DNA of 64,000 bases, taken from the NCBI RefSeq assembly GCF_000518245.1, contig NZ_KI912405.1, positions 24,110 to 88,109 on the forward strand, read 5' to 3'. The notes below the pieces were generated by a model, which saw only the letters and a list, made by a program, of their open reading frames with translations, was not told the origin of the DNA and searched no databases. This DNA comes from Brachyspira alvinipulli ATCC 51933. GTDB lineage: Bacteria; Spirochaetota; Brachyspiria; Brachyspirales; Brachyspiraceae. Made by a program: the position numbers and the translations under genes. Of the stretch, positions 1-64,000 are shown piece after piece. How positions within the stretch are numbered: position 1 is the first letter of the stretch; every line of letters starts with the position of its first letter.

Positions 1-1352
1 AGAGATTCTTCCTCTGATTTGCTTTCTGCTGGAGGCTCCTCTTTATCTTCTTCTTCATCTGGAATTAAATTATCCAAGTTCAAATCATTTTCATCATCTA
101 ATATATCATCTAAGCTATCAGATATATTATCAATATCTAAATCATTTAAAATATTGCTTGAATCATCATCAATATTTTCAATATCATTAATTTCCGGCAT
201 ATCTTCTGAAGCACTAGCCACATCATCAACATAATCATCATCTATATCAGGCAAACTATTAGGTAAAGGAAGATCATCTAAAACTGGTAATTTTTCACTT
301 TTTATATCAGAATTTTTAGATTTTAAATCTGAATCATTAATATCCATTGCAATTTTATCTTCTAATTCCTTATCCTCTGGTAATTCCAATGAATCTAAAT
401 CTCCAGAAATTTTATCATCATTTACACCTAAATCGTCATCTATACCTAAATCTTCAGGTAATCCTAAATCATCTATATTAGCTGATACTTTATCATCTTC
501 TAAATCTTCAGGTAAATCTAAATTATCTACATCAGCTGATACTTTATCATCCTCTAAATCTTCAGGTAAATCTAAATTATCTATATCAGCTGATACTTTA
601 TCATTCTCTAAATCTTCAGGCAAACCTAAATCATCTATATCAGTTGATACTTTATCATCTTCTAAGTCTTCAGGTAAATCTAAATTATCTACATCAGCTG
701 ATACTTTATCATCCTCTAAATCTTCAGGTAAATCTAAATTATCTATATCAGCTGATACTTTATCATTCTCTAAATCTTCAGGCAAACCTAAATCATCTAT
801 ATCAGTTGATACTTTATCATCTTCTAAGTCTTCAGGTAAATCTAAATTATCTACATCAGCTGATACTTTATCATCCTCTAAGTCTTCAGGCAAACCTAAA
901 TCATCTACATCAGCTGATACTTTATCATTCTCTAAATCTTCAGGCAAACCTAAATCATCTACATCAGCTGATACTTTATCATTCTCTAAGTCTTCAGGCA
1001 AACCTAAATCATCTATATCAGTTGATACTTTAGAATTTTCTAAATCTTCAGGTAATCCTAAATCATCAACACCCAAATCTTCAGGTAATCCTAAATCATC
1101 TATACCCAAGTCTTCAGGTAAATCTAGATCATTCACTGAATTTTCTTTATCATCAGTATCGTCCAAATCATCTAAATCATCAATGGAAGGCAAACCATTA
1201 TCCTCACCAGGCATAGAACTAGCCATATGTTCATCTGTAAAAACTGACTTAAAACGATCATAGTCGCTTTGTGATATTTCTTCTGGTAAATCTTTATTAC
1301 CTATTAAAAAGGCAATACTTCCTAATCTTTCTAAATCTTCTATTTTAGGCAT
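1..1352 (-). CDS. Acidic 18-residue tandem-repeat protein, 3' end outside window
   Basis: The frame is open from an ATG at 1352 to the window edge, giving at least 450 residues; the C-terminus is not visible. The N-terminus (MPKIEDLERLGSIAFLIG) looks like a small folded segment of about 50 residues. It is followed by a very acidic Asp/Glu/Leu/Ser-rich region. The core is an 18-residue repeat with consensus DDLGLPEDLENDKVSADV, about ten copies at a perfect 54-bp period between roughly 430 and 1090. The part after the repeats is also acidic, with a Pro/Glu/Lys patch near the edge. There is no signal peptide or membrane segment. I do not recognise the family. The repeat chemistry suggests an extended, disordered or solenoid-like cytoplasmic protein, but no function can be given. 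Confidence 0.85.
   Translation of the reverse strand, partial: MPKIEDLERLGSIAFLIGNKDLPEEISQSDYDRFKSVFTDEHMASSMPGEDNGLPSIDDLDDLDDTDDKENSVNDLDLPEDLGIDDLGLPEDLGVDDLGLPEDLENSKVSTDIDDLGLPEDLENDKVSADVDDLGLPEDLENDKVSADVDDLGLPEDLEDDKVSADVDNLDLPEDLEDDKVSTDIDDLGLPEDLENDKVSADIDNLDLPEDLEDDKVSADVDNLDLPEDLEDDKVSTDIDDLGLPEDLENDKVSADIDNLDLPEDLEDDKVSADVDNLDLPEDLEDDKVSANIDDLGLPEDLGIDDDLGVNDDKISGDLDSLELPEDKELEDKIAMDINDSDLKSKNSDIKSEKLPVLDDLPLPNSLPDIDDDYVDDVASASEDMPEINDIENIDDDSSNILNDLDIDNISDSLDDILDDENDLNLDNLIPDEEEDKEEPPAESKSEEES
430..1090 (-). repeat. 54-bp tandem repeats with a 162-bp higher-order unit
   Basis: The motif G(C/T)TGATACTTTATCAT recurs at 481, 535, 589, 643, 697, 751, 805, 859, 913, 967 and 1021, which is exactly 54 bp apart. 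Blocks 481-642 and 643-804 differ at only a couple of bases, so a three-copy 162-bp unit was duplicated recently. All units stay in frame and encode the 18-residue repeat of the surrounding minus-strand gene. There are no unique spacers, so this is not a CRISPR array. Confidence 0.95.
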
Positions 1353-1459
1353 ATTCAATCATCTAATGTAAATTTTTTTAGTTAACATATTAAATTATAT
1401 TAAAAATTAAAAAATATGTCAACTAAATTATCGGATAATAGAAAATTTACAATAGCATA

Positions 1460-1882
1460 TTATTTAGAAGAAATCTCTATTTGTTTATTAAGTTTTTTTA
1501 TTTGCTCACTATTTCTTCTAGCTTCTTCTTCATTTATAACCATTTGTTTAGATAATTTATTTATTTTTTCTTTATTAAGTGCTACGTCTATATCTTTTGG
1601 GTACAAAGCCGATTCAACTAATATACCAATAACATTTTGCATCACCTCTGCTATACCCTCTTCAACATACATATTAATAAGTTTATTATCCTCTGTATAT
1701 ATTCTAAGTTCACCGTAGCCTATTCTAACAATATATGGACAATGATCCAAATATATAGAAACATATCCGTCATAAGAAGGTATCTCAACATGATCTATAC
1801 GCATGGATCTAAGTATAGGACCATTTCTAGTAATTACAGAACAAGTTAATGCTTTTTGATTCTTTTTAGCAGCTGTAGCCAT
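1460..1882 (-). CDS. atpC: F-type ATP synthase epsilon subunit-like protein
   Basis: This 140-residue protein matches the AtpC plan. An N-terminal beta-sandwich of about 85 residues carries the family pattern (IPSYDGYVSIYLDHCPYIV, then GYGELRIY and VEEGIAEVMQNVIGILVE). A charged C-terminal helical hairpin follows (residues ~92-140). In the enzyme this subunit sits on the central stalk and can inhibit ATP hydrolysis. I start at the ATG at 1882, which has GTGAG eight bases upstream; an in-frame GTG at 1894 would add four residues. No other atp gene lies in the window: the neighbours are a repeat protein and a small membrane protein. Its separation from an atp operon is unusual, so the name rests on domain pattern only. 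Confidence 0.75.
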   Translation of the reverse strand: MATAAKKNQKALTCSVITRNGPILRSMRIDHVEIPSYDGYVSIYLDHCPYIVRIGYGELRIYTEDNKLINMYVEEGIAEVMQNVIGILVESALYPKDIDVALNKEKINKLSKQMVINEEEARRNSEQIKKLNKQIEISSK

Positions 1883-1898
1883 ATTAATACTCACAAAA

Positions 1899-2204
1899 TT
1901 AAATTATATTCTTATATTTTAAAATAAAAACAATAAATATCAATGATAATATAAATAAAATAAGTAAAACAATAGAAATAAAAAAAAGAAATTTTACAAC
2001 AATTTTTAAAGAATTCATCTCTGAATATACATGTTCTAATCCCTTATTTATTTTTGAATCTACCATATCCATAATCTCTTTTTCTCTTTCGTCTATTCTA
2101 CTGTATATTTTTTTAGCTTTATTCTCCATTGCATTGTTTTTCACCAAATCTCCAACCATATTTGCTGAGGATAGAACAGTTAATATTATATTAATCCAAT
2201 TCAT
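1899..2204 (-). CDS. Small membrane protein with C-terminal hydrophobic anchor
   Basis: This 101-residue protein has a short hydrophobic N-terminus (~residues 1-18), a charged, probably helical middle (~25-65, rich in Lys/Glu/Arg) and a strongly hydrophobic segment at ~70-97. It starts at an ATG preceded by GGGGG at a suitable distance. It lies between the thioesterase gene (12 bp upstream) and the AtpC-like gene, all on the minus strand, so the three are probably co-transcribed. I do not recognise a family. The layout suits a small membrane-anchored coiled-coil protein. No function can be assigned. Confidence 0.65.
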   Translation of the reverse strand: MNWINIILTVLSSANMVGDLVKNNAMENKAKKIYSRIDEREKEIMDMVDSKINKGLEHVYSEMNSLKIVVKFLFFISIVLLILFILSLIFIVFILKYKNII

Positions 2205-2216
2205 AATACCCCCTAT

Positions 2217-2630
2217 TTAAATACCTTTAGACATTATACTATATAAATGTTCATCTGGTTTTACTATCTGCCCCATTCTATTAACAAAAGGATGCAATGT
2301 ATAGCCTGTACTATATAATATCTTCTCATCCTCTTTACTTCTTATTTCATATTTTAACTTTAATGATACATTTTTAAGTTTTTCAACTTTTGTATGTACA
2401 ACTATAATATCATCATATTTTATAGAAACTTTATAATCAACAAAAGCCTCTTTTACAGGCAATAGTATATTATATCTATTTTCCATATCTTTATATGAAA
2501 TTCCTAATTCTCGTAATAATTCTGTTCTTCCTATCTCAAAGTATCTAAGATAATTTGAATGATATACCACACCCATTTGATCTGTATCAGCATATATTAC
2601 TCTTATTTCCGTTTTATTAACATGAGCCAT
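2217..2630 (-). CDS. YbgC/FadM-type acyl-CoA thioesterase (hot-dog fold)
   Basis: This 137-residue single hot-dog domain has the 4-hydroxybenzoyl-CoA thioesterase/YbgC signature near its start: YADTDQMGVVYHSNYLRYFE, followed by GRTELLRELG. The Asp of DTDQMG is the expected catalytic residue. Enzymes of this family hydrolyse acyl-CoA thioesters in the cytoplasm; the substrate cannot be read from sequence. Length is normal for the family. The ATG follows a GGGG box. It is first in a minus-strand run with the small membrane protein and AtpC-like genes. No tol-pal genes are adjacent, so a link to that system, known for YbgC in other bacteria, is not supported here. Confidence 0.85.
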   Translation of the reverse strand: MAHVNKTEIRVIYADTDQMGVVYHSNYLRYFEIGRTELLRELGISYKDMENRYNILLPVKEAFVDYKVSIKYDDIIVVHTKVEKLKNVSLKLKYEIRSKEDEKILYSTGYTLHPFVNRMGQIVKPDEHLYSIMSKGI

Positions 2631-2976
2631 GATAAACCCCTATTTGTAATTATATTAATTATCATTATAACACATAATAGAAAATATCAAATATTATTTT
2701 TACAATTTAACTGATATTGCATAATTTAATAAAATACTGCAAAATATCTTAATAAATTATTATACTTACAAAACATTAATTTATATAGTAAATTTAATTA
2801 TACTATTTAAGATATAAATATGGTTTAGTAATTAGATATTTACTAAAAATATAGTAAAAATAGAACTATAAAACAATTGTTATAAAATTCTAATATAGTT
2901 TCTATATTATATAAAAACTATTAAAAATAATGCTTTTATATTGATATTATATTAATTTTGTATATAATGTTTCATT
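2631..2976. other. Divergent intergenic region, AT-rich
   Basis: This 346-bp gap separates the minus-strand thioesterase gene from plus-strand coaD. I see no reading frame, repeat or stable hairpin beyond the coaD promoter at its right end. It presumably also carries the promoter of the minus-strand operon, which I could not pick out confidently in such AT-rich sequence. Confidence 0.6.
2941..2968 (+). promoter_or_regulatory. coaD promoter, probably leaderless
   Basis: A -35 box TTGATA (2941-2946), a 16-bp spacer and a perfect -10 box TATAAT (2963-2968) lie immediately before coaD. The ATG at 2977 begins only eight bases after the -10 box, so transcription should start at or just before the start codon. 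There is no room for a ribosome-binding site. Confidence 0.7.
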
Positions 2977-3465
2977 ATGAAAAATGGAAAAGTAATATTC
3001 CCCGGAACATTTGATCCTTTTACATTAGGACATTTAGATGTACTTTATAGATTAGCTGATATATTTGAAAAAGTTTATATATCAGTAGCTGTTAATCTAG
3101 AAAAATCTCCAACTTTTACTGTAGAAGAAAGAAAAAATATGATAAAAAAAGTAATAGGAGAAAATGAAAGTATAGAAATAGTATCTATATCAGGACTTGT
3201 TACAAATTATATGAGAGAAAATAACATAAAAATATTAGCCAGAGGAATTAGAGACAGTGAAGATTTATACTATGAATTGAAAATGGCTAGGATGAATAAA
3301 CTTTTATATTCAGAAATGGACACTATATTTTTGCATACATCTGAAAATTATGCTTATGTAAGTTCATCTTTAATAAAAGAAGTTCTAAAATTTAACGGTC
3401 CTATAAATGGTTTAGTTCCAGAAATATTAATAGATGAAATAAAAGCTAAATTCAATAAAAATTGA
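2977..3465 (+). CDS. coaD: Phosphopantetheine adenylyltransferase
   Basis: This 162-residue enzyme transfers AMP from ATP to 4'-phosphopantetheine to give dephospho-CoA, the penultimate step of coenzyme A synthesis. The N-terminus has the nucleotidyltransferase pattern [12 protein letters not shown], with the conserved T-x-G-H nucleotide-binding motif. The family segments [20 protein letters not shown] and the C-terminal VSSSLIKEV are both present. Length is typical. The gene sits directly behind its promoter with no Shine-Dalgarno sequence. miaB starts 19 bp downstream, so the two are probably one transcript. Confidence 0.97.
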
Positions 3466-3484
3466 TAATATAAAGATAAATAAT

Positions 3485-4792
3485 ATGAAAAATTTTTACC
3501 TAGAAAATTACGGATGCCAAATGAATAAGGCAGATTCAAACAGTTTAATTAATTCCCTTATGCAGGAAGGTTTTATACAGACAGAGAATTATGAAAATGC
3601 TGATAATATAATAATTAATACATGCAGTGTTAGAGCTCATGCTGAAGAAAGAGTGTTTTCAAGAGTTAAATTATTCAATGCAAATAGAAAAAAGAATAAA
3701 AAAGACACAAAAATAATAATTATGGGCTGTATGGCTCAAACTTCTAAGGAACATCTTGAAAGTCTAGGAGTTGATAAAATATTTGATGTATACAATGAAG
3801 TTAATATTATAGATTACTTAAAAGATGAGGAAGTTTTTGTAAGAAAATTTAATGATAATTACATATTTAATAAATCCTATGTTGACGAAGATAAACCTCA
3901 TAAAGCATTTATACCTATATCTCATGGCTGTAATAATTGGTGTACTTATTGTATAGTGCCTCATACAAGAGGAAAAATGGTAAGTAGAAAATCAGATGAT
4001 ATAATAGAAGAATTAAAAAGATTAATAGATGATGGTGCTAAAGAGATAACTTTACTTGGACAGAATGTTAATTCTTATGGGCTTGATATTGATAATGAGA
4101 TTAATTTTACAGAATTGTTATACAAATTAGACAAAGTTATTGATGAAAAATCTAAAAATAAAGTGTGGATAAGATTTTTAACTTCCCATCCTAAAGATTT
4201 TGATAAAGATTTAGCAGATGCTATATGGAATCTAAATAGTTTATGTAAGCATATACATTTACCTTTTCAAAGCGGTTCAGATAGAATATTAAATCTTATG
4301 AATAGAAAATACACAAAAGACGAATATGTAAAAAAAGTATCATATTTAAGAAATTATGCCGATGATTTTCCTATTTCAACGGATATAATAGTGGGTTATG
4401 CTGATGAAACAGAAGATGAGTATCAAGAAACATTAAATTTACTTGAAAGTATAGGTTTTGAAGAGGCTTACCTATATAAATATTCAGAGAGAGAAGGCTC
4501 TATTGCCTATAAAAAACATGTACAGTATGATAAAGCTGCTGGGTCAAGAAGACTTACTAATCTTGTAAATTATCAAAGAGAATTAGCTCAGAAATTATTA
4601 TCAAAACAGGTTGGCAAAAAAACTTCTGTAATGGTAGATGATATAGCTAAAGATAATATGCATTATTTATGCAGAAGCAAAGAAAACAGAATAATTTTAG
4701 TAAAAAAAGAAAAAGAACTTAATATGGGTGATATTTTTGATGCTGAAGTTACAGAAATAAAAAGCCATACATTAATAGGTGAATTTATTTAA
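3485..4792 (+). CDS. miaB: tRNA-2-methylthio-N6-dimethylallyladenosine synthase MiaB
   Basis: This 435-residue radical SAM methylthiotransferase adds a methylthio group to i6A37 of tRNAs that read UNN codons. Domains in order are an N-terminal UPF0004 domain with cluster cysteines (ENYGCQMNKADS, NTCSVRAHAEERV, MGCMAQ), a radical SAM core with the C-x3-C-x2-C motif in HGCNNWCTYCIVPHTRGK, and a C-terminal TRAM domain for tRNA binding (~residues 375-435). The SVRAHAEERV stretch favours MiaB over the MtaB and RimO relatives. It follows coaD closely with only a weak AAAG-type ribosome-binding site. Confidence 0.95.
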   Translation: MKNFYLENYGCQMNKADSNSLINSLMQEGFIQTENYENADNIIINTCSVRAHAEERVFSRVKLFNANRKKNKKDTKIIIMGCMAQTSKEHLESLGVDKIFDVYNEVNIIDYLKDEEVFVRKFNDNYIFNKSYVDEDKPHKAFIPISHGCNNWCTYCIVPHTRGKMVSRKSDDIIEELKRLIDDGAKEITLLGQNVNSYGLDIDNEINFTELLYKLDKVIDEKSKNKVWIRFLTSHPKDFDKDLADAIWNLNSLCKHIHLPFQSGSDRILNLMNRKYTKDEYVKKVSYLRNYADDFPISTDIIVGYADETEDEYQETLNLLESIGFEEAYLYKYSEREGSIAYKKHVQYDKAAGSRRLTNLVNYQRELAQKLLSKQVGKKTSVMVDDIAKDNMHYLCRSKENRIILVKKEKELNMGDIFDAEVTEIKSHTLIGEFI

Positions 4793-4830
4793 TAAATTAA
4801 TTATAAATATTGATTAAAAAATTAAGCAAA

Positions 4831-5355
4831 TTATCTTAATTGTCCAAACTCTATAGTATTATTTAAATTTACTTCTTTCATATATGGAATAGGATACTCT
4901 CTCATATCCTTTCCTTCTCGTAAAGTATAATATATAGTTAAATTATTCTTTTTCCAATTATCTAATCTATCATTATATTCTTTTGTATATCCGGATGTCA
5001 TTTTTATTTTATCATTTGAAATTATAAATCCAACAAACATATTAACATTACTTTCAGGAAGTCCATTTATACCATTAGCAACATAATCTAAAGGCATATT
5101 CTCGTAATAGTAAGCATTTGTTTCACTTTCAGCACATACAAATACTCCTTTTCCACGCACCATACCATTTATTTTATATTCAACATTTCCATTTTCTTTG
5201 AATGTATAAAGATAACCATTAGGAGCCATTACGCTTTTACCGCTTACAGTTTTTATCCATAAATCATTATAATTAATATCATTGTCAGAAAGTTTTACAT
5301 TAGAAGCACAAGATGTTATTAAAAATAATAAAACAAAAGTAATATAGAGTCTCAT
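4831..5355 (-). CDS. Predicted lipoprotein of unknown function
   Basis: This 174-residue protein begins with a lipoprotein signal: a short hydrophobic stretch ending in LITSC, so Cys16 would be the lipidated residue. The remaining ~158 residues are hydrophilic, with alternating polar and aromatic residues that suggest a small beta-rich domain (for example LYTFKENGNVEYKINGMVRG, reminiscent of lipocalin-like stress or resistance domains). That resemblance is only by eye. It lies alone between miaB and mfd on the opposite strand. It should be anchored to the inner or outer membrane facing the periplasm. Function unknown. Confidence 0.75.
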   Translation of the reverse strand: MRLYITFVLLFLITSCASNVKLSDNDINYNDLWIKTVSGKSVMAPNGYLYTFKENGNVEYKINGMVRGKGVFVCAESETNAYYYENMPLDYVANGINGLPESNVNMFVGFIISNDKIKMTSGYTKEYNDRLDNWKKNNLTIYYTLREGKDMREYPIPYMKEVNLNNTIEFGQLR

Positions 5356-5501
5356 ATTCTTTCATCCAAATAAAAATATTATGTATATATTTTCGGAATA
5401 AAGAAATTATAAATTATAATCTATTGCTTTTTAATAAAATTTTATTTATTATATAAAAATATGTAAAATCATTTTTAAATTCTAAAGTTAATAAAGTTGA
5501 T

Positions 5502-8500
5502 ATGGAACAGAATAATAATATAAGTCAAATATTAATAAATAAATTTTCAGAAAGTGAAGAGTTTAAATCTTTTGATATAGAAAATACAAAAAGCATAACA
5601 GGACTTAAAGGCGGAAGTGATGCTTTATTTTTCGCATCACTTTTTAATGATAAGGACAAATCAATTCTAGTAATAAAAGAAAATGAAAGCGAGGCAATGC
5701 TTCTTAGTCAGTCTTTAAATTTTTATAATATTCCAAATTATTATTTTCCTGACTATGATACTGTACCATTTACAAAGATGTCCCCTATTACAGATATAGC
5801 ACAAGATAGAATAAATATTTTATATAAATTAATTAATAAAGAAAAATGTATAGTAATAGCAACTATCAATTCTATAACAAGAAAAATAGCAAATAGAGAT
5901 GATTTAAAAGATTTTTATATACCAATAAAAGTGCATGATAAATTGGATTTAGAAAATTTAAGATTAGCATTATATGATTTAGGATATGTAATAGAAAGAG
6001 AAGTATCAGAGAAAGGAACAGCATCTGTAAGAGGAAGTATAATAGATATATTTTCAATAGAATATGATAATCCAATAAGAATAGAAATGTTTGATGATGA
6101 GGTTGAAAGTATAAGATTATTTAATATAGAAGACGGAAGATCATTTCAAAACATAGAAGATATTATAATATATCCTGTACGTGAAGTGGTTTATGATGAT
6201 TCAGCAGTAGAAGAGTTTATTAATAATAATGATATTCAAGATGAACTTAAAGATAATATAAACAAAAGAAAATATTTTGCCGGAAGCGAAAATTTACTTC
6301 CTATGTTCTATTCAAATTTAGAAACTATATTCGACTATTTTAATGATGATTATATATTTATTGATGATGCTTTAAAATTGAAAAGCAAACTTATAAATAT
6401 ATTAGACAGCATAAGAGAAAATTTTAATGATATAGATAATATATTTACAATAATAGGTGGAGTTGAAAAGTTATATATAGACAATAATTATTTTGCAGAA
6501 ATCATAAAAAAATCCATTAATATTTCTCCGTTTATAGTTGACAGTCAAATTCATAAATTTAGTTTTAATGAAGGCGTATCGTTTAAATCAAAATTGACAG
6601 AGTTTTTAGATTATGTAAAGGAGTATAGGGAAAAAGATTATTTAATAATTCTATCTACCGGACATTATGATCAGGCTAATAGATTCTATAAAATAATGCA
6701 TGACTTAGAACCAAAAATTATAATTCCAGAAGATGCAGAAATTAATAATGATGATACCAATAATATAGAAATCATAAAAGAAGAAGAAGAAATTGATTTA
6801 TCACAAAATGAAAATGATTTTTATATTATAACAACTCAAGCCTCTTCAGGATTCATAAAAGATGATATAAAAACAATATTCATAGCAGATTGGGAAGTAT
6901 TTGGAAGAAAAAGAAAAAAAATACGAAAGATACCAAAAGTCAATAAAAATTTGATAGAAACGTTTGTTGATTTGAATGTAGGAGATTATGCTGTACATGT
7001 TAATTATGGTATAGGTAAATATTTAGGACTTACAAGAAAAATGTCCAATGGAAAAGAAAAAGATTATCTTACATTGGAATACGCAAAAGGCGATAAATTG
7101 TACATACCTGTTGAACAGATGAACTTTGTACAGAAATATATATCCGGTCATGGAGAAGCACCAAAATTAACATTATTAGGAGGAAGTGCTTGGGATAAAA
7201 TAAAGAGCAAAGCCCGAGAGGATGCATTAGCTACTGCAAGAGAATTAATAAAATTGTATGCCATAAGGTCTAATATTCAAGGAAATGTATATGGAGCTGA
7301 CACTCAATGGCAGGATGATTTCGAGGCCTCATTCCATTATGAAGAAACTGTTGATCAATTAAGGGCTATAAATGATATAAAAGAAGATATGGAAAGCGGA
7401 AAGATGATGGACAGGCTCGTATGCGGCGATGTCGGATTTGGTAAAACAGAAGTTGCTTTCAGAGCAGTATTTAAAGCTATAATGGCAGGAAAACAATGTG
7501 CCATACTCTGCCCTACTACAATACTTTCTCAGCAGCATTATAATAATGCTAAAAAAAGATTTGAGGATTTCCCTATAAGAATAGAGGTTCTAAACAGATT
7601 TGTAACTTCAAAACAGGCTAAAAGAAATAAAGAATTATTAAAAAATGGTTCATGCGATTTAATAGTAGGTACTCATATGCTTTTATCAAAAGATATCGAG
7701 TTTAAAAATTTGGGGCTTATAGTAATAGATGAAGAGCAGCGTTTTGGTGTTAAACATAAAGAGGCTTTAAAGAGATTAAGATTAGAAACAGACGTACTTA
7801 CTCTTTCAGCTACTCCTATACCTAGAACTTTAAATATGGCTTTAACCGGTATAAGAGATATCAGTATAATAGAAACACCTCCTTTGAATAGAATACCAGT
7901 AAAAACCTTTGTAACAGAATTTTCTGAAGAAGCTGTTACTAATGCAATAGAAAGAGAGCTAAAAAGAAACGGACAAATATTCTATCTCTACAACAGAATA
8001 GAAACAATAGAATCCTTTGCCCTTATGATAAAAAAATTATGTCCAAAAGCAAGAATATGTGTTGCTCATGGAAGAATGTCAGGAAATCAGCTTGAAAAAA
8101 TTATGAATGATTTTATTAATCATAAGTATGATATTTTAGTATCAACAACTATAATAGAAAATGGAATAGATATACCTAATGCAAACACCATATTAATAGA
8201 TAATGCCAATAAATTAGGATTATCAGAACTTTATCAATTAAGAGGACGTGTAGGAAGAAGCGACAGAGAGGCTTATGCTTATATGTTCTATCCTAGCGAT
8301 TTAGCATTAACTGAAGTAGCATATAAAAGACTTGAAGCTATATCCGAGCATACAGATTTAGGTGCAGGATTCAAAATTGCTATGCGTGATTTGGAGATTA
8401 GAGGAGCAGGAAATATATTAGGTAAAGAACAGTCTGGAATGATATATCAAGTAGGATATGAACTATATACTCAAATGCTTGAAGAAGCTACAAATGAATA

Positions 8501-9146
8501 TAAAGGAGAAATAAAAGAAGTTACATTTGATACTGTAATAGATTTAAAGCATGATTTATTTATACCAGACAGCTACATATCGGATATTAAAGAAAAAATA
8601 TCAGCATATAAACTCATAATGCGTTCTCAAAGCAATGATGATATTGACTATGCAAAAGATTATATGATTGACAAATACGGTAAACTTCCGAAAGAACTTG
8701 AAGATATTTTTGACATTGCAAGACTTAAAGTTCTATTAAAGAAAATAAGAGTACTATCTGTAATAGAAGGTCAGTACAATATATATATAAAACTAGACAA
8801 ATATTCAAAAATAGATATGAATAAACTTATAAATCTAATTAACACAAAAAATTCAGGTGTGTATTTCGATAAAGATAATCTTAATCAATTAATAATACCT
8901 GTTATAAATGAAAAAGAAAATGATCTTGATTGGAAAATAGAAAAAATAAGAAATACAATATTAGAAATAGAATCAGATAAAATAGATGAAATAAGCAGTT
9001 CTATAAAAAATGAAATTAATAGTAATGATGAAAATACTATAAGCCTTGCTGAGGCAAATATAAAAAATAATAAATCCAACAAGAAAAGAATTTCTGTTAA
9101 AAGAACTAAGGCTCCAAAACTTATAAAGGTTAATAAAGATAAATAA
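5502..9146 (+). CDS. mfd: Transcription-repair coupling factor Mfd
   Basis: This 1214-residue DNA translocase removes RNA polymerase stalled at lesions and recruits UvrA. Visible domains are a UvrB-like N-terminal region (residues ~1-350, with RGSIIDIFSIEYDNPIRIE), the RNA-polymerase-interacting domain (~490-560, GDYAVHVNYGIGKYLGL), the RecG-like translocase (~620-980, with Walker A GDVGFGKTEVAFRA, the DEEQRFG box and LSATPIPRTLNMAL), and the C-terminal TRCF domain (~1010-1110). A Lys- and Asn-rich tail of about 80 residues follows the last domain and looks lineage-specific. Length is slightly above the usual 1150. It is a single gene, convergent with ispG. Confidence 0.97.
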   Translation: MEQNNNISQILINKFSESEEFKSFDIENTKSITGLKGGSDALFFASLFNDKDKSILVIKENESEAMLLSQSLNFYNIPNYYFPDYDTVPFTKMSPITDIAQDRINILYKLINKEKCIVIATINSITRKIANRDDLKDFYIPIKVHDKLDLENLRLALYDLGYVIEREVSEKGTASVRGSIIDIFSIEYDNPIRIEMFDDEVESIRLFNIEDGRSFQNIEDIIIYPVREVVYDDSAVEEFINNNDIQDELKDNINKRKYFAGSENLLPMFYSNLETIFDYFNDDYIFIDDALKLKSKLINILDSIRENFNDIDNIFTIIGGVEKLYIDNNYFAEIIKKSINISPFIVDSQIHKFSFNEGVSFKSKLTEFLDYVKEYREKDYLIILSTGHYDQANRFYKIMHDLEPKIIIPEDAEINNDDTNNIEIIKEEEEIDLSQNENDFYIITTQASSGFIKDDIKTIFIADWEVFGRKRKKIRKIPKVNKNLIETFVDLNVGDYAVHVNYGIGKYLGLTRKMSNGKEKDYLTLEYAKGDKLYIPVEQMNFVQKYISGHGEAPKLTLLGGSAWDKIKSKAREDALATARELIKLYAIRSNIQGNVYGADTQWQDDFEASFHYEETVDQLRAINDIKEDMESGKMMDRLVCGDVGFGKTEVAFRAVFKAIMAGKQCAILCPTTILSQQHYNNAKKRFEDFPIRIEVLNRFVTSKQAKRNKELLKNGSCDLIVGTHMLLSKDIEFKNLGLIVIDEEQRFGVKHKEALKRLRLETDVLTLSATPIPRTLNMALTGIRDISIIETPPLNRIPVKTFVTEFSEEAVTNAIERELKRNGQIFYLYNRIETIESFALMIKKLCPKARICVAHGRMSGNQLEKIMNDFINHKYDILVSTTIIENGIDIPNANTILIDNANKLGLSELYQLRGRVGRSDREAYAYMFYPSDLALTEVAYKRLEAISEHTDLGAGFKIAMRDLEIRGAGNILGKEQSGMIYQVGYELYTQMLEEATNEYKGEIKEVTFDTVIDLKHDLFIPDSYISDIKEKISAYKLIMRSQSNDDIDYAKDYMIDKYGKLPKELEDIFDIARLKVLLKKIRVLSVIEGQYNIYIKLDKYSKIDMNKLINLINTKNSGVYFDKDNLNQLIIPVINEKENDLDWKIEKIRNTILEIESDKIDEISSSIKNEINSNDENTISLAEANIKNNKSNKKRISVKRTKAPKLIKVNKDK

Positions 9147-9213
9147 ATTAATTTTATTAAAAAACTTTATTTGTATTCTATGCTAAAATGATAGAAGAAT
9201 GTATATCAAATAG

Positions 9214-10281
9214 TTAAAATTCCTCTATTTTTTTGGTAAGGAAATTTATGATATTATCTTTAGTTACCTTTATAGGTTCATTTTCTTTTTCAAAAAATAT
9301 AAAATTACCATCTCCTGTTCCAGCTACTCCAAAATCAGCATGCCTTGCCTCACCAGGTCCATTAACAACACAGCCCATAATAGCTATAGTAATATTCTTT
9401 TTTATATTCTGTACATGTTTTTCTATAAAGCTAGCCACCTCTTCAACATTAACCTGACATCTTCCGCATGTAGGACATGATATTATTTCTATGGAAGGCT
9501 CGTTTCTTATACCTAAAAATTTAAGAAGCATTTTTCCTGCCATTACTTCCTCTACAGGATCGCCTGTTATAGAATATCTTATAGTATCTCCAATACCCTG
9601 CATTATTAAATATGATAAAGCACTTGTACTTTTTATAAGAGAGCTTCTTAAAGTACCTGCCTCTGTTACTCCTAAATGTATAGGATAATCGAATTTTTCT
9701 CTGAATAAAGTATTAGCTTCTATTGTAGTTTTTATGTCCGAAGATTTTAAAGACACTTTTATATTTGTGAAATCTAAATCTTCCATTAATTTTATATGTT
9801 CAGCTGCACTTTTTACCATGTTTTCAGGAGTTACTTCTTTATATATGCTTCTGTCCAAACTTCCGCCATTTACTCCAACTCTTATTGTAAGGTTTCTCTC
9901 TTTGGCTTCTTTTATAACTTCTTTTACTTTTTCTTTATCTTTTATATTACCCGGATTAAGTCTTAAAGAATCAATACCGCTTTTCATACTTTCTAAAGCC
10001 AAACGATGATCAAAATGTATATCAGCAATTAAAGGAACTTTTGTTTGTTTTTTTATTTCTTTAATGGCTTTGGCAGCATCAATATCCAAAACAGCAAGTC
10101 TTACTATATCAACGCCGGCATCCTCAAGCGATTTTATCTGCTCAACAGTGTCTTTTATATTTCTAGTATCTGTATTGGTCATAGATTGTATGCTGATAGG
10201 ATTATTTCCGCCTATTAGTACATTTCCAATTCTTACAGTTTTTACTTTTTTTCTTATATCATTAATATTATCTATATTCAT
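9214..10281 (-). CDS. ispG: 4-hydroxy-3-methylbut-2-en-1-yl diphosphate synthase
   Basis: This 355-residue [4Fe-4S] enzyme performs the penultimate step of the MEP pathway, reducing methylerythritol cyclodiphosphate to HMBPP. The N-terminal TIM barrel has the family stretches GGNNPISIQSMTNTDTR and LIADIHFDHRLALES. The C-terminal iron-sulfur part has the cluster cysteines in SCPTCGRC and GCVVNGPGEA. Length is normal for the short bacterial form. The ATG is preceded by GGAAAC. It shows that the organism makes isoprenoids by the non-mevalonate route. No other MEP gene is near. Confidence 0.97.
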   Translation of the reverse strand: MNIDNINDIRKKVKTVRIGNVLIGGNNPISIQSMTNTDTRNIKDTVEQIKSLEDAGVDIVRLAVLDIDAAKAIKEIKKQTKVPLIADIHFDHRLALESMKSGIDSLRLNPGNIKDKEKVKEVIKEAKERNLTIRVGVNGGSLDRSIYKEVTPENMVKSAAEHIKLMEDLDFTNIKVSLKSSDIKTTIEANTLFREKFDYPIHLGVTEAGTLRSSLIKSTSALSYLIMQGIGDTIRYSITGDPVEEVMAGKMLLKFLGIRNEPSIEIISCPTCGRCQVNVEEVASFIEKHVQNIKKNITIAIMGCVVNGPGEARHADFGVAGTGDGNFIFFEKENEPIKVTKDNIINFLTKKIEEF

Positions 10282-10530
10282 TTTGTTTCCTTATACATTT
10301 TCTATTTTAATAACTTTCAATTATAGTATCATTTTCAAATATTTTTGCAAATATATTTTAACGTTTATATGTTTTTATAATTAATTCTAATAGAATAAAT
10401 ACTGCAACCAAAAATACTTGATAACCAATAATTAAATAAAATAATAATATTACAACAAATAAAATTAACTGTTTTTATTTCTATCACTTCAAATGATTTT
10501 AGTAATTATACAAACAAAGGAAAACAAATA

Positions 10531-11088
10531 ATGAATATAATAAATATTTTTGATAAAACAATAATAGAGTTCGCTCATAGTTTACATAATAATTACAAAA
10601 TATTAGATTTATTTTTCTCTTTAATAACTAATTTAGGGGAATCAATACCATTAATGATATTGACCATAATTTTAATATTTATAAAAAGAACAAGACTTTG
10701 CGGAATTAACATGATGGCAAGTTTATTTATATCAATATTTATAGGAGCAATAATATTAAAACCATTAATAGCAAGAGAACGTCCTTTTGTTGATCCTGTT
10801 TATAATGAATATTGGGCTGCTGTGGGAAAGCATTTAGAAACATCATTTTCATGCCCATCTTCACATACTACTGCTTCATTTGCTGTACTTTTCCCTATTT
10901 TTCTATATTTTAATAAAGAGTATAGTTTCATAGCAATAGTAATAGCATTACTCATAGGTTTTTCAAGGGTTTATCTAATTGTACATTATCCAAGCGATGT
11001 TCTTTTCGGAATGTTTATAGGAATAAGTGTATCATGCATTACATATTTATTAATAAAAAAAATTAATAAAAAATATTTGCATTTATAA
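10531..11088 (+). CDS. PAP2-family membrane phosphatase
   Basis: This 185-residue integral membrane protein has about five to six hydrophobic segments. The three PAP2 phosphatase motifs are present in order: KPLIARERPF (K-x6-R-P), CPSSHTTASF (the PSGH-type motif with Ser for Gly) and SRVYLIVHYPSD (S-R-x5-H-x3-D). These residues form the catalytic pocket facing the periplasm. Such proteins dephosphorylate lipid phosphates, often undecaprenyl diphosphate, which would support cell-wall carrier recycling; the substrate here is inferred. An AAAGGA ribosome-binding site precedes the ATG. The gene appears monocistronic. Confidence 0.88.
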   Translation: MNIINIFDKTIIEFAHSLHNNYKILDLFFSLITNLGESIPLMILTIILIFIKRTRLCGINMMASLFISIFIGAIILKPLIARERPFVDPVYNEYWAAVGKHLETSFSCPSSHTTASFAVLFPIFLYFNKEYSFIAIVIALLIGFSRVYLIVHYPSDVLFGMFIGISVSCITYLLIKKINKKYLHL

Positions 11089-11199
11089 AAAAATTGTTAT
11101 ATTAAAAATATAAAATAGTATTTATAATTGAATATTGATTTTTTACAGAAAAATACGAAAATATTATTGGAAGTATAAAATTATTTATTGGAGCAAAAA

Positions 11200-11568
11200 A
11201 TGGATAGAATTGTAAAATCAATAAATACTAAACTCCCTTACAATGCCGAAATATTTATAAAGAGTAAATTTATTAAAGCTGAAATGATATACTTAGAAAA
11301 AACAGAAACAGGATATAATGTTGAACTTGATAATGAAATATCAATTACATTTGATGAAAATGGTAATTGGACTTCGATTAACAGCAGTAAAAAACTTCCT
11401 GACAATATTATTCCTAATGCTGTGAAAGAAAAAATAAATAAGCTAAAAAGATTTGAACCCGAATATAAAAATAAAGATCTAAATATAAATGAAATAAGAA
11501 AAATCATTAATTCGTATCGAATTCTAATAAATCACTATTTAGAAATGCATATATATAGTAATAGTTAA
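11200..11568 (+). CDS. PepSY-like (DUF2874-type) small protein
   Basis: I start at the ATG at 11200 because GGAG lies seven bases upstream; a TTG at 11188 would place that box inside the gene. The 122-residue product has the pattern of the PepSY-like/DUF2874 family: LPYNAEIFIKSKFIKAEMIY, a beta-strand pair, ISITFDENGNWTSI, then LPDNIIP. The family usually has two such units and a signal peptide. Here there is one clear unit and no signal peptide, so it may be a cytoplasmic or shortened member. A Lys-rich C-terminal half (~75-122) is not typical. Function unknown. Confidence 0.65.
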   Translation: MDRIVKSINTKLPYNAEIFIKSKFIKAEMIYLEKTETGYNVELDNEISITFDENGNWTSINSSKKLPDNIIPNAVKEKINKLKRFEPEYKNKDLNINEIRKIINSYRILINHYLEMHIYSNS

Positions 11569-11570
11569 AT

Positions 11571-12245
11571 TTATTTTAAACATCTTACTATTTTGCCATT
11601 AGACATTTCATAAACATTATTGGCATGTGCTGCTATATTATGAGCATGTGTAACCATAACAATAGTAGTACCTTGTTTATTAATTGTTAAAAGTATTTCC
11701 ATTAAAGTTTTTGTAGTTGCAGGATCTAAATCACTTGTAGGTTCATCTGCTATCAAGCATTTACATCCATAAGCTAAAGCTCTCAATATGGCAACTTTTT
11801 TCATTTCTCCGCCTGATAAGTTAGAAGCCTTAGAATACATTTTATCTTTAAGAGAAAATAACTCTATATTTTCTTTTGTTTGATTAATCTTTTCTTCTGT
11901 AATCTTATGTTTAAAAGCTAAAGGCATAAGAACATTATCTATAATACTGATAGTTGGTATAATAACAGGATATTGGAATATATAAGAAAAATATTCCCTT
12001 CTAAAACTAGCTAAAACATCTTCAGAAGCACCATTTAATTTATATGAATCATAATAAATTGTACCGCTGCTTGGCTTAAGTATTCCGCCTACAATACTAA
12101 GCAATGTACTTTTACCGCTTCCCGTATGTCCTACAAAACTAATAAAATCTCCCTGATTAATATCCAAACTAATATCTTCGCAGGCATTGCATTGAGTAAC
12201 ACCTAAAGGGAAAGTCTTTGAAACATTGATTATTTTTATATTCAT
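11571..12245 (-). CDS. ABC transporter ATP-binding protein (LolD/MacB type)
   Basis: This 224-residue protein is a complete ABC ATPase: Walker A GHTGSGKST (~residues 38-46), ABC signature LSGGEMKK (~143), Walker B LIADEPTSDLD and the switch His in VTHAHN. The length and the TSDLD motif fit the LolD/MacB/FtsE group, which works with FtsX-type permeases. It overlaps the permease gene upstream by four bases (12242-12245), so the pair is translationally coupled. The substrate is unknown; lipoprotein release or small-molecule export are the usual roles for the group. Confidence 0.9.
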   Translation of the reverse strand: MNIKIINVSKTFPLGVTQCNACEDISLDINQGDFISFVGHTGSGKSTLLSIVGGILKPSSGTIYYDSYKLNGASEDVLASFRREYFSYIFQYPVIIPTISIIDNVLMPLAFKHKITEEKINQTKENIELFSLKDKMYSKASNLSGGEMKKVAILRALAYGCKCLIADEPTSDLDPATTKTLMEILLTINKQGTTIVMVTHAHNIAAHANNVYEMSNGKIVRCLK

Positions 12246-12805
12246 AGTGTTCCCCTCAAATCCTCATAAGGGTCTTTATATAAAAGTACAGAATTAGATA
12301 CAAAAGCCCCTATCATAAATCCAACCATCAAAACTACATTAGCACATAATACTACAAATGCCCCATTAATAACATCAGAAACTTCTATTAAAGTAAGTAT
12401 ATATGATCTATATCTTAAATATAGTATAGACATCTCTATCACACAAATAATGGATGATATTGTAGGATATAATAAACTTATAAGCATAGCCAATTTCTTT
12501 ATGGCTAATTTTGTAGCTCCGAATATACGGAGTGTAGAAAACATCCTATTATTTTTAGAAAATATATATGAGCTGGATATTACAGAAAATAGTACACCAA
12601 TTATTAACAATACAATCAGCAAAGCATATATAGAAAACTCTCTAAAAAATGGTATATTATCATTTAATAGTATTTCATATTTCCACATCAAACTAAATAT
12701 AGAAGCTATTGTCATAAGCTGAGACAAAGCAATAAATATTACTATAGAAAATACAATACTTCCTTTTATAAGTTTAGAAGCATATCCAATTGTAGAATTA
12801 TACAC
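12242..12805 (-). CDS. Small FtsX-like ABC permease
   Basis: The 187-residue product has four hydrophobic segments at approximately 12-35, 55-78, 105-128 and 145-168. Between the second and third is FSTLRIFGATKLAIKKLAML, the cytoplasmic segment typical of the FtsX/MacB/LolC permease core. It starts at a GTG with AAAGG upstream. It lacks the large periplasmic domain of MacB or LolC and is about half the size of FtsX, so it looks like a minimal permease that would act as a dimer. It pairs with the overlapping ATPase gene. No third component or membrane-fusion protein is adjacent. Confidence 0.7.
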   Translation of the reverse strand: MYNSTIGYASKLIKGSIVFSIVIFIALSQLMTIASIFSLMWKYEILLNDNIPFFREFSIYALLIVLLIIGVLFSVISSSYIFSKNNRMFSTLRIFGATKLAIKKLAMLISLLYPTISSIICVIEMSILYLRYRSYILTLIEVSDVINGAFVVLCANVVLMVGFMIGAFVSNSVLLYKDPYEDLRGTL

Positions 12806-12884
12806 AATAAAACCTTTACCTTTTTAAATATATCTTTCCATTTATAAGTATCAATATTATATCACATTACTTAAATAATTCAAA

Positions 12885-13973
12885 TTAGTTTATCTTAAAT
12901 AAAACAATAGTAAAATCATCATCAGGCGACATATATGAAAGATATTCATAAAAATCTTTTTTTATTAATTCAATACATGACTCTGCCTTGGAATGTCTAT
13001 TGTCATAAATTGCTTTTTTCAGTCTATTAATACTGTAAAAATCATATTTATTTTTCGATCTTGATGCTTCTGTCAAACCATCTGTATAAAAGAACAATAT
13101 ATCGCCTTTATTTATATAAATAACTTCCTCTTCATAATACGCCTTAGGAAAAAGCCCTACTATTGTACCTCCTTTACTGTATTCTATTACATCTTCTCCC
13201 TTACTTAATAAAAGCGGAGTATGAGATGCATTAGAATATGTTACTTTATAATTTAATAAATCTATTTCTGCCACTATCATAGTTAAATAATAATTTATTG
13301 GAAGCGTATTAATTAAAATACTATTTATTTCACTTATTATGGAGCTTACAGATTCAAAAGAATTAGCTAAATTCCTAAAAGTAGATTTAAGCATAGCTGT
13401 TACAATAGCAGCCTCTACCCCATGTCCGCTGATATCTGATATAATGAATAAAATTCTATCTTGATCTATATATACATAATCGAAAAAATCTCCTCCTATA
13501 ACTTCAAGAGGCTTATAAAGATAGGCGGAAGATATAAAATTATTATTAGGCATCTTTTTAGGAAGCATAGATTCTTGAAGTTTTCTAGCTTTCTTCATGT
13601 CTTTTTTATATTGATTTTTTAGATTATTTAGTACATCATATCTTCCTAAAATATAACTGTTTTTTTCTTTTAAATCTATTATAGCTCTTTGATAATCATT
13701 TATTATTACGCTGTTAATTTTTGAAAATCTGTAAACTTTTCCATTTAGTGATTGCTCTTCTATCTCTTTATAATCTCTAACAATATACAACCTTAGAATA
13801 TATTTATAAAATATTAGAGATGGTATAAAAAATAGTATAAATAAAATAAATAATAATATAAAAATAAATTTATTTTGATAATGAATTATAGAAACTATAT
13901 TAAGAAATATAAATAGTACTAAAAATACTATGGAAGTAAATCTAAGAAAAATTAAAACACGTTCATCTTTCAT
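12885..13973 (-). CDS. SpoIIE/RsbU-type PP2C serine phosphatase, membrane anchored
   Basis: This 362-residue protein has two N-terminal hydrophobic segments (~10-30 and 33-55), a coiled-coil-like linker (~95-140) and a C-terminal PP2C phosphatase domain of the SpoIIE/RsbU class. The linker ends in KARKLQESMLPKKMP, a common lead-in to these domains. Metal-binding acidic residues are visible in VIGGDFFDY, FIISDISGHGVEAA, FFYTDGLTEA and the final SPDDDFTIVLF. Such enzymes usually dephosphorylate an anti-sigma-factor antagonist. No partner anti-sigma factor or STAS protein is encoded nearby and there is no obvious sensor domain, so its input and target are unknown. Confidence 0.9.
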   Translation of the reverse strand: MKDERVLIFLRFTSIVFLVLFIFLNIVSIIHYQNKFIFILLFILFILFFIPSLIFYKYILRLYIVRDYKEIEEQSLNGKVYRFSKINSVIINDYQRAIIDLKEKNSYILGRYDVLNNLKNQYKKDMKKARKLQESMLPKKMPNNNFISSAYLYKPLEVIGGDFFDYVYIDQDRILFIISDISGHGVEAAIVTAMLKSTFRNLANSFESVSSIISEINSILINTLPINYYLTMIVAEIDLLNYKVTYSNASHTPLLLSKGEDVIEYSKGGTIVGLFPKAYYEEEVIYINKGDILFFYTDGLTEASRSKNKYDFYSINRLKKAIYDNRHSKAESCIELIKKDFYEYLSYMSPDDDFTIVLFKIN

Positions 13974-14082
13974 AAAAGAGCTAATAAAAAAACAATTATT
14001 ACAAAATTGATATTTAGAAAATTAATTATATCAAAAAGATTATAGTTTGCAAATATTTTTTATAAAATAAATACCATATATA

Positions 14083-14111
14083 TTGCAAAAATTAAACTTA
14101 ATTTATACAAT
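14083..14111 (+). promoter_or_regulatory. Promoter of the nanA operon
   Basis: TTGCAA (14083-14088), a 17-bp spacer and TACAAT (14106-14111) form a good sigma-70-type promoter. A run of eight TA dinucleotides (about 14111-14126) follows directly and covers the expected start of transcription, ahead of the GGAG ribosome-binding site. Confidence 0.6.
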
Positions 14112-14153
14112 ATATATATATATATAATCAAAAAATATTATAAGGAGTAGAGT

Positions 14154-15050
14154 ATGAATAAATGTTCCGGTATATTATCCGCTCTAATGACACCTTTCAC
14201 TAAAAATGGAAAATTAGATGAAAAAGTGTTAAGAAAATATGTAAGACATAATATTGACCGTATGAAAGTAGACGGTTTATATGTAGGTGGTTCTACAGGA
14301 GAAGGACTTTTAATGTCTAAAGATGAAAGAATAGCAGTTCTTGAAATAACAAAAGAAGAAGTTAATGGTAAAATTCCATTGATAGCTCATGTTGGCACAT
14401 TAAATCTTAATGAAGCATGTGAAATGGCACAAAAGGCAGAAGAATTGGGATATGATTTAATATCAGCCGTTACTCCATACTACTATCCTTTTTCATTTGC
14501 AGATATAAGCAAATACTATAACACTATATTAAAGTCTACAAGCAAAATTCCTCTTGTAATTTATTTTTTACCTAGTCTTTCAAATAACAGCATATCTTTA
14601 GATGATTTCGGAAAATTATTTGAAGATAAAAGAGTAATGGGAATAAAATATACTTCATTTGATTTATTCCTATTAGAAAGATTAATACAAAAATTCCCAG
14701 ATAAAATGATGTGGGCTGGTTTTGATGAAATGTTATTGGCTTATGCTTCTTACGGATTAAGATCAGGAATAGGTTCAACATATAATATACAAGCTCCATT
14801 AGCTAAAAAAGTTGTTCAAGCTGTTGAAAATAAAGACTTGTCTAAGGCATTGAAAATACAGCATGATATGAATGATATAATAAAAACATTATTAAATGTA
14901 GGAATATACCCTGCTCTTAAAGAATGCATATCATTCTATGACCCTTCAGCTGTTGCATACTGCAGAGCACCTATGGGTTCAAAACCATTTGGTAAATCAG
15001 AGAAAAAATTACTAAAAGATATGTTTGACAAATATTTATCTAAACTATAA
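14154..15050 (+). CDS. nanA: N-acetylneuraminate lyase
   Basis: This 298-residue class I aldolase splits sialic acid into N-acetylmannosamine and pyruvate. It has the DapA/NanA-family barrel: the pyruvate-binding GGSTGEG motif near residue 45, the catalytic Tyr in LVIYFLP, and the Schiff-base Lys in MGIKYTSFD (~residue 164). The GIKYTS context and the downstream YhcH-type gene favour sialate lyase over dihydrodipicolinate synthase. Length is typical. The ATG has a strong AAGGAG box. It shares a transcript with the next gene, and no sialic-acid transporter or kinase is in the window. Sialic acid released from mucin is the probable source. Confidence 0.9.
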   Translation: MNKCSGILSALMTPFTKNGKLDEKVLRKYVRHNIDRMKVDGLYVGGSTGEGLLMSKDERIAVLEITKEEVNGKIPLIAHVGTLNLNEACEMAQKAEELGYDLISAVTPYYYPFSFADISKYYNTILKSTSKIPLVIYFLPSLSNNSISLDDFGKLFEDKRVMGIKYTSFDLFLLERLIQKFPDKMMWAGFDEMLLAYASYGLRSGIGSTYNIQAPLAKKVVQAVENKDLSKALKIQHDMNDIIKTLLNVGIYPALKECISFYDPSAVAYCRAPMGSKPFGKSEKKLLKDMFDKYLSKL

Positions 15051-15111
15051 TTTTTTTTTGATAATCATTTGTTCACGTGGACATTAAATAAAAATTATAA
15101 AGGATTTATTT

Positions 15112-15576
15112 ATGATATTAAAACCAATAAAAAGCGAATTTAATCAAAGTTTTCATGATACTATATGGAAAGCAAAAAACTATGTAAGAGAACATTATGA
15201 AGACTTAAAAAAACTTTCTGTAGGAAAACATGCACTAGACAAAGAAATCTGTGAAGGTGCTTTCATCAATGTTATGGAATACGATAATAAAGATAATCCT
15301 CATTGGGAATCTCATTTAAAATACGTTGATGTTCAAATAATTTTTGAAGGTGCAGAAGATTTTATAATAGCAAATACTTCTACATTAAAACCAAAAAATT
15401 ATGATGAAGCTTCAGACTACCATGATTGGGAAGGAGAAGGAACTGCACGCTTAACTCTTACACCAGGAGATGTTTTAATACTTCTTCCTTATGATGCTCA
15501 CAGAGTTGGACTTCCTCCAAAAACAGGAAAAACTCATGTTAAAAAAGGCATAATAAAAGTTCCTTATAAAGTTTGA
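15112..15576 (+). CDS. YhcH/YjgK/YiaL-family protein (sialic-acid catabolism)
   Basis: This 154-residue protein belongs to the YhcH/YjgK/YiaL family (DUF386), a cupin-like beta-barrel. Visible family features are FINVMEYDNKD, WESHLKYVDVQIIFEGAED and TPGDVLILLPYDAHRVG, which include the likely metal-binding His and Glu residues. Members in nan operons (NanQ) are proposed to speed the opening or anomerisation of sialic acid released by NanA. It lies 61 bp after nanA with an AAGGA box, and a terminator follows, so nanA and this gene make a two-gene operon. Confidence 0.85.
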   Translation: MILKPIKSEFNQSFHDTIWKAKNYVREHYEDLKKLSVGKHALDKEICEGAFINVMEYDNKDNPHWESHLKYVDVQIIFEGAEDFIIANTSTLKPKNYDEASDYHDWEGEGTARLTLTPGDVLILLPYDAHRVGLPPKTGKTHVKKGIIKVPYKV

Positions 15577-15595
15577 GTTAAATTGATAAAATAAT

Positions 15596-15630
15596 AATAG
15601 CCGGTGCATAAAAGTACCGGCTATTTTTTA
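15596..15630 (+). terminator. Terminator of the nanA operon
   Basis: A ten-base stem AATAGCCGGT / ACCGGCTATT with a ten-base loop is followed by a T run. It lies 20 bp after the stop of the YhcH-family gene and has the form of an intrinsic terminator. Confidence 0.85.
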
Positions 15631-15634
15631 ATAC

Positions 15635-15663
15635 TTGACAATTAAAAAAATATATTGTATGCT
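15635..15663 (+). promoter_or_regulatory. Strong promoter of the flavoprotein gene
   Basis: A perfect TTGACA (15635-15640), a 17-bp spacer and TATGCT (15658-15663) form a near-consensus promoter. Transcription would start near 15670, about 125 bases before the start codon at 15796. This is a long leader compared with the other genes here. Confidence 0.75.
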
Positions 15664-15669
15664 ATATAC

Positions 15670-15795
15670 TATACAAGGTAGGGCTTATATTTCATATAAG
15701 ATTTCCGATAAACTTCGCTAATATCATTAAAAAAAGAAAACGAAGACTGGCAGCCTATCCAGTAAAAAATTCTAATAAACAGGAGAATTAATTTT
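15670..15795 (+). ncRNA. Candidate structured 5' leader (riboswitch-like)
   Basis: The leader can fold as a three-way junction. An outer stem pairs GGTAGG (15677-15682) with CCTATC (15754-15759). Hairpin one is CTTATAT (15684-15690) with ATATAAG (15694-15700). Hairpin two is CTTCG (15713-15717) with CGAAG (15741-15745). A competing hairpin ACTGG (15746-15750) / CCAGT (15759-15763) overlaps the right arm of the outer stem, so the two states exclude each other as in many riboswitches. The first base of the fold lies close to the predicted transcription start. I could not match it to the FMN, TPP, cobalamin, SAM, purine, c-di-GMP or fluoride consensus patterns from memory. Identity and ligand are unknown. 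Confidence 0.45.
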
Positions 15796-16746
15796 ATGAA
15801 AGTCATAGGAATAGTTGCCGGCAGACATAATGGTAACAGCGAAATATTAGTAAAACAAGCTTTAACTGCTGTAAAAGATTCAAAAGGCGAGGCAATATTA
15901 ATTAATTTATTTGATTATAATATAAAACCTTGTTCAGGATGTGAATCATGCACAATAGCTATGGGAAAAATATTTAAAGAAGGTGGAGAATATAAAGGTT
16001 GTATATATAAAGAAAAAGATGATATGGATAAAATTGTTAATGTTATGAATGAATGTCAGGGAATAATAGTAGGATGTCCTACTTACGATTTGCTTCCTTC
16101 ATCATTATATTTATCATTTGCTCAAAGATTTTTAGCTTATGAATTATCATTTAGAATAAAAATAGGACAAGTAAAAGAAGATCCTCATACTGTAGCCGGA
16201 CTTATAGCTGTTGGAGGCTCAAAACATGATTGGCAGACTATGAGTTTGGAAGGACTTGCAGCTACAATGTTCACACAGTCTATAAGTGTAGTTGATATGT
16301 ATTTAGCTACAAGTGTAGGAAGACCTGGAAATGTCCTTATACATAAAGATTATTTGGAAAGAGCATACAAAATGGAAAAAAATATTGTTGAAGCAATAAA
16401 TACACCTGTAAATGAAACAAAATGGCTTGGTGATCCTGATTTAGGATTATGCCCTAGATGCCATTCTTCATTAATATATCCTGGAGATGAACATTGGGAT
16501 GGTGTAAAATTTAACTTTGAATGTGCTGTTTGCGGAGCAGGAGGAGATTTAGTAAAAGATGAAAACGGTAAATATAAATTTATGATTGCCGAAAATGGTC
16601 TTATAAGAGATAGAAATATAAATGAAGCTAGAGCCATACATTTACAGGAAATAATAGAAACAAGAGAAACTTTTATGTCAAAAAAATCTGAAATAGAAGA
16701 TGAATATAAAAGATTTAGAGAAATGAAATTTGAAACTATTAAATAG
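15796..16746 (+). CDS. Iron-sulfur flavoprotein / NAD(P)H-FMN reductase family with C-terminal zinc-ribbon-like domain
   Basis: This 316-residue protein has an N-terminal flavodoxin-like domain (~1-200) beginning MKVIGIVAGRHNGNSE, an FMN phosphate-binding loop. It carries the C-x2-C-x2-C pattern of iron-sulfur flavoproteins in CSGCESC, followed 16 residues later by another Cys (YKGC). The usual gap to the fourth Cys is 4-7. GCPTYDLLPSS is the next flavin-contacting loop. A second domain (~215-260) has CPRCHSS and CAVCGAGG, a zinc-ribbon-like pair. Such proteins move electrons between ferredoxin or NAD(P)H and small acceptors. It is alone on its transcript, behind a strong promoter and a structured leader, with GGAG before the ATG. 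Confidence 0.8.
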   Translation: MKVIGIVAGRHNGNSEILVKQALTAVKDSKGEAILINLFDYNIKPCSGCESCTIAMGKIFKEGGEYKGCIYKEKDDMDKIVNVMNECQGIIVGCPTYDLLPSSLYLSFAQRFLAYELSFRIKIGQVKEDPHTVAGLIAVGGSKHDWQTMSLEGLAATMFTQSISVVDMYLATSVGRPGNVLIHKDYLERAYKMEKNIVEAINTPVNETKWLGDPDLGLCPRCHSSLIYPGDEHWDGVKFNFECAVCGAGGDLVKDENGKYKFMIAENGLIRDRNINEARAIHLQEIIETRETFMSKKSEIEDEYKRFREMKFETIK

Positions 16747-16774
16747 CTGTTAATAAAACTTTTTCTATAAATAA

Positions 16775-16816
16775 TAAAAAAGCACTATGATAATTTTTAT
16801 CATAGTGCTTTTTTAT
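16775..16816. terminator. Bidirectional terminator between flavoprotein gene and hydA
   Basis: A perfect 13-bp stem AGCACTATGATAA / TTATCATAGTGCT with a three-base loop is flanked by an A run on the left and a T run on the right. It can therefore end transcription of both convergent genes. Confidence 0.9.
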
Positions 16817-16831
16817 TATAAGCTATACAAA

Positions 16832-18580
16832 TTATTTTGTATATTTTTCATTAGCCTGATATTCTGTATGCAAGTAATGATGAGATCTTTCTCCAAGAGG
16901 TTTTCCTAAAAACTCATCATAAAGCTTTTTAAGATTTTCATTTTCATGAGAACATCTATGTTTTACAGTCTTTTTATCTTCATTATACAAACCGCAGGCT
17001 CTTTCAAGTCTAACTTCATTAGTAGGACCATAAGGCTGACCACCTCCTCCTACACATCCACCTGGACAAGCCATAACTTCTATAAAATGATATGGAGGAT
17101 TTTCTCCTTTTTCTTTAGCAGCTCTGATCTCCTGCATTACAGGATCAACATTATGAAGTCCATTTACAACAGCTACTTTTACTTCTTTATCCAATACTTT
17201 TACTGTAGCTCTTTTTACTCCCTCTAATCCTCTAACATCTTCAAAATCAAGATTGCTCATATTAGATCCGGATATTATATTATAAGCAGTTCTCAAAGCA
17301 GCTTCCATAACACCGCCTGAAGCTCCAAATATAGTAGCCGCACCTGTATATTCACCTAATATACTATCAGCTTTATCCTCAGGTATTCCAGCAACATCTA
17401 TACCATAATGTTTAATCATTCTTGCAAACTCTCTAGTAGTAAGAACAACATCAACATCTTTATATCCGCTAGAATACATAGATTCATTTTTTCTAATCTC
17501 ATTTTTCTTAGCAGTACATGGCATAATAGATACATTGAATATGCTGAAAGGATCCACATGAGCTTTATCTGAATAATATGTTTTAGTCATAGGCGCCAAC
17601 ATCATATGAGGCGATTTAGCTGTTGAAATATTATCAAGTAAATCTGGATAATATTCTTCTGCATATTTTACCCAAGCAGGACAGCAAGATGTAGTCATAC
17701 AAGCAGTACCGTTGCTTTCTGTAAATCTCTTAACAAATTCATTAGCTTCTTCCATAATAGTCAAATCAGCACCAAAATTAGTATCAAATATTGCATTAAA
17801 TCCAATCAAACGCATAGCAGCATAGATTTTGCCAGTAATATTGTCGCCTGGTTTTAATCCGAAATATTCACCTAAAGCAACTCTTACTGCAGGAGCCATT
17901 TGAACTGTAACATAAGTATCAGCATCATCTATAGCATCTTCAACTTCTTTAGTTTGGTCTTTTTCATATATGGCAGCAACTGGGCAGTGAGCAGCACATT
18001 GTCCGCAGTCTACACAAGGAGAATCTTTTAATGATACTGCACTAGGAGCAAAATAAGTTTCAAATCCTCTATTAACAAATCCTAAAGCATGTACATTTTG
18101 CATTTGCTGACAAACTACAACACATCTTCCGCATTTAATACATTTTTCTGGATTAAGTACTATACTTCCTGCAGATTCATCTCTAGGGTGATTTTGTTTT
18201 ATATTATCATATTTAGAATTTCTAACACCAAAATCAGCAGCAGCAGTTTGAAGTTCGCATTCTCCGTTTCTTATACAGTTCAAACAATCATTAGGGTGTG
18301 CTGATAATACTAATTCCAATACACCTTTTCTTACTGTATTAATTTCTGCATCATGAGTGATGATATCCATTCCTTCTTCTACAATCATAGAACATGATCT
18401 AACATATTTATTTCCTTGATTAGCCAATTTTACAACACATATTCCGCATGCAGATGTTGGAGGAATATCTGGGTGATAGCATAATGAAGGAATTTTAATG
18501 CCTAATTTTTTAGCTGCTTTTAATATAGTAAGACCTTCTTCTACTTCTATTTCTTTTCCGTTAATTTTTATTTTAACCAT
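16832..18580 (-). CDS. hydA: [FeFe] hydrogenase catalytic subunit
   Basis: This 582-residue subunit makes or uses H2 at the H-cluster. In order it has an N-terminal [2Fe-2S] domain (Cys34, 45, 48 and ~63), a His-Cys [4Fe-4S] segment (HPNDCLNCIRNGEC), two ferredoxin-type clusters (CIKCGRCVVVC and CVDCGQCAAHCPV), and the H-cluster motifs TSCCPAW (~297), MPCTAKKNE (~352) and EVMACPGGCVGGGG (~503). It lies downstream of NuoE-like and NuoF-like genes, the layout of NAD-linked multimeric hydrogenases, some of which bifurcate electrons between NADH and ferredoxin. Maturation genes hydEFG are not in the window. Confidence 0.96.
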   Translation of the reverse strand: MVKIKINGKEIEVEEGLTILKAAKKLGIKIPSLCYHPDIPPTSACGICVVKLANQGNKYVRSCSMIVEEGMDIITHDAEINTVRKGVLELVLSAHPNDCLNCIRNGECELQTAAADFGVRNSKYDNIKQNHPRDESAGSIVLNPEKCIKCGRCVVVCQQMQNVHALGFVNRGFETYFAPSAVSLKDSPCVDCGQCAAHCPVAAIYEKDQTKEVEDAIDDADTYVTVQMAPAVRVALGEYFGLKPGDNITGKIYAAMRLIGFNAIFDTNFGADLTIMEEANEFVKRFTESNGTACMTTSCCPAWVKYAEEYYPDLLDNISTAKSPHMMLAPMTKTYYSDKAHVDPFSIFNVSIMPCTAKKNEIRKNESMYSSGYKDVDVVLTTREFARMIKHYGIDVAGIPEDKADSILGEYTGAATIFGASGGVMEAALRTAYNIISGSNMSNLDFEDVRGLEGVKRATVKVLDKEVKVAVVNGLHNVDPVMQEIRAAKEKGENPPYHFIEVMACPGGCVGGGGQPYGPTNEVRLERACGLYNEDKKTVKHRCSHENENLKKLYDEFLGKPLGERSHHYLHTEYQANEKYTK

Positions 18581-18609
18581 AATTTATACTCCTTGAATAC
18601 CAACTATTA

Positions 18610-20298
18610 TTAATTCTTTTTAGGAACAGGAGGGCTAAATATACCAGCTTTATATTCATCTTCAAAATGTTTTAATGTAGACATTACAGGGTTAGCTGCT
18701 GTAGAACCTAAAGCACATAATGAAGCTTTTTTCATAGTTAAAGCAATATCTTTTAATTTTTGTATATCTTCTTCTTTAGCTCTCTTTTTAGTAAACTTTT
18801 CTAAAATTTTAAGCATCTGCATTCCGCCTACCCTACAAGGCACGCATTTTCCGCAGCTTTCATCAACACAGAATCCAAGATAAAACTTAGCAAAATCAAC
18901 CATATTGTTATCTTCATCTATAACTATCATACCGCCTGAACCCATCATTGAACCTAAAGCAACCAAATTATCAAAGTCTATATGAGTTCCAAAAAGCTCC
19001 TCAGGTATTATACCTCCTGAAGGTCCTCCTGTCTGAACACCTTTTACAAATTTATCATTAGGTATTCCGCCTCCAATATCAAATACTATTTCTCTGATAG
19101 TTGTACCCATAGGAACTTCAACAAGTCCTGATACATTTATATTTCCAGTTAAAGCAAATACTTTTGTTCCTTTTGATTTTTCTGTACCAATAGAAGCAAA
19201 CCATTCTCCGCCTTTATTAATAATAGCCGTAATATTAGCAAATGTTTCAACATTATTAATAACGGTAGGTTTTTCAAATAAACCTTTAATTGCTGGGAAA
19301 GGAGGTCTAGGTCTAGGAGTTCCTCTATTTCCCTCAATAGAAGCCAATAATGCTGTTTCTTCTCCGCATACAAATGCACCTGCTCCAAGCCTTATATCCA
19401 AATCAAATGAGAAATTACTTCCCAATATATTATTTCCTAATAATCCGTAATCATAAGCCTGCTTTAACGCTATTTTTACTCTGTCAACTGCCAGTCCGTA
19501 TTCAGCCCTTATATATAAATATCCTTTACTAGCACCTATAGTATATCCTGCTATTGTCATTGCCTCTATAACAGAATGAGGATCCCCTTCTAATATACTT
19601 CTGTCCATATATGCACCAGGGTCTCCTTCGTCAGCATTACATACAACATATTTCAAATCTGATTGTACAGACTTAGTAAAGCTCCATTTCTTCCATGTAG
19701 GGAATCCTGCTCCTCCCCTTCCTCTAAGTCCTGAAATTTCCAATTCTTTTACAACATCATCAGGAGTCATATCAAATAATACTTTTGAAAGTGCCTTATA
19801 TCCATCATTGCCTATATATTCGTCTATATTTTCAGGGTCTATAATGCCGCAGTTTTTAAGCACAATTCTCTGCTGTTTTTGATAGAAGTTAATTTCTTTA
19901 GAAAAGTCCCTATGTTCTCTTTGTTCTTTGTAAAGTATTCTCAAAAGAAGTTCATTTTTTAATATATGTTTTTCTATAATATCTTTAGCATGTTCCGGCG
20001 TAACATGTGTATAGAACACTCTTCCAGGCATAATTTTAACAACCGGTCCCTGACTGCAGAAACCAAAACATCCTGTTTTTATTACAACAACTCTGTCAGC
20101 TATCCCATTATTTGCTGCATGTTCTTTTAATAATCTTACTATTTTATCACTTTTATTGGATTCGCATGCTGTACCTCCGCAAACCAATATATGAAATTTA
20201 CCGTCTGATATATCTTCGCCGCCTTTTCTTACTTCTATTTCTTTGGCTTTAATCAATCTATGTTCTTCTAATTTTTGTCTGTCTAATTTTTCTGACAT
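18610..20298 (-). CDS. hydB: NAD-linked hydrogenase subunit HydB (NuoF-like)
   Basis: I start at the ATG at 20298 (MSEKLDRQ) because GGAGG lies eight bases upstream; the TTG at 20313 would sit on that box. The 562-residue subunit has an N-terminal thioredoxin-like [2Fe-2S] domain (CGGTACESNKS and GCFGFCSQGP), an NADH/FMN-binding NuoF domain (GRGGAGFPTWKKW, then DEGDPGAYMDRS) and the NuoF-type [4Fe-4S] site CGKCVPCRVGG. It oxidises or reduces NAD for the hydrogenase complex. The protein ends shortly after the NuoF domain, without the C-terminal double [4Fe-4S] ferredoxin domain of Thermotoga HydB. Confidence 0.95.
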   Translation of the reverse strand: MSEKLDRQKLEEHRLIKAKEIEVRKGGEDISDGKFHILVCGGTACESNKSDKIVRLLKEHAANNGIADRVVVIKTGCFGFCSQGPVVKIMPGRVFYTHVTPEHAKDIIEKHILKNELLLRILYKEQREHRDFSKEINFYQKQQRIVLKNCGIIDPENIDEYIGNDGYKALSKVLFDMTPDDVVKELEISGLRGRGGAGFPTWKKWSFTKSVQSDLKYVVCNADEGDPGAYMDRSILEGDPHSVIEAMTIAGYTIGASKGYLYIRAEYGLAVDRVKIALKQAYDYGLLGNNILGSNFSFDLDIRLGAGAFVCGEETALLASIEGNRGTPRPRPPFPAIKGLFEKPTVINNVETFANITAIINKGGEWFASIGTEKSKGTKVFALTGNINVSGLVEVPMGTTIREIVFDIGGGIPNDKFVKGVQTGGPSGGIIPEELFGTHIDFDNLVALGSMMGSGGMIVIDEDNNMVDFAKFYLGFCVDESCGKCVPCRVGGMQMLKILEKFTKKRAKEEDIQKLKDIALTMKKASLCALGSTAANPVMSTLKHFEDEYKAGIFSPPVPKKN

Positions 20299-20316
20299 CT
20301 TCATAACCTCCAATTC

Positions 20317-20820
20317 TTATTGTTCCTTATCATCTTTTTCTGTTTTTATAAATTTATCTATATCTTCAACAACAACTCTTCCAGAAACTTCACCATTAAA
20401 TGTAAGAACAGGAGCTAATCCGCAGCAGCCTATACATCTAACTTCTTCTAATTTATATTTCCTATCTGCAGAATATTTTTGGTCGCCTTTTAAATTTAGC
20501 TTTTTTTTGATCTCTTCAACCAGCATACCGCCGCCTTTTAAATAACAAGCTGTACCCATACAAACTGCTATATTATTTTCAGCAGGTGGTTCCATAGAAA
20601 AATAATTATAAAAAGTAAGTATCTCATAAATTCTGGCAAGCGGTATATTTATTTGCTCGGATACATATTTAGCAACATTTCTAGGCACATAACCATAATG
20701 TTTCTGAATACCATGGCAAATCATTATGAGATTTCCTTCTGAATTTTTCCATTCCTTTACTAAGGCTTTGACCTCATCGGCAATGTCTTCTTCTGTTAAC
20801 AAAGAAACATCTTCACTCAT
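20317..20820 (-). CDS. hydC: NAD-linked hydrogenase subunit HydC (NuoE-like)
   Basis: I start at the ATG at 20820 (MSEDVSLLTEED), which has GGAGGG about ten bases upstream; the longer TTG start at 20847 runs through that box. The 167-residue protein is a NuoE-type thioredoxin-fold [2Fe-2S] subunit. It has an N-terminal helical part with HGIQKHYGYVPRNVAKYVSE and cluster cysteines in CMGTACYLKGG and CIGCCGLAP. It passes electrons between HydB and the rest of the complex. It is the first gene of the hydC-hydB-hydA operon, with an 18-bp gap to hydB. Confidence 0.95.
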   Translation of the reverse strand: MSEDVSLLTEEDIADEVKALVKEWKNSEGNLIMICHGIQKHYGYVPRNVAKYVSEQINIPLARIYEILTFYNYFSMEPPAENNIAVCMGTACYLKGGGMLVEEIKKKLNLKGDQKYSADRKYKLEEVRCIGCCGLAPVLTFNGEVSGRVVVEDIDKFIKTEKDDKEQ

Positions 20821-21186
20821 TATTATTATCCCTCCATTTTTATACAAAATAAAAATTTAATTAAACTGACGTTTTCTAGTATAGGAAAAAACAAAACCAA
20901 TTTCAATAAAAAATATATTTCAATATAATATTTTTTTATGATTAAGCACAATATTTATTCATTTTTGATAATTTTTATATATTTATAAGATTTATTTTTA
21001 TGTTCAAAGAAAATTTTAAATTGCAAAATTATTATTAAGTTATATAACAATAAAAATTGGACAAACAATGTTATAATATTTTAAAAGTTTTAATTATTAT
21101 TTTTTATTGGTAAAAAATATAGTATTTAATACTAAAACTAAATCAACAAATATATTTTAATATACTGTATTATATATACAATATTT
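20821..21186. other. Intergenic region with the hydCBA promoter
   Basis: This 366-bp gap contains the promoter and ribosome-binding site of hydC at its left end. The remaining AT-rich sequence (about 20910-21186) shows no reading frame, repeat or convincing hairpin. Confidence 0.55.
20878..20906 (-). promoter_or_regulatory. hydCBA promoter
   Basis: Read on the minus strand there is TTGAAA (20906-20901), a 17-bp spacer and TATACT (20883-20878), a near-consensus sigma-70 promoter. It lies about 58 bp before the hydC start codon. I saw no clear Rex-type TTGTGA/TCACAA palindrome beside it. Confidence 0.7.
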
Positions 21187-22077
21187 TTAATTTTTTCTGC
21201 TACCAGATGCATATTCAAGCATGTTTATATCTAAAATTTCTCTATTAGGTTTTAATAAAGAATTTTCATATCTACATTGCCATTGAACATTTTCAAATAT
21301 ACTTTGTATGGTATCACCGCTCTTTATAATATCACCTTTATCAAATATATAGGCAGCTATATTTAAAGCATGCGATATAACATCATTAACATTCAAACCA
21401 TGAAAATGGTACTGTATATCCGGCAAACCTATAGCATACATTCCTAAAGTGTCTACTATGATATCATTGGAATTTTGAACATTAAAAAGTCTTATATTAA
21501 CGCCTGAAAATAAAAATCTAAAATCTTTTGGGTAACTATTATTAAGTATTTGTTCAGGTAAAAGGAGTTTTCCGCTTTGTTCATTATAAACAGCTATACA
21601 GTTATCAAAAAGCTGCAATGCTGTATAAAGCCAATTATTGAGCAAAGTTGTTCTATCCTTATAATCAAGTCCTGCAGCTAAAAAATCGCTAAGCATTATT
21701 TCATAGTTACAGTTTTTTATAAGCTCTTTTGGTTCTTTTACATCCCACATTTGACTATAATAATAATCACTTATAGATGTATAATCAAATTCCATAGCAT
21801 CAGGCATCAATACTTGAGCAGGTATTTCTTTGTCATCCTTATATTTTACTTTTAAATCATTAATAGCAATACTGTAAATACCTTTATCACTAGATACAAC
21901 ATCAATACTATCATAAAATTTCCTAATCTTCTGCTTTAATACTTCTATATTAGGCAAAGTCGGTTTATTTTCAAATAAAAGCTTATAAAAATAAACATGA
22001 GAAAAACTTGCTTCATCATTATTTTTATGAGGGCTTTTATGTTCTAAATTTTTATTTAATTCTTTATCATTACTCAT
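21187..22077 (-). CDS. DUF4261-like protein
   Basis: This 296-residue soluble protein has no signal peptide. The C-terminal half has features I associate with DUF4261: DTLGMYAIGLPDIQYHFHGLNV, then HALNIAAYIFDKGDIIKSGDT. The family name is from memory of this pattern and is tentative. The N-terminal ~20 residues are polar and rich in Asn, His and Lys, probably disordered. A middle segment (~65-110) with IPAQVLMPDAMEF may be part of the same fold. The family has no settled function. It is transcribed towards the hydrogenase operon and has an outer-membrane protein gene 58 bp upstream on the same strand. Confidence 0.55.
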   Translation of the reverse strand: MSNDKELNKNLEHKSPHKNNDEASFSHVYFYKLLFENKPTLPNIEVLKQKIRKFYDSIDVVSSDKGIYSIAINDLKVKYKDDKEIPAQVLMPDAMEFDYTSISDYYYSQMWDVKEPKELIKNCNYEIMLSDFLAAGLDYKDRTTLLNNWLYTALQLFDNCIAVYNEQSGKLLLPEQILNNSYPKDFRFLFSGVNIRLFNVQNSNDIIVDTLGMYAIGLPDIQYHFHGLNVNDVISHALNIAAYIFDKGDIIKSGDTIQSIFENVQWQCRYENSLLKPNREILDINMLEYASGSRKN

Positions 22078-22134
22078 AATAAAAACTCCTGCACAAAAAT
22101 ATTACTATATTTTAGAATAAAAGCAATTTTATTA

Positions 22135-23250
22135 TTATTGTTTAACAGGCACTAAATATGTAAAGTCAAATTGCAAAGTTTGGTCATATCTAATACCTAT
22201 TTCATTTTTTTCATTAAGGAATAAACCATTAACAAAACCAAGCCCCAAAACGATACCGTTATCAAATACAAAATCTTTCTTTATATTAAGTCCGAAATAG
22301 AAAGGAACTCTATAAAAAGGATCACCTTCAACACTTATAAATTTATGTCTTTTATCTATATACCACCCTGAAACAAATATTATAGGCTCTATTTCAAACC
22401 AAGTTTTTACTGGTATTGTTCCTCTTAAAAATATGCCATGACCGAATTGTGTTACATTATTATCCCTATCTGTTATATTATAAGATGCCATATAAAGTAT
22501 AGATAAATAATAACTATTAATACCTATGGCTCCAACATAATTTTCTGTAATAGCAGGAGTGCCTTCAACAAAAGGATATTCATGTCCTCCGTTATGCCAA
22601 TAGTGAATTCCTATATAAGGAGTCGCTATTTCATGTGCAAAATCCATAGAATAAGTAACACCTACATCAAATCTTTCCCTATGTTTGGCATTGTTTTGTA
22701 TCTGCCAATTCATATATACTTCTCCATTACCTCCTTTAAACCATTGAAAAGAAGCACCATATTCATAAAATCCATGTGTGAAAGGTTCATTATACTGATA
22801 TTCTTCAGGACCTTTTGCTATTAAAGTATTATCCGGTGTAGAGCGTACAACTGGTGTCATATCCATTAAAGGATCTCTTATAGGTGCAGGAAGATTATGT
22901 CCTCCTGTCATTGTACCTATTCTCAAAGACACATATTCATTAGATAATTGAGTTGTTACTATTGGAAATACTCTTATACCTTGAGGAAATTCAAATGTAA
23001 ATGGGAAAAATACTGAAGCACCAACTCTTAAACTAATAAAATCATTAAATTTGATATCAAAAGCTCCTTCTGTAAAATTTTCAAAATATGTCAATGTTGT
23101 TCTCGTATCCTGCCAAAGTGTATTTTCACCATTATATGCATAGGAACTTGTAAATAGTCTAAAATCTACAGTAGTATTTGCATGTAAAAAATACCCCCCC
23201 CCGTATACAGTTATTAACATACATAATAAAAAACGAAATATATGTTTCAT
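22135..23250 (-). CDS. Predicted outer-membrane beta-barrel protein with phase-variable signal peptide
   Basis: This 371-residue protein starts with a signal peptide (hydrophobic residues 4-24, probable cleavage after HA at ~25). The rest has alternating hydrophobic and polar strands rich in Tyr, Trp, Gly and Phe (for example ISLRVGASVFFPFTFEF and TPYIGIHYWHNGGHEY). It ends in a strand with aromatic residues (LQFDFTYLVPVKQ), as expected for a barrel of about 12-16 strands. Codons 17-19 of the signal peptide are a run of nine G on the coding strand. Gain or loss of a G would shift the frame, so expression may be switched by slippage. The cargo is unknown. Confidence 0.75.
   Translation of the reverse strand: MKHIFRFLLCMLITVYGGGYFLHANTTVDFRLFTSSYAYNGENTLWQDTRTTLTYFENFTEGAFDIKFNDFISLRVGASVFFPFTFEFPQGIRVFPIVTTQLSNEYVSLRIGTMTGGHNLPAPIRDPLMDMTPVVRSTPDNTLIAKGPEEYQYNEPFTHGFYEYGASFQWFKGGNGEVYMNWQIQNNAKHRERFDVGVTYSMDFAHEIATPYIGIHYWHNGGHEYPFVEGTPAITENYVGAIGINSYYLSILYMASYNITDRDNNVTQFGHGIFLRGTIPVKTWFEIEPIIFVSGWYIDKRHKFISVEGDPFYRVPFYFGLNIKKDFVFDNGIVLGLGFVNGLFLNEKNEIGIRYDQTLQFDFTYLVPVKQ
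23194..23202 (-). repeat. G9 homopolymer in a signal-peptide coding region
   Basis: Nine C on the plus strand are nine G on the coding strand of the outer-membrane protein gene, coding Gly17-Gly19. It is the longest G/C run I noticed in this very AT-rich window. The gene is in frame (ON) in this sequence. Confidence 0.95.
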
Positions 23251-23577
23251 ATGGCAACCTTTATTTTAATAAAATATTATATTTAAATGAAAAAAACAAT
23301 ATGAATGTTCATTATAACACAGTTAACATAAAATTACAATTATGATAACTATATAATAAATATATATTAATTATTCAAAAAATTAATATATATTTATTAT
23401 ATAAAAATATTTTTTATTAAACTAATAATAATTAAATTAAGAAAACTGTATATATTTTTATATTTAACTATTTAGTATTTTAAAATTACTCTTTACAATA
23501 AGGCATTTTATATTATAATTGATTAATCATTTTGATTCTTTATTCAAAATTAAAAAACTATTATTAGGAGTTATACA
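23251..23577. other. Divergent intergenic region before purH
   Basis: This 327-bp AT-rich gap holds the start regions of the outer-membrane protein gene (minus) and purH (plus). A TAGGAG ribosome-binding site lies just before the purH ATG. No reading frame, structured RNA or clear purine-riboswitch pattern was seen. Confidence 0.5.
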
Positions 23578-25107
23578 ATGATAAAAAGAGCATTAATATC
23601 TGTATTCTACAAAGATGGAATATTAGACTTTGCTAAGTTTTTGACTTCAAAAAATGTGGAAATAGTTTCTACTGGAGGAACTTATAAATATTTGAAAGAA
23701 AATAATATACCTGTAATAGAGGTTGCTGAAGTTACCGGAGCTAAAGAGATGCTTGACGGCAGAGTAAAAACTTTAGACCCAAAAATACATGGGGCAATAC
23801 TTGCTATAAGAGATAATCCTGTTCATATGGAAACTATTAAAGAAAGAGGAATAACTCCTATTGATATGGTGATAGTTAATCTTTATCCTTTCTTTGAAAA
23901 AGTACAAGATGATAATTTGAAATTTGAAGAGAAGATAGAGTTTATAGATATAGGCGGACCTACAATGCTTCGTTCTGCTGCTAAGTCTTTCAAAGATGTT
24001 GTTGTTATAAGCGATGTTAAAGATTATGATTTAGTAAAAAATGAAATGGAAAAAGGCTATGTAAGTTTTGAAACAAAAAAATATTTAGCTTCTAAAGTAT
24101 TCAATTTAACTTCTGCTTATGATGCTGCTGTTTCTGAGTTTATGTTTAATTCTTTAGAAAATAAAGAAAACAAAAAACTTAATTATTTGAATATGTCTTA
24201 TGCATTACAGGAAGAATTAAGATACGGAGAAAATCCTCATCAGGGGGCAAGCTATTATATTTCTACTACAGATAAAGGCTCTATGAAAGATTTTGAACAA
24301 TTAAACGGAAAAGAGCTTTCATTTAATAATATTAGAGATATGGATATAGCTTTAAAAATAGTATTAGAATTTGATGAATCTAAAAAAGAATATGCTTGTT
24401 CTGCTATAAAACATTCTACTCCTTGCGGTGCTGCATTAGGAAACAGTGTATTAGAATCTTATAATAGAACTTATGAATGCGATCCTACTTCTATATTCGG
24501 CGGAATAGTAGCTTTCAATAGTACAGTAGATGAAGCAACTGCAAAAGAACTTATTAAAATATTCTTAGAGATTGTTATTGCTAAAGACTTCACTCCTGAA
24601 GCTTTGGAAGTATTAAAAACTAAAAAGAACTTAAGAGTTATAAAATATAAAACTAATACCAGCGATAAAATTAATGTTGTTAAAGTTGACGGCGGATTAC
24701 TTGTACAAGATGAAGACACTACTTTAATAGAAGACTACAAAGTTGTTACAGATAAAAAGCCTACAGAAGAAGAGATGAAGAATTTAATATTCGGAATGAA
24801 GGTTGTAAAATATGCTAAGTCAAATGCTATAGTAGTAATAAAAGACTGTATGGCTAAAGGTATAGGAAGCGGACAAACTAACAGAATTTGGGCTTGTGAA
24901 GATGCTTTAGAGCGTGCAGGAGATGGAGTTGTAATGGCATCTGATGCTTTCTTCCCATTCAGAGATGTTGTTGATGCTTGTGCTAAATATAATATTAAAG
25001 CTATAATTCAGCCTGGCGGTTCCATGAGAGATCAGGAATCAATAGATGCTTGTAATGAACATGGTATTGCTATGATATTCACTGGAATAAGACATTTTAA
25101 ACATTGA
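23578..25107 (+). CDS. purH: Bifunctional AICAR formyltransferase / IMP cyclohydrolase
   Basis: This 509-residue enzyme catalyses the last two steps of de novo IMP synthesis. The N-terminal ~190 residues are the MGS-like IMP cyclohydrolase domain ([36 protein letters not shown]). The C-terminal part is AICAR transformylase, with [13 protein letters not shown] and the catalytic Lys-His in [19 protein letters not shown] and [15 protein letters not shown] close the active site. Length is typical. The ATG follows a good AGGAG box. No other pur gene is adjacent, and a terminator follows the stop. Confidence 0.97.
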
Positions 25108-25113
25108 TAAATT

Positions 25114-25148
25114 AAAGCGGAGTTAATTTTTATTAGCTTCGCTTTTTT
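25114..25148 (+). terminator. Terminator of purH
   Basis: A 14-bp stem (25114-25127 with 25132-25145, two G-T pairs) and a TTTT loop lead into a T-rich tail. It ends purH just before the convergent gene. Confidence 0.85.
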
Positions 25149-25149
25149 A

Positions 25150-26616
25150 TTATTCTAAATTCAAGTAATATGATAATATATTTTTAAATGACCTTAAATG
25201 ATACATTATATCATAAATATCTCTTATATTTATAATTTTATGCATAACATAAAAAGGATTAAAAGATAAATTATAGAAATATTCTATATATTTGAATATT
25301 TTTTTATCCTCAATAGGAAGCTTCATTATAGTTTGACGCATATCATAATCAAACCAATTCTTAGTTTTTATAATACCATTTTTATCGCAATATTCAAAAA
25401 GTTTAGTACCAGGATACGGAACAAATATTGAAGCATTCATAGAATTAATATAACCGTTAAGCATTAAATATTTAACAACATTAAAAGTATTTATTATATC
25501 TTCATCTGTTTCCCAAGGATATCCTATTTTTACCATCATATCAGTAAAAAGTCCGGCTCTTCTAGCCAATTTTATAGATTCAACCATAGTATCAACTGTA
25601 TTATTTACTATTTCAAGTTTTTCTATAGTGCTGTTGTTTCCGGAAGGCAAATTAAAAATTATAGTTTTAAATCCTGACTTTTTCATCATCTTATAATCTT
25701 GATAATCAAGAGCATTAAGATACATATAACAATCTATATATACTTTTTTATTAAGTTTTCTTTCTTTCATTGTCTCGCAAAATATAGAAAGCCATTTACC
25801 AGTAGGAAAATAAACACTGCTGTCAATAATTTCTTTTATACCATAGCGTTTGTTTAAATACTCAATTTCATCTATTACGTTTATTGGATTTCTAAGCCTT
25901 ACATTATTAAATAATATATTTGAAGAATTACTATTGTAATTATTGTATAGGGATCCCCTTCCTGACATTATAAAAGTACCTGGAGTTTTTTTAAAATGTT
26001 CATTTTTTTTTGAATACAGTTTCCAATTTGTTAAATTTCTATCTATAAAAGGAAGCCTGTCCAAAGAATTTTCCAGAACAAAAGCACCTGTACTTTTTAT
26101 ATTACCTGTAGAAGTTCTGTAATATATACCTTTATTTAATTTTTCACCGTAATTTAAATGATTAATCAAATTAAGCATAAGCATATCATAATCACCGCCT
26201 GTAAGTATGAAATCAGCTTTTGAATGAATCAAACTTTCTTCAGGCATGGCGGTAACATGATCTCCTGCTAAAACAACAAGAATTTTATTATATTTTTCTT
26301 TTATTACATCTATCGTATCCCAAATATAATTTATAATAGGTGTTTTTACTTCAAAAAAAATCAAATCAGGAACTATTTCATCTATTGAATTAAACCATTC
26401 AATAGTAGTCATATTTCTGGCTATAGTATCAAGAAAAACAACATTAATACCATTATTTTTAAGCAAAGTAGCAGCATAAGATGGTATTATAGGATATGCA
26501 TATGAAGGATTTTTCAGCCATTGAAATTGTCTATTTAAAGATATTAATGGATAGCCATTATTATATTCAAAAGGAGGATATGTTATGCATACTTTCTTTA
26601 CTTGTTTTTTCTTCAT
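25150..26616 (-). CDS. Cobalamin-binding/radical SAM-like protein lacking the iron-sulfur cysteines
   Basis: This 488-residue protein has the plan of B12-dependent radical SAM enzymes. The N-terminal Rossmann-like B12-binding domain (~1-170) has ITYPPFEYNNGYPLISL, FLDTIARN and AGDHVTAMPEES. The barrel (~205-420) has NVIDEIEYLNKRYGIKEI, KIGYPWETDEDIINTF and IFVPYPGTKLFEYC. Where the C-x3-C-x2-C cluster motif should be, the sequence reads GRGSLYNNYNSNSS, so the three positions are Ser, Asn and Ser. The DNA at 25925-25975 confirms this. It cannot bind a normal [4Fe-4S] cluster there, so it is probably a non-catalytic or repurposed relative. It follows the YkgJ-like gene by 14 bp. Confidence 0.8.
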   Translation of the reverse strand: MKKKQVKKVCITYPPFEYNNGYPLISLNRQFQWLKNPSYAYPIIPSYAATLLKNNGINVVFLDTIARNMTTIEWFNSIDEIVPDLIFFEVKTPIINYIWDTIDVIKEKYNKILVVLAGDHVTAMPEESLIHSKADFILTGGDYDMLMLNLINHLNYGEKLNKGIYYRTSTGNIKSTGAFVLENSLDRLPFIDRNLTNWKLYSKKNEHFKKTPGTFIMSGRGSLYNNYNSNSSNILFNNVRLRNPINVIDEIEYLNKRYGIKEIIDSSVYFPTGKWLSIFCETMKERKLNKKVYIDCYMYLNALDYQDYKMMKKSGFKTIIFNLPSGNNSTIEKLEIVNNTVDTMVESIKLARRAGLFTDMMVKIGYPWETDEDIINTFNVVKYLMLNGYINSMNASIFVPYPGTKLFEYCDKNGIIKTKNWFDYDMRQTIMKLPIEDKKIFKYIEYFYNLSFNPFYVMHKIINIRDIYDIMYHLRSFKNILSYYLNLE

Positions 26617-26630
26617 AATACAATAAATAA

Positions 26631-27059
26631 TTATTTAGTTTTTTTGGCAGATTTTTTGCCTTTCTTTTTAATGATTTTATTTTCGTATACATATTTCTCT
26701 AGCTCATACTGATCATCGAAAATAACATCATACCATTCTTCATATCTCTCACATTTAGGAGGGCTATGTTTAGAACATATATCATTTCTATTTTCATAAT
26801 TTTTGCATAAATATGTTTTCTTATCCAAGTATCTGCATTCGCTTCTTATCATGTGATACCAAGTATTTTCATGTATAAAAATAAAAGAATGTCTAAAATG
26901 AAGATACCACTTTAATGTATTTAATTCATTTTCATTTTTAGGAGGAGATATTTCCATAACTAAATCATGACAGCACAAAGAATTACAGTCTGCACATAAT
27001 TTTTCACTTACCTTTTCCTGTCTGTTTTTTAATAAACTATCTGATGGAATGACTTTCAA
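26631..27059 (-). CDS. YkgJ-like cysteine-cluster protein
   Basis: This 142-residue protein has a spaced cysteine set in the order CADCNSLCC, then SECRYLD, YLCKNYENR, DICSKHSPPKC. This resembles the YkgJ/UPF0153 family (CxxC...CC...C...C), thought to bind zinc or an iron-sulfur cluster. The C-terminus is a Lys-rich tail (KKKGKKSAKKTK) that may be disordered. It lies between a MarR regulator gene (63 bp upstream) and the radical-SAM-like gene (14 bp downstream), all minus strand. A shared pathway with the radical-SAM-like protein is plausible but not shown. Confidence 0.7.
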   Translation of the reverse strand: MKVIPSDSLLKNRQEKVSEKLCADCNSLCCHDLVMEISPPKNENELNTLKWYLHFRHSFIFIHENTWYHMIRSECRYLDKKTYLCKNYENRNDICSKHSPPKCERYEEWYDVIFDDQYELEKYVYENKIIKKKGKKSAKKTK

Positions 27060-27122
27060 AATAAGACCGCCTTATAATAATATTAATAACATTATAATAG
27101 TAATTAATTAAAATTCAATACA

Positions 27123-27563
27123 TTAATTATTAAAATAATTTTCCATAAAATTAATAAGTTTTTTCTGAGAATCTATATAGTTTTTAATATTATCTTCGGT
27201 TAGGCATTTAAGCATTACTATATCTAAATTTTCACATTCTTTTAAAATAGGTTCTGCAAATGTCATTCCTTTTTTAGTGAAACTTATTAATCTATTTCTT
27301 TTATCCTTAGGATTAACTTTTTTCTTTATATAACCTTTTTTCTCAAAGTTGTCTAATATAGAACATACTGTTTGTTTGGGAATAGATAGTTTTTCTGTAA
27401 TTGTGCTTTGTACGCATTCTTTATTGTCATATATTATCTTTAATGTAAATAAAGCCAAATCAGTAATACCATATTGTTTAGCCCATAAATAATAAAACCT
27501 ATTAGAAGTATACCAACAATCATATATAACTTCCATATATTTTTTTATATCTTCACTTTTCAT
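27123..27563 (-). CDS. MarR-family transcriptional regulator
   Basis: This 146-residue protein is a full-length MarR-type winged-helix repressor. The DNA-binding part has QSTITEKLSIPKQTVCSILDNFEKKGYI (helix-turn-helix), then the wing KVNPKDKRNRLISFTKKG. Flanking helices at both ends form the dimer interface. The downstream YkgJ-like and radical-SAM-like genes on the same strand are likely targets along with its own promoter. A perfect TTTAAT-TAT-ATTAAA palindrome overlaps a TATAAT -10 box just upstream, which suits autorepression. The ligand is unknown. Confidence 0.9.
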   Translation of the reverse strand: MKSEDIKKYMEVIYDCWYTSNRFYYLWAKQYGITDLALFTLKIIYDNKECVQSTITEKLSIPKQTVCSILDNFEKKGYIKKKVNPKDKRNRLISFTKKGMTFAEPILKECENLDIVMLKCLTEDNIKNYIDSQKKLINFMENYFNN

Positions 27564-27592
27564 TAAAATACCTGCTTTTTAGTATTTATTAT

Positions 27593-27607
27593 TTTAATTA
27601 TATTAAA
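27593..27607 (-). promoter_or_regulatory. Possible MarR operator over a -10 box
   Basis: The sequence TTTAAT TAT ATTAAA is a perfect inverted repeat 30 bp upstream of the marR-type gene. On the minus strand it contains TATAAT, so a bound repressor would block the promoter. AT-rich palindromes arise by chance in such DNA, so this is tentative. Confidence 0.35.
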
Positions 27608-27629
27608 CAATAAATTTAAAATAAAACAA

Positions 27630-27679
27630 GTATAAAAACATAATAAATAAGGCTGCCATTAAGAATAAATGACAGCCTA
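27630..27679 (-). terminator. Probable terminator of adhE
   Basis: AGGCTGTCATT pairs with AATGGCAGCCT with one mismatch and a short loop (27650-27678). A T-rich stretch follows on the minus strand, about 25 bp after the adhE stop. Confidence 0.7.
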
Positions 27680-27702
27680 AAATTATAGAATTATTTTATT
27701 TA

Positions 27703-30306
27703 TTAATATACTCCGTTATAAGCATCTAAATAAATTTCTCTTAATTCTTTAATAAGAGGATAAACAGGATTAGCACCTGTACATTGATCATTAAATGCTT
27801 GTTCTACTATATCATCAAGTTTAGCCATAAAGTCTTTTTCAGCTACTCCGTATTCTTTTATGGATAGAGGTATATCCAAATCTTTTTTAAGTCCGTTTAT
27901 AGCCTTAATTAAATTAGCTACTTTTTCTGTTTCATTTTTACCGCCAAGCTCAAGCAAGTCAGCAATAGCAGCATATCTTTGTCTAGCATGAGGATATTTA
28001 TACTGAGGGAATAAACCTTGTTTAGTAGGCTTTTCATTAGAGTTATATTTTACAACCTGACATATTAAAAGAGCATTAGCAAAACCATGAGGTATATTGA
28101 AAGCCGCACCCAATTTATGAGCCATAGAGTGACAAATACCAAGGAAGGCATTTGCAAAAGCCATACCAGCTAAAGAAGCAGCATAATGCATTTGTTCTCT
28201 TGCTTCAGGATTTTCAGCACCTTCTTTGTATGAAGAAGGCAAATATTTAAATATTAATTTAATAGCTTTTTCTGCATTGCTGTTAGAAAACTCAGTAGCA
28301 CATATAGAAGCATAAGCCTCAAGAGCATGAGTTAAAGAGTCAATACCGCTTGCAGCACATAAACTCTTAGGCATGCTCATAACCAAATTAGCATCCAATA
28401 TTGCCATGTTAGGTGTAAGAGCATAATCAGTAATAGGATATTTAATATGTGTAGCATCATCAGTTATAACGGCAAAAGGAGTAGTTTCAGAACCTGTACC
28501 TGAAGTAGTAGGTATTGCAACAAATTCAGCTTTTTTTCCTAACTCTCCTGCATCACATATTCTTTTTCTTATATCCATAAATACCATAGCTATATCTTCA
28601 AATTTTACTTGAGGATTTTCATATAATAACCAAGCTATTTTTCCAGCATCTATAGGAGAACCTCCTCCCAAAGCAATAATCAAATCCGGCTCAAAAGCAT
28701 TGGCAACTTTTAATATATCCATTACAGTACTTATAGTAGGATCCGGTTTAACATCAGAGAATACAGTATATCTTACTCCTATATCATCCAATACCTTAGT
28801 AACATTATCAGTGATACCTAGTTTATAAAGAGGTCCGTCTGTTATAATTAAAGCTCTTTTTTTCTCAGCATATTCTCTTAAAGCAACATCTAAAGAACCT
28901 CTCTTCAAATATATTTTTCTTGGTACTCTATACCATAACATATTTTCTCTCCTTGAAGCTACAGATTTAATGTTTAAAAGATGTTTAACGCCAACATTTT
29001 CACTAGTAGAGTTATTACCCCAGCTTCCGCATCCTAATGTTAAGGAAGGCTCTAATCTAAAGTTATAAACATCTCCTATAGCTCCCTGAGAAGAAGGCAT
29101 ATTGATAAGTATTCTTCCTGTAGGCATTTTCTCATAGAATTTTTCTATTCTCTCTTTTTGATTATCTTCATCTGTGTATAATACAGAAGTATGACCTAAT
29201 CCTCCGAATACTATCAAACTATGTGCTTTATTTAAAGCATCTTCATAATTATCAGCTTTATACATTCCAAGAACAGGAGATAATTTTTCATAAGAGAATG
29301 CTTCATCTTTACTTATACTGCTAGCTTCTCCTATAAGTATTTTAGTTCCCTCAGGAACAGTAATACCAGCCATTTTTGCTATAACATGAGCAGGCTGTCC
29401 TACTATTTTAGCATTTAAAGCACCATCTATAATTATTACCTTACTAAGTTTAGCTTTTTCTTCTTTGTTGAGTAAGTAAGCTCCTCTATAAATGAACTCT
29501 TTTTTTACTTCCTCATAAACACTTTTTACAACAACTACAGTTTGCTCACTAGCACATATCATACCATTATCAAAAGTTTTACTCATAATAACAGAGTTTA
29601 CAGCCATTTTAATATCAGCTGTTTCATCTATAATAGCAGGGGTATTACCAGCACCTACACCTAAAGCAGGTTTTCCGCTTGAATAAGCAGCTTTAACCAT
29701 ACCAGGACCACCTGTAGCTAAAATCAAATCAATTTTTGGATGGTTCATTAAAGCAGCTGATAATTCAACTGTAGGCTCTTCAATACATCCTATAAGTCCG
29801 TCAGGAGCTCCATGTTCTACTGCTACTTTATTTATTATTTTACATACTTCTGCTGTACATTTTTTTGCTCTTGGGTGAGGAGAAAATACTATAGCATTTC
29901 TTGTTTTTAATGTTATCAATGCTTTAAAAGCTGCTGTTGATGTTGGATTTGTAGTAGGAACAACACCTGCTATAACCCCAATAGGTTCAGCAACTTTTTT
30001 TATCCCCATAGCCATATCTTCGCTTATAATTCCGCAAGTTTTTGTATTTTTATATTTATTATAAATATATTCTGAAGCAAAGTGATTTTTTATAACTTTA
30101 TCTTCAACTACTCCCATACCTGTTTCTTCGCATGCCATTTTTGCTAAAGGTATTCTTCTACTATTAATAGCAATAGCACATGCTTTAAATATAGCATCTA
30201 CTTGTTCTTGAGTGAAAGAGGCATATATTTCCTGTGCTTTTTTTGCTTTCATTATCAATTCATCAAGCAAAGGATTTTCTATTTTTGGTTTATTATCTTT
30301 ACTCAT
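27703..30306 (-). CDS. adhE: Bifunctional aldehyde-alcohol dehydrogenase
   Basis: This 867-residue fusion converts acetyl-CoA to acetaldehyde and then ethanol with two NADH. Residues ~1-440 are the CoA-acylating aldehyde dehydrogenase, with GVVPTTNPTST, the cofactor-binding GVGAGNTPAII and the catalytic Cys in FDNGMICASEQT (~residue 249). Residues ~455-867 are the iron-dependent alcohol dehydrogenase, with GGGSPIDAGK and metal-binding His residues in GICHSMAHKLGAAFNIPHGFA. Length is that of AdhE from other bacteria, which form filaments called spirosomes. It has its own near-consensus promoter and a terminator. With the hydrogenase it supplies a second way to reoxidise NADH. Confidence 0.97.
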   Translation of the reverse strand: MSKDNKPKIENPLLDELIMKAKKAQEIYASFTQEQVDAIFKACAIAINSRRIPLAKMACEETGMGVVEDKVIKNHFASEYIYNKYKNTKTCGIISEDMAMGIKKVAEPIGVIAGVVPTTNPTSTAAFKALITLKTRNAIVFSPHPRAKKCTAEVCKIINKVAVEHGAPDGLIGCIEEPTVELSAALMNHPKIDLILATGGPGMVKAAYSSGKPALGVGAGNTPAIIDETADIKMAVNSVIMSKTFDNGMICASEQTVVVVKSVYEEVKKEFIYRGAYLLNKEEKAKLSKVIIIDGALNAKIVGQPAHVIAKMAGITVPEGTKILIGEASSISKDEAFSYEKLSPVLGMYKADNYEDALNKAHSLIVFGGLGHTSVLYTDEDNQKERIEKFYEKMPTGRILINMPSSQGAIGDVYNFRLEPSLTLGCGSWGNNSTSENVGVKHLLNIKSVASRRENMLWYRVPRKIYLKRGSLDVALREYAEKKRALIITDGPLYKLGITDNVTKVLDDIGVRYTVFSDVKPDPTISTVMDILKVANAFEPDLIIALGGGSPIDAGKIAWLLYENPQVKFEDIAMVFMDIRKRICDAGELGKKAEFVAIPTTSGTGSETTPFAVITDDATHIKYPITDYALTPNMAILDANLVMSMPKSLCAASGIDSLTHALEAYASICATEFSNSNAEKAIKLIFKYLPSSYKEGAENPEAREQMHYAASLAGMAFANAFLGICHSMAHKLGAAFNIPHGFANALLICQVVKYNSNEKPTKQGLFPQYKYPHARQRYAAIADLLELGGKNETEKVANLIKAINGLKKDLDIPLSIKEYGVAEKDFMAKLDDIVEQAFNDQCTGANPVYPLIKELREIYLDAYNGVY

Positions 30307-30316
30307 TTTTACTCCC

Positions 30317-30373
30317 TTATCAATTTGTGATAAAAATATGATATATTGTACTACTAATTATATATAATGTCAA
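30317..30373 (-). promoter_or_regulatory. adhE promoter and candidate operator
   Basis: On the minus strand TTGACA (30373-30368), a 17-bp spacer and TACAAT (30350-30345) form a near-perfect promoter. Just downstream of the expected transcription start is the perfect inverted repeat TTATCA-N5-TGATAA (30317-30333), directly before the GGGAG ribosome-binding site. Its place suits a repressor that blocks elongation or initiation. The regulator is not identified. Confidence 0.65.
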
Positions 30374-30551
30374 TACATATTATCTTATTTGTATACATAC
30401 TTCAATATATAGAAAATAATTTATATATTATTATGTAATTATCAAATTAATTATAATAATTTTTTGATAAAATGATAGCATTAAAATTAATCATATTATA
30501 TAATTAATGAATAAATAATTTTTTTAAAATAATAAACGGAGATAATTAATT

Positions 30552-31424
30552 ATGACTTTCTCAGATTTAATTATGAATTTAAACAAATTCTGGAGTGAAA
30601 ATAATTGTATAATACAGCAAGGATATGACTTAGAAGTAGGAGCAGGGACTTTTAACCCAGCAACTGCATTAAGAGTATTAGGACCAGAACCTTTTAATGT
30701 AGCTTATGTAGAACCTTCAAGAAGACCAACAGACGGAAGATACGGAGAAAACCCTAACAGACTTCAGCATTATTATCAATATCAAGTTATAATGAAACCA
30801 TCTCCGGAAAATTTTCAGGATCTATACATACAAAGTTTAGAAGCATTAGGCATAAGTTTCAAAGACCATGATATACGTTTCGTACATGATGACTGGGAAT
30901 CACCTACTCTAGGAGCTTGGGGATTAGGATGGGAAGTTTGGCTTGATGGTATGGAAATTACTCAGTTTACATATTTCCAAGCCGTAGGAGGCGTAAACTT
31001 AAAGCCTATAGCAGGAGAGATTACTTATGGACTTGAAAGAATATGTATGTATCTTCAGAATGTTGATAATGTATATGATTTAGAATGGGGACATGGAATA
31101 AAATATGGAGATGTACATTTACAAAGTGAAAGAGAATTTTCTAAATATAATTTTGAAATAGCTGATACAGATATGTATTTCAGACATTTTAAGGAATATG
31201 AAGAAGAATGCGACAGATGTTTGGCTAACGGATGTGTTCTTCCTGCTTATGATATGGTTATGAAAAGTTCGCATGTATTCAATATGCTTGATGCTAGAAA
31301 TGCTATAAGTGTTACTGAACGTGCTGGATATATAGCAAGAGTTAGAGAGCTTATGAAAAAAGTTTCTGCTGCTTATATAGAATCAAGAGAAAAAATGGGA
31401 TATCCATTAATAAAAAATAAATAA
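30552..31424 (+). CDS. glyQ: Glycyl-tRNA synthetase alpha subunit
   Basis: This 290-residue protein is the alpha subunit of the bacterial (alpha2beta2) glycyl-tRNA synthetase, which carries the class II catalytic core for glycine activation. Visible family sequence includes [39 protein letters not shown] and the class II motif region in [15 protein letters not shown]. Length is typical. GGAG precedes the ATG. The beta subunit gene glyS, usually next door, is absent: a terminator and the convergent aroK gene follow. There is no T-box-like leader in the ~125 bp upstream that I inspected. Confidence 0.97.
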
Positions 31425-31444
31425 TATTTAAACACTAAAAATAA

Positions 31445-31486
31445 AAAAGGCTGGTATATGATAATATATATCAGCCTTTTATTTTT
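31445..31486. terminator. Bidirectional terminator between glyQ and aroK
   Basis: AAAAGGCTGGTATAT pairs with ATATATATCAGCCTTTT around a short loop, with A residues before and T residues after, so it can serve both convergent genes. It overlaps the last bases of aroK by one or two. Confidence 0.85.
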
Positions 31487-32009
31487 ATATATAACTTTTT
31501 ATTTCTTCCAAAAATTTTTTGAAAGTATTATTTATACTATCTTCCCAAGTATTATGAGTAAATATTATATGAGCTGTTTCTCTGTATAAAGTATCTCTTT
31601 GTTTTGAAAGTTCTAATAATTTGTTTTTATCTTTAGCAAGAAGAGGTCTTTCTCTAGGATCTATATTCTCAAGTATAATATTAGGGCTTCTATCTATAAA
31701 AATTGTTAATCCTTTTTCCTTCATAATTTTTCTGTTTTTTTCTGCTAATACTATACCGCCTCCCGTTGATATTACAACATTATTTAAATTACTAAGCTCT
31801 TCTAAAACATTGCTTTCAACATTTCTAAAATAAGATTCTCCGCTGTCAGCAAAAATATTCGTTATAGTTTTATTTTCTTTTTTTTCTATAAATGAATCCA
31901 TATCATATAAAGTATAATTTAAATGTTCAGCAAGCATTTTAGATAATACACTTTTACCGCATCCCGGCAATCCTATTATAAATATAGTGCTATAATTATT
32001 ATTCATCAT
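31485..32009 (-). CDS. aroK: Shikimate kinase
   Basis: This 174-residue P-loop kinase phosphorylates shikimate with ATP in aromatic amino acid synthesis. It has Walker A GLPGCGKS near the N-terminus, the shikimate-binding Asp in LYDMDSFIE, the conserved Arg in GESYFRNVE, the glycine-rich VISTGGGIVL and a lid Arg in DPRERPLL. Length is typical. It overlaps the end of pheA by 11 bases (31999-32009), so the two are cotranscribed and coupled, linking two steps of the same pathway. Confidence 0.95.
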   Translation of the reverse strand: MMNNNYSTIFIIGLPGCGKSVLSKMLAEHLNYTLYDMDSFIEKKENKTITNIFADSGESYFRNVESNVLEELSNLNNVVISTGGGIVLAEKNRKIMKEKGLTIFIDRSPNIILENIDPRERPLLAKDKNKLLELSKQRDTLYRETAHIIFTHNTWEDSINNTFKKFLEEIKSYI

Positions 32010-33108
32010 ACTGCCCCAATATTACTAAATTCTCAACGCTTCTTTCAAAATCCATTAACTCCTCATTATACTTATCAAAATCACCAGTCATATCAATATA
32101 AAAATAATACTGCCACTTTCTATCACTATGAGGACGGCTTACTATAGAAGTTAAATTAAAACACTTTAACTTATCAAGAGAATTGGCTAAACTTCCATTC
32201 TCATGCGGAAGTAAAAACTTTATGGTCATTTTGTTTCCAGTTTTTAATGAATTGTCATAATTAGCAACTATTATAAAACGAGTTGTATTTCCTTTTATGT
32301 TTTCAATATTTTCTTTTAACATTTCCAAATCATAAATTTTGCATGCATTTTTATTTGAAATAGAAGCAATAGTTTTATCATTTTCATTTGCAACTATATA
32401 TGCAGCCTCAGCTGTGTTTGATGCTGCAGCCTCTTCAAAATTATTTTCTTTTATAAAATTTGAACATTGCTTTAAAGCCTGATGATGAGATATAACTTTT
32501 TTAATATCCTTTATACTGCTTCCTTTCTTCGCCATAAGTCCGTATTCTATAGGAAGATAAATTTCTCCTACAATTTTACAATTATAGTCAGCTAGTATAT
32601 CTAAAACTTCATTAACCATACCTGTAGAAGAATTTTCTAAAGGAAGAACTCCGTAATAACTTTCACCGCTTCTTATACTTTCCAATACCTCATCAAAATA
32701 TGCTTTTTTTATAAACTTCGCATTATCTCCGAAAAATTTACAAGCAGCTTCATGTCCGTTTCCACCCTCGCGTCCCTGATAAACAACAGTTTCATCATAC
32801 TTTATTTTATTTTTATTATCACTCTCTGTTTTTGCTTCATCAATTAAATGTTTCTGCAGCTGCTTTGATGTATACATTATATCATTATACATAGTTGTAA
32901 TTAAAGATGATAATTCTTTATTCTCAAGTAATTCTATCTTACTTGCAATAACCTCTTTTTCTCTTTTAGGATCAAATATAGGAATATTGTTTTTTTTCTT
33001 AGTTTCTCCAACCATCAAGCTAATTTTCATTCTTTCATCTATTAAATTTATTATTTGCTTATCTATTCTGTCAATTTCATTTCTTAGTTTAATTAACTCT
33101 TCATTCAT
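31999..33108 (-). CDS. pheA: Bifunctional chorismate mutase / prephenate dehydratase
   Basis: This 369-residue P-protein makes phenylpyruvate from chorismate. Residues ~1-90 are an AroQ-type chorismate mutase (LRNEIDRIDKQIINLIDERM). Residues ~105-285 are prephenate dehydratase, with YQGREGGNGHEAACKFFG, LPLENSSTGMVNEVLDIL and the catalytic TRF in GNTTRFIIV. Residues ~293-369 are an ACT domain for phenylalanine feedback (HENGSLANSLDKLKCFNLT, then SRP where ESRP is usual). It is first in the pheA-aroK pair. Phenylalanine feedback is expected from the family, not shown. Confidence 0.95.
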   Translation of the reverse strand: MNEELIKLRNEIDRIDKQIINLIDERMKISLMVGETKKKNNIPIFDPKREKEVIASKIELLENKELSSLITTMYNDIMYTSKQLQKHLIDEAKTESDNKNKIKYDETVVYQGREGGNGHEAACKFFGDNAKFIKKAYFDEVLESIRSGESYYGVLPLENSSTGMVNEVLDILADYNCKIVGEIYLPIEYGLMAKKGSSIKDIKKVISHHQALKQCSNFIKENNFEEAAASNTAEAAYIVANENDKTIASISNKNACKIYDLEMLKENIENIKGNTTRFIIVANYDNSLKTGNKMTIKFLLPHENGSLANSLDKLKCFNLTSIVSRPHSDRKWQYYFYIDMTGDFDKYNEELMDFERSVENLVILGQYDE

Positions 33109-33235
33109 AAAAAATTTCCTTACAAACTTTAATATGTAGATTATACAAAAATGAATACAAATTGTAAAGACTTTTATTAATTCTATATATTTTATAAAAC
33201 ATATATTACATTTATATTATTTTTTATATATTTTC

Positions 33236-33296
33236 TGATTGATTATGATTGTTTTTGATTGAATTTGATTGATTTTTGTGTTTTTTTTTATATAAT
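33236..33296 (+). promoter_or_regulatory. fru operon promoter with four TGATTG operator boxes
   Basis: TGATTG occurs at 33236, 33246, 33256 and 33266, exactly 10 bp apart, so all four lie on one face of the helix. The last box abuts a -35 element TTGATT (33269-33274); a 16-bp spacer leads to TATAAT (33291-33296). DeoR-family repressors commonly bind short direct repeats, so this is the likely site of the regulator encoded just downstream. Confidence 0.7.
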
Positions 33297-33330
33297 TATT
33301 AATATAAAGACTAAATAAAGGCTGAATCAA

Positions 33331-34068
33331 ATGCTTAAAGTAAGCAGATACGAATTAATATTAGAACTCATAAAAGATAAAAAAAATATTAAGCTTGAAG
33401 AATTAATTGAAAAACTTAATGTATCTGAGGCAACCATAAGAAGAGATTTAACATTCCTTGAAGAAGCAGGAAAAATAAGAAGAGTTCATGGAGGAGCAAT
33501 ACTAATTGATTATGAGGAAGAAAGTTTAATATATAAAAAAGAAATTCATTCTGAAGAAAAAGAGAAAATAGCAAAGTTTGCATCTTCTTTTGTTGAAAAA
33601 GGCAATATTATATATTTAGATGCAGGAACTACTGTGTTTGCAATGATTAAATACTTAGCTGGTATAGAAAATATAAAAGTTATAACAAATGGACTTACTC
33701 ATGTAGAAGAACTTTATAATAAAAAAATAGAAACATATTTAATAGGCGGAAAAATAAAAATGCTTACAGGTGCTTTGGTTGGGGCAAGTGCTGCTTTATC
33801 AATTAAAAGTTTTAATTTTGATTTAGCATTCATGGGAGCAAATGGTATCGACATTAACGGATATTCTACCCCAGATCCTGAAGAAGCATTAATAAAAAAT
33901 GAGGTTTCTCTAAAAGCTAATAAAACTTATTTTTTATGCGATGAATCTAAATTCAATAAAAAAAATTTAATAAATTTTTGTAATTTGGAAGACACATATT
34001 TAATAACTAATTCCAAAGAAGTAAATGATAATATAAAAAATAAATTAAAAGGATTATATATTATTTAA
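33331..34068 (+). CDS. fruR: DeoR-family regulator of the fructose operon
   Basis: This 245-residue protein has an N-terminal DeoR winged helix-turn-helix (residues ~5-60: KLEELIEKLNVSEATIRRDL, then KIRRVHGGAI) and a C-terminal sugar-phosphate-sensing domain (~75-235) with IIYLDAGTTVFAMIKYL and FMGANGID. The family usually senses a phosphosugar, here probably fructose 1-phosphate. It is the first gene of a run with fruK (23 bp downstream) and fruA. Four phased TGATTG boxes at its promoter suggest that it represses its own operon. AAAGG precedes the ATG. The symbol is given by operon context. Confidence 0.88.
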   Translation: MLKVSRYELILELIKDKKNIKLEELIEKLNVSEATIRRDLTFLEEAGKIRRVHGGAILIDYEEESLIYKKEIHSEEKEKIAKFASSFVEKGNIIYLDAGTTVFAMIKYLAGIENIKVITNGLTHVEELYNKKIETYLIGGKIKMLTGALVGASAALSIKSFNFDLAFMGANGIDINGYSTPDPEEALIKNEVSLKANKTYFLCDESKFNKKNLINFCNLEDTYLITNSKEVNDNIKNKLKGLYII

Positions 34069-34091
34069 TTAATAAAATAGGGAGATTATTT

Positions 34092-35009
34092 ATGGTATAT
34101 ACTTTAACATTAAATCCTGCTGTTGATTATTATATAGATATGAATAACTTTGAAGAGGGAGAATTAAATAAAGTTAATAATGCCTATACATTAGCCGGAG
34201 GTAAAGGCATAAATGTTTCAAAAGTTCTTAAGAATTTCAATGTTGATTCTATAGCTTTAGGATTTTGCGGAGGTTTTACAGGAGATTATATAAAAAAGCA
34301 TCTTAAAGAATATGGTATCAAAGAAAATTTTATATATTTGGAAGAAGATACAAGAATCAATATAAAATTAAAAACAAATAAAACAGAAAGCGAAATAGCA
34401 GGAAAATCCCCTAATATTTCAAAAGAAAACATTATTGAGTTATTATTCTTTATTAAAGATAATATAAAAGATAATGACATACTGATATTATCTGGAAGCG
34501 TTCCTAATTCTATTGAAAGCAATATATATGGAAATATTATATTAAATATAAATAAAAATATAAAAGTAATATTAGATGCTAGAGACGAAGCATTCAAATT
34601 CGGATTAAAGGAAAAAGTATTTCTTACAAAACCTAATAAAAAAGAATTAAGTGAATACTTTAATAAAAATATAGAATCAACAGAAGATATTATAAAGTAT
34701 GCTAGAGAACTAATAAAAGAAGGAAGCGAAAATGTAATAGTATCATTGGGTAAAGAAGGCTCTGTTCTTGTAACAAAAGATGAAGCATATATAGGAAATG
34801 CCCCTGAAGGAAAATTGATAAGTTCTGTAGGTGCTGGAGATTCTATGGTAGCAGGTATAGTTTACGGCATAAGCAATAATTTAAATATAATTGATTCTTA
34901 TAAATATGCTATAGCAAGCGGAAGCTCTACTGCATGCTCTGAAGGGTTAACTACATTTGAAAATATGAATAAATTTCTAGAAAAAGTAGAAATAAAAAAA
35001 ATTAATTAA
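34092..35009 (+). CDS. fruK: 1-phosphofructokinase
   Basis: This 305-residue PfkB-family kinase turns fructose 1-phosphate into fructose 1,6-bisphosphate. Family features are the N-terminal TLNPAVDYYIDM, the substrate-binding AGGKGINVSKVLKNF, and the C-terminal ATP and anion-hole motif SSVGAGDSMVAG with the catalytic Asp. Length is typical of FruK/LacC. Its position between the DeoR regulator and the fructose PTS gene favours FruK over tagatose-6-phosphate kinase. GGAG precedes the ATG. Confidence 0.94.
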   Translation: MVYTLTLNPAVDYYIDMNNFEEGELNKVNNAYTLAGGKGINVSKVLKNFNVDSIALGFCGGFTGDYIKKHLKEYGIKENFIYLEEDTRINIKLKTNKTESEIAGKSPNISKENIIELLFFIKDNIKDNDILILSGSVPNSIESNIYGNIILNINKNIKVILDARDEAFKFGLKEKVFLTKPNKKELSEYFNKNIESTEDIIKYARELIKEGSENVIVSLGKEGSVLVTKDEAYIGNAPEGKLISSVGAGDSMVAGIVYGISNNLNIIDSYKYAIASGSSTACSEGLTTFENMNKFLEKVEIKKIN

Positions 35010-35034
35010 TGTTATAAATAAATGGAGGCTAACA

Positions 35035-36285
35035 ATGCTAAAAGACGTTATAACTTTAGATTGTATAAATATTGATTTAAAGGGACAAACAAAATCAGAA
35101 ATTATAGATGAAATGGTTGATATTCTCTATAATAACGGTAAATTAAATGACAGAGAAGAGTATAAAAAAGAAATTCTTAAAAGAGAAGCCCAAAGTTCAA
35201 CAGGTATGGAAGAAGGAATAGCTATACCTCATGGAAAAACTAAGGCGGTAAAAATTCCTACTGTAGCAATAGGAATTTCAAAAAAAGGTGTTGATTATGA
35301 ATCTTTAGACGGTGAGCCTTCTCATTTATTTTTTATGATAGCAGCTCCGGAAAACTCTAACGATTCTCATATTGAATTATTATCAAAAATAACTACTTTA
35401 CTTCTTGAAGATGATATAAGAGAAGCACTTTTAAATGCTAAAAGCAAAGAAGAAGTATTAGATATATTAATGAAAAATGCTGAAAAAGATAATGAAGATT
35501 CATCTCTAAATCAGGAAAATAATTCTGACAGCACATATCAAGTATTAGCTGTAACAGCTTGTCCTACTGGAATAGCACATACCTATATGGCAGCAGATGC
35601 ATTACTAAAAAAAGGTAAAGAATTAGGTATTACTGTTAAAGTAGAAACTAATGGTTCAAGCGGTGTAAAAAATGAACTTACAAAAGAAGAGATAAAAAAT
35701 GCAAAAGGTATAATAGTAGCTGCTGATAAAAATGTTGCTATGGAAAGGTTTGCAGGAAAGAATGTTGATATAGTAGGTGTAAAGGAAGCTATAAAAAATC
35801 CGGAACAGTTAATAAAAAATGCTGTAAATCAAACTGCACCAATATATCAGTCAAGTAATGAAGGTTCTTCTTCAAATAATAGATTTGCCAAAAAACCTAA
35901 AACCGGTGTATATAAGCATTTGATGTCAGGAGTATCAAATATGCTTCCTTTCGTTGTAGGAGGAGGTATACTTATAGCTTTTTCATTTATGTTTGGAATT
36001 AATGCGAGCAATCCTAATGATCCTTCTTACAATTATTTTGCGAAGCTTTTAAATGACATAGGCGGCGGCAATGCTTTCTTCTTAATGGTGCCTGTAATGG
36101 CTGCATTTATAGGTATGAGTATTGCCGACAGACCTGGATTTGCTCCTGCAATGGTTGGAGGTTTAATATCTTTAAATAGCGGCGGCGGTTTCTTGGGTGG
36201 TTTAATAGGAGGATTTTTAGGCGGATATATAACACTTTTACTAAAAAAATATTCAGCAAATTACCTGACAGTTTGGAAGGAATAA
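35035..36285 (+). CDS. fruA: Fructose PTS enzyme II, 5' part (EIIA-EIIB-start of EIIC), frameshifted
   Basis: This 416-residue frame holds the EIIA domain (~1-150, phosphorylatable His in GIAIPHGKTKAV), the EIIB domain (~168-265, active Cys in AVTACPTGIAHTY) and the first half of EIIC (~290-405, several membrane segments). It ends early. After LLLKK at an A7 run (36243-36249) the frame reads into a few unrelated residues and stops at 36285. One extra A would give LLKKIFSKLPDSLEGIKP and continue into the next frame, making one EIIABC protein of about 625 residues. GGAGG precedes the ATG. It is either a true frameshift, a slippage-dependent gene or a sequence error. Confidence 0.9.
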   Translation: MLKDVITLDCINIDLKGQTKSEIIDEMVDILYNNGKLNDREEYKKEILKREAQSSTGMEEGIAIPHGKTKAVKIPTVAIGISKKGVDYESLDGEPSHLFFMIAAPENSNDSHIELLSKITTLLLEDDIREALLNAKSKEEVLDILMKNAEKDNEDSSLNQENNSDSTYQVLAVTACPTGIAHTYMAADALLKKGKELGITVKVETNGSSGVKNELTKEEIKNAKGIIVAADKNVAMERFAGKNVDIVGVKEAIKNPEQLIKNAVNQTAPIYQSSNEGSSSNNRFAKKPKTGVYKHLMSGVSNMLPFVVGGGILIAFSFMFGINASNPNDPSYNYFAKLLNDIGGGNAFFLMVPVMAAFIGMSIADRPGFAPAMVGGLISLNSGGGFLGGLIGGFLGGYITLLLKKYSANYLTVWKE

Positions 36286-36911
36286 AGCCTGTTTTATTGT
36301 ATCCATTATTTGGTATATTCTTTACAGGTGCTATTATGTATCTATTTATAGTAGACCCTATAGCAGCAATCAATTCAGGACTTTCAGTATTTTTAAAAAG
36401 TTTAGGAACTGGAAACTTAATACTTCTTGGTGCTATATTAGGAGCTATGATGTCAACTGATATGGGAGGACCTATAAACAAGGCAGCTTTCACATTTGGA
36501 ATAGCAATGATAGCTTCAGGAGACTATGCCCCTCATGCTGCTGTAATGGCAGGAGGTATGGTTCCACCTTTGGGAATAGCATTGGCTACTACAATATTCA
36601 GAAATAAATTCACAGCTGATGAAAAAGATGCAGGAAAAACATGCTATATTATGGGATTATCATTTATTACTGAGGGTGCTATACCATTTGCCGCATCTGA
36701 CCCTATTAGAGTATTACCTTCATGTATAATAGGTGCTGCAATTTCAGGTGCTTTATCTATGGCTTTCCATATAGAACTTAGAGCCCCTCATGGAGGATTA
36801 TTTGTACTTCCTATAGTTAATAACCCAGTATTATATTTACTTGCTATAGTTATAGGATCTGTTATTACTGCTGTAATACTTGGATTTATAAAGAAACCGG
36901 TAAATAACTAA
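36273..36911 (+). CDS. fruA: Fructose PTS enzyme II, 3' part (rest of EIIC)
   Basis: These 212 residues are the second half of the fructose EIIC membrane domain, with five or so hydrophobic segments and the family stretches LGAILGAMMSTDMGGPINKAA, FITEGAIPFAASDP and LRAPHGGLF. The first codon is a TTG with no good ribosome-binding site, so independent translation is doubtful. The frame joins the 5' part if one A is added to the A7 run at 36243-36249. The sequence shows no decay on either side, which argues against an old pseudogene. Confidence 0.88.
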   Translation: MEGIKPVLLYPLFGIFFTGAIMYLFIVDPIAAINSGLSVFLKSLGTGNLILLGAILGAMMSTDMGGPINKAAFTFGIAMIASGDYAPHAAVMAGGMVPPLGIALATTIFRNKFTADEKDAGKTCYIMGLSFITEGAIPFAASDPIRVLPSCIIGAAISGALSMAFHIELRAPHGGLFVLPIVNNPVLYLLAIVIGSVITAVILGFIKKPVNN

Positions 36912-36923
36912 CATATATTCTTC

Positions 36924-36968
36924 AAAAAAAGGCTAGAGTTTATATAAAACTCTAGCCTCAATTTTTTA
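36924..36968. terminator. Bidirectional terminator between fruA and oppA
   Basis: GGCTAGAGTTT (36931-36941) pairs perfectly with AAACTCTAGCC (36947-36957). An A7 run lies directly left and a T6 run a few bases right, so it serves both convergent transcription units. Confidence 0.9.
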
Positions 36969-36977
36969 ACAATTAAA

Positions 36978-38591
36978 CTATTCTAAATAACATTTATGAA
37001 ATCTATGGAAACCAAGAGAATCATAATAAACATCTTTAAGTTTTGGAGATACAAGCAATGGTTCTGTATAATAATATATAGGTATTATAGCTTCTTCTTT
37101 CATAAGCATTTCTTCAGCCTTATGCATAGTTTCCATTCTAAACTTTTGATCTCCGGAAAGCATAACTTCATTAATCATATCATCATAAGCCTTATTACTA
37201 TAAACACTATAATTGTTTGGAGAATAGCTTATACATAAAGTCATAAAATTAACAGGATCATCAAAGTCTCCATTCCATCCACCGCGTGCCATAGTGATAT
37301 TTCTATCATATCTAGTCTGTAAAAATACAGCCCATTCTTCCTGTGTTAAAGTTACATCAATACCAAGATTCTCCTTCCACATTTGCTGAACAGCCTCAAA
37401 TATTTTTACATGTATTCCAGGATCAGCTTTAAATTCCATAACAGGAAAACCTTCTCCATTAGGATATCCAGCTTCAGCCATCAATTTTTTAGCTTCTTCC
37501 ACATTTTTAGCATATCCTTCTTTACTTACATCAATATATTCTCCAGCATTTTCTCTAAAATCGCCTTCATAATCTGATATACCGTAAGGAACTAATGCAC
37601 CAGCTGGTTTTTCTCCTCCCATAGTTACCTGCTCTACTATATAATTTCTATCAATAGCAAGAGATAATGCTCTTCTTACTCTAACATCTTTTAATATATC
37701 ATTAGTTAAATTTAAACAATAATAATATGATGATATTCTAGGCTTAATAACTATAAGTCCATCTTCCTGCAATGCTTTTATATCCTGTCTAGGAAAAGAT
37801 CTAGCAAAATGCAAATTGCCTCCTTTAACTCCTGCCACAGAACCAGTTTCATTTTCCATTAATACAAATGTAAGTTTATCTGGAACTATATTTTCTATAT
37901 TCCAGTAATTAGTATTCTTTATCATAACAAGACTTTCATCTCTGTTTCTCTCTACAAGTTTGAAAGCACCATTTCCAATATAAGTATCTGCTTTTAATGT
38001 CCATTTGTCTCCGTACTTATCTATAATATCTTTTCTTAAAGGATAGAAAGTAGGAAAACTTAAAAGCTCCAAAAAGTAGGCTGTAGGAGCTTCTAATGTA
38101 ACTTCTAAAGTATAATCATCAATGGCTTTTATACCTAAACTTTCTTTAGGCATCTCACCTGCTGTTATTGCCTTAGCATTTTTTACAGGTTCATGCTGAT
38201 ATCCATATTGACTTCCAGTAGCAGGATCAACAACTCTTTGCCAAGAATATACAAAATCATTAGCTGTAACAGGTTTGCCGTCTGTCCATTTAGCATTAGT
38301 TCTTAATTTAAATGTATAAGTAAGACCGTCTTCGCTAATTTCCCAGCTCTCTGCAACTGCAGGTGATAATTTACCGTTAAAATCTTTTTCTACCAAACCT
38401 TCAAATGTATGTGTTAAATAAAATACTGCATCAGAAGTAACATTAATACTTGGATCAATAGTATTAGGTTCAGGACCTGTGTTTATAAATATAGATATGC
38501 CGTCATTTGATGAAGCAGTCTTTGATGAAGAACATGCGGATATGAACGACATAATAATAATTAAAATAAATGTTATACTTATCCTATTCAT
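36978..38591 (-). CDS. oppA: Oligopeptide-binding lipoprotein OppA, copy 1
   Basis: This 537-residue solute-binding protein starts with a lipoprotein signal ending in FISAC (Cys20) and a short Ser-rich linker. The mature part is a cluster C (SBP_bac_5) peptide-binding fold: GPEPNTIDPSINVTSD, then ESWEISEDGLTYTFKLRTNAKWTDGKPVTANDFVYSWQR, the classic OppA lobe. It would bind peptides in the periplasm and deliver them to an ABC permease, but no permease or ATPase gene is in the window. It is 47 bp downstream of a second copy. GGAG precedes the ATG. Confidence 0.93.
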   Translation of the reverse strand: MNRISITFILIIIMSFISACSSSKTASSNDGISIFINTGPEPNTIDPSINVTSDAVFYLTHTFEGLVEKDFNGKLSPAVAESWEISEDGLTYTFKLRTNAKWTDGKPVTANDFVYSWQRVVDPATGSQYGYQHEPVKNAKAITAGEMPKESLGIKAIDDYTLEVTLEAPTAYFLELLSFPTFYPLRKDIIDKYGDKWTLKADTYIGNGAFKLVERNRDESLVMIKNTNYWNIENIVPDKLTFVLMENETGSVAGVKGGNLHFARSFPRQDIKALQEDGLIVIKPRISSYYYCLNLTNDILKDVRVRRALSLAIDRNYIVEQVTMGGEKPAGALVPYGISDYEGDFRENAGEYIDVSKEGYAKNVEEAKKLMAEAGYPNGEGFPVMEFKADPGIHVKIFEAVQQMWKENLGIDVTLTQEEWAVFLQTRYDRNITMARGGWNGDFDDPVNFMTLCISYSPNNYSVYSNKAYDDMINEVMLSGDQKFRMETMHKAEEMLMKEEAIIPIYYYTEPLLVSPKLKDVYYDSLGFHRFHKCYLE

Positions 38592-38638
38592 AGTATATCT
38601 CCTAAATAATATTTATTGAATTAAAGTAGATTTTTTTA

Positions 38639-40255
38639 TTATTCTAAATATGCCTTAGAAAAACTATGTTTACCCATAGAATCGTATTGAACACCTTTTA
38701 ATTTTGGAGATACCAGCAAAGGTTCATTATAAAAATAAATGGGTATTATAGCCATATCTTTTATTAATAATTCTTCTGCCTTATGCATACTAAGCATTCT
38801 ATGAGAAGGATCGGTAATTAAAGTGGCACTTCTTATTAAATCATCATATCTATTATTACTGTAAACACTATTATTATTTGCCGAATAACTCAAAAATAGA
38901 GATAAAAAATTAATAGGATCGTCAAAATCACCATTCCATCCGCCGCTTGCTATTTCTATATTTTTATCGAATCTTTGGGTTACTAAATCTGACCATTCTA
39001 ATTCTTCTAAAACAACATCAATACCAAGATGTTCTTTCCACATTTTCTGTATGGCTTTAAATATATATTTATGTACGCCATGAGTAGTTTTAAAAGTTAA
39101 AGTAGGAAATCCTGAACCATTAGGATAACCTGCAAGCATCATAAGTCTTTTTGCTTCTTTAAAATTATCATCATAACTTCCCTTAGTCAAATCTATATAA
39201 TCACCGCCATTCTCTCTAAAATCTCCGAAAAATCCTGATACTCCATAAGGAACTAAAGCTCCTGCAGGTCTCTCACCGCCTTTTGTGATATTTTCAACTA
39301 TATAATTTCTATCTATAACTAACGATAAAGCCTTTCTGACATTAATATCAGATAAAACACTATTAGTTATATTGAGAAAATAGAAGTAGCTTGCTACTCT
39401 TGGCACATTATGTATATATCCGGATTTATTTAAAGTTGTTATATCCTCTCTTGGAAAATTTCTAGAAAAATGAAGCTCATTATTTAATACAGCATTAGCA
39501 GAATAATTATTGTTATTGGTTAATATAAATTCCAATTTTATTGGATACACTTCAGCCTTATTCCAATAAAATTCATTTCTCTCCATAACAATAGATTTAT
39601 TAAACTCTCTTTTTGTAACTTTAAAAGGACCATTGCCAACAAAAGTTTCTGGAGATTTTGTCCAATTACTTCCGTATAAATCTATTATATCTTCTCTTAA
39701 TGGATAAAAAGTAGGGTATGCTAAAATTTCTAAAAAATATGTTAAAGGCAATTCTAATATTATTTCTAAAGTATAGTCATCAATAGCCTCAACTCCTAAA
39801 TATTTTGTTTCTATTTCACCACTATTAATAGCTTTAGCATTCTTAATAATATTATATTGATAAGCATATTTACTTTTTATTTTAGGATCAAATAATCTTC
39901 TGAAAGAATAAACAAAATCTTTAGCTATAACAGGATTACCATCACTCCAATAAGCATCATTTCTAAGATGAAAAGTATATACAAGTCCATCACTGCTTAT
40001 ATTCCAACTTTTAGCAACAGCAGGTATTATCTTACCATCCTTATCTTTATTTACTAAACCTTCAAATATATGAGTTAAATATATTAATGTATCGGATGTT
40101 ACATTAACACTTGGATCTATTGTATGAGGCTCTGAACCTATATTAATTACCAATTCTTGATCTTTATTGACCTGTTTATAGGGTACAGCCTCTTCTATTT
40201 TAGAACATGAAATAGACAATAAAAATACAGCTAATAAAAAACAATGTTTTAACAT
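38639..40255 (-). CDS. oppA: Oligopeptide-binding lipoprotein OppA, copy 2
   Basis: I start at the ATG at 40255 (MLKHCFLL), which gives a clean lipoprotein signal ending in LSISC; the TTG at 40267 only adds four residues. The 538-residue product aligns along its full length with copy 1 (shared GSEPHTIDPSVNVTSD, VYTFHLRNDAYWSDGNP, GGWNGDFDDPINF), with clear divergence across the protein. The pair is a tandem duplication whose copies probably differ in peptide preference. Multiple unlinked OppA proteins are typical of intestinal spirochaetes, as I recall. Confidence 0.92.
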   Translation of the reverse strand: MLKHCFLLAVFLLSISCSKIEEAVPYKQVNKDQELVINIGSEPHTIDPSVNVTSDTLIYLTHIFEGLVNKDKDGKIIPAVAKSWNISSDGLVYTFHLRNDAYWSDGNPVIAKDFVYSFRRLFDPKIKSKYAYQYNIIKNAKAINSGEIETKYLGVEAIDDYTLEIILELPLTYFLEILAYPTFYPLREDIIDLYGSNWTKSPETFVGNGPFKVTKREFNKSIVMERNEFYWNKAEVYPIKLEFILTNNNNYSANAVLNNELHFSRNFPREDITTLNKSGYIHNVPRVASYFYFLNITNSVLSDINVRKALSLVIDRNYIVENITKGGERPAGALVPYGVSGFFGDFRENGGDYIDLTKGSYDDNFKEAKRLMMLAGYPNGSGFPTLTFKTTHGVHKYIFKAIQKMWKEHLGIDVVLEELEWSDLVTQRFDKNIEIASGGWNGDFDDPINFLSLFLSYSANNNSVYSNNRYDDLIRSATLITDPSHRMLSMHKAEELLIKDMAIIPIYFYNEPLLVSPKLKGVQYDSMGKHSFSKAYLE

Positions 40256-40326
40256 ACAGCATTCCAATAAATATTACATGATATATTTGAGTATATATTC
40301 TATATAAATTAATGTCAAATAGTATT

Positions 40327-41724
40327 TTACTCTCTTAATTTAAAATAAGATATTATTTTCTTTAATTCTTTAACTTCATCTGATAAAAATTTAGATGATT
40401 CAGTAGCCTTATCAATAAATTGAGAATCTGTAGCATTATTAACATCTTTACTAGAATCGTTAATCATATCAACATATTCATGTATTTTGTCAGAATTATT
40501 TGAAACTGTATTAACCTTGCCTTTTACAACAGTAATTATATCGTTTAAATATTTTACTGTACTGTTAATTCCTCTGCTCATATCTCCAATTTCATCATTT
40601 AATTTAAGATAATCTTCAGAAACATTCCAAGATATATCTCCATCTTTTATCTTAACAAGACTGTCATTCAAAACATTCACAACTGATACTACTTTTTTAT
40701 TTATAATGGAAGGTACAATAATTACTATAAGTATAATTGTTGCTGATACTATAATCCACATCATTATTATTATTTTATAATTACTTAAAAATTCTGCTTT
40801 AGCAGATACAGCCAATTCTATTCCCCAATACACATCATCAAACATATGTATAGGTTTGAAAAGATAAAAATATTTACTTGAGCTTTTTTTATTATATGAT
40901 TCCTTCAATATAGTTTTATTAGAGCATATAGTTTCTAATAAGTCGCTATCTATATATAATATATCAGATGAATTAGTAATATTTTCTCCTATACGATATC
41001 TATCTGTAGTACAATAAACAATATTACCTTTCTCATTAAAAAGTGAAATTGTGAATCCATTTGTATCTTCATAAAATGTAATATTATCTAAAGATAGATT
41101 TAAAGAAGATACAGCAATTATTTTATCATCCTTATCAAATATTGGTATTGAGTATGTATACATAGGTACATATTTTCCGCGTACAGGATAATAATTTAAT
41201 GATGTAATATGAGGCTTTCTACTTTTTATAGTGGTATTCCAATAACTATATTTTAAATCTGATGTTTTTATATTTATTCTAGAGACATTATTATCCTTAT
41301 CTTTCAGTAAATATATGCCTAATCTTCCATCTATATTTTGATATAAAGGATTATTAATATACATACTGTCACTATCAATAGCATTCGTAGAAAATATTAA
41401 ATATACAGATGTTGCATTAGTACTCATTTCATTTGCAAATTTTGTCATTAAATCTTCATATATTTCTCTATCTCTAACATTATAATCATATAAATTTTCT
41501 ACAGAATATTTTATATTATTAAGATAGTTTAATTCTACATCAATTATACTTTCTATTTCAAAAACTTCTTTATCAGCCATTTGAGATATAGCAAATAATG
41601 ATATTTGTTTTGTTATATTATATATATAAATTGTATTTATAATACCAAATATTAATATTATCGTTATTACAGGTATCATAATAAATAAACTTATTTTGAT
41701 ATTTAAGCTTACTTTATCATTCAT
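40327..41724 (-). CDS. Chemoreceptor-like protein without the signalling domain
   Basis: This 465-residue protein has an N-terminal membrane segment (~12-34), a dCache-like periplasmic domain (~40-315), a second membrane segment (~320-345) and a HAMP-like region (~350-400), as in the two receptors upstream. The cytoplasmic methyl-accepting coiled coil of about 190 residues, with the receptor tip, is missing. A short linker runs straight into FKLRE, and this C-terminus matches the last ~30 residues of the neighbours ([23 protein letters not shown]). It therefore looks like an in-frame internal deletion of a full receptor. It cannot contact CheA/CheW. It may be a decoy, a dimer partner or a decaying gene. 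Confidence 0.85.
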   Translation of the reverse strand: MNDKVSLNIKISLFIMIPVITIILIFGIINTIYIYNITKQISLFAISQMADKEVFEIESIIDVELNYLNNIKYSVENLYDYNVRDREIYEDLMTKFANEMSTNATSVYLIFSTNAIDSDSMYINNPLYQNIDGRLGIYLLKDKDNNVSRINIKTSDLKYSYWNTTIKSRKPHITSLNYYPVRGKYVPMYTYSIPIFDKDDKIIAVSSLNLSLDNITFYEDTNGFTISLFNEKGNIVYCTTDRYRIGENITNSSDILYIDSDLLETICSNKTILKESYNKKSSSKYFYLFKPIHMFDDVYWGIELAVSAKAEFLSNYKIIIMMWIIVSATIILIVIIVPSIINKKVVSVVNVLNDSLVKIKDGDISWNVSEDYLKLNDEIGDMSRGINSTVKYLNDIITVVKGKVNTVSNNSDKIHEYVDMINDSSKDVNNATDSQFIDKATESSKFLSDEVKELKKIISYFKLRE

Positions 41725-41783
41725 AAAAACTCTCTCAATTTTTAATTTAAAAAATCATAAGTTTTGAATACAACATTAATAAT

Positions 41784-43736
41784 TTAATCTCTTAATTTGA
41801 AATATCCAATCACCTCTATTAATTCGCTTGCTTCATTAAGAAGAGATTGTGAAGAAGCGGTTGCCTCTTCAACCAAAGCAGCATTTTTTTGAACAGAAGA
41901 ATCCATATTTCCTATAGCTAAATCAACTTGTTCTATACCTTTCTGCTGTTCCTGAGATGCTATATTGATTCTATCCATCATATTTGAAGCACTATCCATT
42001 TTCTGAGAAATATCTATAAACATTTCTTTAGAAGATTTTACACTTTCAGCAGCTAAATTAGTTTTTTCATTACTGTCTATTATAAGTGCTGTAATATTTT
42101 TTACAGATTCTTGAGTATTCTGAGCAAGATTTCTTACCTCACTTGCAACAACAGCAAAACCCCTTCCCTGCTCCCCTGCTCTTGCTGCCTCTACAGAAGC
42201 ATTCAAAGCAAGTATATTAGTTTGAAAAGCAATGTTTTCTATAAGTTTAGTAATATCCATTATCTTAGCACTTGCCTCATAAACATCATTCATTTTATTA
42301 ACGCTCTCTTCTACTATTATACCGGCTTTATTCAATGATTCTTTAGCATCAGATACAATAGATGCACTTTCATATACACTTTCGGCTGATTCTTTTATAG
42401 CACTAGCCATTTCATTCATAGAAGCAGCTGTTTCCTCCAAACTGGATGCCTGAGCTTCTGTTCTTTGAGATAAATCATTATTACCGGCTAAAACTTGATT
42501 TGCAGCAGTAGAAACTTGTTCAGCCGAATTTTTTACTGTTTTTACAACTTTATTAAAACTATTTAATATATTATCCAAACTTGTAGCTATATCTCCCCAC
42601 TCATCATTCATATTTAAAAATTTATCTGATATGTGAAATGATATATCTCCGCTTGAAATCTTAGACATATCCTTAGATAAAGATGTTATCACACTTACAA
42701 CTCTAGTTCTAATTATAAAAGGAACCATTATAGATGCTACGATAATTATTATTAAAGAAATAATAATCATAACATTTCTTAACATATCACTGTCTTTAAA
42801 TATATCTTTACTTGCTGCCATTATTTCAAGTATCCAATACTGACCTTGTACAATTTCTAAAGGAATGAAATAATAAGTGGCATCCCCTTTATAATAAGAT
42901 GTATAATCTTCAAATGAAGTTGATTTACCACTTGACAAGATTTCATATACATTATGAGTTTTATATTTAGGATACATATCATACATATTTCTTCCTAAAT
43001 CTTTATCATCTACTAAATCATATAATAAATTACCTTTATGATCAAACAAAAGCCCCTCTGAAGTTTCAAATGGATTTATAGATTCCATAGTACTTTTTAA
43101 TGTTTCTACATTTATGTCGGCAGTTATAACACCTATAGGTTTGTTTTTATACATTATAGGTATAGCCCAAGTATACATTTTTACTATATCATTATCGCCT
43201 ACATTAAATTCATATATTCCAGATAAATATTCTTTAGCTTTTCTCATAGGCTCTACATAATAATCAGAACTTATATCTTCTTTTGATAAAGCTCTTTCAT
43301 TTATTTTATTATCAGATGATCTAGATACATAATATGTCTGTTGTCCGTCTGTTAAAGGATAATCATTTATAAAATTAATATCATTTCCCAAAGCATTAGT
43401 TTCAAAAGCTATCATAACTCCAATTACAGTTTCAGGCAATATATCAAAAAAATTTCTAGTAACATTTTCATAAGCTTTTCTATCCACAACACCTGAATTA
43501 TACATATTTTCTAATGTATATTTAAGCCCTGTTATTTGATAGAGATCGTCTTTTACAACAGCAGTTAATTTATTTCCCTCTCCTTTTCCTACTTCTTCTA
43601 AAATTTTATAAGATAATTTACTGCTAATCTTTTGCACATAAATAATATTAACTATATTAGATATAGCAATCATTATTAATATTGGTATTAATATTACCAA
43701 ACTAATTTTTACTTGAAGACTTACTTTCTTAAACAT
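41784..43736 (-). CDS. Methyl-accepting chemotaxis protein with dCache sensor, copy 1
   Basis: This 650-residue receptor has TM1 (~10-33), a large periplasmic dCache-type sensor (~40-320, with [21 protein letters not shown]), TM2 (~325-345), HAMP (~348-400) and a cytoplasmic methyl-accepting domain (~405-650). The signalling tip reads [40 protein letters not shown]. The cytoplasmic domain should recruit CheA/CheW and steer the periplasmic flagella. The C-terminus FKLRD is shared by its neighbours. GAGG precedes the ATG. The ligand is unknown; adjacent peptide-binding proteins make peptides or amino acids a reasonable guess. Confidence 0.95.
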
Positions 43737-43913
43737 TTTATAACCTCAATTATTTTATATATTTAATAATTTAATATCAAGCATAAACCTTACAAATATT
43801 AACCTTTAATTTTTCATTTAAAACAATTAAAATTAACCAGAACAATTATATACAATTAAATATATATTTCAATAATAATTATTTTATTTTAAATAAAATA
43901 ATTATAATATTTA

Positions 43914-45869
43914 TCAATATTTTAATTTAAAATATTCTATAGACTTAACTAAGTTATTAGCCTCGCTCAATAATGATTCTGATGAAGATGCAGCTTCAGA
44001 TACTAATGCTGCATTCTTTTGAACAGAAGAATCCATATTGCTTATGGCTATATTGACTTGATTGATCCCTTTTTCCTGTTCTTTAGCTGCAATATTAATT
44101 CTATCCATTATAGAAGAAGCTTTATCCATTTTTTCAAATATTTCATTGAAAATATTTTTTGATTCCTGAACACTTGCTGCTGCCAATTTGATTTTATCAT
44201 TACTATCTGTAATTAATGAGGTAATATTTTTTACAGACTCCTGAGTATTCTGAGCTAAATTTCTTACCTCACTTGCAACAACAGCAAAACCTCTTCCCTG
44301 ATCTCCTGCCCTTGCTGCCTCTACAGAAGCATTCAAAGCAAGTATATTAGTTTGAAAAGCAATATTCTCTATAAGTTTAGTAATATCCATTATTTTAGAA
44401 CTAGATTCATAAACATCATTCATTTTATTTACACTGTCTTCTATTATTAATCCTGCTTTGTTCAAAGACTCTTTAGCATTTGATACCATGGAAGTACTTT
44501 CATATACACTCTCAGCAGACTCTTTTATAGCACTAGCCATTTCATTCATAGAAGCAGCTGTTTCCTCTAAACTGGAAGCCTCTGTTTCTGTCCTTTGAGA
44601 TAAATCATTATTACCTATCAAAACATCATTTGCAGCGTTTGATACTCTATCTGCAGAATTTTTTACAATTGATACTACATTATTTAAATTATCTAATGTT
44701 GCATCTAAATTTTTAGCTATATCTCCCCATTCATCATTTCTTTTCTCAAAGTTTTTAGGTATTTCTATGCTCAAATCGCCAGTAGACATAGCAATAATAT
44801 CTTTAGCCAAAAGTGTTATAACATTAGATACTTTCATTTTTATTACAATAGGAGTAATAACCACAGAAACAATTAATATAAAAATTAATATTAATATCAT
44901 AGTATTTCTAATATATGTTGTTTCAGCTTGTATAACTCTGCTTGGGGTAAGAATTTCTATTCCCCAATTATGCCCTTCAAGCATTTGTATAGGAGAAATT
45001 ACATAAGTTCCAACCTCATTAAGTACAGTTGTGTAATGCTCAAAATTTAAAGATTGTCCTTGTTTTACTTTTTCTAATATTTGAAAATCTTTATACCAAC
45101 TGTAAACATCATAAGCATATTTTCCAACACCATCTTGCTTGCCTGCATTATATATTAAATTACCACCGCTATCAAAAAGAATAACTTTACTTTCTGCATA
45201 TGGTTTTATTTTTTCTATAGATTTACTTATACTTTGCGGTGTTACATCAGCTATAACAATACCTATATTTTTTCCTGTCTTATCATAAACAGGCACAGAC
45301 CAAGTATATATTTCAGTTTGTTTACCACCTACATTATATGGATATATTGGTGTTATATAAGGTTTTAATGTATTTTTGGCAACTGTAAAATAATCAGAAT
45401 TTAAATCTGATGCTAAAAGTTTCTGCCTAATTGCAGAGCCATTATTTTTTATAAAGTATACCCCAAACTGTCCGCCAATATCATTATAAAAATCATCATT
45501 AATATAATTAGCATCATTGTCCAATAAATTCTTATTCAATAAAAATCCCATAGCAATAATGTTTGCCTCATCTTTTGACAAATGATTTTCTACTACATCC
45601 AAATATGATTTTCTATCTCTAATACCTATATCATATAAGCTTTCTATTGAAGAAGCAACTTCATTTAGATAGTTATATTCTATTTTTAATATATTTTGAC
45701 CTCTATAAGATTCTGCTTCTACAGATTTCTTTAGATAATCTAATGATTTTTTTCTATTGGCATTATTAACTAATATAATATTAACAATACTTGAAACTAT
45801 AATCATAGCAAAAAATATACTTAAAATAATTAAACTAATTTTAAATTGTAACCCTACTTTTTTAAACAT
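43914..45869 (-). CDS. Methyl-accepting chemotaxis protein with dCache sensor, copy 2
   Basis: I start at the ATG at 45869 ([12 protein letters not shown]), with GGAG eight bases upstream; the TTG at 45875 adds two residues. The 651-residue receptor has the same order as copy 1: TM1, dCache-like sensor ([21 protein letters not shown]), TM2, HAMP and signalling domain with [20 protein letters not shown]. The cytoplasmic halves of the two genes are nearly identical while the sensors have diverged, so they probably read different ligands into the same output. 168 bp separate it from copy 1. Confidence 0.95.
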
Positions 45870-45950
45870 AGCCAAAACTCCTGAAAAACATGTAAAAAAA
45901 TATCATATAATAATTAAAGTCAATATATTTCATATTAAAATTAAATATCA

Positions 45951-47321
45951 TTAATTAATTAATTTTCTAAAATATATAGTAAACAAAGTAACAGTTGTAC
46001 AAACTGCTAAAAAATCAGCTATAGGTTCTGCTAATAATACAGCCATAACTTTATTTTCAAGAAAAATCGGAAGTATAAATATAAGAGGTATCAATAATAT
46101 AATTTTTCTCAAAATTGCCAAAAATGAAGAAATTTTAGCATTCCCCAAAGCTATAAATGTTTGCTGACATGCAGTTTGTGCCCCAAATATTAATGAACTA
46201 GCCATATATATTCTTAAAGCCCATATACTATAATCTATAAGTTCTTGATTGCTTGTAAATATTCTCACAAAAAGATATGGAAAAAACTCGGATATAATCC
46301 ACATTAGTGTAGAAAAAGATATACAACTTATCAATAATATTTTAAAAGCACTCTTGACCCTATCAATATTACTAGCTCCATAATTATAACTAATAATAGG
46401 CTGTGCTCCTTGAGTAAGTCCCATTATAGGAAGAAAAGAAAACTGCATAATACTGCTTAAAATAGTCATAGCACCTACTGCTAAATCTCCTCCGTATTTT
46501 AAAAGAGATGTATTAAATGATACAAATAAGACACTCTCTGTAAACTGCATTATGAAAGGTGAAAATCCTAAAGCTAAACATGGCAATATTACATTAGCAG
46601 ATATTTTTAAATTACTTACTTTTAATTTCAATACAGTCCTTTTTGAAGTCATAAAGGACAATATCCACACACAAGATATAGCCTGAGATATAATAGTTGC
46701 AAGTGCTGCACCTCTAACATCCATATCAAAAACAAATATAAATATAGGATCTAGTATTATATTTGTTAAAGCTCCAATTAAAACAGTAAACATACTAGTT
46801 TTTGCTTTACCCTGTGCAGTTATAAATGCATTAAGCCCCAATGCTAATTGAACAAATATTGTACCTATTGAATATATCCTTAAATATCTTAAAGCATAAA
46901 TAATTGTATTTTCACTAGCTCCAAAAAGCATTAATATAGGCTCAGCAAATATTACCAATAATATTGTTATAATAATAGATATTATAATTAAAGTTAAAGT
47001 ACAGTTTCCAAGAATTTCTTCTGCTTTATCATAATGCTGTTTACCCATCATAATAGAAGCACAAGGAGAGCCACCCATACTTACAAGATATGCAAATGAT
47101 GATACAGCAATAATAATAGGCATTGTAACTCCTATTCCCGTTAAAGCCGATGCTCCTATATCAGGAATATGACCTATATACATTCTATCCACTACATTGT
47201 ACAAAACATTTATTATCTGTGCTATTATAGCCGGCAATGATAATTGAAATAATAATCGAAAAACTGGTTTGTTTGCAAGCTCATTTGCTTTGCTGTCCAT
47301 TAATACTGATTCATTACTCAT
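45951..47321 (-). CDS. MATE-family multidrug/cation exporter
   Basis: This 456-residue integral membrane protein has about twelve hydrophobic segments in two related halves. The N-terminal MATE pattern is clear: PVFRLLFQLSLPAIIAQIINVLYNVVDRMYIG. The second half repeats it around MGLTQGAQPIISYNYGA. The length and the GLTQGAQPIISYNYGA motif fit the DinF/NorM-like bacterial branch. It would export organic cations or drugs using a Na+ or H+ gradient; the substrate is unknown. The start codon follows GGG. It is not obviously in an operon with the receptor genes downstream. Confidence 0.93.
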   Translation of the reverse strand: MSNESVLMDSKANELANKPVFRLLFQLSLPAIIAQIINVLYNVVDRMYIGHIPDIGASALTGIGVTMPIIIAVSSFAYLVSMGGSPCASIMMGKQHYDKAEEILGNCTLTLIIISIIITILLVIFAEPILMLFGASENTIIYALRYLRIYSIGTIFVQLALGLNAFITAQGKAKTSMFTVLIGALTNIILDPIFIFVFDMDVRGAALATIISQAISCVWILSFMTSKRTVLKLKVSNLKISANVILPCLALGFSPFIMQFTESVLFVSFNTSLLKYGGDLAVGAMTILSSIMQFSFLPIMGLTQGAQPIISYNYGASNIDRVKSAFKILLISCISFSTLMWIISEFFPYLFVRIFTSNQELIDYSIWALRIYMASSLIFGAQTACQQTFIALGNAKISSFLAILRKIILLIPLIFILPIFLENKVMAVLLAEPIADFLAVCTTVTLFTIYFRKLIN

Positions 47322-47705
47322 ACTTAACCCATAAATAATTAAAAAATATAGTTTTAATATGATAAACTTATTTATATTTTAGTCAAATTAAATAAATAAT
47401 ATAATTTTTATAAAAAAGCATCAAAAATTGTAATATGTCTGCATTAAAGTAAAATCACAGCAAATGATAATACATAAAAAAATAATTCAAAATATAATAT
47501 TGCTAATTTTTTATTTTATAACAAATATTAATAATAGAAACTTGTACATACGAACTTAATTAAATATTCAAAGGCAGTAAATTATAATTAGATATAATGA
47601 TTTATATTAGACTAAATTATATAAAAGAGAAAAGTTATTTATTTTAAAGAACATAAAAAATAGAAATTCATATTTTTTACATTCTTTAAATACAATTTAT
47701 TAATA
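47322..47705. other. AT-rich intergenic region
   Basis: This 384-bp gap lies between the MATE gene and the rod-binding gene, both minus strand. I see no reading frame or repeat. An imperfect AT-rich hairpin at 47646-47687 follows the rod-binding gene and could be its terminator. The right part may hold the MATE promoter but no box is convincing. Confidence 0.5.
47646..47687 (-). terminator. Possible terminator of the rod-binding gene
   Basis: AAAGAACATAAAAAATA and TATTTTTTACATTCTTT form a 17-position stem with two mismatches and an eight-base loop, about 20 bp past the stop codon. The stem is almost all A-T, so the call is weak. Confidence 0.4.
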
Positions 47706-48086
47706 TTAAACATATTTTTCCATTTGATGATATATTATATCAGCCAAACCGAAAGTTTTAGTTTTTGAAAATTCTTTTGCATATTCATCGTAAAGCATAT
47801 CTTCAAAAATTTGTTCAGCCATACCGCCGTCTATTAAGCCGCTTTTATCTACTGTTTTTCTCATTTCTTTAAGCATTTGATTAATCATTAATGCTTCAAA
47901 ATCTTCCGATACTTGTCTTAAACGTTTTTTTTCAAACTCTTTATCATATTTTCTTATATTATTATTTTCTGCAGAAGAAGTTTCTTCTATAGAAAACTTA
48001 GCATTTCCATATTGTTTCTTAGTATTTTCTAATTTAGAAATATTAGCCGTATTCATGCTTAAATTATATTTATCAGTTATATTCAT
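47706..48086 (-). CDS. FlgJ-like flagellar rod-binding protein
   Basis: I start at the ATG at 48086 (MNITDKYNLSMN); the upstream 19-residue extension is hydrophobic and unlike the family. The 126-residue product has the rod-binding domain in its second half: VSEDFEALMINQMLKEMRKT, then GGMAEQIFEDMLYDEYAKEF and FGLADIIYHQM. This is the N-terminal domain of FlgJ, a scaffold for the flagellar rod. The peptidoglycan-hydrolase domain of enteric FlgJ is absent, as in many single-domain relatives. It stands apart from other flagellar genes, upstream of a chemoreceptor terminator. Confidence 0.85.
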   Translation of the reverse strand: MNITDKYNLSMNTANISKLENTKKQYGNAKFSIEETSSAENNNIRKYDKEFEKKRLRQVSEDFEALMINQMLKEMRKTVDKSGLIDGGMAEQIFEDMLYDEYAKEFSKTKTFGLADIIYHQMEKYV

Positions 48087-48163
48087 TATTTTAATCCAAA
48101 TCGTTAGTATATGAAATTTTATCGGTAAAGTTAATAAAGACATTAGTATATTTTTAGTTAAAT

Positions 48164-48205
48164 AAAAAGGCTTAAACCATTAAAGATTTAAGCCTTTTTA
48201 TTTCT
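48164..48205 (-). terminator. Terminator of the 964-residue chemoreceptor gene
   Basis: AAAAAGGCTTAAA and TTTAAGCCTTTTT form a perfect 13-bp stem with a ten-base loop, just past the stop at 48209. The A-rich left arm gives a T run on the minus strand. Confidence 0.85.
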
Positions 48206-48208
48206 AAA

Positions 48209-51103
48209 TTACCAAGTTACAATATATTCTGTATAAATATAACCCTTACTTATTGATTTAGTCATTTTTACTTTAGAACTATTAGGGTATTTATATCTAA
48301 TTATATTTTTTATCATTTCATCATAATATGTTTCTATCATAGAATCATAGTTAGGGAAATAATGTAAATGATAAATTATACGCTTTTTCTCTGCTTTAAC
48401 TACTTCAATATTAATATTTTTAAACATCTTCTTATTAAAGTTAATAAATACATCAGCTAACCTGTGTTTATGAGAAATTTTTATTCGTATCTTAGTAAGC
48501 AAGCTGAATTTTTTAAAGTCATATCTAGCTTTTTCTCTTATACCGTCTCTTGATCCTTCATAGAATTCATCCATTATGCTAGTCATTGGTATGAAGCATG
48601 AAGAAGATAGAGGATATTTCTTTCTAAATTTCAATTTTTTAATATCTTTAAATAGAATTTTAGAATCATCCGGTAAACTATCAAGCATTTTTTGATATTT
48701 ATCTTTACCAAAATTTCCTACTACAAATTTATATATACTTTGAACAAATGTACGTCTTCCGTAAGCTCTGTCACCTTCATTAATAATCTTAATCTTTTCT
48801 TTGATAACTTCTTCAAAATCTTTTATAACATAATCGGACATTTCTTTTTCCAAATTGTCCACAGAATCATTAGCAACATTAGATAATTGCTCTATCTCTT
48901 TAATAAGTCCGAATACATTTCCTATACTTTCGCTCATATTCTGAGTTTTAGAAACTATATCATCAGTATTCTGAGATACCATTTTCATAGCTTCATCATT
49001 CTTCTTAGACAAATCGGAAAGATTTACCAAATCATCTTTAGCAATAGATATTCTTCCATGCAAAGCAGTATATTGTTCTTTAATATCTTTTACAGCATCG
49101 TATAAACTTTCTATAGAACTTGTTATTTCATTTGTAGAAACATATTTTTCATCAGAAACCTTTTTTACCTTCGTCATAGTATTAACAAAATTCTGCATTT
49201 TATTAAGCATATCTTCTATACCTATTATTCTGTCAGTCATACTAGACATAATAAGGTTCATTTCTTTTTCTATATCTCTAAGTATTTTCCAAGCCTTTTC
49301 AGACTGTGAATTTGTAGTTGTAGCTAATTTTCTAATCTCTTCAGCAACAACTGCGAAACCTTTACCTTGCTCGCCGGCATGGGCAGCCTCAATAGCAGCA
49401 TTCATCGCCAACATATTTGTCTGCTGAGAAATATCTATAGTTGAATTTACGAAATCTGTTATACCTCTTATAGAAGTAATAAGAGATTTTGTAATGGTCT
49501 CTGTTTTCATTATTTTTTCTTTACTATCTTCTGTTAAAGCAACCATTTTTTCAGATTCTTCTTTTGCCTTTCCTACAGAAGCTGATACTTCCTGCATATC
49601 CTTCTGCATAGTTACTGTTAAGGAATTAATCTGATTCAAACTAACAGACTGATCATCAATTTTTCTTTGAAGATTATTAGTCATATCATCAATAGAAATT
49701 AATTCTGCCAAACTTGAAGCTATAATCTTATATATCTCTAAATTACTGCTTTCTACATGTTTGAACTCTGTCTGCTGAGATGATATATTGTCTACTATTA
49801 AACTTACAGATTCTGTCATTGATCCTGCAGACTCAGATATATCTATCATCTTTTCTTTTAAAGCATTGCTTTGCTCTTTGGATATTTTAAGAGTTTTTGA
49901 TACACTTGAAAATACATGCTGAACCATATCAAAAAATATTCTTATCCAAGTACTCAAATCACCAAGAGAATCTTTAGAATTAATTCTGCTTACATTTACA
50001 AATATATTATTATCAAATACGCCTGATTCCAATTCTTGTGATATTTTATCCAAAGGTTTTAATGATATAGGTATTGTAACATTCAATACAACTATAATTA
50101 TTATTATAGCAACTATCAATATTAGGAATATTGTATTATTGGTAGCTGTTAAAACATTATAGAAGAAATTTGTAGGAACATACATGAAAATATTATAAAA
50201 ACCATTATCAAATTGTCTGAAAAATAAAGAATAAGAATTATCTCCAACCATATAATTTTCTCTTATTCTTGTATTAGTATAAAACGTTGTATTATCAACG
50301 GCATTATTAACCCAATCTATATTTGTTATGTTTGAAAGTATATAATTAGGGTCATCATGATAAACTATTTTTTTATTTCTAGAATCAAAAATTATTGTAT
50401 TAAAAGGACCTGTTTTAACTATATTAGTAAGCATTTCATAAGCTATATCTAAAGAAAGATCAGATAATGAAACTCCTATAAGATGATCATTAATACTTGA
50501 ATATATAGGAGATGAGAAAGAAATAACTTTCTGCGGCTTATCTATATTTTTTAGATATGGAGAAGAAAAATATATAGGGCTTGGTCTTTTAGCTTCTCTA
50601 TTCCAATTATTAGGCAAAGCTAGAGAATAAAACTCCTCTTCAGTATAATTATCGCTAGCTGTTTCAATTTTAGGCTGCATATTTCCTGTATTGCCTACAT
50701 CGTATAAATATAATGAATAAATATCTCTCATATAAGGATTATTTTCTATAATATTTGGTTCAAAATATAGACCATTAGCAATTACATGATGTAAAGCTGT
50801 TTGAGACTTATGAAAGCGGTAAATAATTTTTCTAAGGTTTGTAGCTACATCCCTAACTGCTCCTGTAGAATATAAGTCATAAGATACTGTGGCAATATCT
50901 GATAAAGAAACTGTTCCAACACTTGTAGAGGCAAATATATTATCAAAAGTAGATACCATATCATAGAAATAGTTCTGAGATACTGACATCGCTGAATCAT
51001 ACAATGCCTTCTTATTTGTTCTTGTATTTATAAAGATAGTAGGAGATAATGCCAAAATGACTACTATGACAACCAAAAGAAGTACCTTATTCTTTAAACT
51101 CAT
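48209..51103 (-). CDS. Large methyl-accepting chemotaxis protein with an extra C-terminal domain
   Basis: This 964-residue receptor has TM1 (~5-25), a long periplasmic dCache-like sensor (~35-325), TM2 (~328-350), a HAMP-like segment (~350-405) and a methyl-accepting domain (~410-760) whose tip reads ISQQTNMLAMNAAIEAAHAGEQGKGFAVVAEEIRKLA. About 200 further residues follow (~765-964), starting near YGRRTFVQSIYKFVVGNFG and containing FYEGSRDGIREKARYDFKKF. This tail looks globular and mixed alpha/beta; I cannot assign it to a family. Chemoreceptors normally end near the second helix of the coiled coil or in a short tether. The domain could sense or bind something in the cytoplasm. The gene is monocistronic with a good terminator. 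Confidence 0.92.
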   Translation of the reverse strand: MSLKNKVLLLVVIVVILALSPTIFINTRTNKKALYDSAMSVSQNYFYDMVSTFDNIFASTSVGTVSLSDIATVSYDLYSTGAVRDVATNLRKIIYRFHKSQTALHHVIANGLYFEPNIIENNPYMRDIYSLYLYDVGNTGNMQPKIETASDNYTEEEFYSLALPNNWNREAKRPSPIYFSSPYLKNIDKPQKVISFSSPIYSSINDHLIGVSLSDLSLDIAYEMLTNIVKTGPFNTIIFDSRNKKIVYHDDPNYILSNITNIDWVNNAVDNTTFYTNTRIRENYMVGDNSYSLFFRQFDNGFYNIFMYVPTNFFYNVLTATNNTIFLILIVAIIIIIVVLNVTIPISLKPLDKISQELESGVFDNNIFVNVSRINSKDSLGDLSTWIRIFFDMVQHVFSSVSKTLKISKEQSNALKEKMIDISESAGSMTESVSLIVDNISSQQTEFKHVESSNLEIYKIIASSLAELISIDDMTNNLQRKIDDQSVSLNQINSLTVTMQKDMQEVSASVGKAKEESEKMVALTEDSKEKIMKTETITKSLITSIRGITDFVNSTIDISQQTNMLAMNAAIEAAHAGEQGKGFAVVAEEIRKLATTTNSQSEKAWKILRDIEKEMNLIMSSMTDRIIGIEDMLNKMQNFVNTMTKVKKVSDEKYVSTNEITSSIESLYDAVKDIKEQYTALHGRISIAKDDLVNLSDLSKKNDEAMKMVSQNTDDIVSKTQNMSESIGNVFGLIKEIEQLSNVANDSVDNLEKEMSDYVIKDFEEVIKEKIKIINEGDRAYGRRTFVQSIYKFVVGNFGKDKYQKMLDSLPDDSKILFKDIKKLKFRKKYPLSSSCFIPMTSIMDEFYEGSRDGIREKARYDFKKFSLLTKIRIKISHKHRLADVFINFNKKMFKNINIEVVKAEKKRIIYHLHYFPNYDSMIETYYDEMIKNIIRYKYPNSSKVKMTKSISKGYIYTEYIVTW

Positions 51104-51192
51104 ATAAAAACCTTATTATTTTATTAAAAAATTATTACTTAAATTGTCGGATACTTTTAATATATTATTGAGAGCTATAAAAAAATATATAT

Positions 51193-52806
51193 TTATTTTT
51201 TGACAAACTTTCTTAATAGTTTTCCTTTAAACATATTAATAAAGGATACAAAATCATCATTTCTCAATACTATATTAGTTATAGAATATACTAATATTCC
51301 AAGCAATATCAGTATAAAAACTTTAAATATAAAAAATATCCTAGAATCACTATTATTATACAATAAATAATATTTTACACCAAAAACAGCAGCAGCCATA
51401 AATAAACTTGATATAATAGTTTTCACTACCTCAATCTTTTTATTAATTACAGATTTAATAGCCATTCTTTTCATAAGCAATATATATAGTATACAAAAAG
51501 ATACAATATTTGCAATAACACTTGATATTGATATTCCTATAATATCGAATTTAAATATATAAACACATAAATAATTACTAACGGCATTGATTATAAATGT
51601 AAAAAATGCCACATAAACAGGAGTTTTCATATCTTTCATAGCATAAAAAGACTGAACCAATATCCTATAACTTGCTACAAAAAATAATGATATAGATAAA
51701 TATCTTAAAGCACTTGATACTAAATATGTAGATTGTGAAGAAAAAGCCCCATACTCAAATATCATTCTTACAATTTCTTTGCCCAATACAACAAATCCGA
51801 AAGTAGCTGGAATTGTAACTAAAGCAACTAACCTTAATGAATATCCTAAATTTTCTACAGCTTCATCTTTTTTATTATCAGCTATTAATTTACTTAAAGT
51901 AGGAAGCATAACAGTTGCCACACTTACAGCAAAAACGCCCAAAACAAATTCATGTATTCTAGTAGCAAAAGTAACAGCCGAAACCCTACCCTCTCCAATA
52001 GCTCCAGCAAATGCAGTAGAAACTAGTAAATTTATCTGATATATACTGGCACCGAAAATACCGGGAGCAAATAATTTTATCATTTTTATAACATAAGGTT
52101 CTTTGAAATGAAAATAAGGCTTGAAACTAAAACCTTGTTTATGTACAAATGGCATTTGATATGCAAATTGAACAAATCCTCCAAGCAATACCGCAAAAGC
52201 AAATACATAAGCCATATTATTAAAGAAGTTAGGTAAAAAGAATTTAAAAAATAAAGCCATCGATATAATAACTGTATTTAATAAAATAGGACTTGCCGCT
52301 GATATGGAATAATATCCTCTTATATTAAGCACTCCCTGCATCAAAGCGGCTAATGATATGAATAATAAATAAGGAAACACTATCCTTGATAAATCGGCAG
52401 CAAGATTAAGTGCTTCTATATTATTATGTGCTGATTTATAAAGTATTTTTACAAGCAAAGGAGAGATTATTATTCCGATTCCTACAACACCTATAAGTAT
52501 TAATCCAAGAAGAGTAAACACAGCTCTAAAAAATTTCTTTGATTCCTCTATACCCTTTTCTTTTTCAAGTTCAGTGAATACTGGTATAAAACTAGCTACC
52601 ATATTACCTTCAGCAAATAAACGCCTTAAAAGATTCGGAAGTATAAATCCTATGGCAAAAGCATCAGCTATAAATGTAGTACCAAGTAAAGCAGCCTGTA
52701 TTTGATCCCTTACAAGTCCGAATATTCTGCTTACTGTAGTCACTAATGACATTTTTAATGATGATTTGGCTATTTTCTCTTTGCTTACTGTTTTATTTTC
52801 CGGCAT
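51193..52806 (-). CDS. murJ: Lipid II flippase MurJ
   Basis: This 537-residue integral membrane protein has about fourteen hydrophobic segments and the MviN/MurJ N-terminal pattern SLKMSLVTTVSRIFGLVRDQ and FAIGFILPNLLRRLFAEGN. It flips lipid II across the inner membrane for peptidoglycan synthesis. Length is normal. The N-terminus is preceded by a polar segment of about 15 residues. A ribosome-binding site AGAGGA lies before the ATG. It stands alone, with decayed DNA upstream. Confidence 0.95.
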   Translation of the reverse strand: MPENKTVSKEKIAKSSLKMSLVTTVSRIFGLVRDQIQAALLGTTFIADAFAIGFILPNLLRRLFAEGNMVASFIPVFTELEKEKGIEESKKFFRAVFTLLGLILIGVVGIGIIISPLLVKILYKSAHNNIEALNLAADLSRIVFPYLLFISLAALMQGVLNIRGYYSISAASPILLNTVIISMALFFKFFLPNFFNNMAYVFAFAVLLGGFVQFAYQMPFVHKQGFSFKPYFHFKEPYVIKMIKLFAPGIFGASIYQINLLVSTAFAGAIGEGRVSAVTFATRIHEFVLGVFAVSVATVMLPTLSKLIADNKKDEAVENLGYSLRLVALVTIPATFGFVVLGKEIVRMIFEYGAFSSQSTYLVSSALRYLSISLFFVASYRILVQSFYAMKDMKTPVYVAFFTFIINAVSNYLCVYIFKFDIIGISISSVIANIVSFCILYILLMKRMAIKSVINKKIEVVKTIISSLFMAAAVFGVKYYLLYNNSDSRIFFIFKVFILILLGILVYSITNIVLRNDDFVSFINMFKGKLLRKFVKK

Positions 52807-53073
52807 ATTTCCTCTGTATTTAATAAAAAATATTATTCGCTATATTATTTATATAATAACAGCATATAAAACATATCATAAAAATATAAATTAGAAAATA
52901 ATAAAAAACAATATTACAATAAATATTTTATTATTTAATCTGTCAATTTTATTTATATTGTATGATAATGTATTAAATAATTAAATGTAGAAACAAGATT
53001 ATTATAATACATAAAATCAATATCAAATTACATAATTATATAAAGAATAAACATATTAAAATAAATATTTTAG

Positions 53074-53119
53074 TTATTATTAACAGCATTTGTATGTAAT
53101 GCTAATAATCAAAATTATT
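53074..53119 (+). pseudogene. Remnant of a signal-peptide coding sequence
   Basis: Bases 53074-53102 match 53689-53717 in the rhodanese gene at 26 of 29 positions. They translate as LLLTAFVCNANNQNY followed by a stop, against LLLTVFVCNA in the intact gene. A stop codon lies directly upstream in frame. This looks like the stump of a duplicated or related secreted-protein gene. Confidence 0.5.
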
Positions 53120-53237
53120 AAAAAACAATATATTAAATTGGTGAATTAGATAAACTGCTTAACTATTTTATTTATATAGTATTAACTAATAATAAACAAC
53201 AATAAATATAAAATGGATAAATTAATTATATGAATAA

Positions 53238-53444
53238 ATATTAAAATTTTATGATACGATTTTAAATTTAGATAATTTAGAATGTATAAGATATGATACC
53301 GTTTCTTCTAAATTATATTTTACTTTCTTTTTTGTAACAGTTAATTTAACTGAAAAAGAATTTAAATATTTAACAGAGTTTTTAAAAAATGATTTTAAAT
53401 TCCATGAAATTAATAAAAAAATTAGCAGTTTTCAGCTTATGTAA
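53238..53444 (+). pseudogene. Open fragment without a start codon
   Basis: A 67-codon stretch is open between two stops and reads like protein (FYDTILNLDNLECIRYDTV, then LTEKEFKYLTEFLKNDFKFH), but it has no usable start codon or ribosome-binding site. It may be the 3' end of a lost gene. Chance cannot be ruled out in such AT-rich DNA. I do not recognise the family. Confidence 0.35.
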
Positions 53445-53658
53445 TAATATTCTCCGCAAAAATAGTATAATCAAAAAAATACTAAAACAAATATAAAAGA
53501 AATTGTTTATCACTGGCTATTTTTTTACATTATTAACTTTATTAATAGCATTTAACTTAATAACATATAAAAAATAACAAAAATTAAATTTTGAGGAACT
53601 TTCATAAAATAATATTCGTCTAACTAATAAATTAAATATACCACTAGAGAGTACAGCT

Positions 53659-54087
53659 ATGAAAAGAAATATTTTTGTCATTTTTATGCTATTATTAACA
53701 GTATTTGTATGCAATGCCCAGACAGCAAAAACTAATGAGACTGCATACGAACTTAACAATGTAAAAGTTGTGGGTAAAAACGGCTTGACCCTTAATGATT
53801 TTATATCATTATGGAAATCTGATCCTAATATAATATTAGTTGATGTAAGAACACCTAAAGAAATTAAAGATACAGGAATTATAAAAGGAGCTATCAATAT
53901 TGACTATAGAGCTAAAGAATATTCAAAAAAAATATTATCATTAGATAAAACTAAAAAATATATGTTCTATTGTAAAAGCGGCGGACGTTTAGGAAAAACA
54001 GTTCAATATTTACTTGATAATAGATTTAAAAATGTGTACTATCTAAAAGATGGAGGATACGTGGAATTTTCAAAAGCTTTAAAATAA
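53659..54087 (+). CDS. Secreted rhodanese-like protein
   Basis: This 142-residue protein has a signal peptide (MKRNIFVIFMLLLTVFVCNA, cleavage after NA) and one rhodanese domain (~45-140). Domain features are ILVDVRTPKEIKDTGIIKGAINI and the active-site loop with Cys in FYCKSGGRLGKT. The loop C-K-S-G-G-R is the usual six-residue rhodanese loop. It should sit in the periplasm and may handle sulfane sulfur or act in redox; the substrate is unknown. A second Cys in the signal peptide (VCNA) does not fit a lipobox well. GAGAG precedes the ATG, and a terminator follows the stop. Confidence 0.9.
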   Translation: MKRNIFVIFMLLLTVFVCNAQTAKTNETAYELNNVKVVGKNGLTLNDFISLWKSDPNIILVDVRTPKEIKDTGIIKGAINIDYRAKEYSKKILSLDKTKKYMFYCKSGGRLGKTVQYLLDNRFKNVYYLKDGGYVEFSKALK

Positions 54088-54106
54088 TTATTTTTAGCCA
54101 AACATA

Positions 54107-54136
54107 GGGACTGTTTTTACAGCCCCTTTTTTATTT
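54107..54136 (+). terminator. Terminator of the rhodanese gene
   Basis: GGGACTGT and ACAGCCCC pair with one mismatch around a TTTT loop and run into six T. It lies about 20 bp past the stop. Confidence 0.8.
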
Positions 54137-54209
54137 ACTTATAATCAATTATAAAATTTATTATATATAAAGCTATTGAATAAATGTATTTTAAATATAT
54201 TATAAATTA

Positions 54210-54650
54210 ATGTTTAAAATCATAAAAATTATATTAATAGCATTATTGGTCCTATTTATAAACTATGATAATAAAAATCATAAAGCAGTTTATAATATAC
54301 CAATAGATGATTTATGTATTATAAGAAATAATACTGGATTTCCATGTCCAAGCTGCGGAATGACTAGAGCACATATAGAAGTTTTAAAATTAAATTTTGA
54401 AAAAGCTTTTTATTATCATCCGCTATTCGTGCTTCCAAGTATAATTTTTTTGGTTGTAATGCTAAGAAATAAATCAAAAATAGCAAATTACATATACAAC
54501 AATAATTTTATTACAATTACTGTATTAATAATATTTATAGCAGTATATATAATAAGATTTATAATGCTTTTTCCACATACGGAGCCTTTCACGTACAACT
54601 ATGACAGTAATTTATACCTATTTATTAGAATAATGCAAAACATAAAATAA
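54210..54650 (+). CDS. DUF2752 membrane protein
   Basis: This 146-residue protein has an N-terminal hydrophobic segment, the DUF2752 signature GFPCPSCGMTRAHIEVLKL followed by AFYYHPLFVLP, and two further membrane segments (~85-100 and 108-130). The Cys pair and the TRA motif are the family's conserved core. Function is unknown. There is no ribosome-binding site; a TATTAT box lies just upstream, so it may be read from a very short or absent leader. It stands alone between the rhodanese and an outer-membrane protein gene. Confidence 0.85.
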   Translation: MFKIIKIILIALLVLFINYDNKNHKAVYNIPIDDLCIIRNNTGFPCPSCGMTRAHIEVLKLNFEKAFYYHPLFVLPSIIFLVVMLRNKSKIANYIYNNNFITITVLIIFIAVYIIRFIMLFPHTEPFTYNYDSNLYLFIRIMQNIK

Positions 54651-54714
54651 ACTATTAAGCATAAATTTTATAATATTAAATTATTGATTTTTTTTTGATA
54701 TTATATATAATACT

Positions 54715-54743
54715 TTGACACTATATTTTACATAAATTATTGC
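54715..54743 (+). promoter_or_regulatory. Possible promoter of the outer-membrane protein gene
   Basis: A perfect TTGACA (54715-54720), a 17-bp spacer and a weak TATTGC (54738-54743) lie 38 bp before the start codon. The -35 and the spacing are good; the -10 is poor. Confidence 0.4.
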
Positions 54744-54780
54744 TTATTTATTTTTATTTACTAAATTGGTTGGATATCTT

Positions 54781-55464
54781 ATGATGATTTTTAATAAAGT
54801 AAAACTATATATAATAGTTTTTATAATATCATTTAACATTGTATTTGCTAAAAGTGGTTTTGAAGCCATTTTAAATGTTCCTTTTGGGATAACATTATCA
54901 TATCCAAACGAACATATAAAAAGTTTAGGATATCATATGGCCCCTAATTTAGATGCTGCTGTACTTTTTCAAACAGGATATATGTTTTCAATAGTTGACA
55001 ATTTTGCTATAAGCACATTAGCAGAAGTAGGATATTCTTATGACTCATTCTCTATATACAAAAAAGAAAATGATATTACAGAATTAGTTTCATGTTTAAC
55101 ACATAATATACAATTGGGTATATTATCAAAATTCAATATAAAACAGTATTCTATAGGTATAGGAGGAGGAATGAAATTTCCACTCCAAGTTAATTATCTA
55201 ATAAAAAATAATAATTCAATAGTAAATAATCATGTTATAAATCAATCTAGTATGAAAAATTATTTCGCATCTGCTTTTTCTTGGTATGTAAAAGCTAGCA
55301 TAGATTATTATGTATTTTTTACAGATATTCTGGCATTAGAGATAGGAGCATATTTCTTATATGATTTTGGATTAAAAGGTAAAAATGAATATATGAATAC
55401 TATCGGATTTAGCAGCTTTGATGTAGGTTTGCAAATAGGATTCAGATTCGGTCCAAAACCGTAA
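54781..55464 (+). CDS. Predicted outer-membrane beta-barrel protein
   Basis: I start at the ATG at 54781; a second ATG follows directly, and the TTG at 54766 would run through the GGA box. The 227-residue product has a signal peptide (hydrophobic ~10-23, cleavage after FA) and alternating strands with Gly and aromatic residues (TLAEVGYSYDSFSIY, YSIGIGGGMKFPLQVNYLI). It ends in FDVGLQIGFRFGPKP, the strand pattern of small eight-stranded barrels. No specific family is recognised. It may share regulation with the TonB-receptor-like gene downstream (202 bp gap), but that is not shown. Confidence 0.7.
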   Translation: MMIFNKVKLYIIVFIISFNIVFAKSGFEAILNVPFGITLSYPNEHIKSLGYHMAPNLDAAVLFQTGYMFSIVDNFAISTLAEVGYSYDSFSIYKKENDITELVSCLTHNIQLGILSKFNIKQYSIGIGGGMKFPLQVNYLIKNNNSIVNNHVINQSSMKNYFASAFSWYVKASIDYYVFFTDILALEIGAYFLYDFGLKGKNEYMNTIGFSSFDVGLQIGFRFGPKP

Positions 55465-55666
55465 AACAAGTATTAATCACACAAATAATACATTTTATAA
55501 TTTTATCTTTAATACAACATAAATTATTTTTATATATTTATATTGGTATGGTTTAATTTATGTACATTTTTTTACGTTAATGAATGAAAAAAACGACATT
55601 AATGTTATAATATGCAATGGGAGTTTTTAGTTAATTATGCCAAGTGTTGAAATAGGAAGATAAAAT

Positions 55667-57199
55667 ATGAGATTTTTATTAGTATTATTTATATTGTTAT
55701 CTGCATATTCTTCACTTCTTTCTGAAGAAATTAACACTAACGAAAATACTAATAATATCTATATTAATACTAATGAAGAAAATAATACTAATAACCTATA
55801 TATTAATACTAATAGAAATAATACAAACACCGTATATCTATATGTAAACAAAGATTATACTAATGTCATAAATATTGATACAAACAAAGAATACACTAAT
55901 GATTATGAAATATATGATGATGTAGATATTATAGAAAATATATTAAATGAAGATAATACAGATGTACAAGTGATGCATAAGAAAAAACAATTATTAGTTG
56001 ACAGTATGATAATTATAAGGAAAAAAGACATAAAAGAGTCAAAATCAAAAAATATTGCTGAACTAATAAAAGAATATGCCAATATAGATATAAAAAATAA
56101 AACAGTATATTCCCAATCTACATTTATATTAAATGGAGAAATACTAAATAATGAAAAGAAAAAAATATATTTGTTTTTATATGATAAAAATAATATAGAC
56201 TCTATAGATATAAATTATCATATATTAACAGGAAGAATAGTATACAACATTTTAAGCAAACAATATGCTAAATCAGAAGAAGTATTATATTTAAATCTAT
56301 CAAGAGATGTTCAATTGGAATCATCAAAAACTATAGGATATAAAAAGATACAAACCAATGAAAGCAAATCTTCTGGAAAAATGAGTTTATTGGAATATAA
56401 TATAAAAAATCAAAATAACAGTTCTCTCAAATTCAACTTAAATACATCTGGGGAAGAAAGAGGATTCAGCGGAAAGAAAAGTACATCTGCTGATTTTAGA
56501 TCATATATAAACGGAGATGTCAATTTTAATCTTAATCCAATAAAAGAAATAACGCTTACAGGTAAATATTTTGTAAATATGCAAACTGATATTGCTTTAT
56601 TAAATAAAGGCTATACTAATAGTATAAAAAATCAAAATATATATCAAGGCGGAAATATAGGATTATCCATAAAGCCTATAAGTATGATAACAATAGAAGC
56701 ATTATATTTCATAAGCAGTAAAAAAGACTTATTAGATGTAACTAATAACACTTATTTAACAACACAGGGAAATAGAACTAGTGTAACATTAAGCATACCT
56801 ATAAAAAATATACATTCTACTATAAAAATAAAAGGTAATTATTCTTATTTGGTTGGAAAAAACTTATATAATGTAAGCGTTCAAAATAATAGTTTGCCTG
56901 GACTTCCTAAACATCAATTTAATACGTCATTAGAATATATATATAGTAAAACAACAGATTTAGAATCAAGTATACTTTTTAATGTTCAGTATATAGGAGA
57001 TGAATATAATAATGCCACTCAAACAGAGCTTGATAGAGCATATACGACTTTTGATATTATTAGCTCATTTGTTTTCAAAAAAGATATATCATTAAAATTT
57101 GGAGTAAAAAATATATTAGATGTAAAATATGAAAATATAAAAGGATACCCTATATCAAGCAGAGAATATTTTATTAATGTATCAGCGAAATTAAGATAA
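55667..57199 (+). CDS. TonB-dependent-receptor-like outer-membrane protein, shortened
   Basis: This 510-residue protein has a signal peptide (MRFLLVLFILLSAYSSLLSE). A low-complexity Asn/Thr segment (~22-85, repeats such as NTNNIYINTN and NTNNLYINTN) follows. A plug-like domain (~110-195: SMIIIRKKDIKESKSKNIAELIKEYANIDI, then FILNGEIL) leads to a barrel that ends with GVKNILDVKYENIKGYPISSREYFINVSAKLR, the typical last strand of TonB-dependent receptors. The barrel part (~300 residues) is short for the usual 22 strands. There is no clear TonB box before the plug; the low-complexity segment takes its place. Substrate unknown. AGGA precedes the ATG. Confidence 0.75.
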   Translation: MRFLLVLFILLSAYSSLLSEEINTNENTNNIYINTNEENNTNNLYINTNRNNTNTVYLYVNKDYTNVINIDTNKEYTNDYEIYDDVDIIENILNEDNTDVQVMHKKKQLLVDSMIIIRKKDIKESKSKNIAELIKEYANIDIKNKTVYSQSTFILNGEILNNEKKKIYLFLYDKNNIDSIDINYHILTGRIVYNILSKQYAKSEEVLYLNLSRDVQLESSKTIGYKKIQTNESKSSGKMSLLEYNIKNQNNSSLKFNLNTSGEERGFSGKKSTSADFRSYINGDVNFNLNPIKEITLTGKYFVNMQTDIALLNKGYTNSIKNQNIYQGGNIGLSIKPISMITIEALYFISSKKDLLDVTNNTYLTTQGNRTSVTLSIPIKNIHSTIKIKGNYSYLVGKNLYNVSVQNNSLPGLPKHQFNTSLEYIYSKTTDLESSILFNVQYIGDEYNNATQTELDRAYTTFDIISSFVFKKDISLKFGVKNILDVKYENIKGYPISSREYFINVSAKLR

Positions 57200-57235
57200 A
57201 CTATAATTCTATATTTACTTATTTTTATAAAATAG

Positions 57236-57241
57236 TATAAT
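57236..57241 (+). promoter_or_regulatory. polA -10 box, probably leaderless
   Basis: TATAAT at 57236-57241 ends eight bases before the polA ATG, the same spacing as at coaD. No ribosome-binding site is present. The -35 region (TTACTT or TTTACT near 57214) is weak. Confidence 0.55.
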
Positions 57242-57249
57242 GACATATT

Positions 57250-60012
57250 ATGAAAAAGACATTTCTTATTATTGACGCTTTTGGTATACTTTACAGATAC
57301 CATTTTATTTTTTTGAAGAGACCTCTTTTAAACTCTAAGGGGCAGAATGTTTCATCTATCAATGGTTTTATGAGAACTTATTTCTCGCTTATTAATACAT
57401 ATCCTGCAGAATATGTTGCTATAGCTTTGGATAGTTCAAGAAAAACTTTTAGAAATGAAATATATAAAGAGTATAAAGAGAATAGAGAGAGCATGCCTAA
57501 TGATTTAAGAAGTCAGATTCCTATACTTTATGAACTTATAGATGCATTGGGAATATCGAGAATTGTATTAGATAATTATGAGGCTGATGATATTGTAGGC
57601 ACTATTGCAGAAAGAAATAAAAAAGAAAATATTAAAACTATTATTTATTCCCCTGATAAAGATATACTTCAGCTTGTAGATGATGATGTAAGAGTAGTTG
57701 CAAGCAATAAAGATAATGAACTTATGGAATATGACAGAGAAACCGTAAAAGAAAAAAGAGGCGTATATCCAAATCAAATAATAGATTTACTTGCTCTAAT
57801 GGGGGATGCTTCTGATAATATACCGGGGGTTAAAGGAGTAGGAGAAAAAACTGCTTTAAAACTTCTTGAAGAATATGAAAGTTTAGACGGCATATATAAA
57901 AATATTGATTCTATAAAAGGAAAAGTTCAGGAAAAATTATTAGAATCAAAATATATGGCATATATGAGTTATAAACTTGCTACTATTGAAAGAGATATAA
58001 AAGATTTTAATTTAGATTACAATGAGATAGCAAGCAATAAAATTAATATTGATGAAGTTAATAGAATATTAGATGAACTTGAATTAAAACAAATAAGAGA
58101 TAAGATTAATTCTTATATATACGGAGCTTCATCCAAAAAAGAAGAAAAAGTAAAAATATCAAATAATGCTGATAATGCTGTAGAAGATAAAAAAGATGAA
58201 AGCCCTATACTAAGTGCTAAAAACAATAATGCAAGTTATTATTTAATAGAAAATGAAACAGAACTTAAAAACCTTTTAAATGACATCAATAATAAAAAAC
58301 TTGTATGCATTGACTTTGAAACTACAGGACTTGATACTTTTAAAGATACTATAATAGGAATTTCATTTGCTATAAAATCAAATGAAGCATTTTATTTGGA
58401 TGTAAGCGGAAGAACAAATATAGATAAAGAAAAATGCTTAAATCTTGTATTTGATACATTGTCCAAAGAAGATATAAAGGTTATAGGTCATAATCTTAAA
58501 TATGAATATAAGATGATGAGAGCTATAAATAAAAGCTTTGGAAATTTATATTTTGATACTATGGTAGCGGCATATCTGCTAAATCCCACAAGAGGAAGAT
58601 ATAATATGGATGATTTAGCCATAGCTTATCTTTCATACAATACTATCAAATACAGTGATATAACAGATAATGCTAAAAAAACTTTATTGGATGTTCCTTT
58701 AAAAGATGTTGTTGAATATGCATGCGAAGATGCTGATATAACTTTCAGATTTTATGAATGCTTTGCCCCTCTTTTAAAAACATATAATCTTGAAGAATTG
58801 TTTTTTAATATAGAGATGCCTCTTATAAGTGTGCTTGCTGATATGGAATTTGACGGCGTATATATAAGCAGTGAAAAAATGAAAGCATTATCTGATGAAT
58901 ATTCTATTTTACTAGAAAAAACTAAATCAAAAATATATTCTGAAGCTGGAGAGGAATTTAATATACAGTCTCCTAAACAGTTGGAATATATATTGTTTGA
59001 TAAGATGGGAATACCTCCAACAAAAAAAACTAAAACAGGATTTTCTACTGATGAGGAAGTTTTAACTGAATTATCACAAAAGTATAAAATTGCTGAGTAT
59101 ATGCTTACATACAGAAAATATGCAAAACTAAAAAATACTTATCTTGATGTATTTCCGACTTTAATAAATGAAAAAACAGGAAGAATACATGCATCATTCA
59201 ATCAAACTGTAACAGCTACCGGACGTTTATCTTCATCAGAGCCTAATTTACAAAATATTCCTGTAAGAGGCGAAGAAGGACGAGATATAAGAAATACATT
59301 TATAGCAGAAAAAGGAAATTTATTAATAGCTGCTGACTATTCTCAAATAGAATTAAGATTATTAGCACATTTTAGTAATGATCCTGTATTAGTGGAAGCA
59401 TTTAAAAACAATGATGATATTCACAGAAAAACAGCAATGAAAATATATTCTGTGAGTAAAGAGCATGTAACTGCTTCAATGAGAAATATTGCAAAAATAA
59501 TAAACTTCTCTATTATTTACGGTAAAACAGCATTCGGACTTTCAAAAGAGCTCGGAATAAAAAGAAAAGAAGCTGAGGATTTTATAAAAGGATATTTTTC
59601 AACTTATTCAAGAGTAAAGCCTTTCTGCGAGGAAGTAGTAGAGGAAGTAAGAAATAAAGGTTATGTACGTACTATGTTAGGGCGTATAAGAGATTTATCA
59701 AAAACTATAAACTCCTCCAACGCTATGGCTAGAAATGAAGCTGAGAGAATGGCTTTAAATACTCTTATTCAGGGAAGTGCAGCCGACATGATAAAAGTTG
59801 CTATGATTGCTATACATAAAGAGTTCAAGAATCATTTCAAAACTGCCAAAATAGTTATGCAAGTTCATGACGAATTAGTAGTGGAAGTTTCAGAGGCAGA
59901 AGCAGACAAAGCCATGACTATAATGAAAGAGATAATGGAGCATTCTGTTAAAGCTAATGTACCTATTACTGTTGATATACATAAAGGAAATAGTTGGGGA
60001 GAGGTTCATTAA
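57250..60012 (+). CDS. polA: DNA polymerase I
   Basis: This 920-residue polymerase has all three PolA activities by sequence. The 5' nuclease (~1-290) has VLDNYEADDIVGTIA, the DGSDNIPGV-type loop (DASDNIPGVKGVGEKTA) and a helix-hairpin-helix. The 3'-5' proofreading domain (~325-510) has DFETTGLD, NLKYEYKMM and YACEDADITFRF. In NLKYEYKMM a Glu stands where E. coli has the Exo II Asp. The polymerase (~540-920) has DYSQIELRLLAH, the O-helix IINFSIIYGKTAFGLS and VHDELVVEV. Length is typical. It repairs and matures lagging strands. Confidence 0.97.
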   Translation: MKKTFLIIDAFGILYRYHFIFLKRPLLNSKGQNVSSINGFMRTYFSLINTYPAEYVAIALDSSRKTFRNEIYKEYKENRESMPNDLRSQIPILYELIDALGISRIVLDNYEADDIVGTIAERNKKENIKTIIYSPDKDILQLVDDDVRVVASNKDNELMEYDRETVKEKRGVYPNQIIDLLALMGDASDNIPGVKGVGEKTALKLLEEYESLDGIYKNIDSIKGKVQEKLLESKYMAYMSYKLATIERDIKDFNLDYNEIASNKINIDEVNRILDELELKQIRDKINSYIYGASSKKEEKVKISNNADNAVEDKKDESPILSAKNNNASYYLIENETELKNLLNDINNKKLVCIDFETTGLDTFKDTIIGISFAIKSNEAFYLDVSGRTNIDKEKCLNLVFDTLSKEDIKVIGHNLKYEYKMMRAINKSFGNLYFDTMVAAYLLNPTRGRYNMDDLAIAYLSYNTIKYSDITDNAKKTLLDVPLKDVVEYACEDADITFRFYECFAPLLKTYNLEELFFNIEMPLISVLADMEFDGVYISSEKMKALSDEYSILLEKTKSKIYSEAGEEFNIQSPKQLEYILFDKMGIPPTKKTKTGFSTDEEVLTELSQKYKIAEYMLTYRKYAKLKNTYLDVFPTLINEKTGRIHASFNQTVTATGRLSSSEPNLQNIPVRGEEGRDIRNTFIAEKGNLLIAADYSQIELRLLAHFSNDPVLVEAFKNNDDIHRKTAMKIYSVSKEHVTASMRNIAKIINFSIIYGKTAFGLSKELGIKRKEAEDFIKGYFSTYSRVKPFCEEVVEEVRNKGYVRTMLGRIRDLSKTINSSNAMARNEAERMALNTLIQGSAADMIKVAMIAIHKEFKNHFKTAKIVMQVHDELVVEVSEAEADKAMTIMKEIMEHSVKANVPITVDIHKGNSWGEVH

Positions 60013-60027
60013 TATTTGAATTTTTTC

Positions 60028-60070
60028 AAGAAAAAGAGTATTTTATTTTTATATAAAAACTCTTTTTCTT
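60028..60070 (+). terminator. Possible terminator of polA
   Basis: AAGAAAAAGAGT and ACTCTTTTTCTT form a perfect 12-bp stem with an AT-rich inner hairpin, about 15 bp after the stop. There is no long T run after it, so efficiency is uncertain. Confidence 0.5.
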
Positions 60071-60189
60071 AAATAAAAACTAATAAATCATTGTTATAAT
60101 TTTCTTTATATGTTATTAATATGAGTTTGAATTAATTATCAGTTTTGTAAAGCGTGTTCAAGTTTATATATACCTAAACAACTATATTT

Positions 60190-60268
60190 TGTCAACCGCG
60201 AGCTGCGGCACCTTCCCGCACGGTACAGTTTCATCTTATCAAATGCTAACTATACGTGCGGTTGATTA
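60190..60268. ncRNA. Candidate structured element, island 1
   Basis: TCAACCGC (60192-60199) is a perfect inverted match to GCGGTTGA (60258-60265). CCGCACG (60216-60222) is a perfect inverted match to CGTGCGG (60255-60261) and competes for the same right arm. A small hairpin CCGC-GAGCT-GCGG (60196-60208) also uses the left arm. The G+C content contrasts with the flanks. It could be a small RNA, a switchable terminator region or a dispersed intergenic repeat. Confidence 0.4.
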
Positions 60269-60349
60269 CTTATTAATATACAAAAGTTAATAATTTTTAT
60301 TACATATAAAACAAAATTAGTATGATTTAGTATTAATTTTACACTTGCA

Positions 60350-60460
60350 CTTTCGCGTAGCGTATCCGAGTTTATTGAGGATATAGGTTCTTTGACGCTG
60401 TCCGCCTGCGACCATATGGAGTGCCTTTTAGGTATGGCGTGCGGCGAAAAAAGAACAATA
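60350..60460. ncRNA. Candidate structured element, island 2
   Basis: Hairpins in order are CGC-GTA-GCG (60354-60362), TATCC/GGATA (60363-60367 with 60379-60383), and a nested element closed by GTTCTTT/AAAGAAC (60387-60393 with 60450-60456) that encloses CCGC/GCGG (60402-60405 with 60441-60444) and CCATA/TATGG (60412-60416 with 60433-60437). All three pairs of the last element nest correctly. No known RNA class was recognised. Confidence 0.45.
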
Positions 60461-60630
60461 AAAAATTGACAAAGTTAAAAATTTTTAGTTTATATTATAA
60501 AAAACAAATTGACAAATAAAATAATTTCTATATAGTTCAAAAGACTTTTAAAAATTTATTAATGAAAATAGATATTATGAAAAAATAAAATTTAATTATT
60601 TTATCTGCTATGATATAAAATATTATAATG

Positions 60631-60664
60631 AAAAGCCCATATACGATAATGGTACAGGGCTTTT
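60631..60664 (-). terminator. Terminator of the VWA gene
   Basis: AAAAGCCC and GGGCTTTT pair (60631-60638 with 60657-60664) around a loop that contains a further TAC/GTA pair. It lies ten bases past the stop on the minus strand. Confidence 0.75.
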
Positions 60665-60673
60665 AAAGATATA

Positions 60674-62380
60674 TTAAAAATTTAGAAAATATAAATGATC
60701 ATCTGACGTATCTTCTTCTTCAATCTCAGAAGTTAATACTAATTCTATAGTAACATCTTTCTCTCTGGCAGTTTTAGCATTCAAGTCTAAATTAGCTCTT
60801 CCTATTACTTTAGCAGGAGCATCAGTTATAACTATTATCAATTTTTTATCATAAATAAAATTAAACTTTTCTAATGCCTCTTGTATAGCTTCATACATAG
60901 GTTCTGCTTTATCTCCGCCTCCAGATGCAAAAAAGTAATTAACTTCTCTGTTTATAACATTTATATTATCGCTAAAATCTATCATTTTTGTAAAATAGGT
61001 GTCTTTAACATCTCTGTAAAGCATAAACCCCATTCTAGCTTTTTTATGATTGTCGAATAATTGTCTTGCTACTCCTCTGATTTCTTTTTTTATGCTTCTT
61101 ATATACGGATGCATGCTTTCTGTTGTATCTAGTACAATGACTAAATCTAAAGTATCGAAATCTTTGTATCTATTAATAATATTTTTTAAATTATCAGGGA
61201 GTTTATTCTCATCATCAGCATAATTATTAGGTGTATGAAATGCTTTGCTTGCATTGTCCAAAGCATCCATAGCTTCTCCATTATAAAAATTATTTTTTTT
61301 TATATTATTAGCATTCTCTGTAATTTTTATTTCATTTATTTCAACATCATTTGATTTTACTGTTTCTTTAATCTCTTTTTTACCATTATTTTTTACAGGG
61401 TTATGTGAAAAAATAACAGGCTCATCTTTTTTTTCATTATCTGCACTGCTTACTATAATAGTGTTTGTAGATGTTTCTATAACTTTATCTATAGGTCTTC
61501 TAGGTACAGGTCCTTCTTCTCCTCCGCTAGGCATTTGAGGAGGTATAACTTCCGGCTTCACATTAGATGTTTCTATAACATAATCTATAGGATAAGTAAA
61601 ACTTTCTCCTCTTGTATTAAATACATTAAATGATAAATATCTGTCTTCTGGAAGCTGTTTAAAATATGCTTTAATATATAATTTTTTTCCTAATACTCTG
61701 TTATAAGTATTTTCTAATATTATAGCACTGTTATCAACATTTATTGTACTTCCATAAGAAGTGTTTATTAGTTTATATGCTGTATTTGTTTTTCCTTCTC
61801 TTACATAGAAAGCGTATTCTCCGTTATCACCACCGGAATAATACAAATAAAATGCATATAAATCACCTTCTTTTTCAACATTTCTTAATGTTATAGTAGG
61901 TCTTGAAGTACTGTTATTATTTACTCTGAAAACAATTTCATTATCTAATAATTTGTTTCCATTAACATCATAAGATTCTAATACTATATTAATATTATCA
62001 CTTAATCTAAAAACAGAATTATTATTTCTGCTGTCTAAATATAATGTTTCAGGAATGAATACTTCAAACACTTCTCCAAGGTTGTTATGGAAATCAACAT
62101 TTTTTATATTAACTATGGAATTAGAATTTCCTGTATTGTTAATATAAAGATAAGAGTTATTTCCATTTGGCAGTTTTGAATACAATTTTAATCCGGCAGT
62201 ATTGCCTTTTTTCTTTATGTAAATTTGATAACCATTAGCCAATTTATCTATCAAAATATCCTCTTGATTAATACGTATAGCATAAGTATTTAGATTATTT
62301 TGACCATATAAATTTCCTAAAGTAGTTATTAATACTACCGATAAAATAACAAGCAAATATTTATATCTTATGTTTCTCAT
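60674..62380 (-). CDS. Secreted protein with C-terminal von Willebrand A domain
   Basis: This 568-residue protein has a signal peptide (~1-26, ending LYGQ), a long beta-rich region (~30-280) of unknown family, a low-complexity polar linker (~285-410, rich in Asn, Lys and Pro) and a VWA domain (~420-568). The metal-site motif is intact: VIVLDTTESMHPYI (DxTxS), with further metal-site candidates in GDKAEP and VITDAPAK. VWA domains bind protein partners through Mg2+. The protein should be periplasmic or surface-exposed, with partners unknown. GAGGG precedes the ATG, and a terminator follows. A lipoprotein gene lies 89 bp upstream on the same strand. Confidence 0.85.
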   Translation of the reverse strand: MRNIRYKYLLVILSVVLITTLGNLYGQNNLNTYAIRINQEDILIDKLANGYQIYIKKKGNTAGLKLYSKLPNGNNSYLYINNTGNSNSIVNIKNVDFHNNLGEVFEVFIPETLYLDSRNNNSVFRLSDNINIVLESYDVNGNKLLDNEIVFRVNNNSTSRPTITLRNVEKEGDLYAFYLYYSGGDNGEYAFYVREGKTNTAYKLINTSYGSTINVDNSAIILENTYNRVLGKKLYIKAYFKQLPEDRYLSFNVFNTRGESFTYPIDYVIETSNVKPEVIPPQMPSGGEEGPVPRRPIDKVIETSTNTIIVSSADNEKKDEPVIFSHNPVKNNGKKEIKETVKSNDVEINEIKITENANNIKKNNFYNGEAMDALDNASKAFHTPNNYADDENKLPDNLKNIINRYKDFDTLDLVIVLDTTESMHPYIRSIKKEIRGVARQLFDNHKKARMGFMLYRDVKDTYFTKMIDFSDNINVINREVNYFFASGGGDKAEPMYEAIQEALEKFNFIYDKKLIIVITDAPAKVIGRANLDLNAKTAREKDVTIELVLTSEIEEEDTSDDHLYFLNF

Positions 62381-62469
62381 AGTTTATACCCTCTGCAAAT
62401 TATTATCGGTTTTGTATGTTATAAATCTGCATTGTTATGTTAATTGAGCTGTAATATTTTTTTCACTAA

Positions 62470-63132
62470 TTACAATATTATCTCTGACTTTATTATTTCA
62501 CTAGAGTTCATAAAATTATTTACTGTTACTAAATTTATATTTGTACCGTCATTGGCTATAAAATAATAATTAATTCCCTTTACAACTTGACTTGCAACAT
62601 ATAGCTCTCTACTATATTTTACATCTGTGACATTTTTAGCAGCATTATCAAATATTTTTATTATATCTTCTGCCTCTTTTGACTTAGAAGTATTTATTAA
62701 AGCTTCTTCATAGCTTGTGCATTTTATACCGCCGGCTGAATTCTGACTGCTTTCTATAATTTTTTCGATTTTTGATATGGATACTTTATTTTCATCTGAT
62801 ACATTGCATACTATAATTTCATAATAAGGAAGTGCAGATGGAGTAAGTATTTCACTTCTGCAAATAAAAGCATAATTTGTTCCATTATCAATTTGATTTC
62901 CTAAATAAAGCATTAGTTCTCTTTTTACTCCTAATAATTCTTTTGATGCATCAAGGAAAATTTTTTTTATATTATCATCCATAGAATTAATTTGCTGAGT
63001 ATTTATATTCCAAGAGCCTTCTACTGCTGATTTTTCTTCTATTTCATCTTTTTTATTATTTGATTCTGATTTGCTGCTGCATGATATTAAAGATATTATC
63101 ATAATAGAAATTACTGCGATTTTTTTTACCAT
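62470..63132 (-). CDS. Lipoprotein with two cystatin-like repeats
   Basis: This 220-residue protein starts with a lipoprotein signal ending in SLISC (Cys18) and a short Lys/Asn/Glu linker. Two similar units follow. Unit one (~50-125) reads IFLDASKELLGVKRELMLYL, then GNQIDNGTNYAFICR. Unit two (~155-215) reads IFDNAAKNVTDVKYSRELYV, then SQVVKGINYYFIAN. The second contains Q-V-V-x-G followed by NYYF, the hallmark of cystatin folds (QVVAG, then NYY), and the first a weaker version. Cystatins inhibit papain-type cysteine proteases. Inhibition here is a guess. It lies just upstream of the VWA gene and may be cotranscribed. Confidence 0.75.
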   Translation of the reverse strand: MVKKIAVISIMIISLISCSSKSESNNKKDEIEEKSAVEGSWNINTQQINSMDDNIKKIFLDASKELLGVKRELMLYLGNQIDNGTNYAFICRSEILTPSALPYYEIIVCNVSDENKVSISKIEKIIESSQNSAGGIKCTSYEEALINTSKSKEAEDIIKIFDNAAKNVTDVKYSRELYVASQVVKGINYYFIANDGTNINLVTVNNFMNSSEIIKSEIIL

Positions 63133-63379
63133 ATTTATTTCCCAAAATTTTTTATTATCAATAAATAATTATAACAAAAAATATAAATAAATGAAATATT
63201 AAAAGATGCATATTTTTTAAATTTTAAAAAAAAAATATTTTTAGATTTTTATTTTTTTGATTAATTATTAAAATATTTTAAGTTGTTATCAAATAAATTA
63301 TTGTTTTAATAAAATTATTTTAAATTTATATTTTTATGAAAATCACTTTAAAATAGTCAAAATACATACTAAAATTATT

Positions 63380-63781
63380 TTAATTTATGTAATGATATTC
63401 AGGCATATATCCATTATCAAAAGATATAATTCTCATTGAAAAAGACAATAAAAACTCTATTATAGGCTCAACTCCGCCATAAGGATAACTAATGGGATTA
63501 AAATATAAAAACGCTGTACCATTTTCTATTTCTTTTATTTCTTTAAAATAATATTCTCCATTACCTATACAATCAAAAATATCTTCATAATCCCATCTAT
63601 CATCAGATGAAAAAATATCAATCTCTTTATCTGTATAAAAATTTAAAATATTATTATCATTATAAAGTTCTGGTATTTGCAATTCTTCATCTTTAAGAGA
63701 TTTAATATATAAAAATAAATCTTTCATTCTTGAAAAAGATTCTCTGTCATTAATAAAAAATTTAATAAAACAATATCTCAT
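63380..63781 (-). CDS. Small protein of unknown function
   Basis: I start at the ATG at 63781 (MRYCFIKFFINDRESF); a TTG at 63793 overlaps the TGA of the gene upstream and adds four residues. The 133-residue product is acidic and rich in Tyr, Asp and Phe, with no signal peptide or membrane segment. Features such as DRWDYEDIFDCIGNGEY and NPISYPYGGVEPIIEFLLSF suggest a compact alpha/beta domain, perhaps of the immunity or SMI1/DUF-type small cytoplasmic proteins, but no family is recognised. It follows the GrpB-like gene by nine bases, so the two are coupled. Confidence 0.7.
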   Translation of the reverse strand: MRYCFIKFFINDRESFSRMKDLFLYIKSLKDEELQIPELYNDNNILNFYTDKEIDIFSSDDRWDYEDIFDCIGNGEYYFKEIKEIENGTAFLYFNPISYPYGGVEPIIEFLLSFSMRIISFDNGYMPEYHYIN

Positions 63782-63789
63782 AATATTTA

Positions 63790-64000
63790 TCAATTCTTTC
63801 TATAAAATTCTAATGCTGTTTGTTCAGTATCTTTTATAAATTTATCTTTATAATCGCAATATAATTCAATATCATTATTACAATTTTTTAAAGCTTCCAA
63901 TTTTATTTTAGCATATTCCTCTGCAATATCTTTATTTGCCCTTAAAAAATCTCTAAAAGCTAAATGTCTTTCAATATCAAATTTATTATTAATATCAAAT
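63790..64000 (-). CDS. GrpB-family protein, 5' part outside window
   Basis: The frame is open from the window edge to a TGA at 63792-63790, giving the last ~69 residues. They match the C-terminus of GrpB/UPF0157 proteins, which belong to the nucleotidyltransferase-like superfamily: [20 protein letters not shown], then the [19 protein letters not shown] tail, where family members have RDYLR and a K-x-x-F-I helix. The start, and hence the catalytic part, lies beyond 64000. Function of the family is unclear. It is followed at once by the small unknown gene. Confidence 0.75.

Follow-up and report, generated by a model that had tools for sequence, protein, structure and literature searches.

A run of nine G within the signal-peptide coding sequence of a porin-like gene of Brachyspira alvinipulli, a probable translational contingency locus

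The 64-kb stretch of DNA analysed here, referred to in its entirety as the window, contained a single run of eight or more G, a tract of nine within the signal-peptide codons of a gene for a predicted outer-membrane protein. The question raised by this locus is whether the tract serves as a slippage switch that turns the gene on and off, as suggested in a preliminary description of the DNA, or is a run of glycine codons that arose by chance and has no regulatory role.

The G9 was located at 23194-23202 on the minus strand, in an open reading frame extending from 23250 to 22135 that starts with ATG and encodes 371 residues. It corresponds to nucleotides 49-57 of the reading frame, codons 17-19 (GGG GGG GGG), and the minus-strand sequence at this point reads ATGAAACATATATTTCGTTTTTTATTATGTATGTTAATAACTGTATAC-GGGGGGGGG-TATTTTTTACATGCAAAT. 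The preliminary description had placed the tract in these codons, regarded the gene as ON and predicted that a change of one base would truncate the protein, all of which was confirmed by reading the frame: the 371-residue frame is open at G9, and the computed products are 27 residues for G8, 30 for G10, 29 for G7 and 28 for G11. The frame was kept in the computed G6 and G12 variants. The features of the locus, with the evidence for each, are:

22135..23250, minus strand: porin-like outer-membrane protein gene, ON (open reading frame, orthologues, barrel model and Foldseek)
23194..23202, minus strand: G9 tract, proposed slippage switch, codons 17-19 (run counts and models)
23179..23250, minus strand: signal peptide MKHIFRFLLCMLITVYGGGYFLHA, about 24 residues (sequence and orthologue alignment; cleavage site inferred)
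22138..23178, minus strand: mature porin-like barrel (orthologues, model, dN/dS of 0.055 relative to the sister genome)
23258..23262, minus strand: probable ribosome-binding site AAAGG (inferred from the sequence)
23311..23339, minus strand: probable promoter TTGTAA-17-TATAAT with TG ahead of the second hexamer (10 of 12 matches)

Unlike most of the intergenic DNA, the promoter-like stretch was conserved ahead of the gene in four further Brachyspira sequences. Within the signal peptide, the tract follows the hydrophobic core and precedes the presumed cleavage site.

The product is predicted, with moderate model confidence, to be an exported, 16-strand porin-like outer-membrane barrel. In the AlphaFold2 model (mean pLDDT 76.7, pTM 0.75), 16 long strands form a beta barrel, and the top Foldseek matches were the porins OmpM1 and OmpF (E ~1e-8, probability 1.0, TM ~0.5). 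The 16-strand topology is that of the general trimeric porins OmpF and Veillonella OmpM1, but the identity is ~10% and the TM ~0.5, and the pore function is a prediction. By sequence the protein could not be placed in any known porin family: searches of Pfam and NCBIfam gave no family above the cut-off, and a sequence search of the PDB gave no credible match. The first search covered 24 other Brachyspira genomes and found orthologues in most of them; orthologues were also present in Mucispirillum (Deferribacterota) at 62-72% identity and in Brevinematales at ~40%. Comparison with the gene of a sister metagenome-assembled genome (G002, uncultured Brachyspira E20__bin322) gave a dS of 0.168 and a dN/dS of 0.09 over the first 292 codons and 0.055 over the mature part, low ratios that indicate that the porin-like protein has been kept in use. 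The earlier assignment of the gene to a surface protein with a signal peptide is thus supported by the sequence, by the predicted porin-like fold and by purifying selection relative to the sister genome.

The preliminary description had also considered nine consecutive G improbable by chance. Shuffled sequences gave 0.08 expected G8 matches per window, and order 1-4 Markov models trained on the window predicted 0.0006-0.017 runs of at least nine per window and 0.03-0.9 per genome. The claim therefore holds within the window, where the G9 is rare, yet genome-wide its occurrence is not wildly improbable, and with this expectation the presence of a G9 somewhere in the genome is, on its own, no proof of selection. 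A pattern search of the 3.42-Mb genome to which the window belongs found no other G9; the counts of runs of exact length were 39 for G6, three for G7, three for G8 and one for G9. Four runs of at least eight were observed, compared with 0.3-4.6 expected, depending on the model. Scanning the genome for further long runs was a check suggested at the outset; one of the four breaks a reading frame, and two congeners have 16-18 runs. The frame-breaking run, a G8 at G000:C10:11269-11276 (L009:1501-1508), throws a gene for a methyl-accepting chemotaxis protein out of frame; in the sister genome this gene reads GAGGGAGGAAAT at the site and has an intact frame. It is possible that this receptor gene is a second phase-variable gene, in the OFF state, or that the G8 is an assembly error. 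Another G8, considered as a further possible switch, lies in frame in an RND transporter gene (L012), and this pump gene appears normal.

Among the Brachyspira orthologues, the tract was found only in the window gene and in that of the sister genome. The latter reads TAC AGG GGG GGG TAT, that is, A+G8, which likewise totals nine bases and stays in frame, and the approximately 20 other orthologues had ordinary, shorter signal peptides lacking a G run. This sequence comparison marks the tract as derived in the pair. No difference in tract length was seen between the two, with one genome representing each, despite a dS of ~0.17, and this constancy of length is, as judged from the pair of sequences, the main point against frequent switching.

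Poly-G was also found at the same site in four Mucispirillum orthologues, where the run begins at nucleotide 47 from the ATG, compared with nucleotide 49 in the window gene. Three of these (L051, L057 and L063) had G9, in frame and ON (e.g. MRFLLVLIATLSILSW-GG-ACFAVDVDF). The fourth, L056, had a G10 that, like the other Mucispirillum alleles, was read from a single metagenome-assembled genome and may be an assembly indel; it puts the gene out of frame and OFF, with a predicted product of MRFLLVLIATLSILSWGGGMFCS followed by a stop, and the frame downstream is open. The DNA of L056 and L063 was 93.5% identical over the gene and the upstream region. A short remnant, GGGGCGC, was present in L055, and L052, L053, L054 and L058 had no tract. 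In the tree of the mature proteins, the tract had to be gained or lost two or more times on branches with good support, and the sequences flanking the tract in Brachyspira and Mucispirillum were unrelated, which together make separate gains likely; judged from the sequences, the tracts of the two genera probably arose independently. The idea that the signal peptide was acquired horizontally from Mucispirillum was considered and rejected because the flanking sequences differ. In eight of the nine Mucispirillum genomes (G042-G050), 16-44 positions matched G9, far above the number in the window genome, as expected if the genus is rich in contingency loci.

Long G runs were abundant elsewhere in Brachyspira. 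Runs of 8-17 numbered 18 in genome G021 (L116-L133) and 16 in B. catarrhinii Z12 (G006; L134-L145). Thirty of these 34 were in coding DNA; in 29 of the 30 the coding strand carried the G, and 20 of the 30 were out of frame. The genes that carry them, mostly for surface-glycan enzymes, outer-membrane proteins and transporters, encode FkbM and class-I methyltransferases, GT2 and GT10 glycosyltransferases and radical-SAM enzymes, as well as transporters, outer-membrane proteins, a lipoprotein and a Vsp-family protein, and apparently constitute a phase-variable gene set that has no prior description. One methyltransferase site, compared among orthologues from several other species, had a tract of G8, G9, G10, G12 or G13, or none, giving both ON and OFF states. 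The idea that tract richness stems from a loss of mismatch repair was rejected, since mutS and mutL were over the cut-off in every Brachyspira genome searched, the tract-rich ones included, except for the fragmented assembly G014. An inserted cassette shared by the tracts was likewise rejected; the flanks had only a weak preference, C before and TA after, and no common element.

Several individual tracts were recorded in the same survey. Orthologous lipoproteins of two species had G10 (L131:1464) and G14 (L140:1506) just past the lipobox, both out of frame, and a G9 (L127:1477-1485) breaks the Vsp-family gene (PF05540, Serpulina variable surface protein) after residue 103. The sister genome has a methyltransferase gene with an out-of-frame G14 (L105:1332-1345), the orthologue of which in G021 (L132) has an out-of-frame G11; no close orthologue was found in the window genome. 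Two intergenic runs in G021, G13 (L126:1489-1501) and C17 (L124:1569-1585), are possible promoter-type switches, the former lying ~125 bases upstream of a gene pair for small secreted proteins. A short module like IDNIAWWIPIRKWRDNFRNKF, either N- or C-terminal, was common to otherwise unrelated glycan-type enzymes (L069, L118, L122, L125, L136, L139, L141 and L142), and is perhaps a docking or membrane tag.

Taken together, the sequence evidence suggests that the window gene is probably a working translational poly-G contingency locus, in the ON state here. Slipped-strand changes of the G9 would switch the porin-like protein stochastically. The porin would be made from a G9, G6 or G12 allele, in which the frame is open, and extra glycines past the hydrophobic core would probably be tolerated, so that changes of three bases would leave the gene ON. 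In a G8 or G10 allele, translation would stop after 27-30 residues and no porin would be made until a reverse slip restored the frame. The scheme would entail an elevated slippage rate in the window species and selection for both states by phage, antibody or permeability. Several observations favor a contingency locus, 1) the tract, as the sole G9 of the genome, is above background length, 2) a change of one base would abolish the product, and 3) the product, from the predicted signal peptide and barrel, is surface-related. The claim of the preliminary description receives indirect support from the poly-G repertoire of the genus and, most strongly, from the same-site tracts of Mucispirillum (G9, G9, G9 and G10), which include an OFF allele with an otherwise intact frame, although this is one allele in another genus and the two Brachyspira alleles, G9 and A+G8, are equal in length. 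It counts against the proposal that the contingency-rich genomes are those of relatives and not of the window species, the genome of which has only four runs of at least eight; in addition, its MutS and MutL may slow slippage.

The constancy of length could also mean that the tract is neutral, a run of G codons that arose by chance where the signal-peptide spacer tolerates it, and that is effectively stable and has no regulatory role. The sister genome, in which the run has the same length and is interrupted, the presence of mismatch-repair genes and the most permissive background model, which expects up to ~0.9 such runs per genome, all fit this explanation. However, GGG represents just 4.4% of the glycine codons, so the triple GGG is not due to codon preference, and neutrality is also opposed by the independent poly-G at the same spot in the same gene of another phylum, with both G9 and G10 alleles, and by the coding poly-G tracts of the genus, which are polymorphic and often OFF. 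On balance, neutrality was considered unlikely, although it carries appreciable weight.

Far less probable is an assembly or sequencing artefact, in which the real tract would have a length other than nine. Homopolymers are the commonest sites of indel errors, and long ones were noted to complicate sequencing in a B. hyodysenteriae genome paper (PMC8845278), but the frame is intact at G9 and the independently assembled genome of a related species also has nine bases at this site, in frame; moreover, an error would alter the reported state and not the existence of the tract. It is equally hard to credit that the tract tunes export instead of switching it, with steps of three bases changing the signal-peptide spacer and the efficiency of secretion. 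The retention of the frame at G6 and G12 and the position of the tract, past the hydrophobic core and ahead of the presumed cleavage site, would allow such tuning, but slippage occurs mainly in single-base steps, which truncate the protein, and the variant observed in Mucispirillum is a +1 change that is OFF.

The Opa repeats of Neisseria sit in leader-peptide codons. The window gene, with its coding G9, differs both from Opa, which has pentamer repeats, and from porA, in which the poly-G is in the promoter, and no sequence relation of the window protein to either was found. Opa and PorA are nevertheless surface proteins, one of them a porin, that are controlled via the length of a repeat tract (as cited in PMC7864442). 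In Campylobacter jejuni, G or C runs of at least seven inside reading frames, mostly in genes for surface-modifying enzymes, switch expression ON and OFF by frameshift at ~1e-3 per division (PMC4965091). The window species resembles C. jejuni in being an AT-rich gut bacterium with G runs in coding DNA, but in C. jejuni switching has been measured and the loci number 12-29 per genome, whereas the window genome has its four runs of at least eight. The Treponema pallidum tpr genes and tp0126 likewise involve spirochete outer-membrane proteins and tracts of ~8-10 G, the length of which varies within isolates, the tprL poly-G ranging from 7 to 11 and being mostly 9 (PMC7864442). The treponemal tracts studied in most detail are located in promoters and affect transcription, whereas the window tract is in signal-peptide codons and would act on translation. 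Brachyspira also has variable surface proteins of the Vsp family (PF05540), and a Vsp gene of another genome in the genus has the frame-breaking G9 described above, but the window protein, for which Pfam and NCBIfam gave no family above the cut-off, is not a Vsp.

Poly-G contingency loci are of a known kind, to which the Brachyspira porin-like gene would add a new case. The open-licence literature searched contained no description of poly-G phase variation for either Brachyspira or Mucispirillum, and for phase variation in Brachyspira yielded only a general remark on Vsp proteins and the remark on homopolymer sequencing. The broader proposal, that the same porin became a poly-G contingency locus independently in the signal-peptide codons of Spirochaetota and Deferribacterota under shared selection, for example by phage or host antibody, and that both genera have undescribed phase-variable sets, is more tentative and falls somewhat short of probable. 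If slippage-driven phase variation does occur in these genera, variation among single colonies in a conserved porin, Vsp proteins and surface-glycan enzymes would complicate serology, the choice of antigens and phage susceptibility in Brachyspira and Mucispirillum, both of which are gut bacteria that are hard to culture. A switch that arose repeatedly in one porin would also make the selecting agent directly testable.

Elsewhere in the window, positions 446-1067 are occupied by a tandem array of ~11.5 copies of a 54-bp unit, equivalent to 18 codons if coding, with 91% matches.
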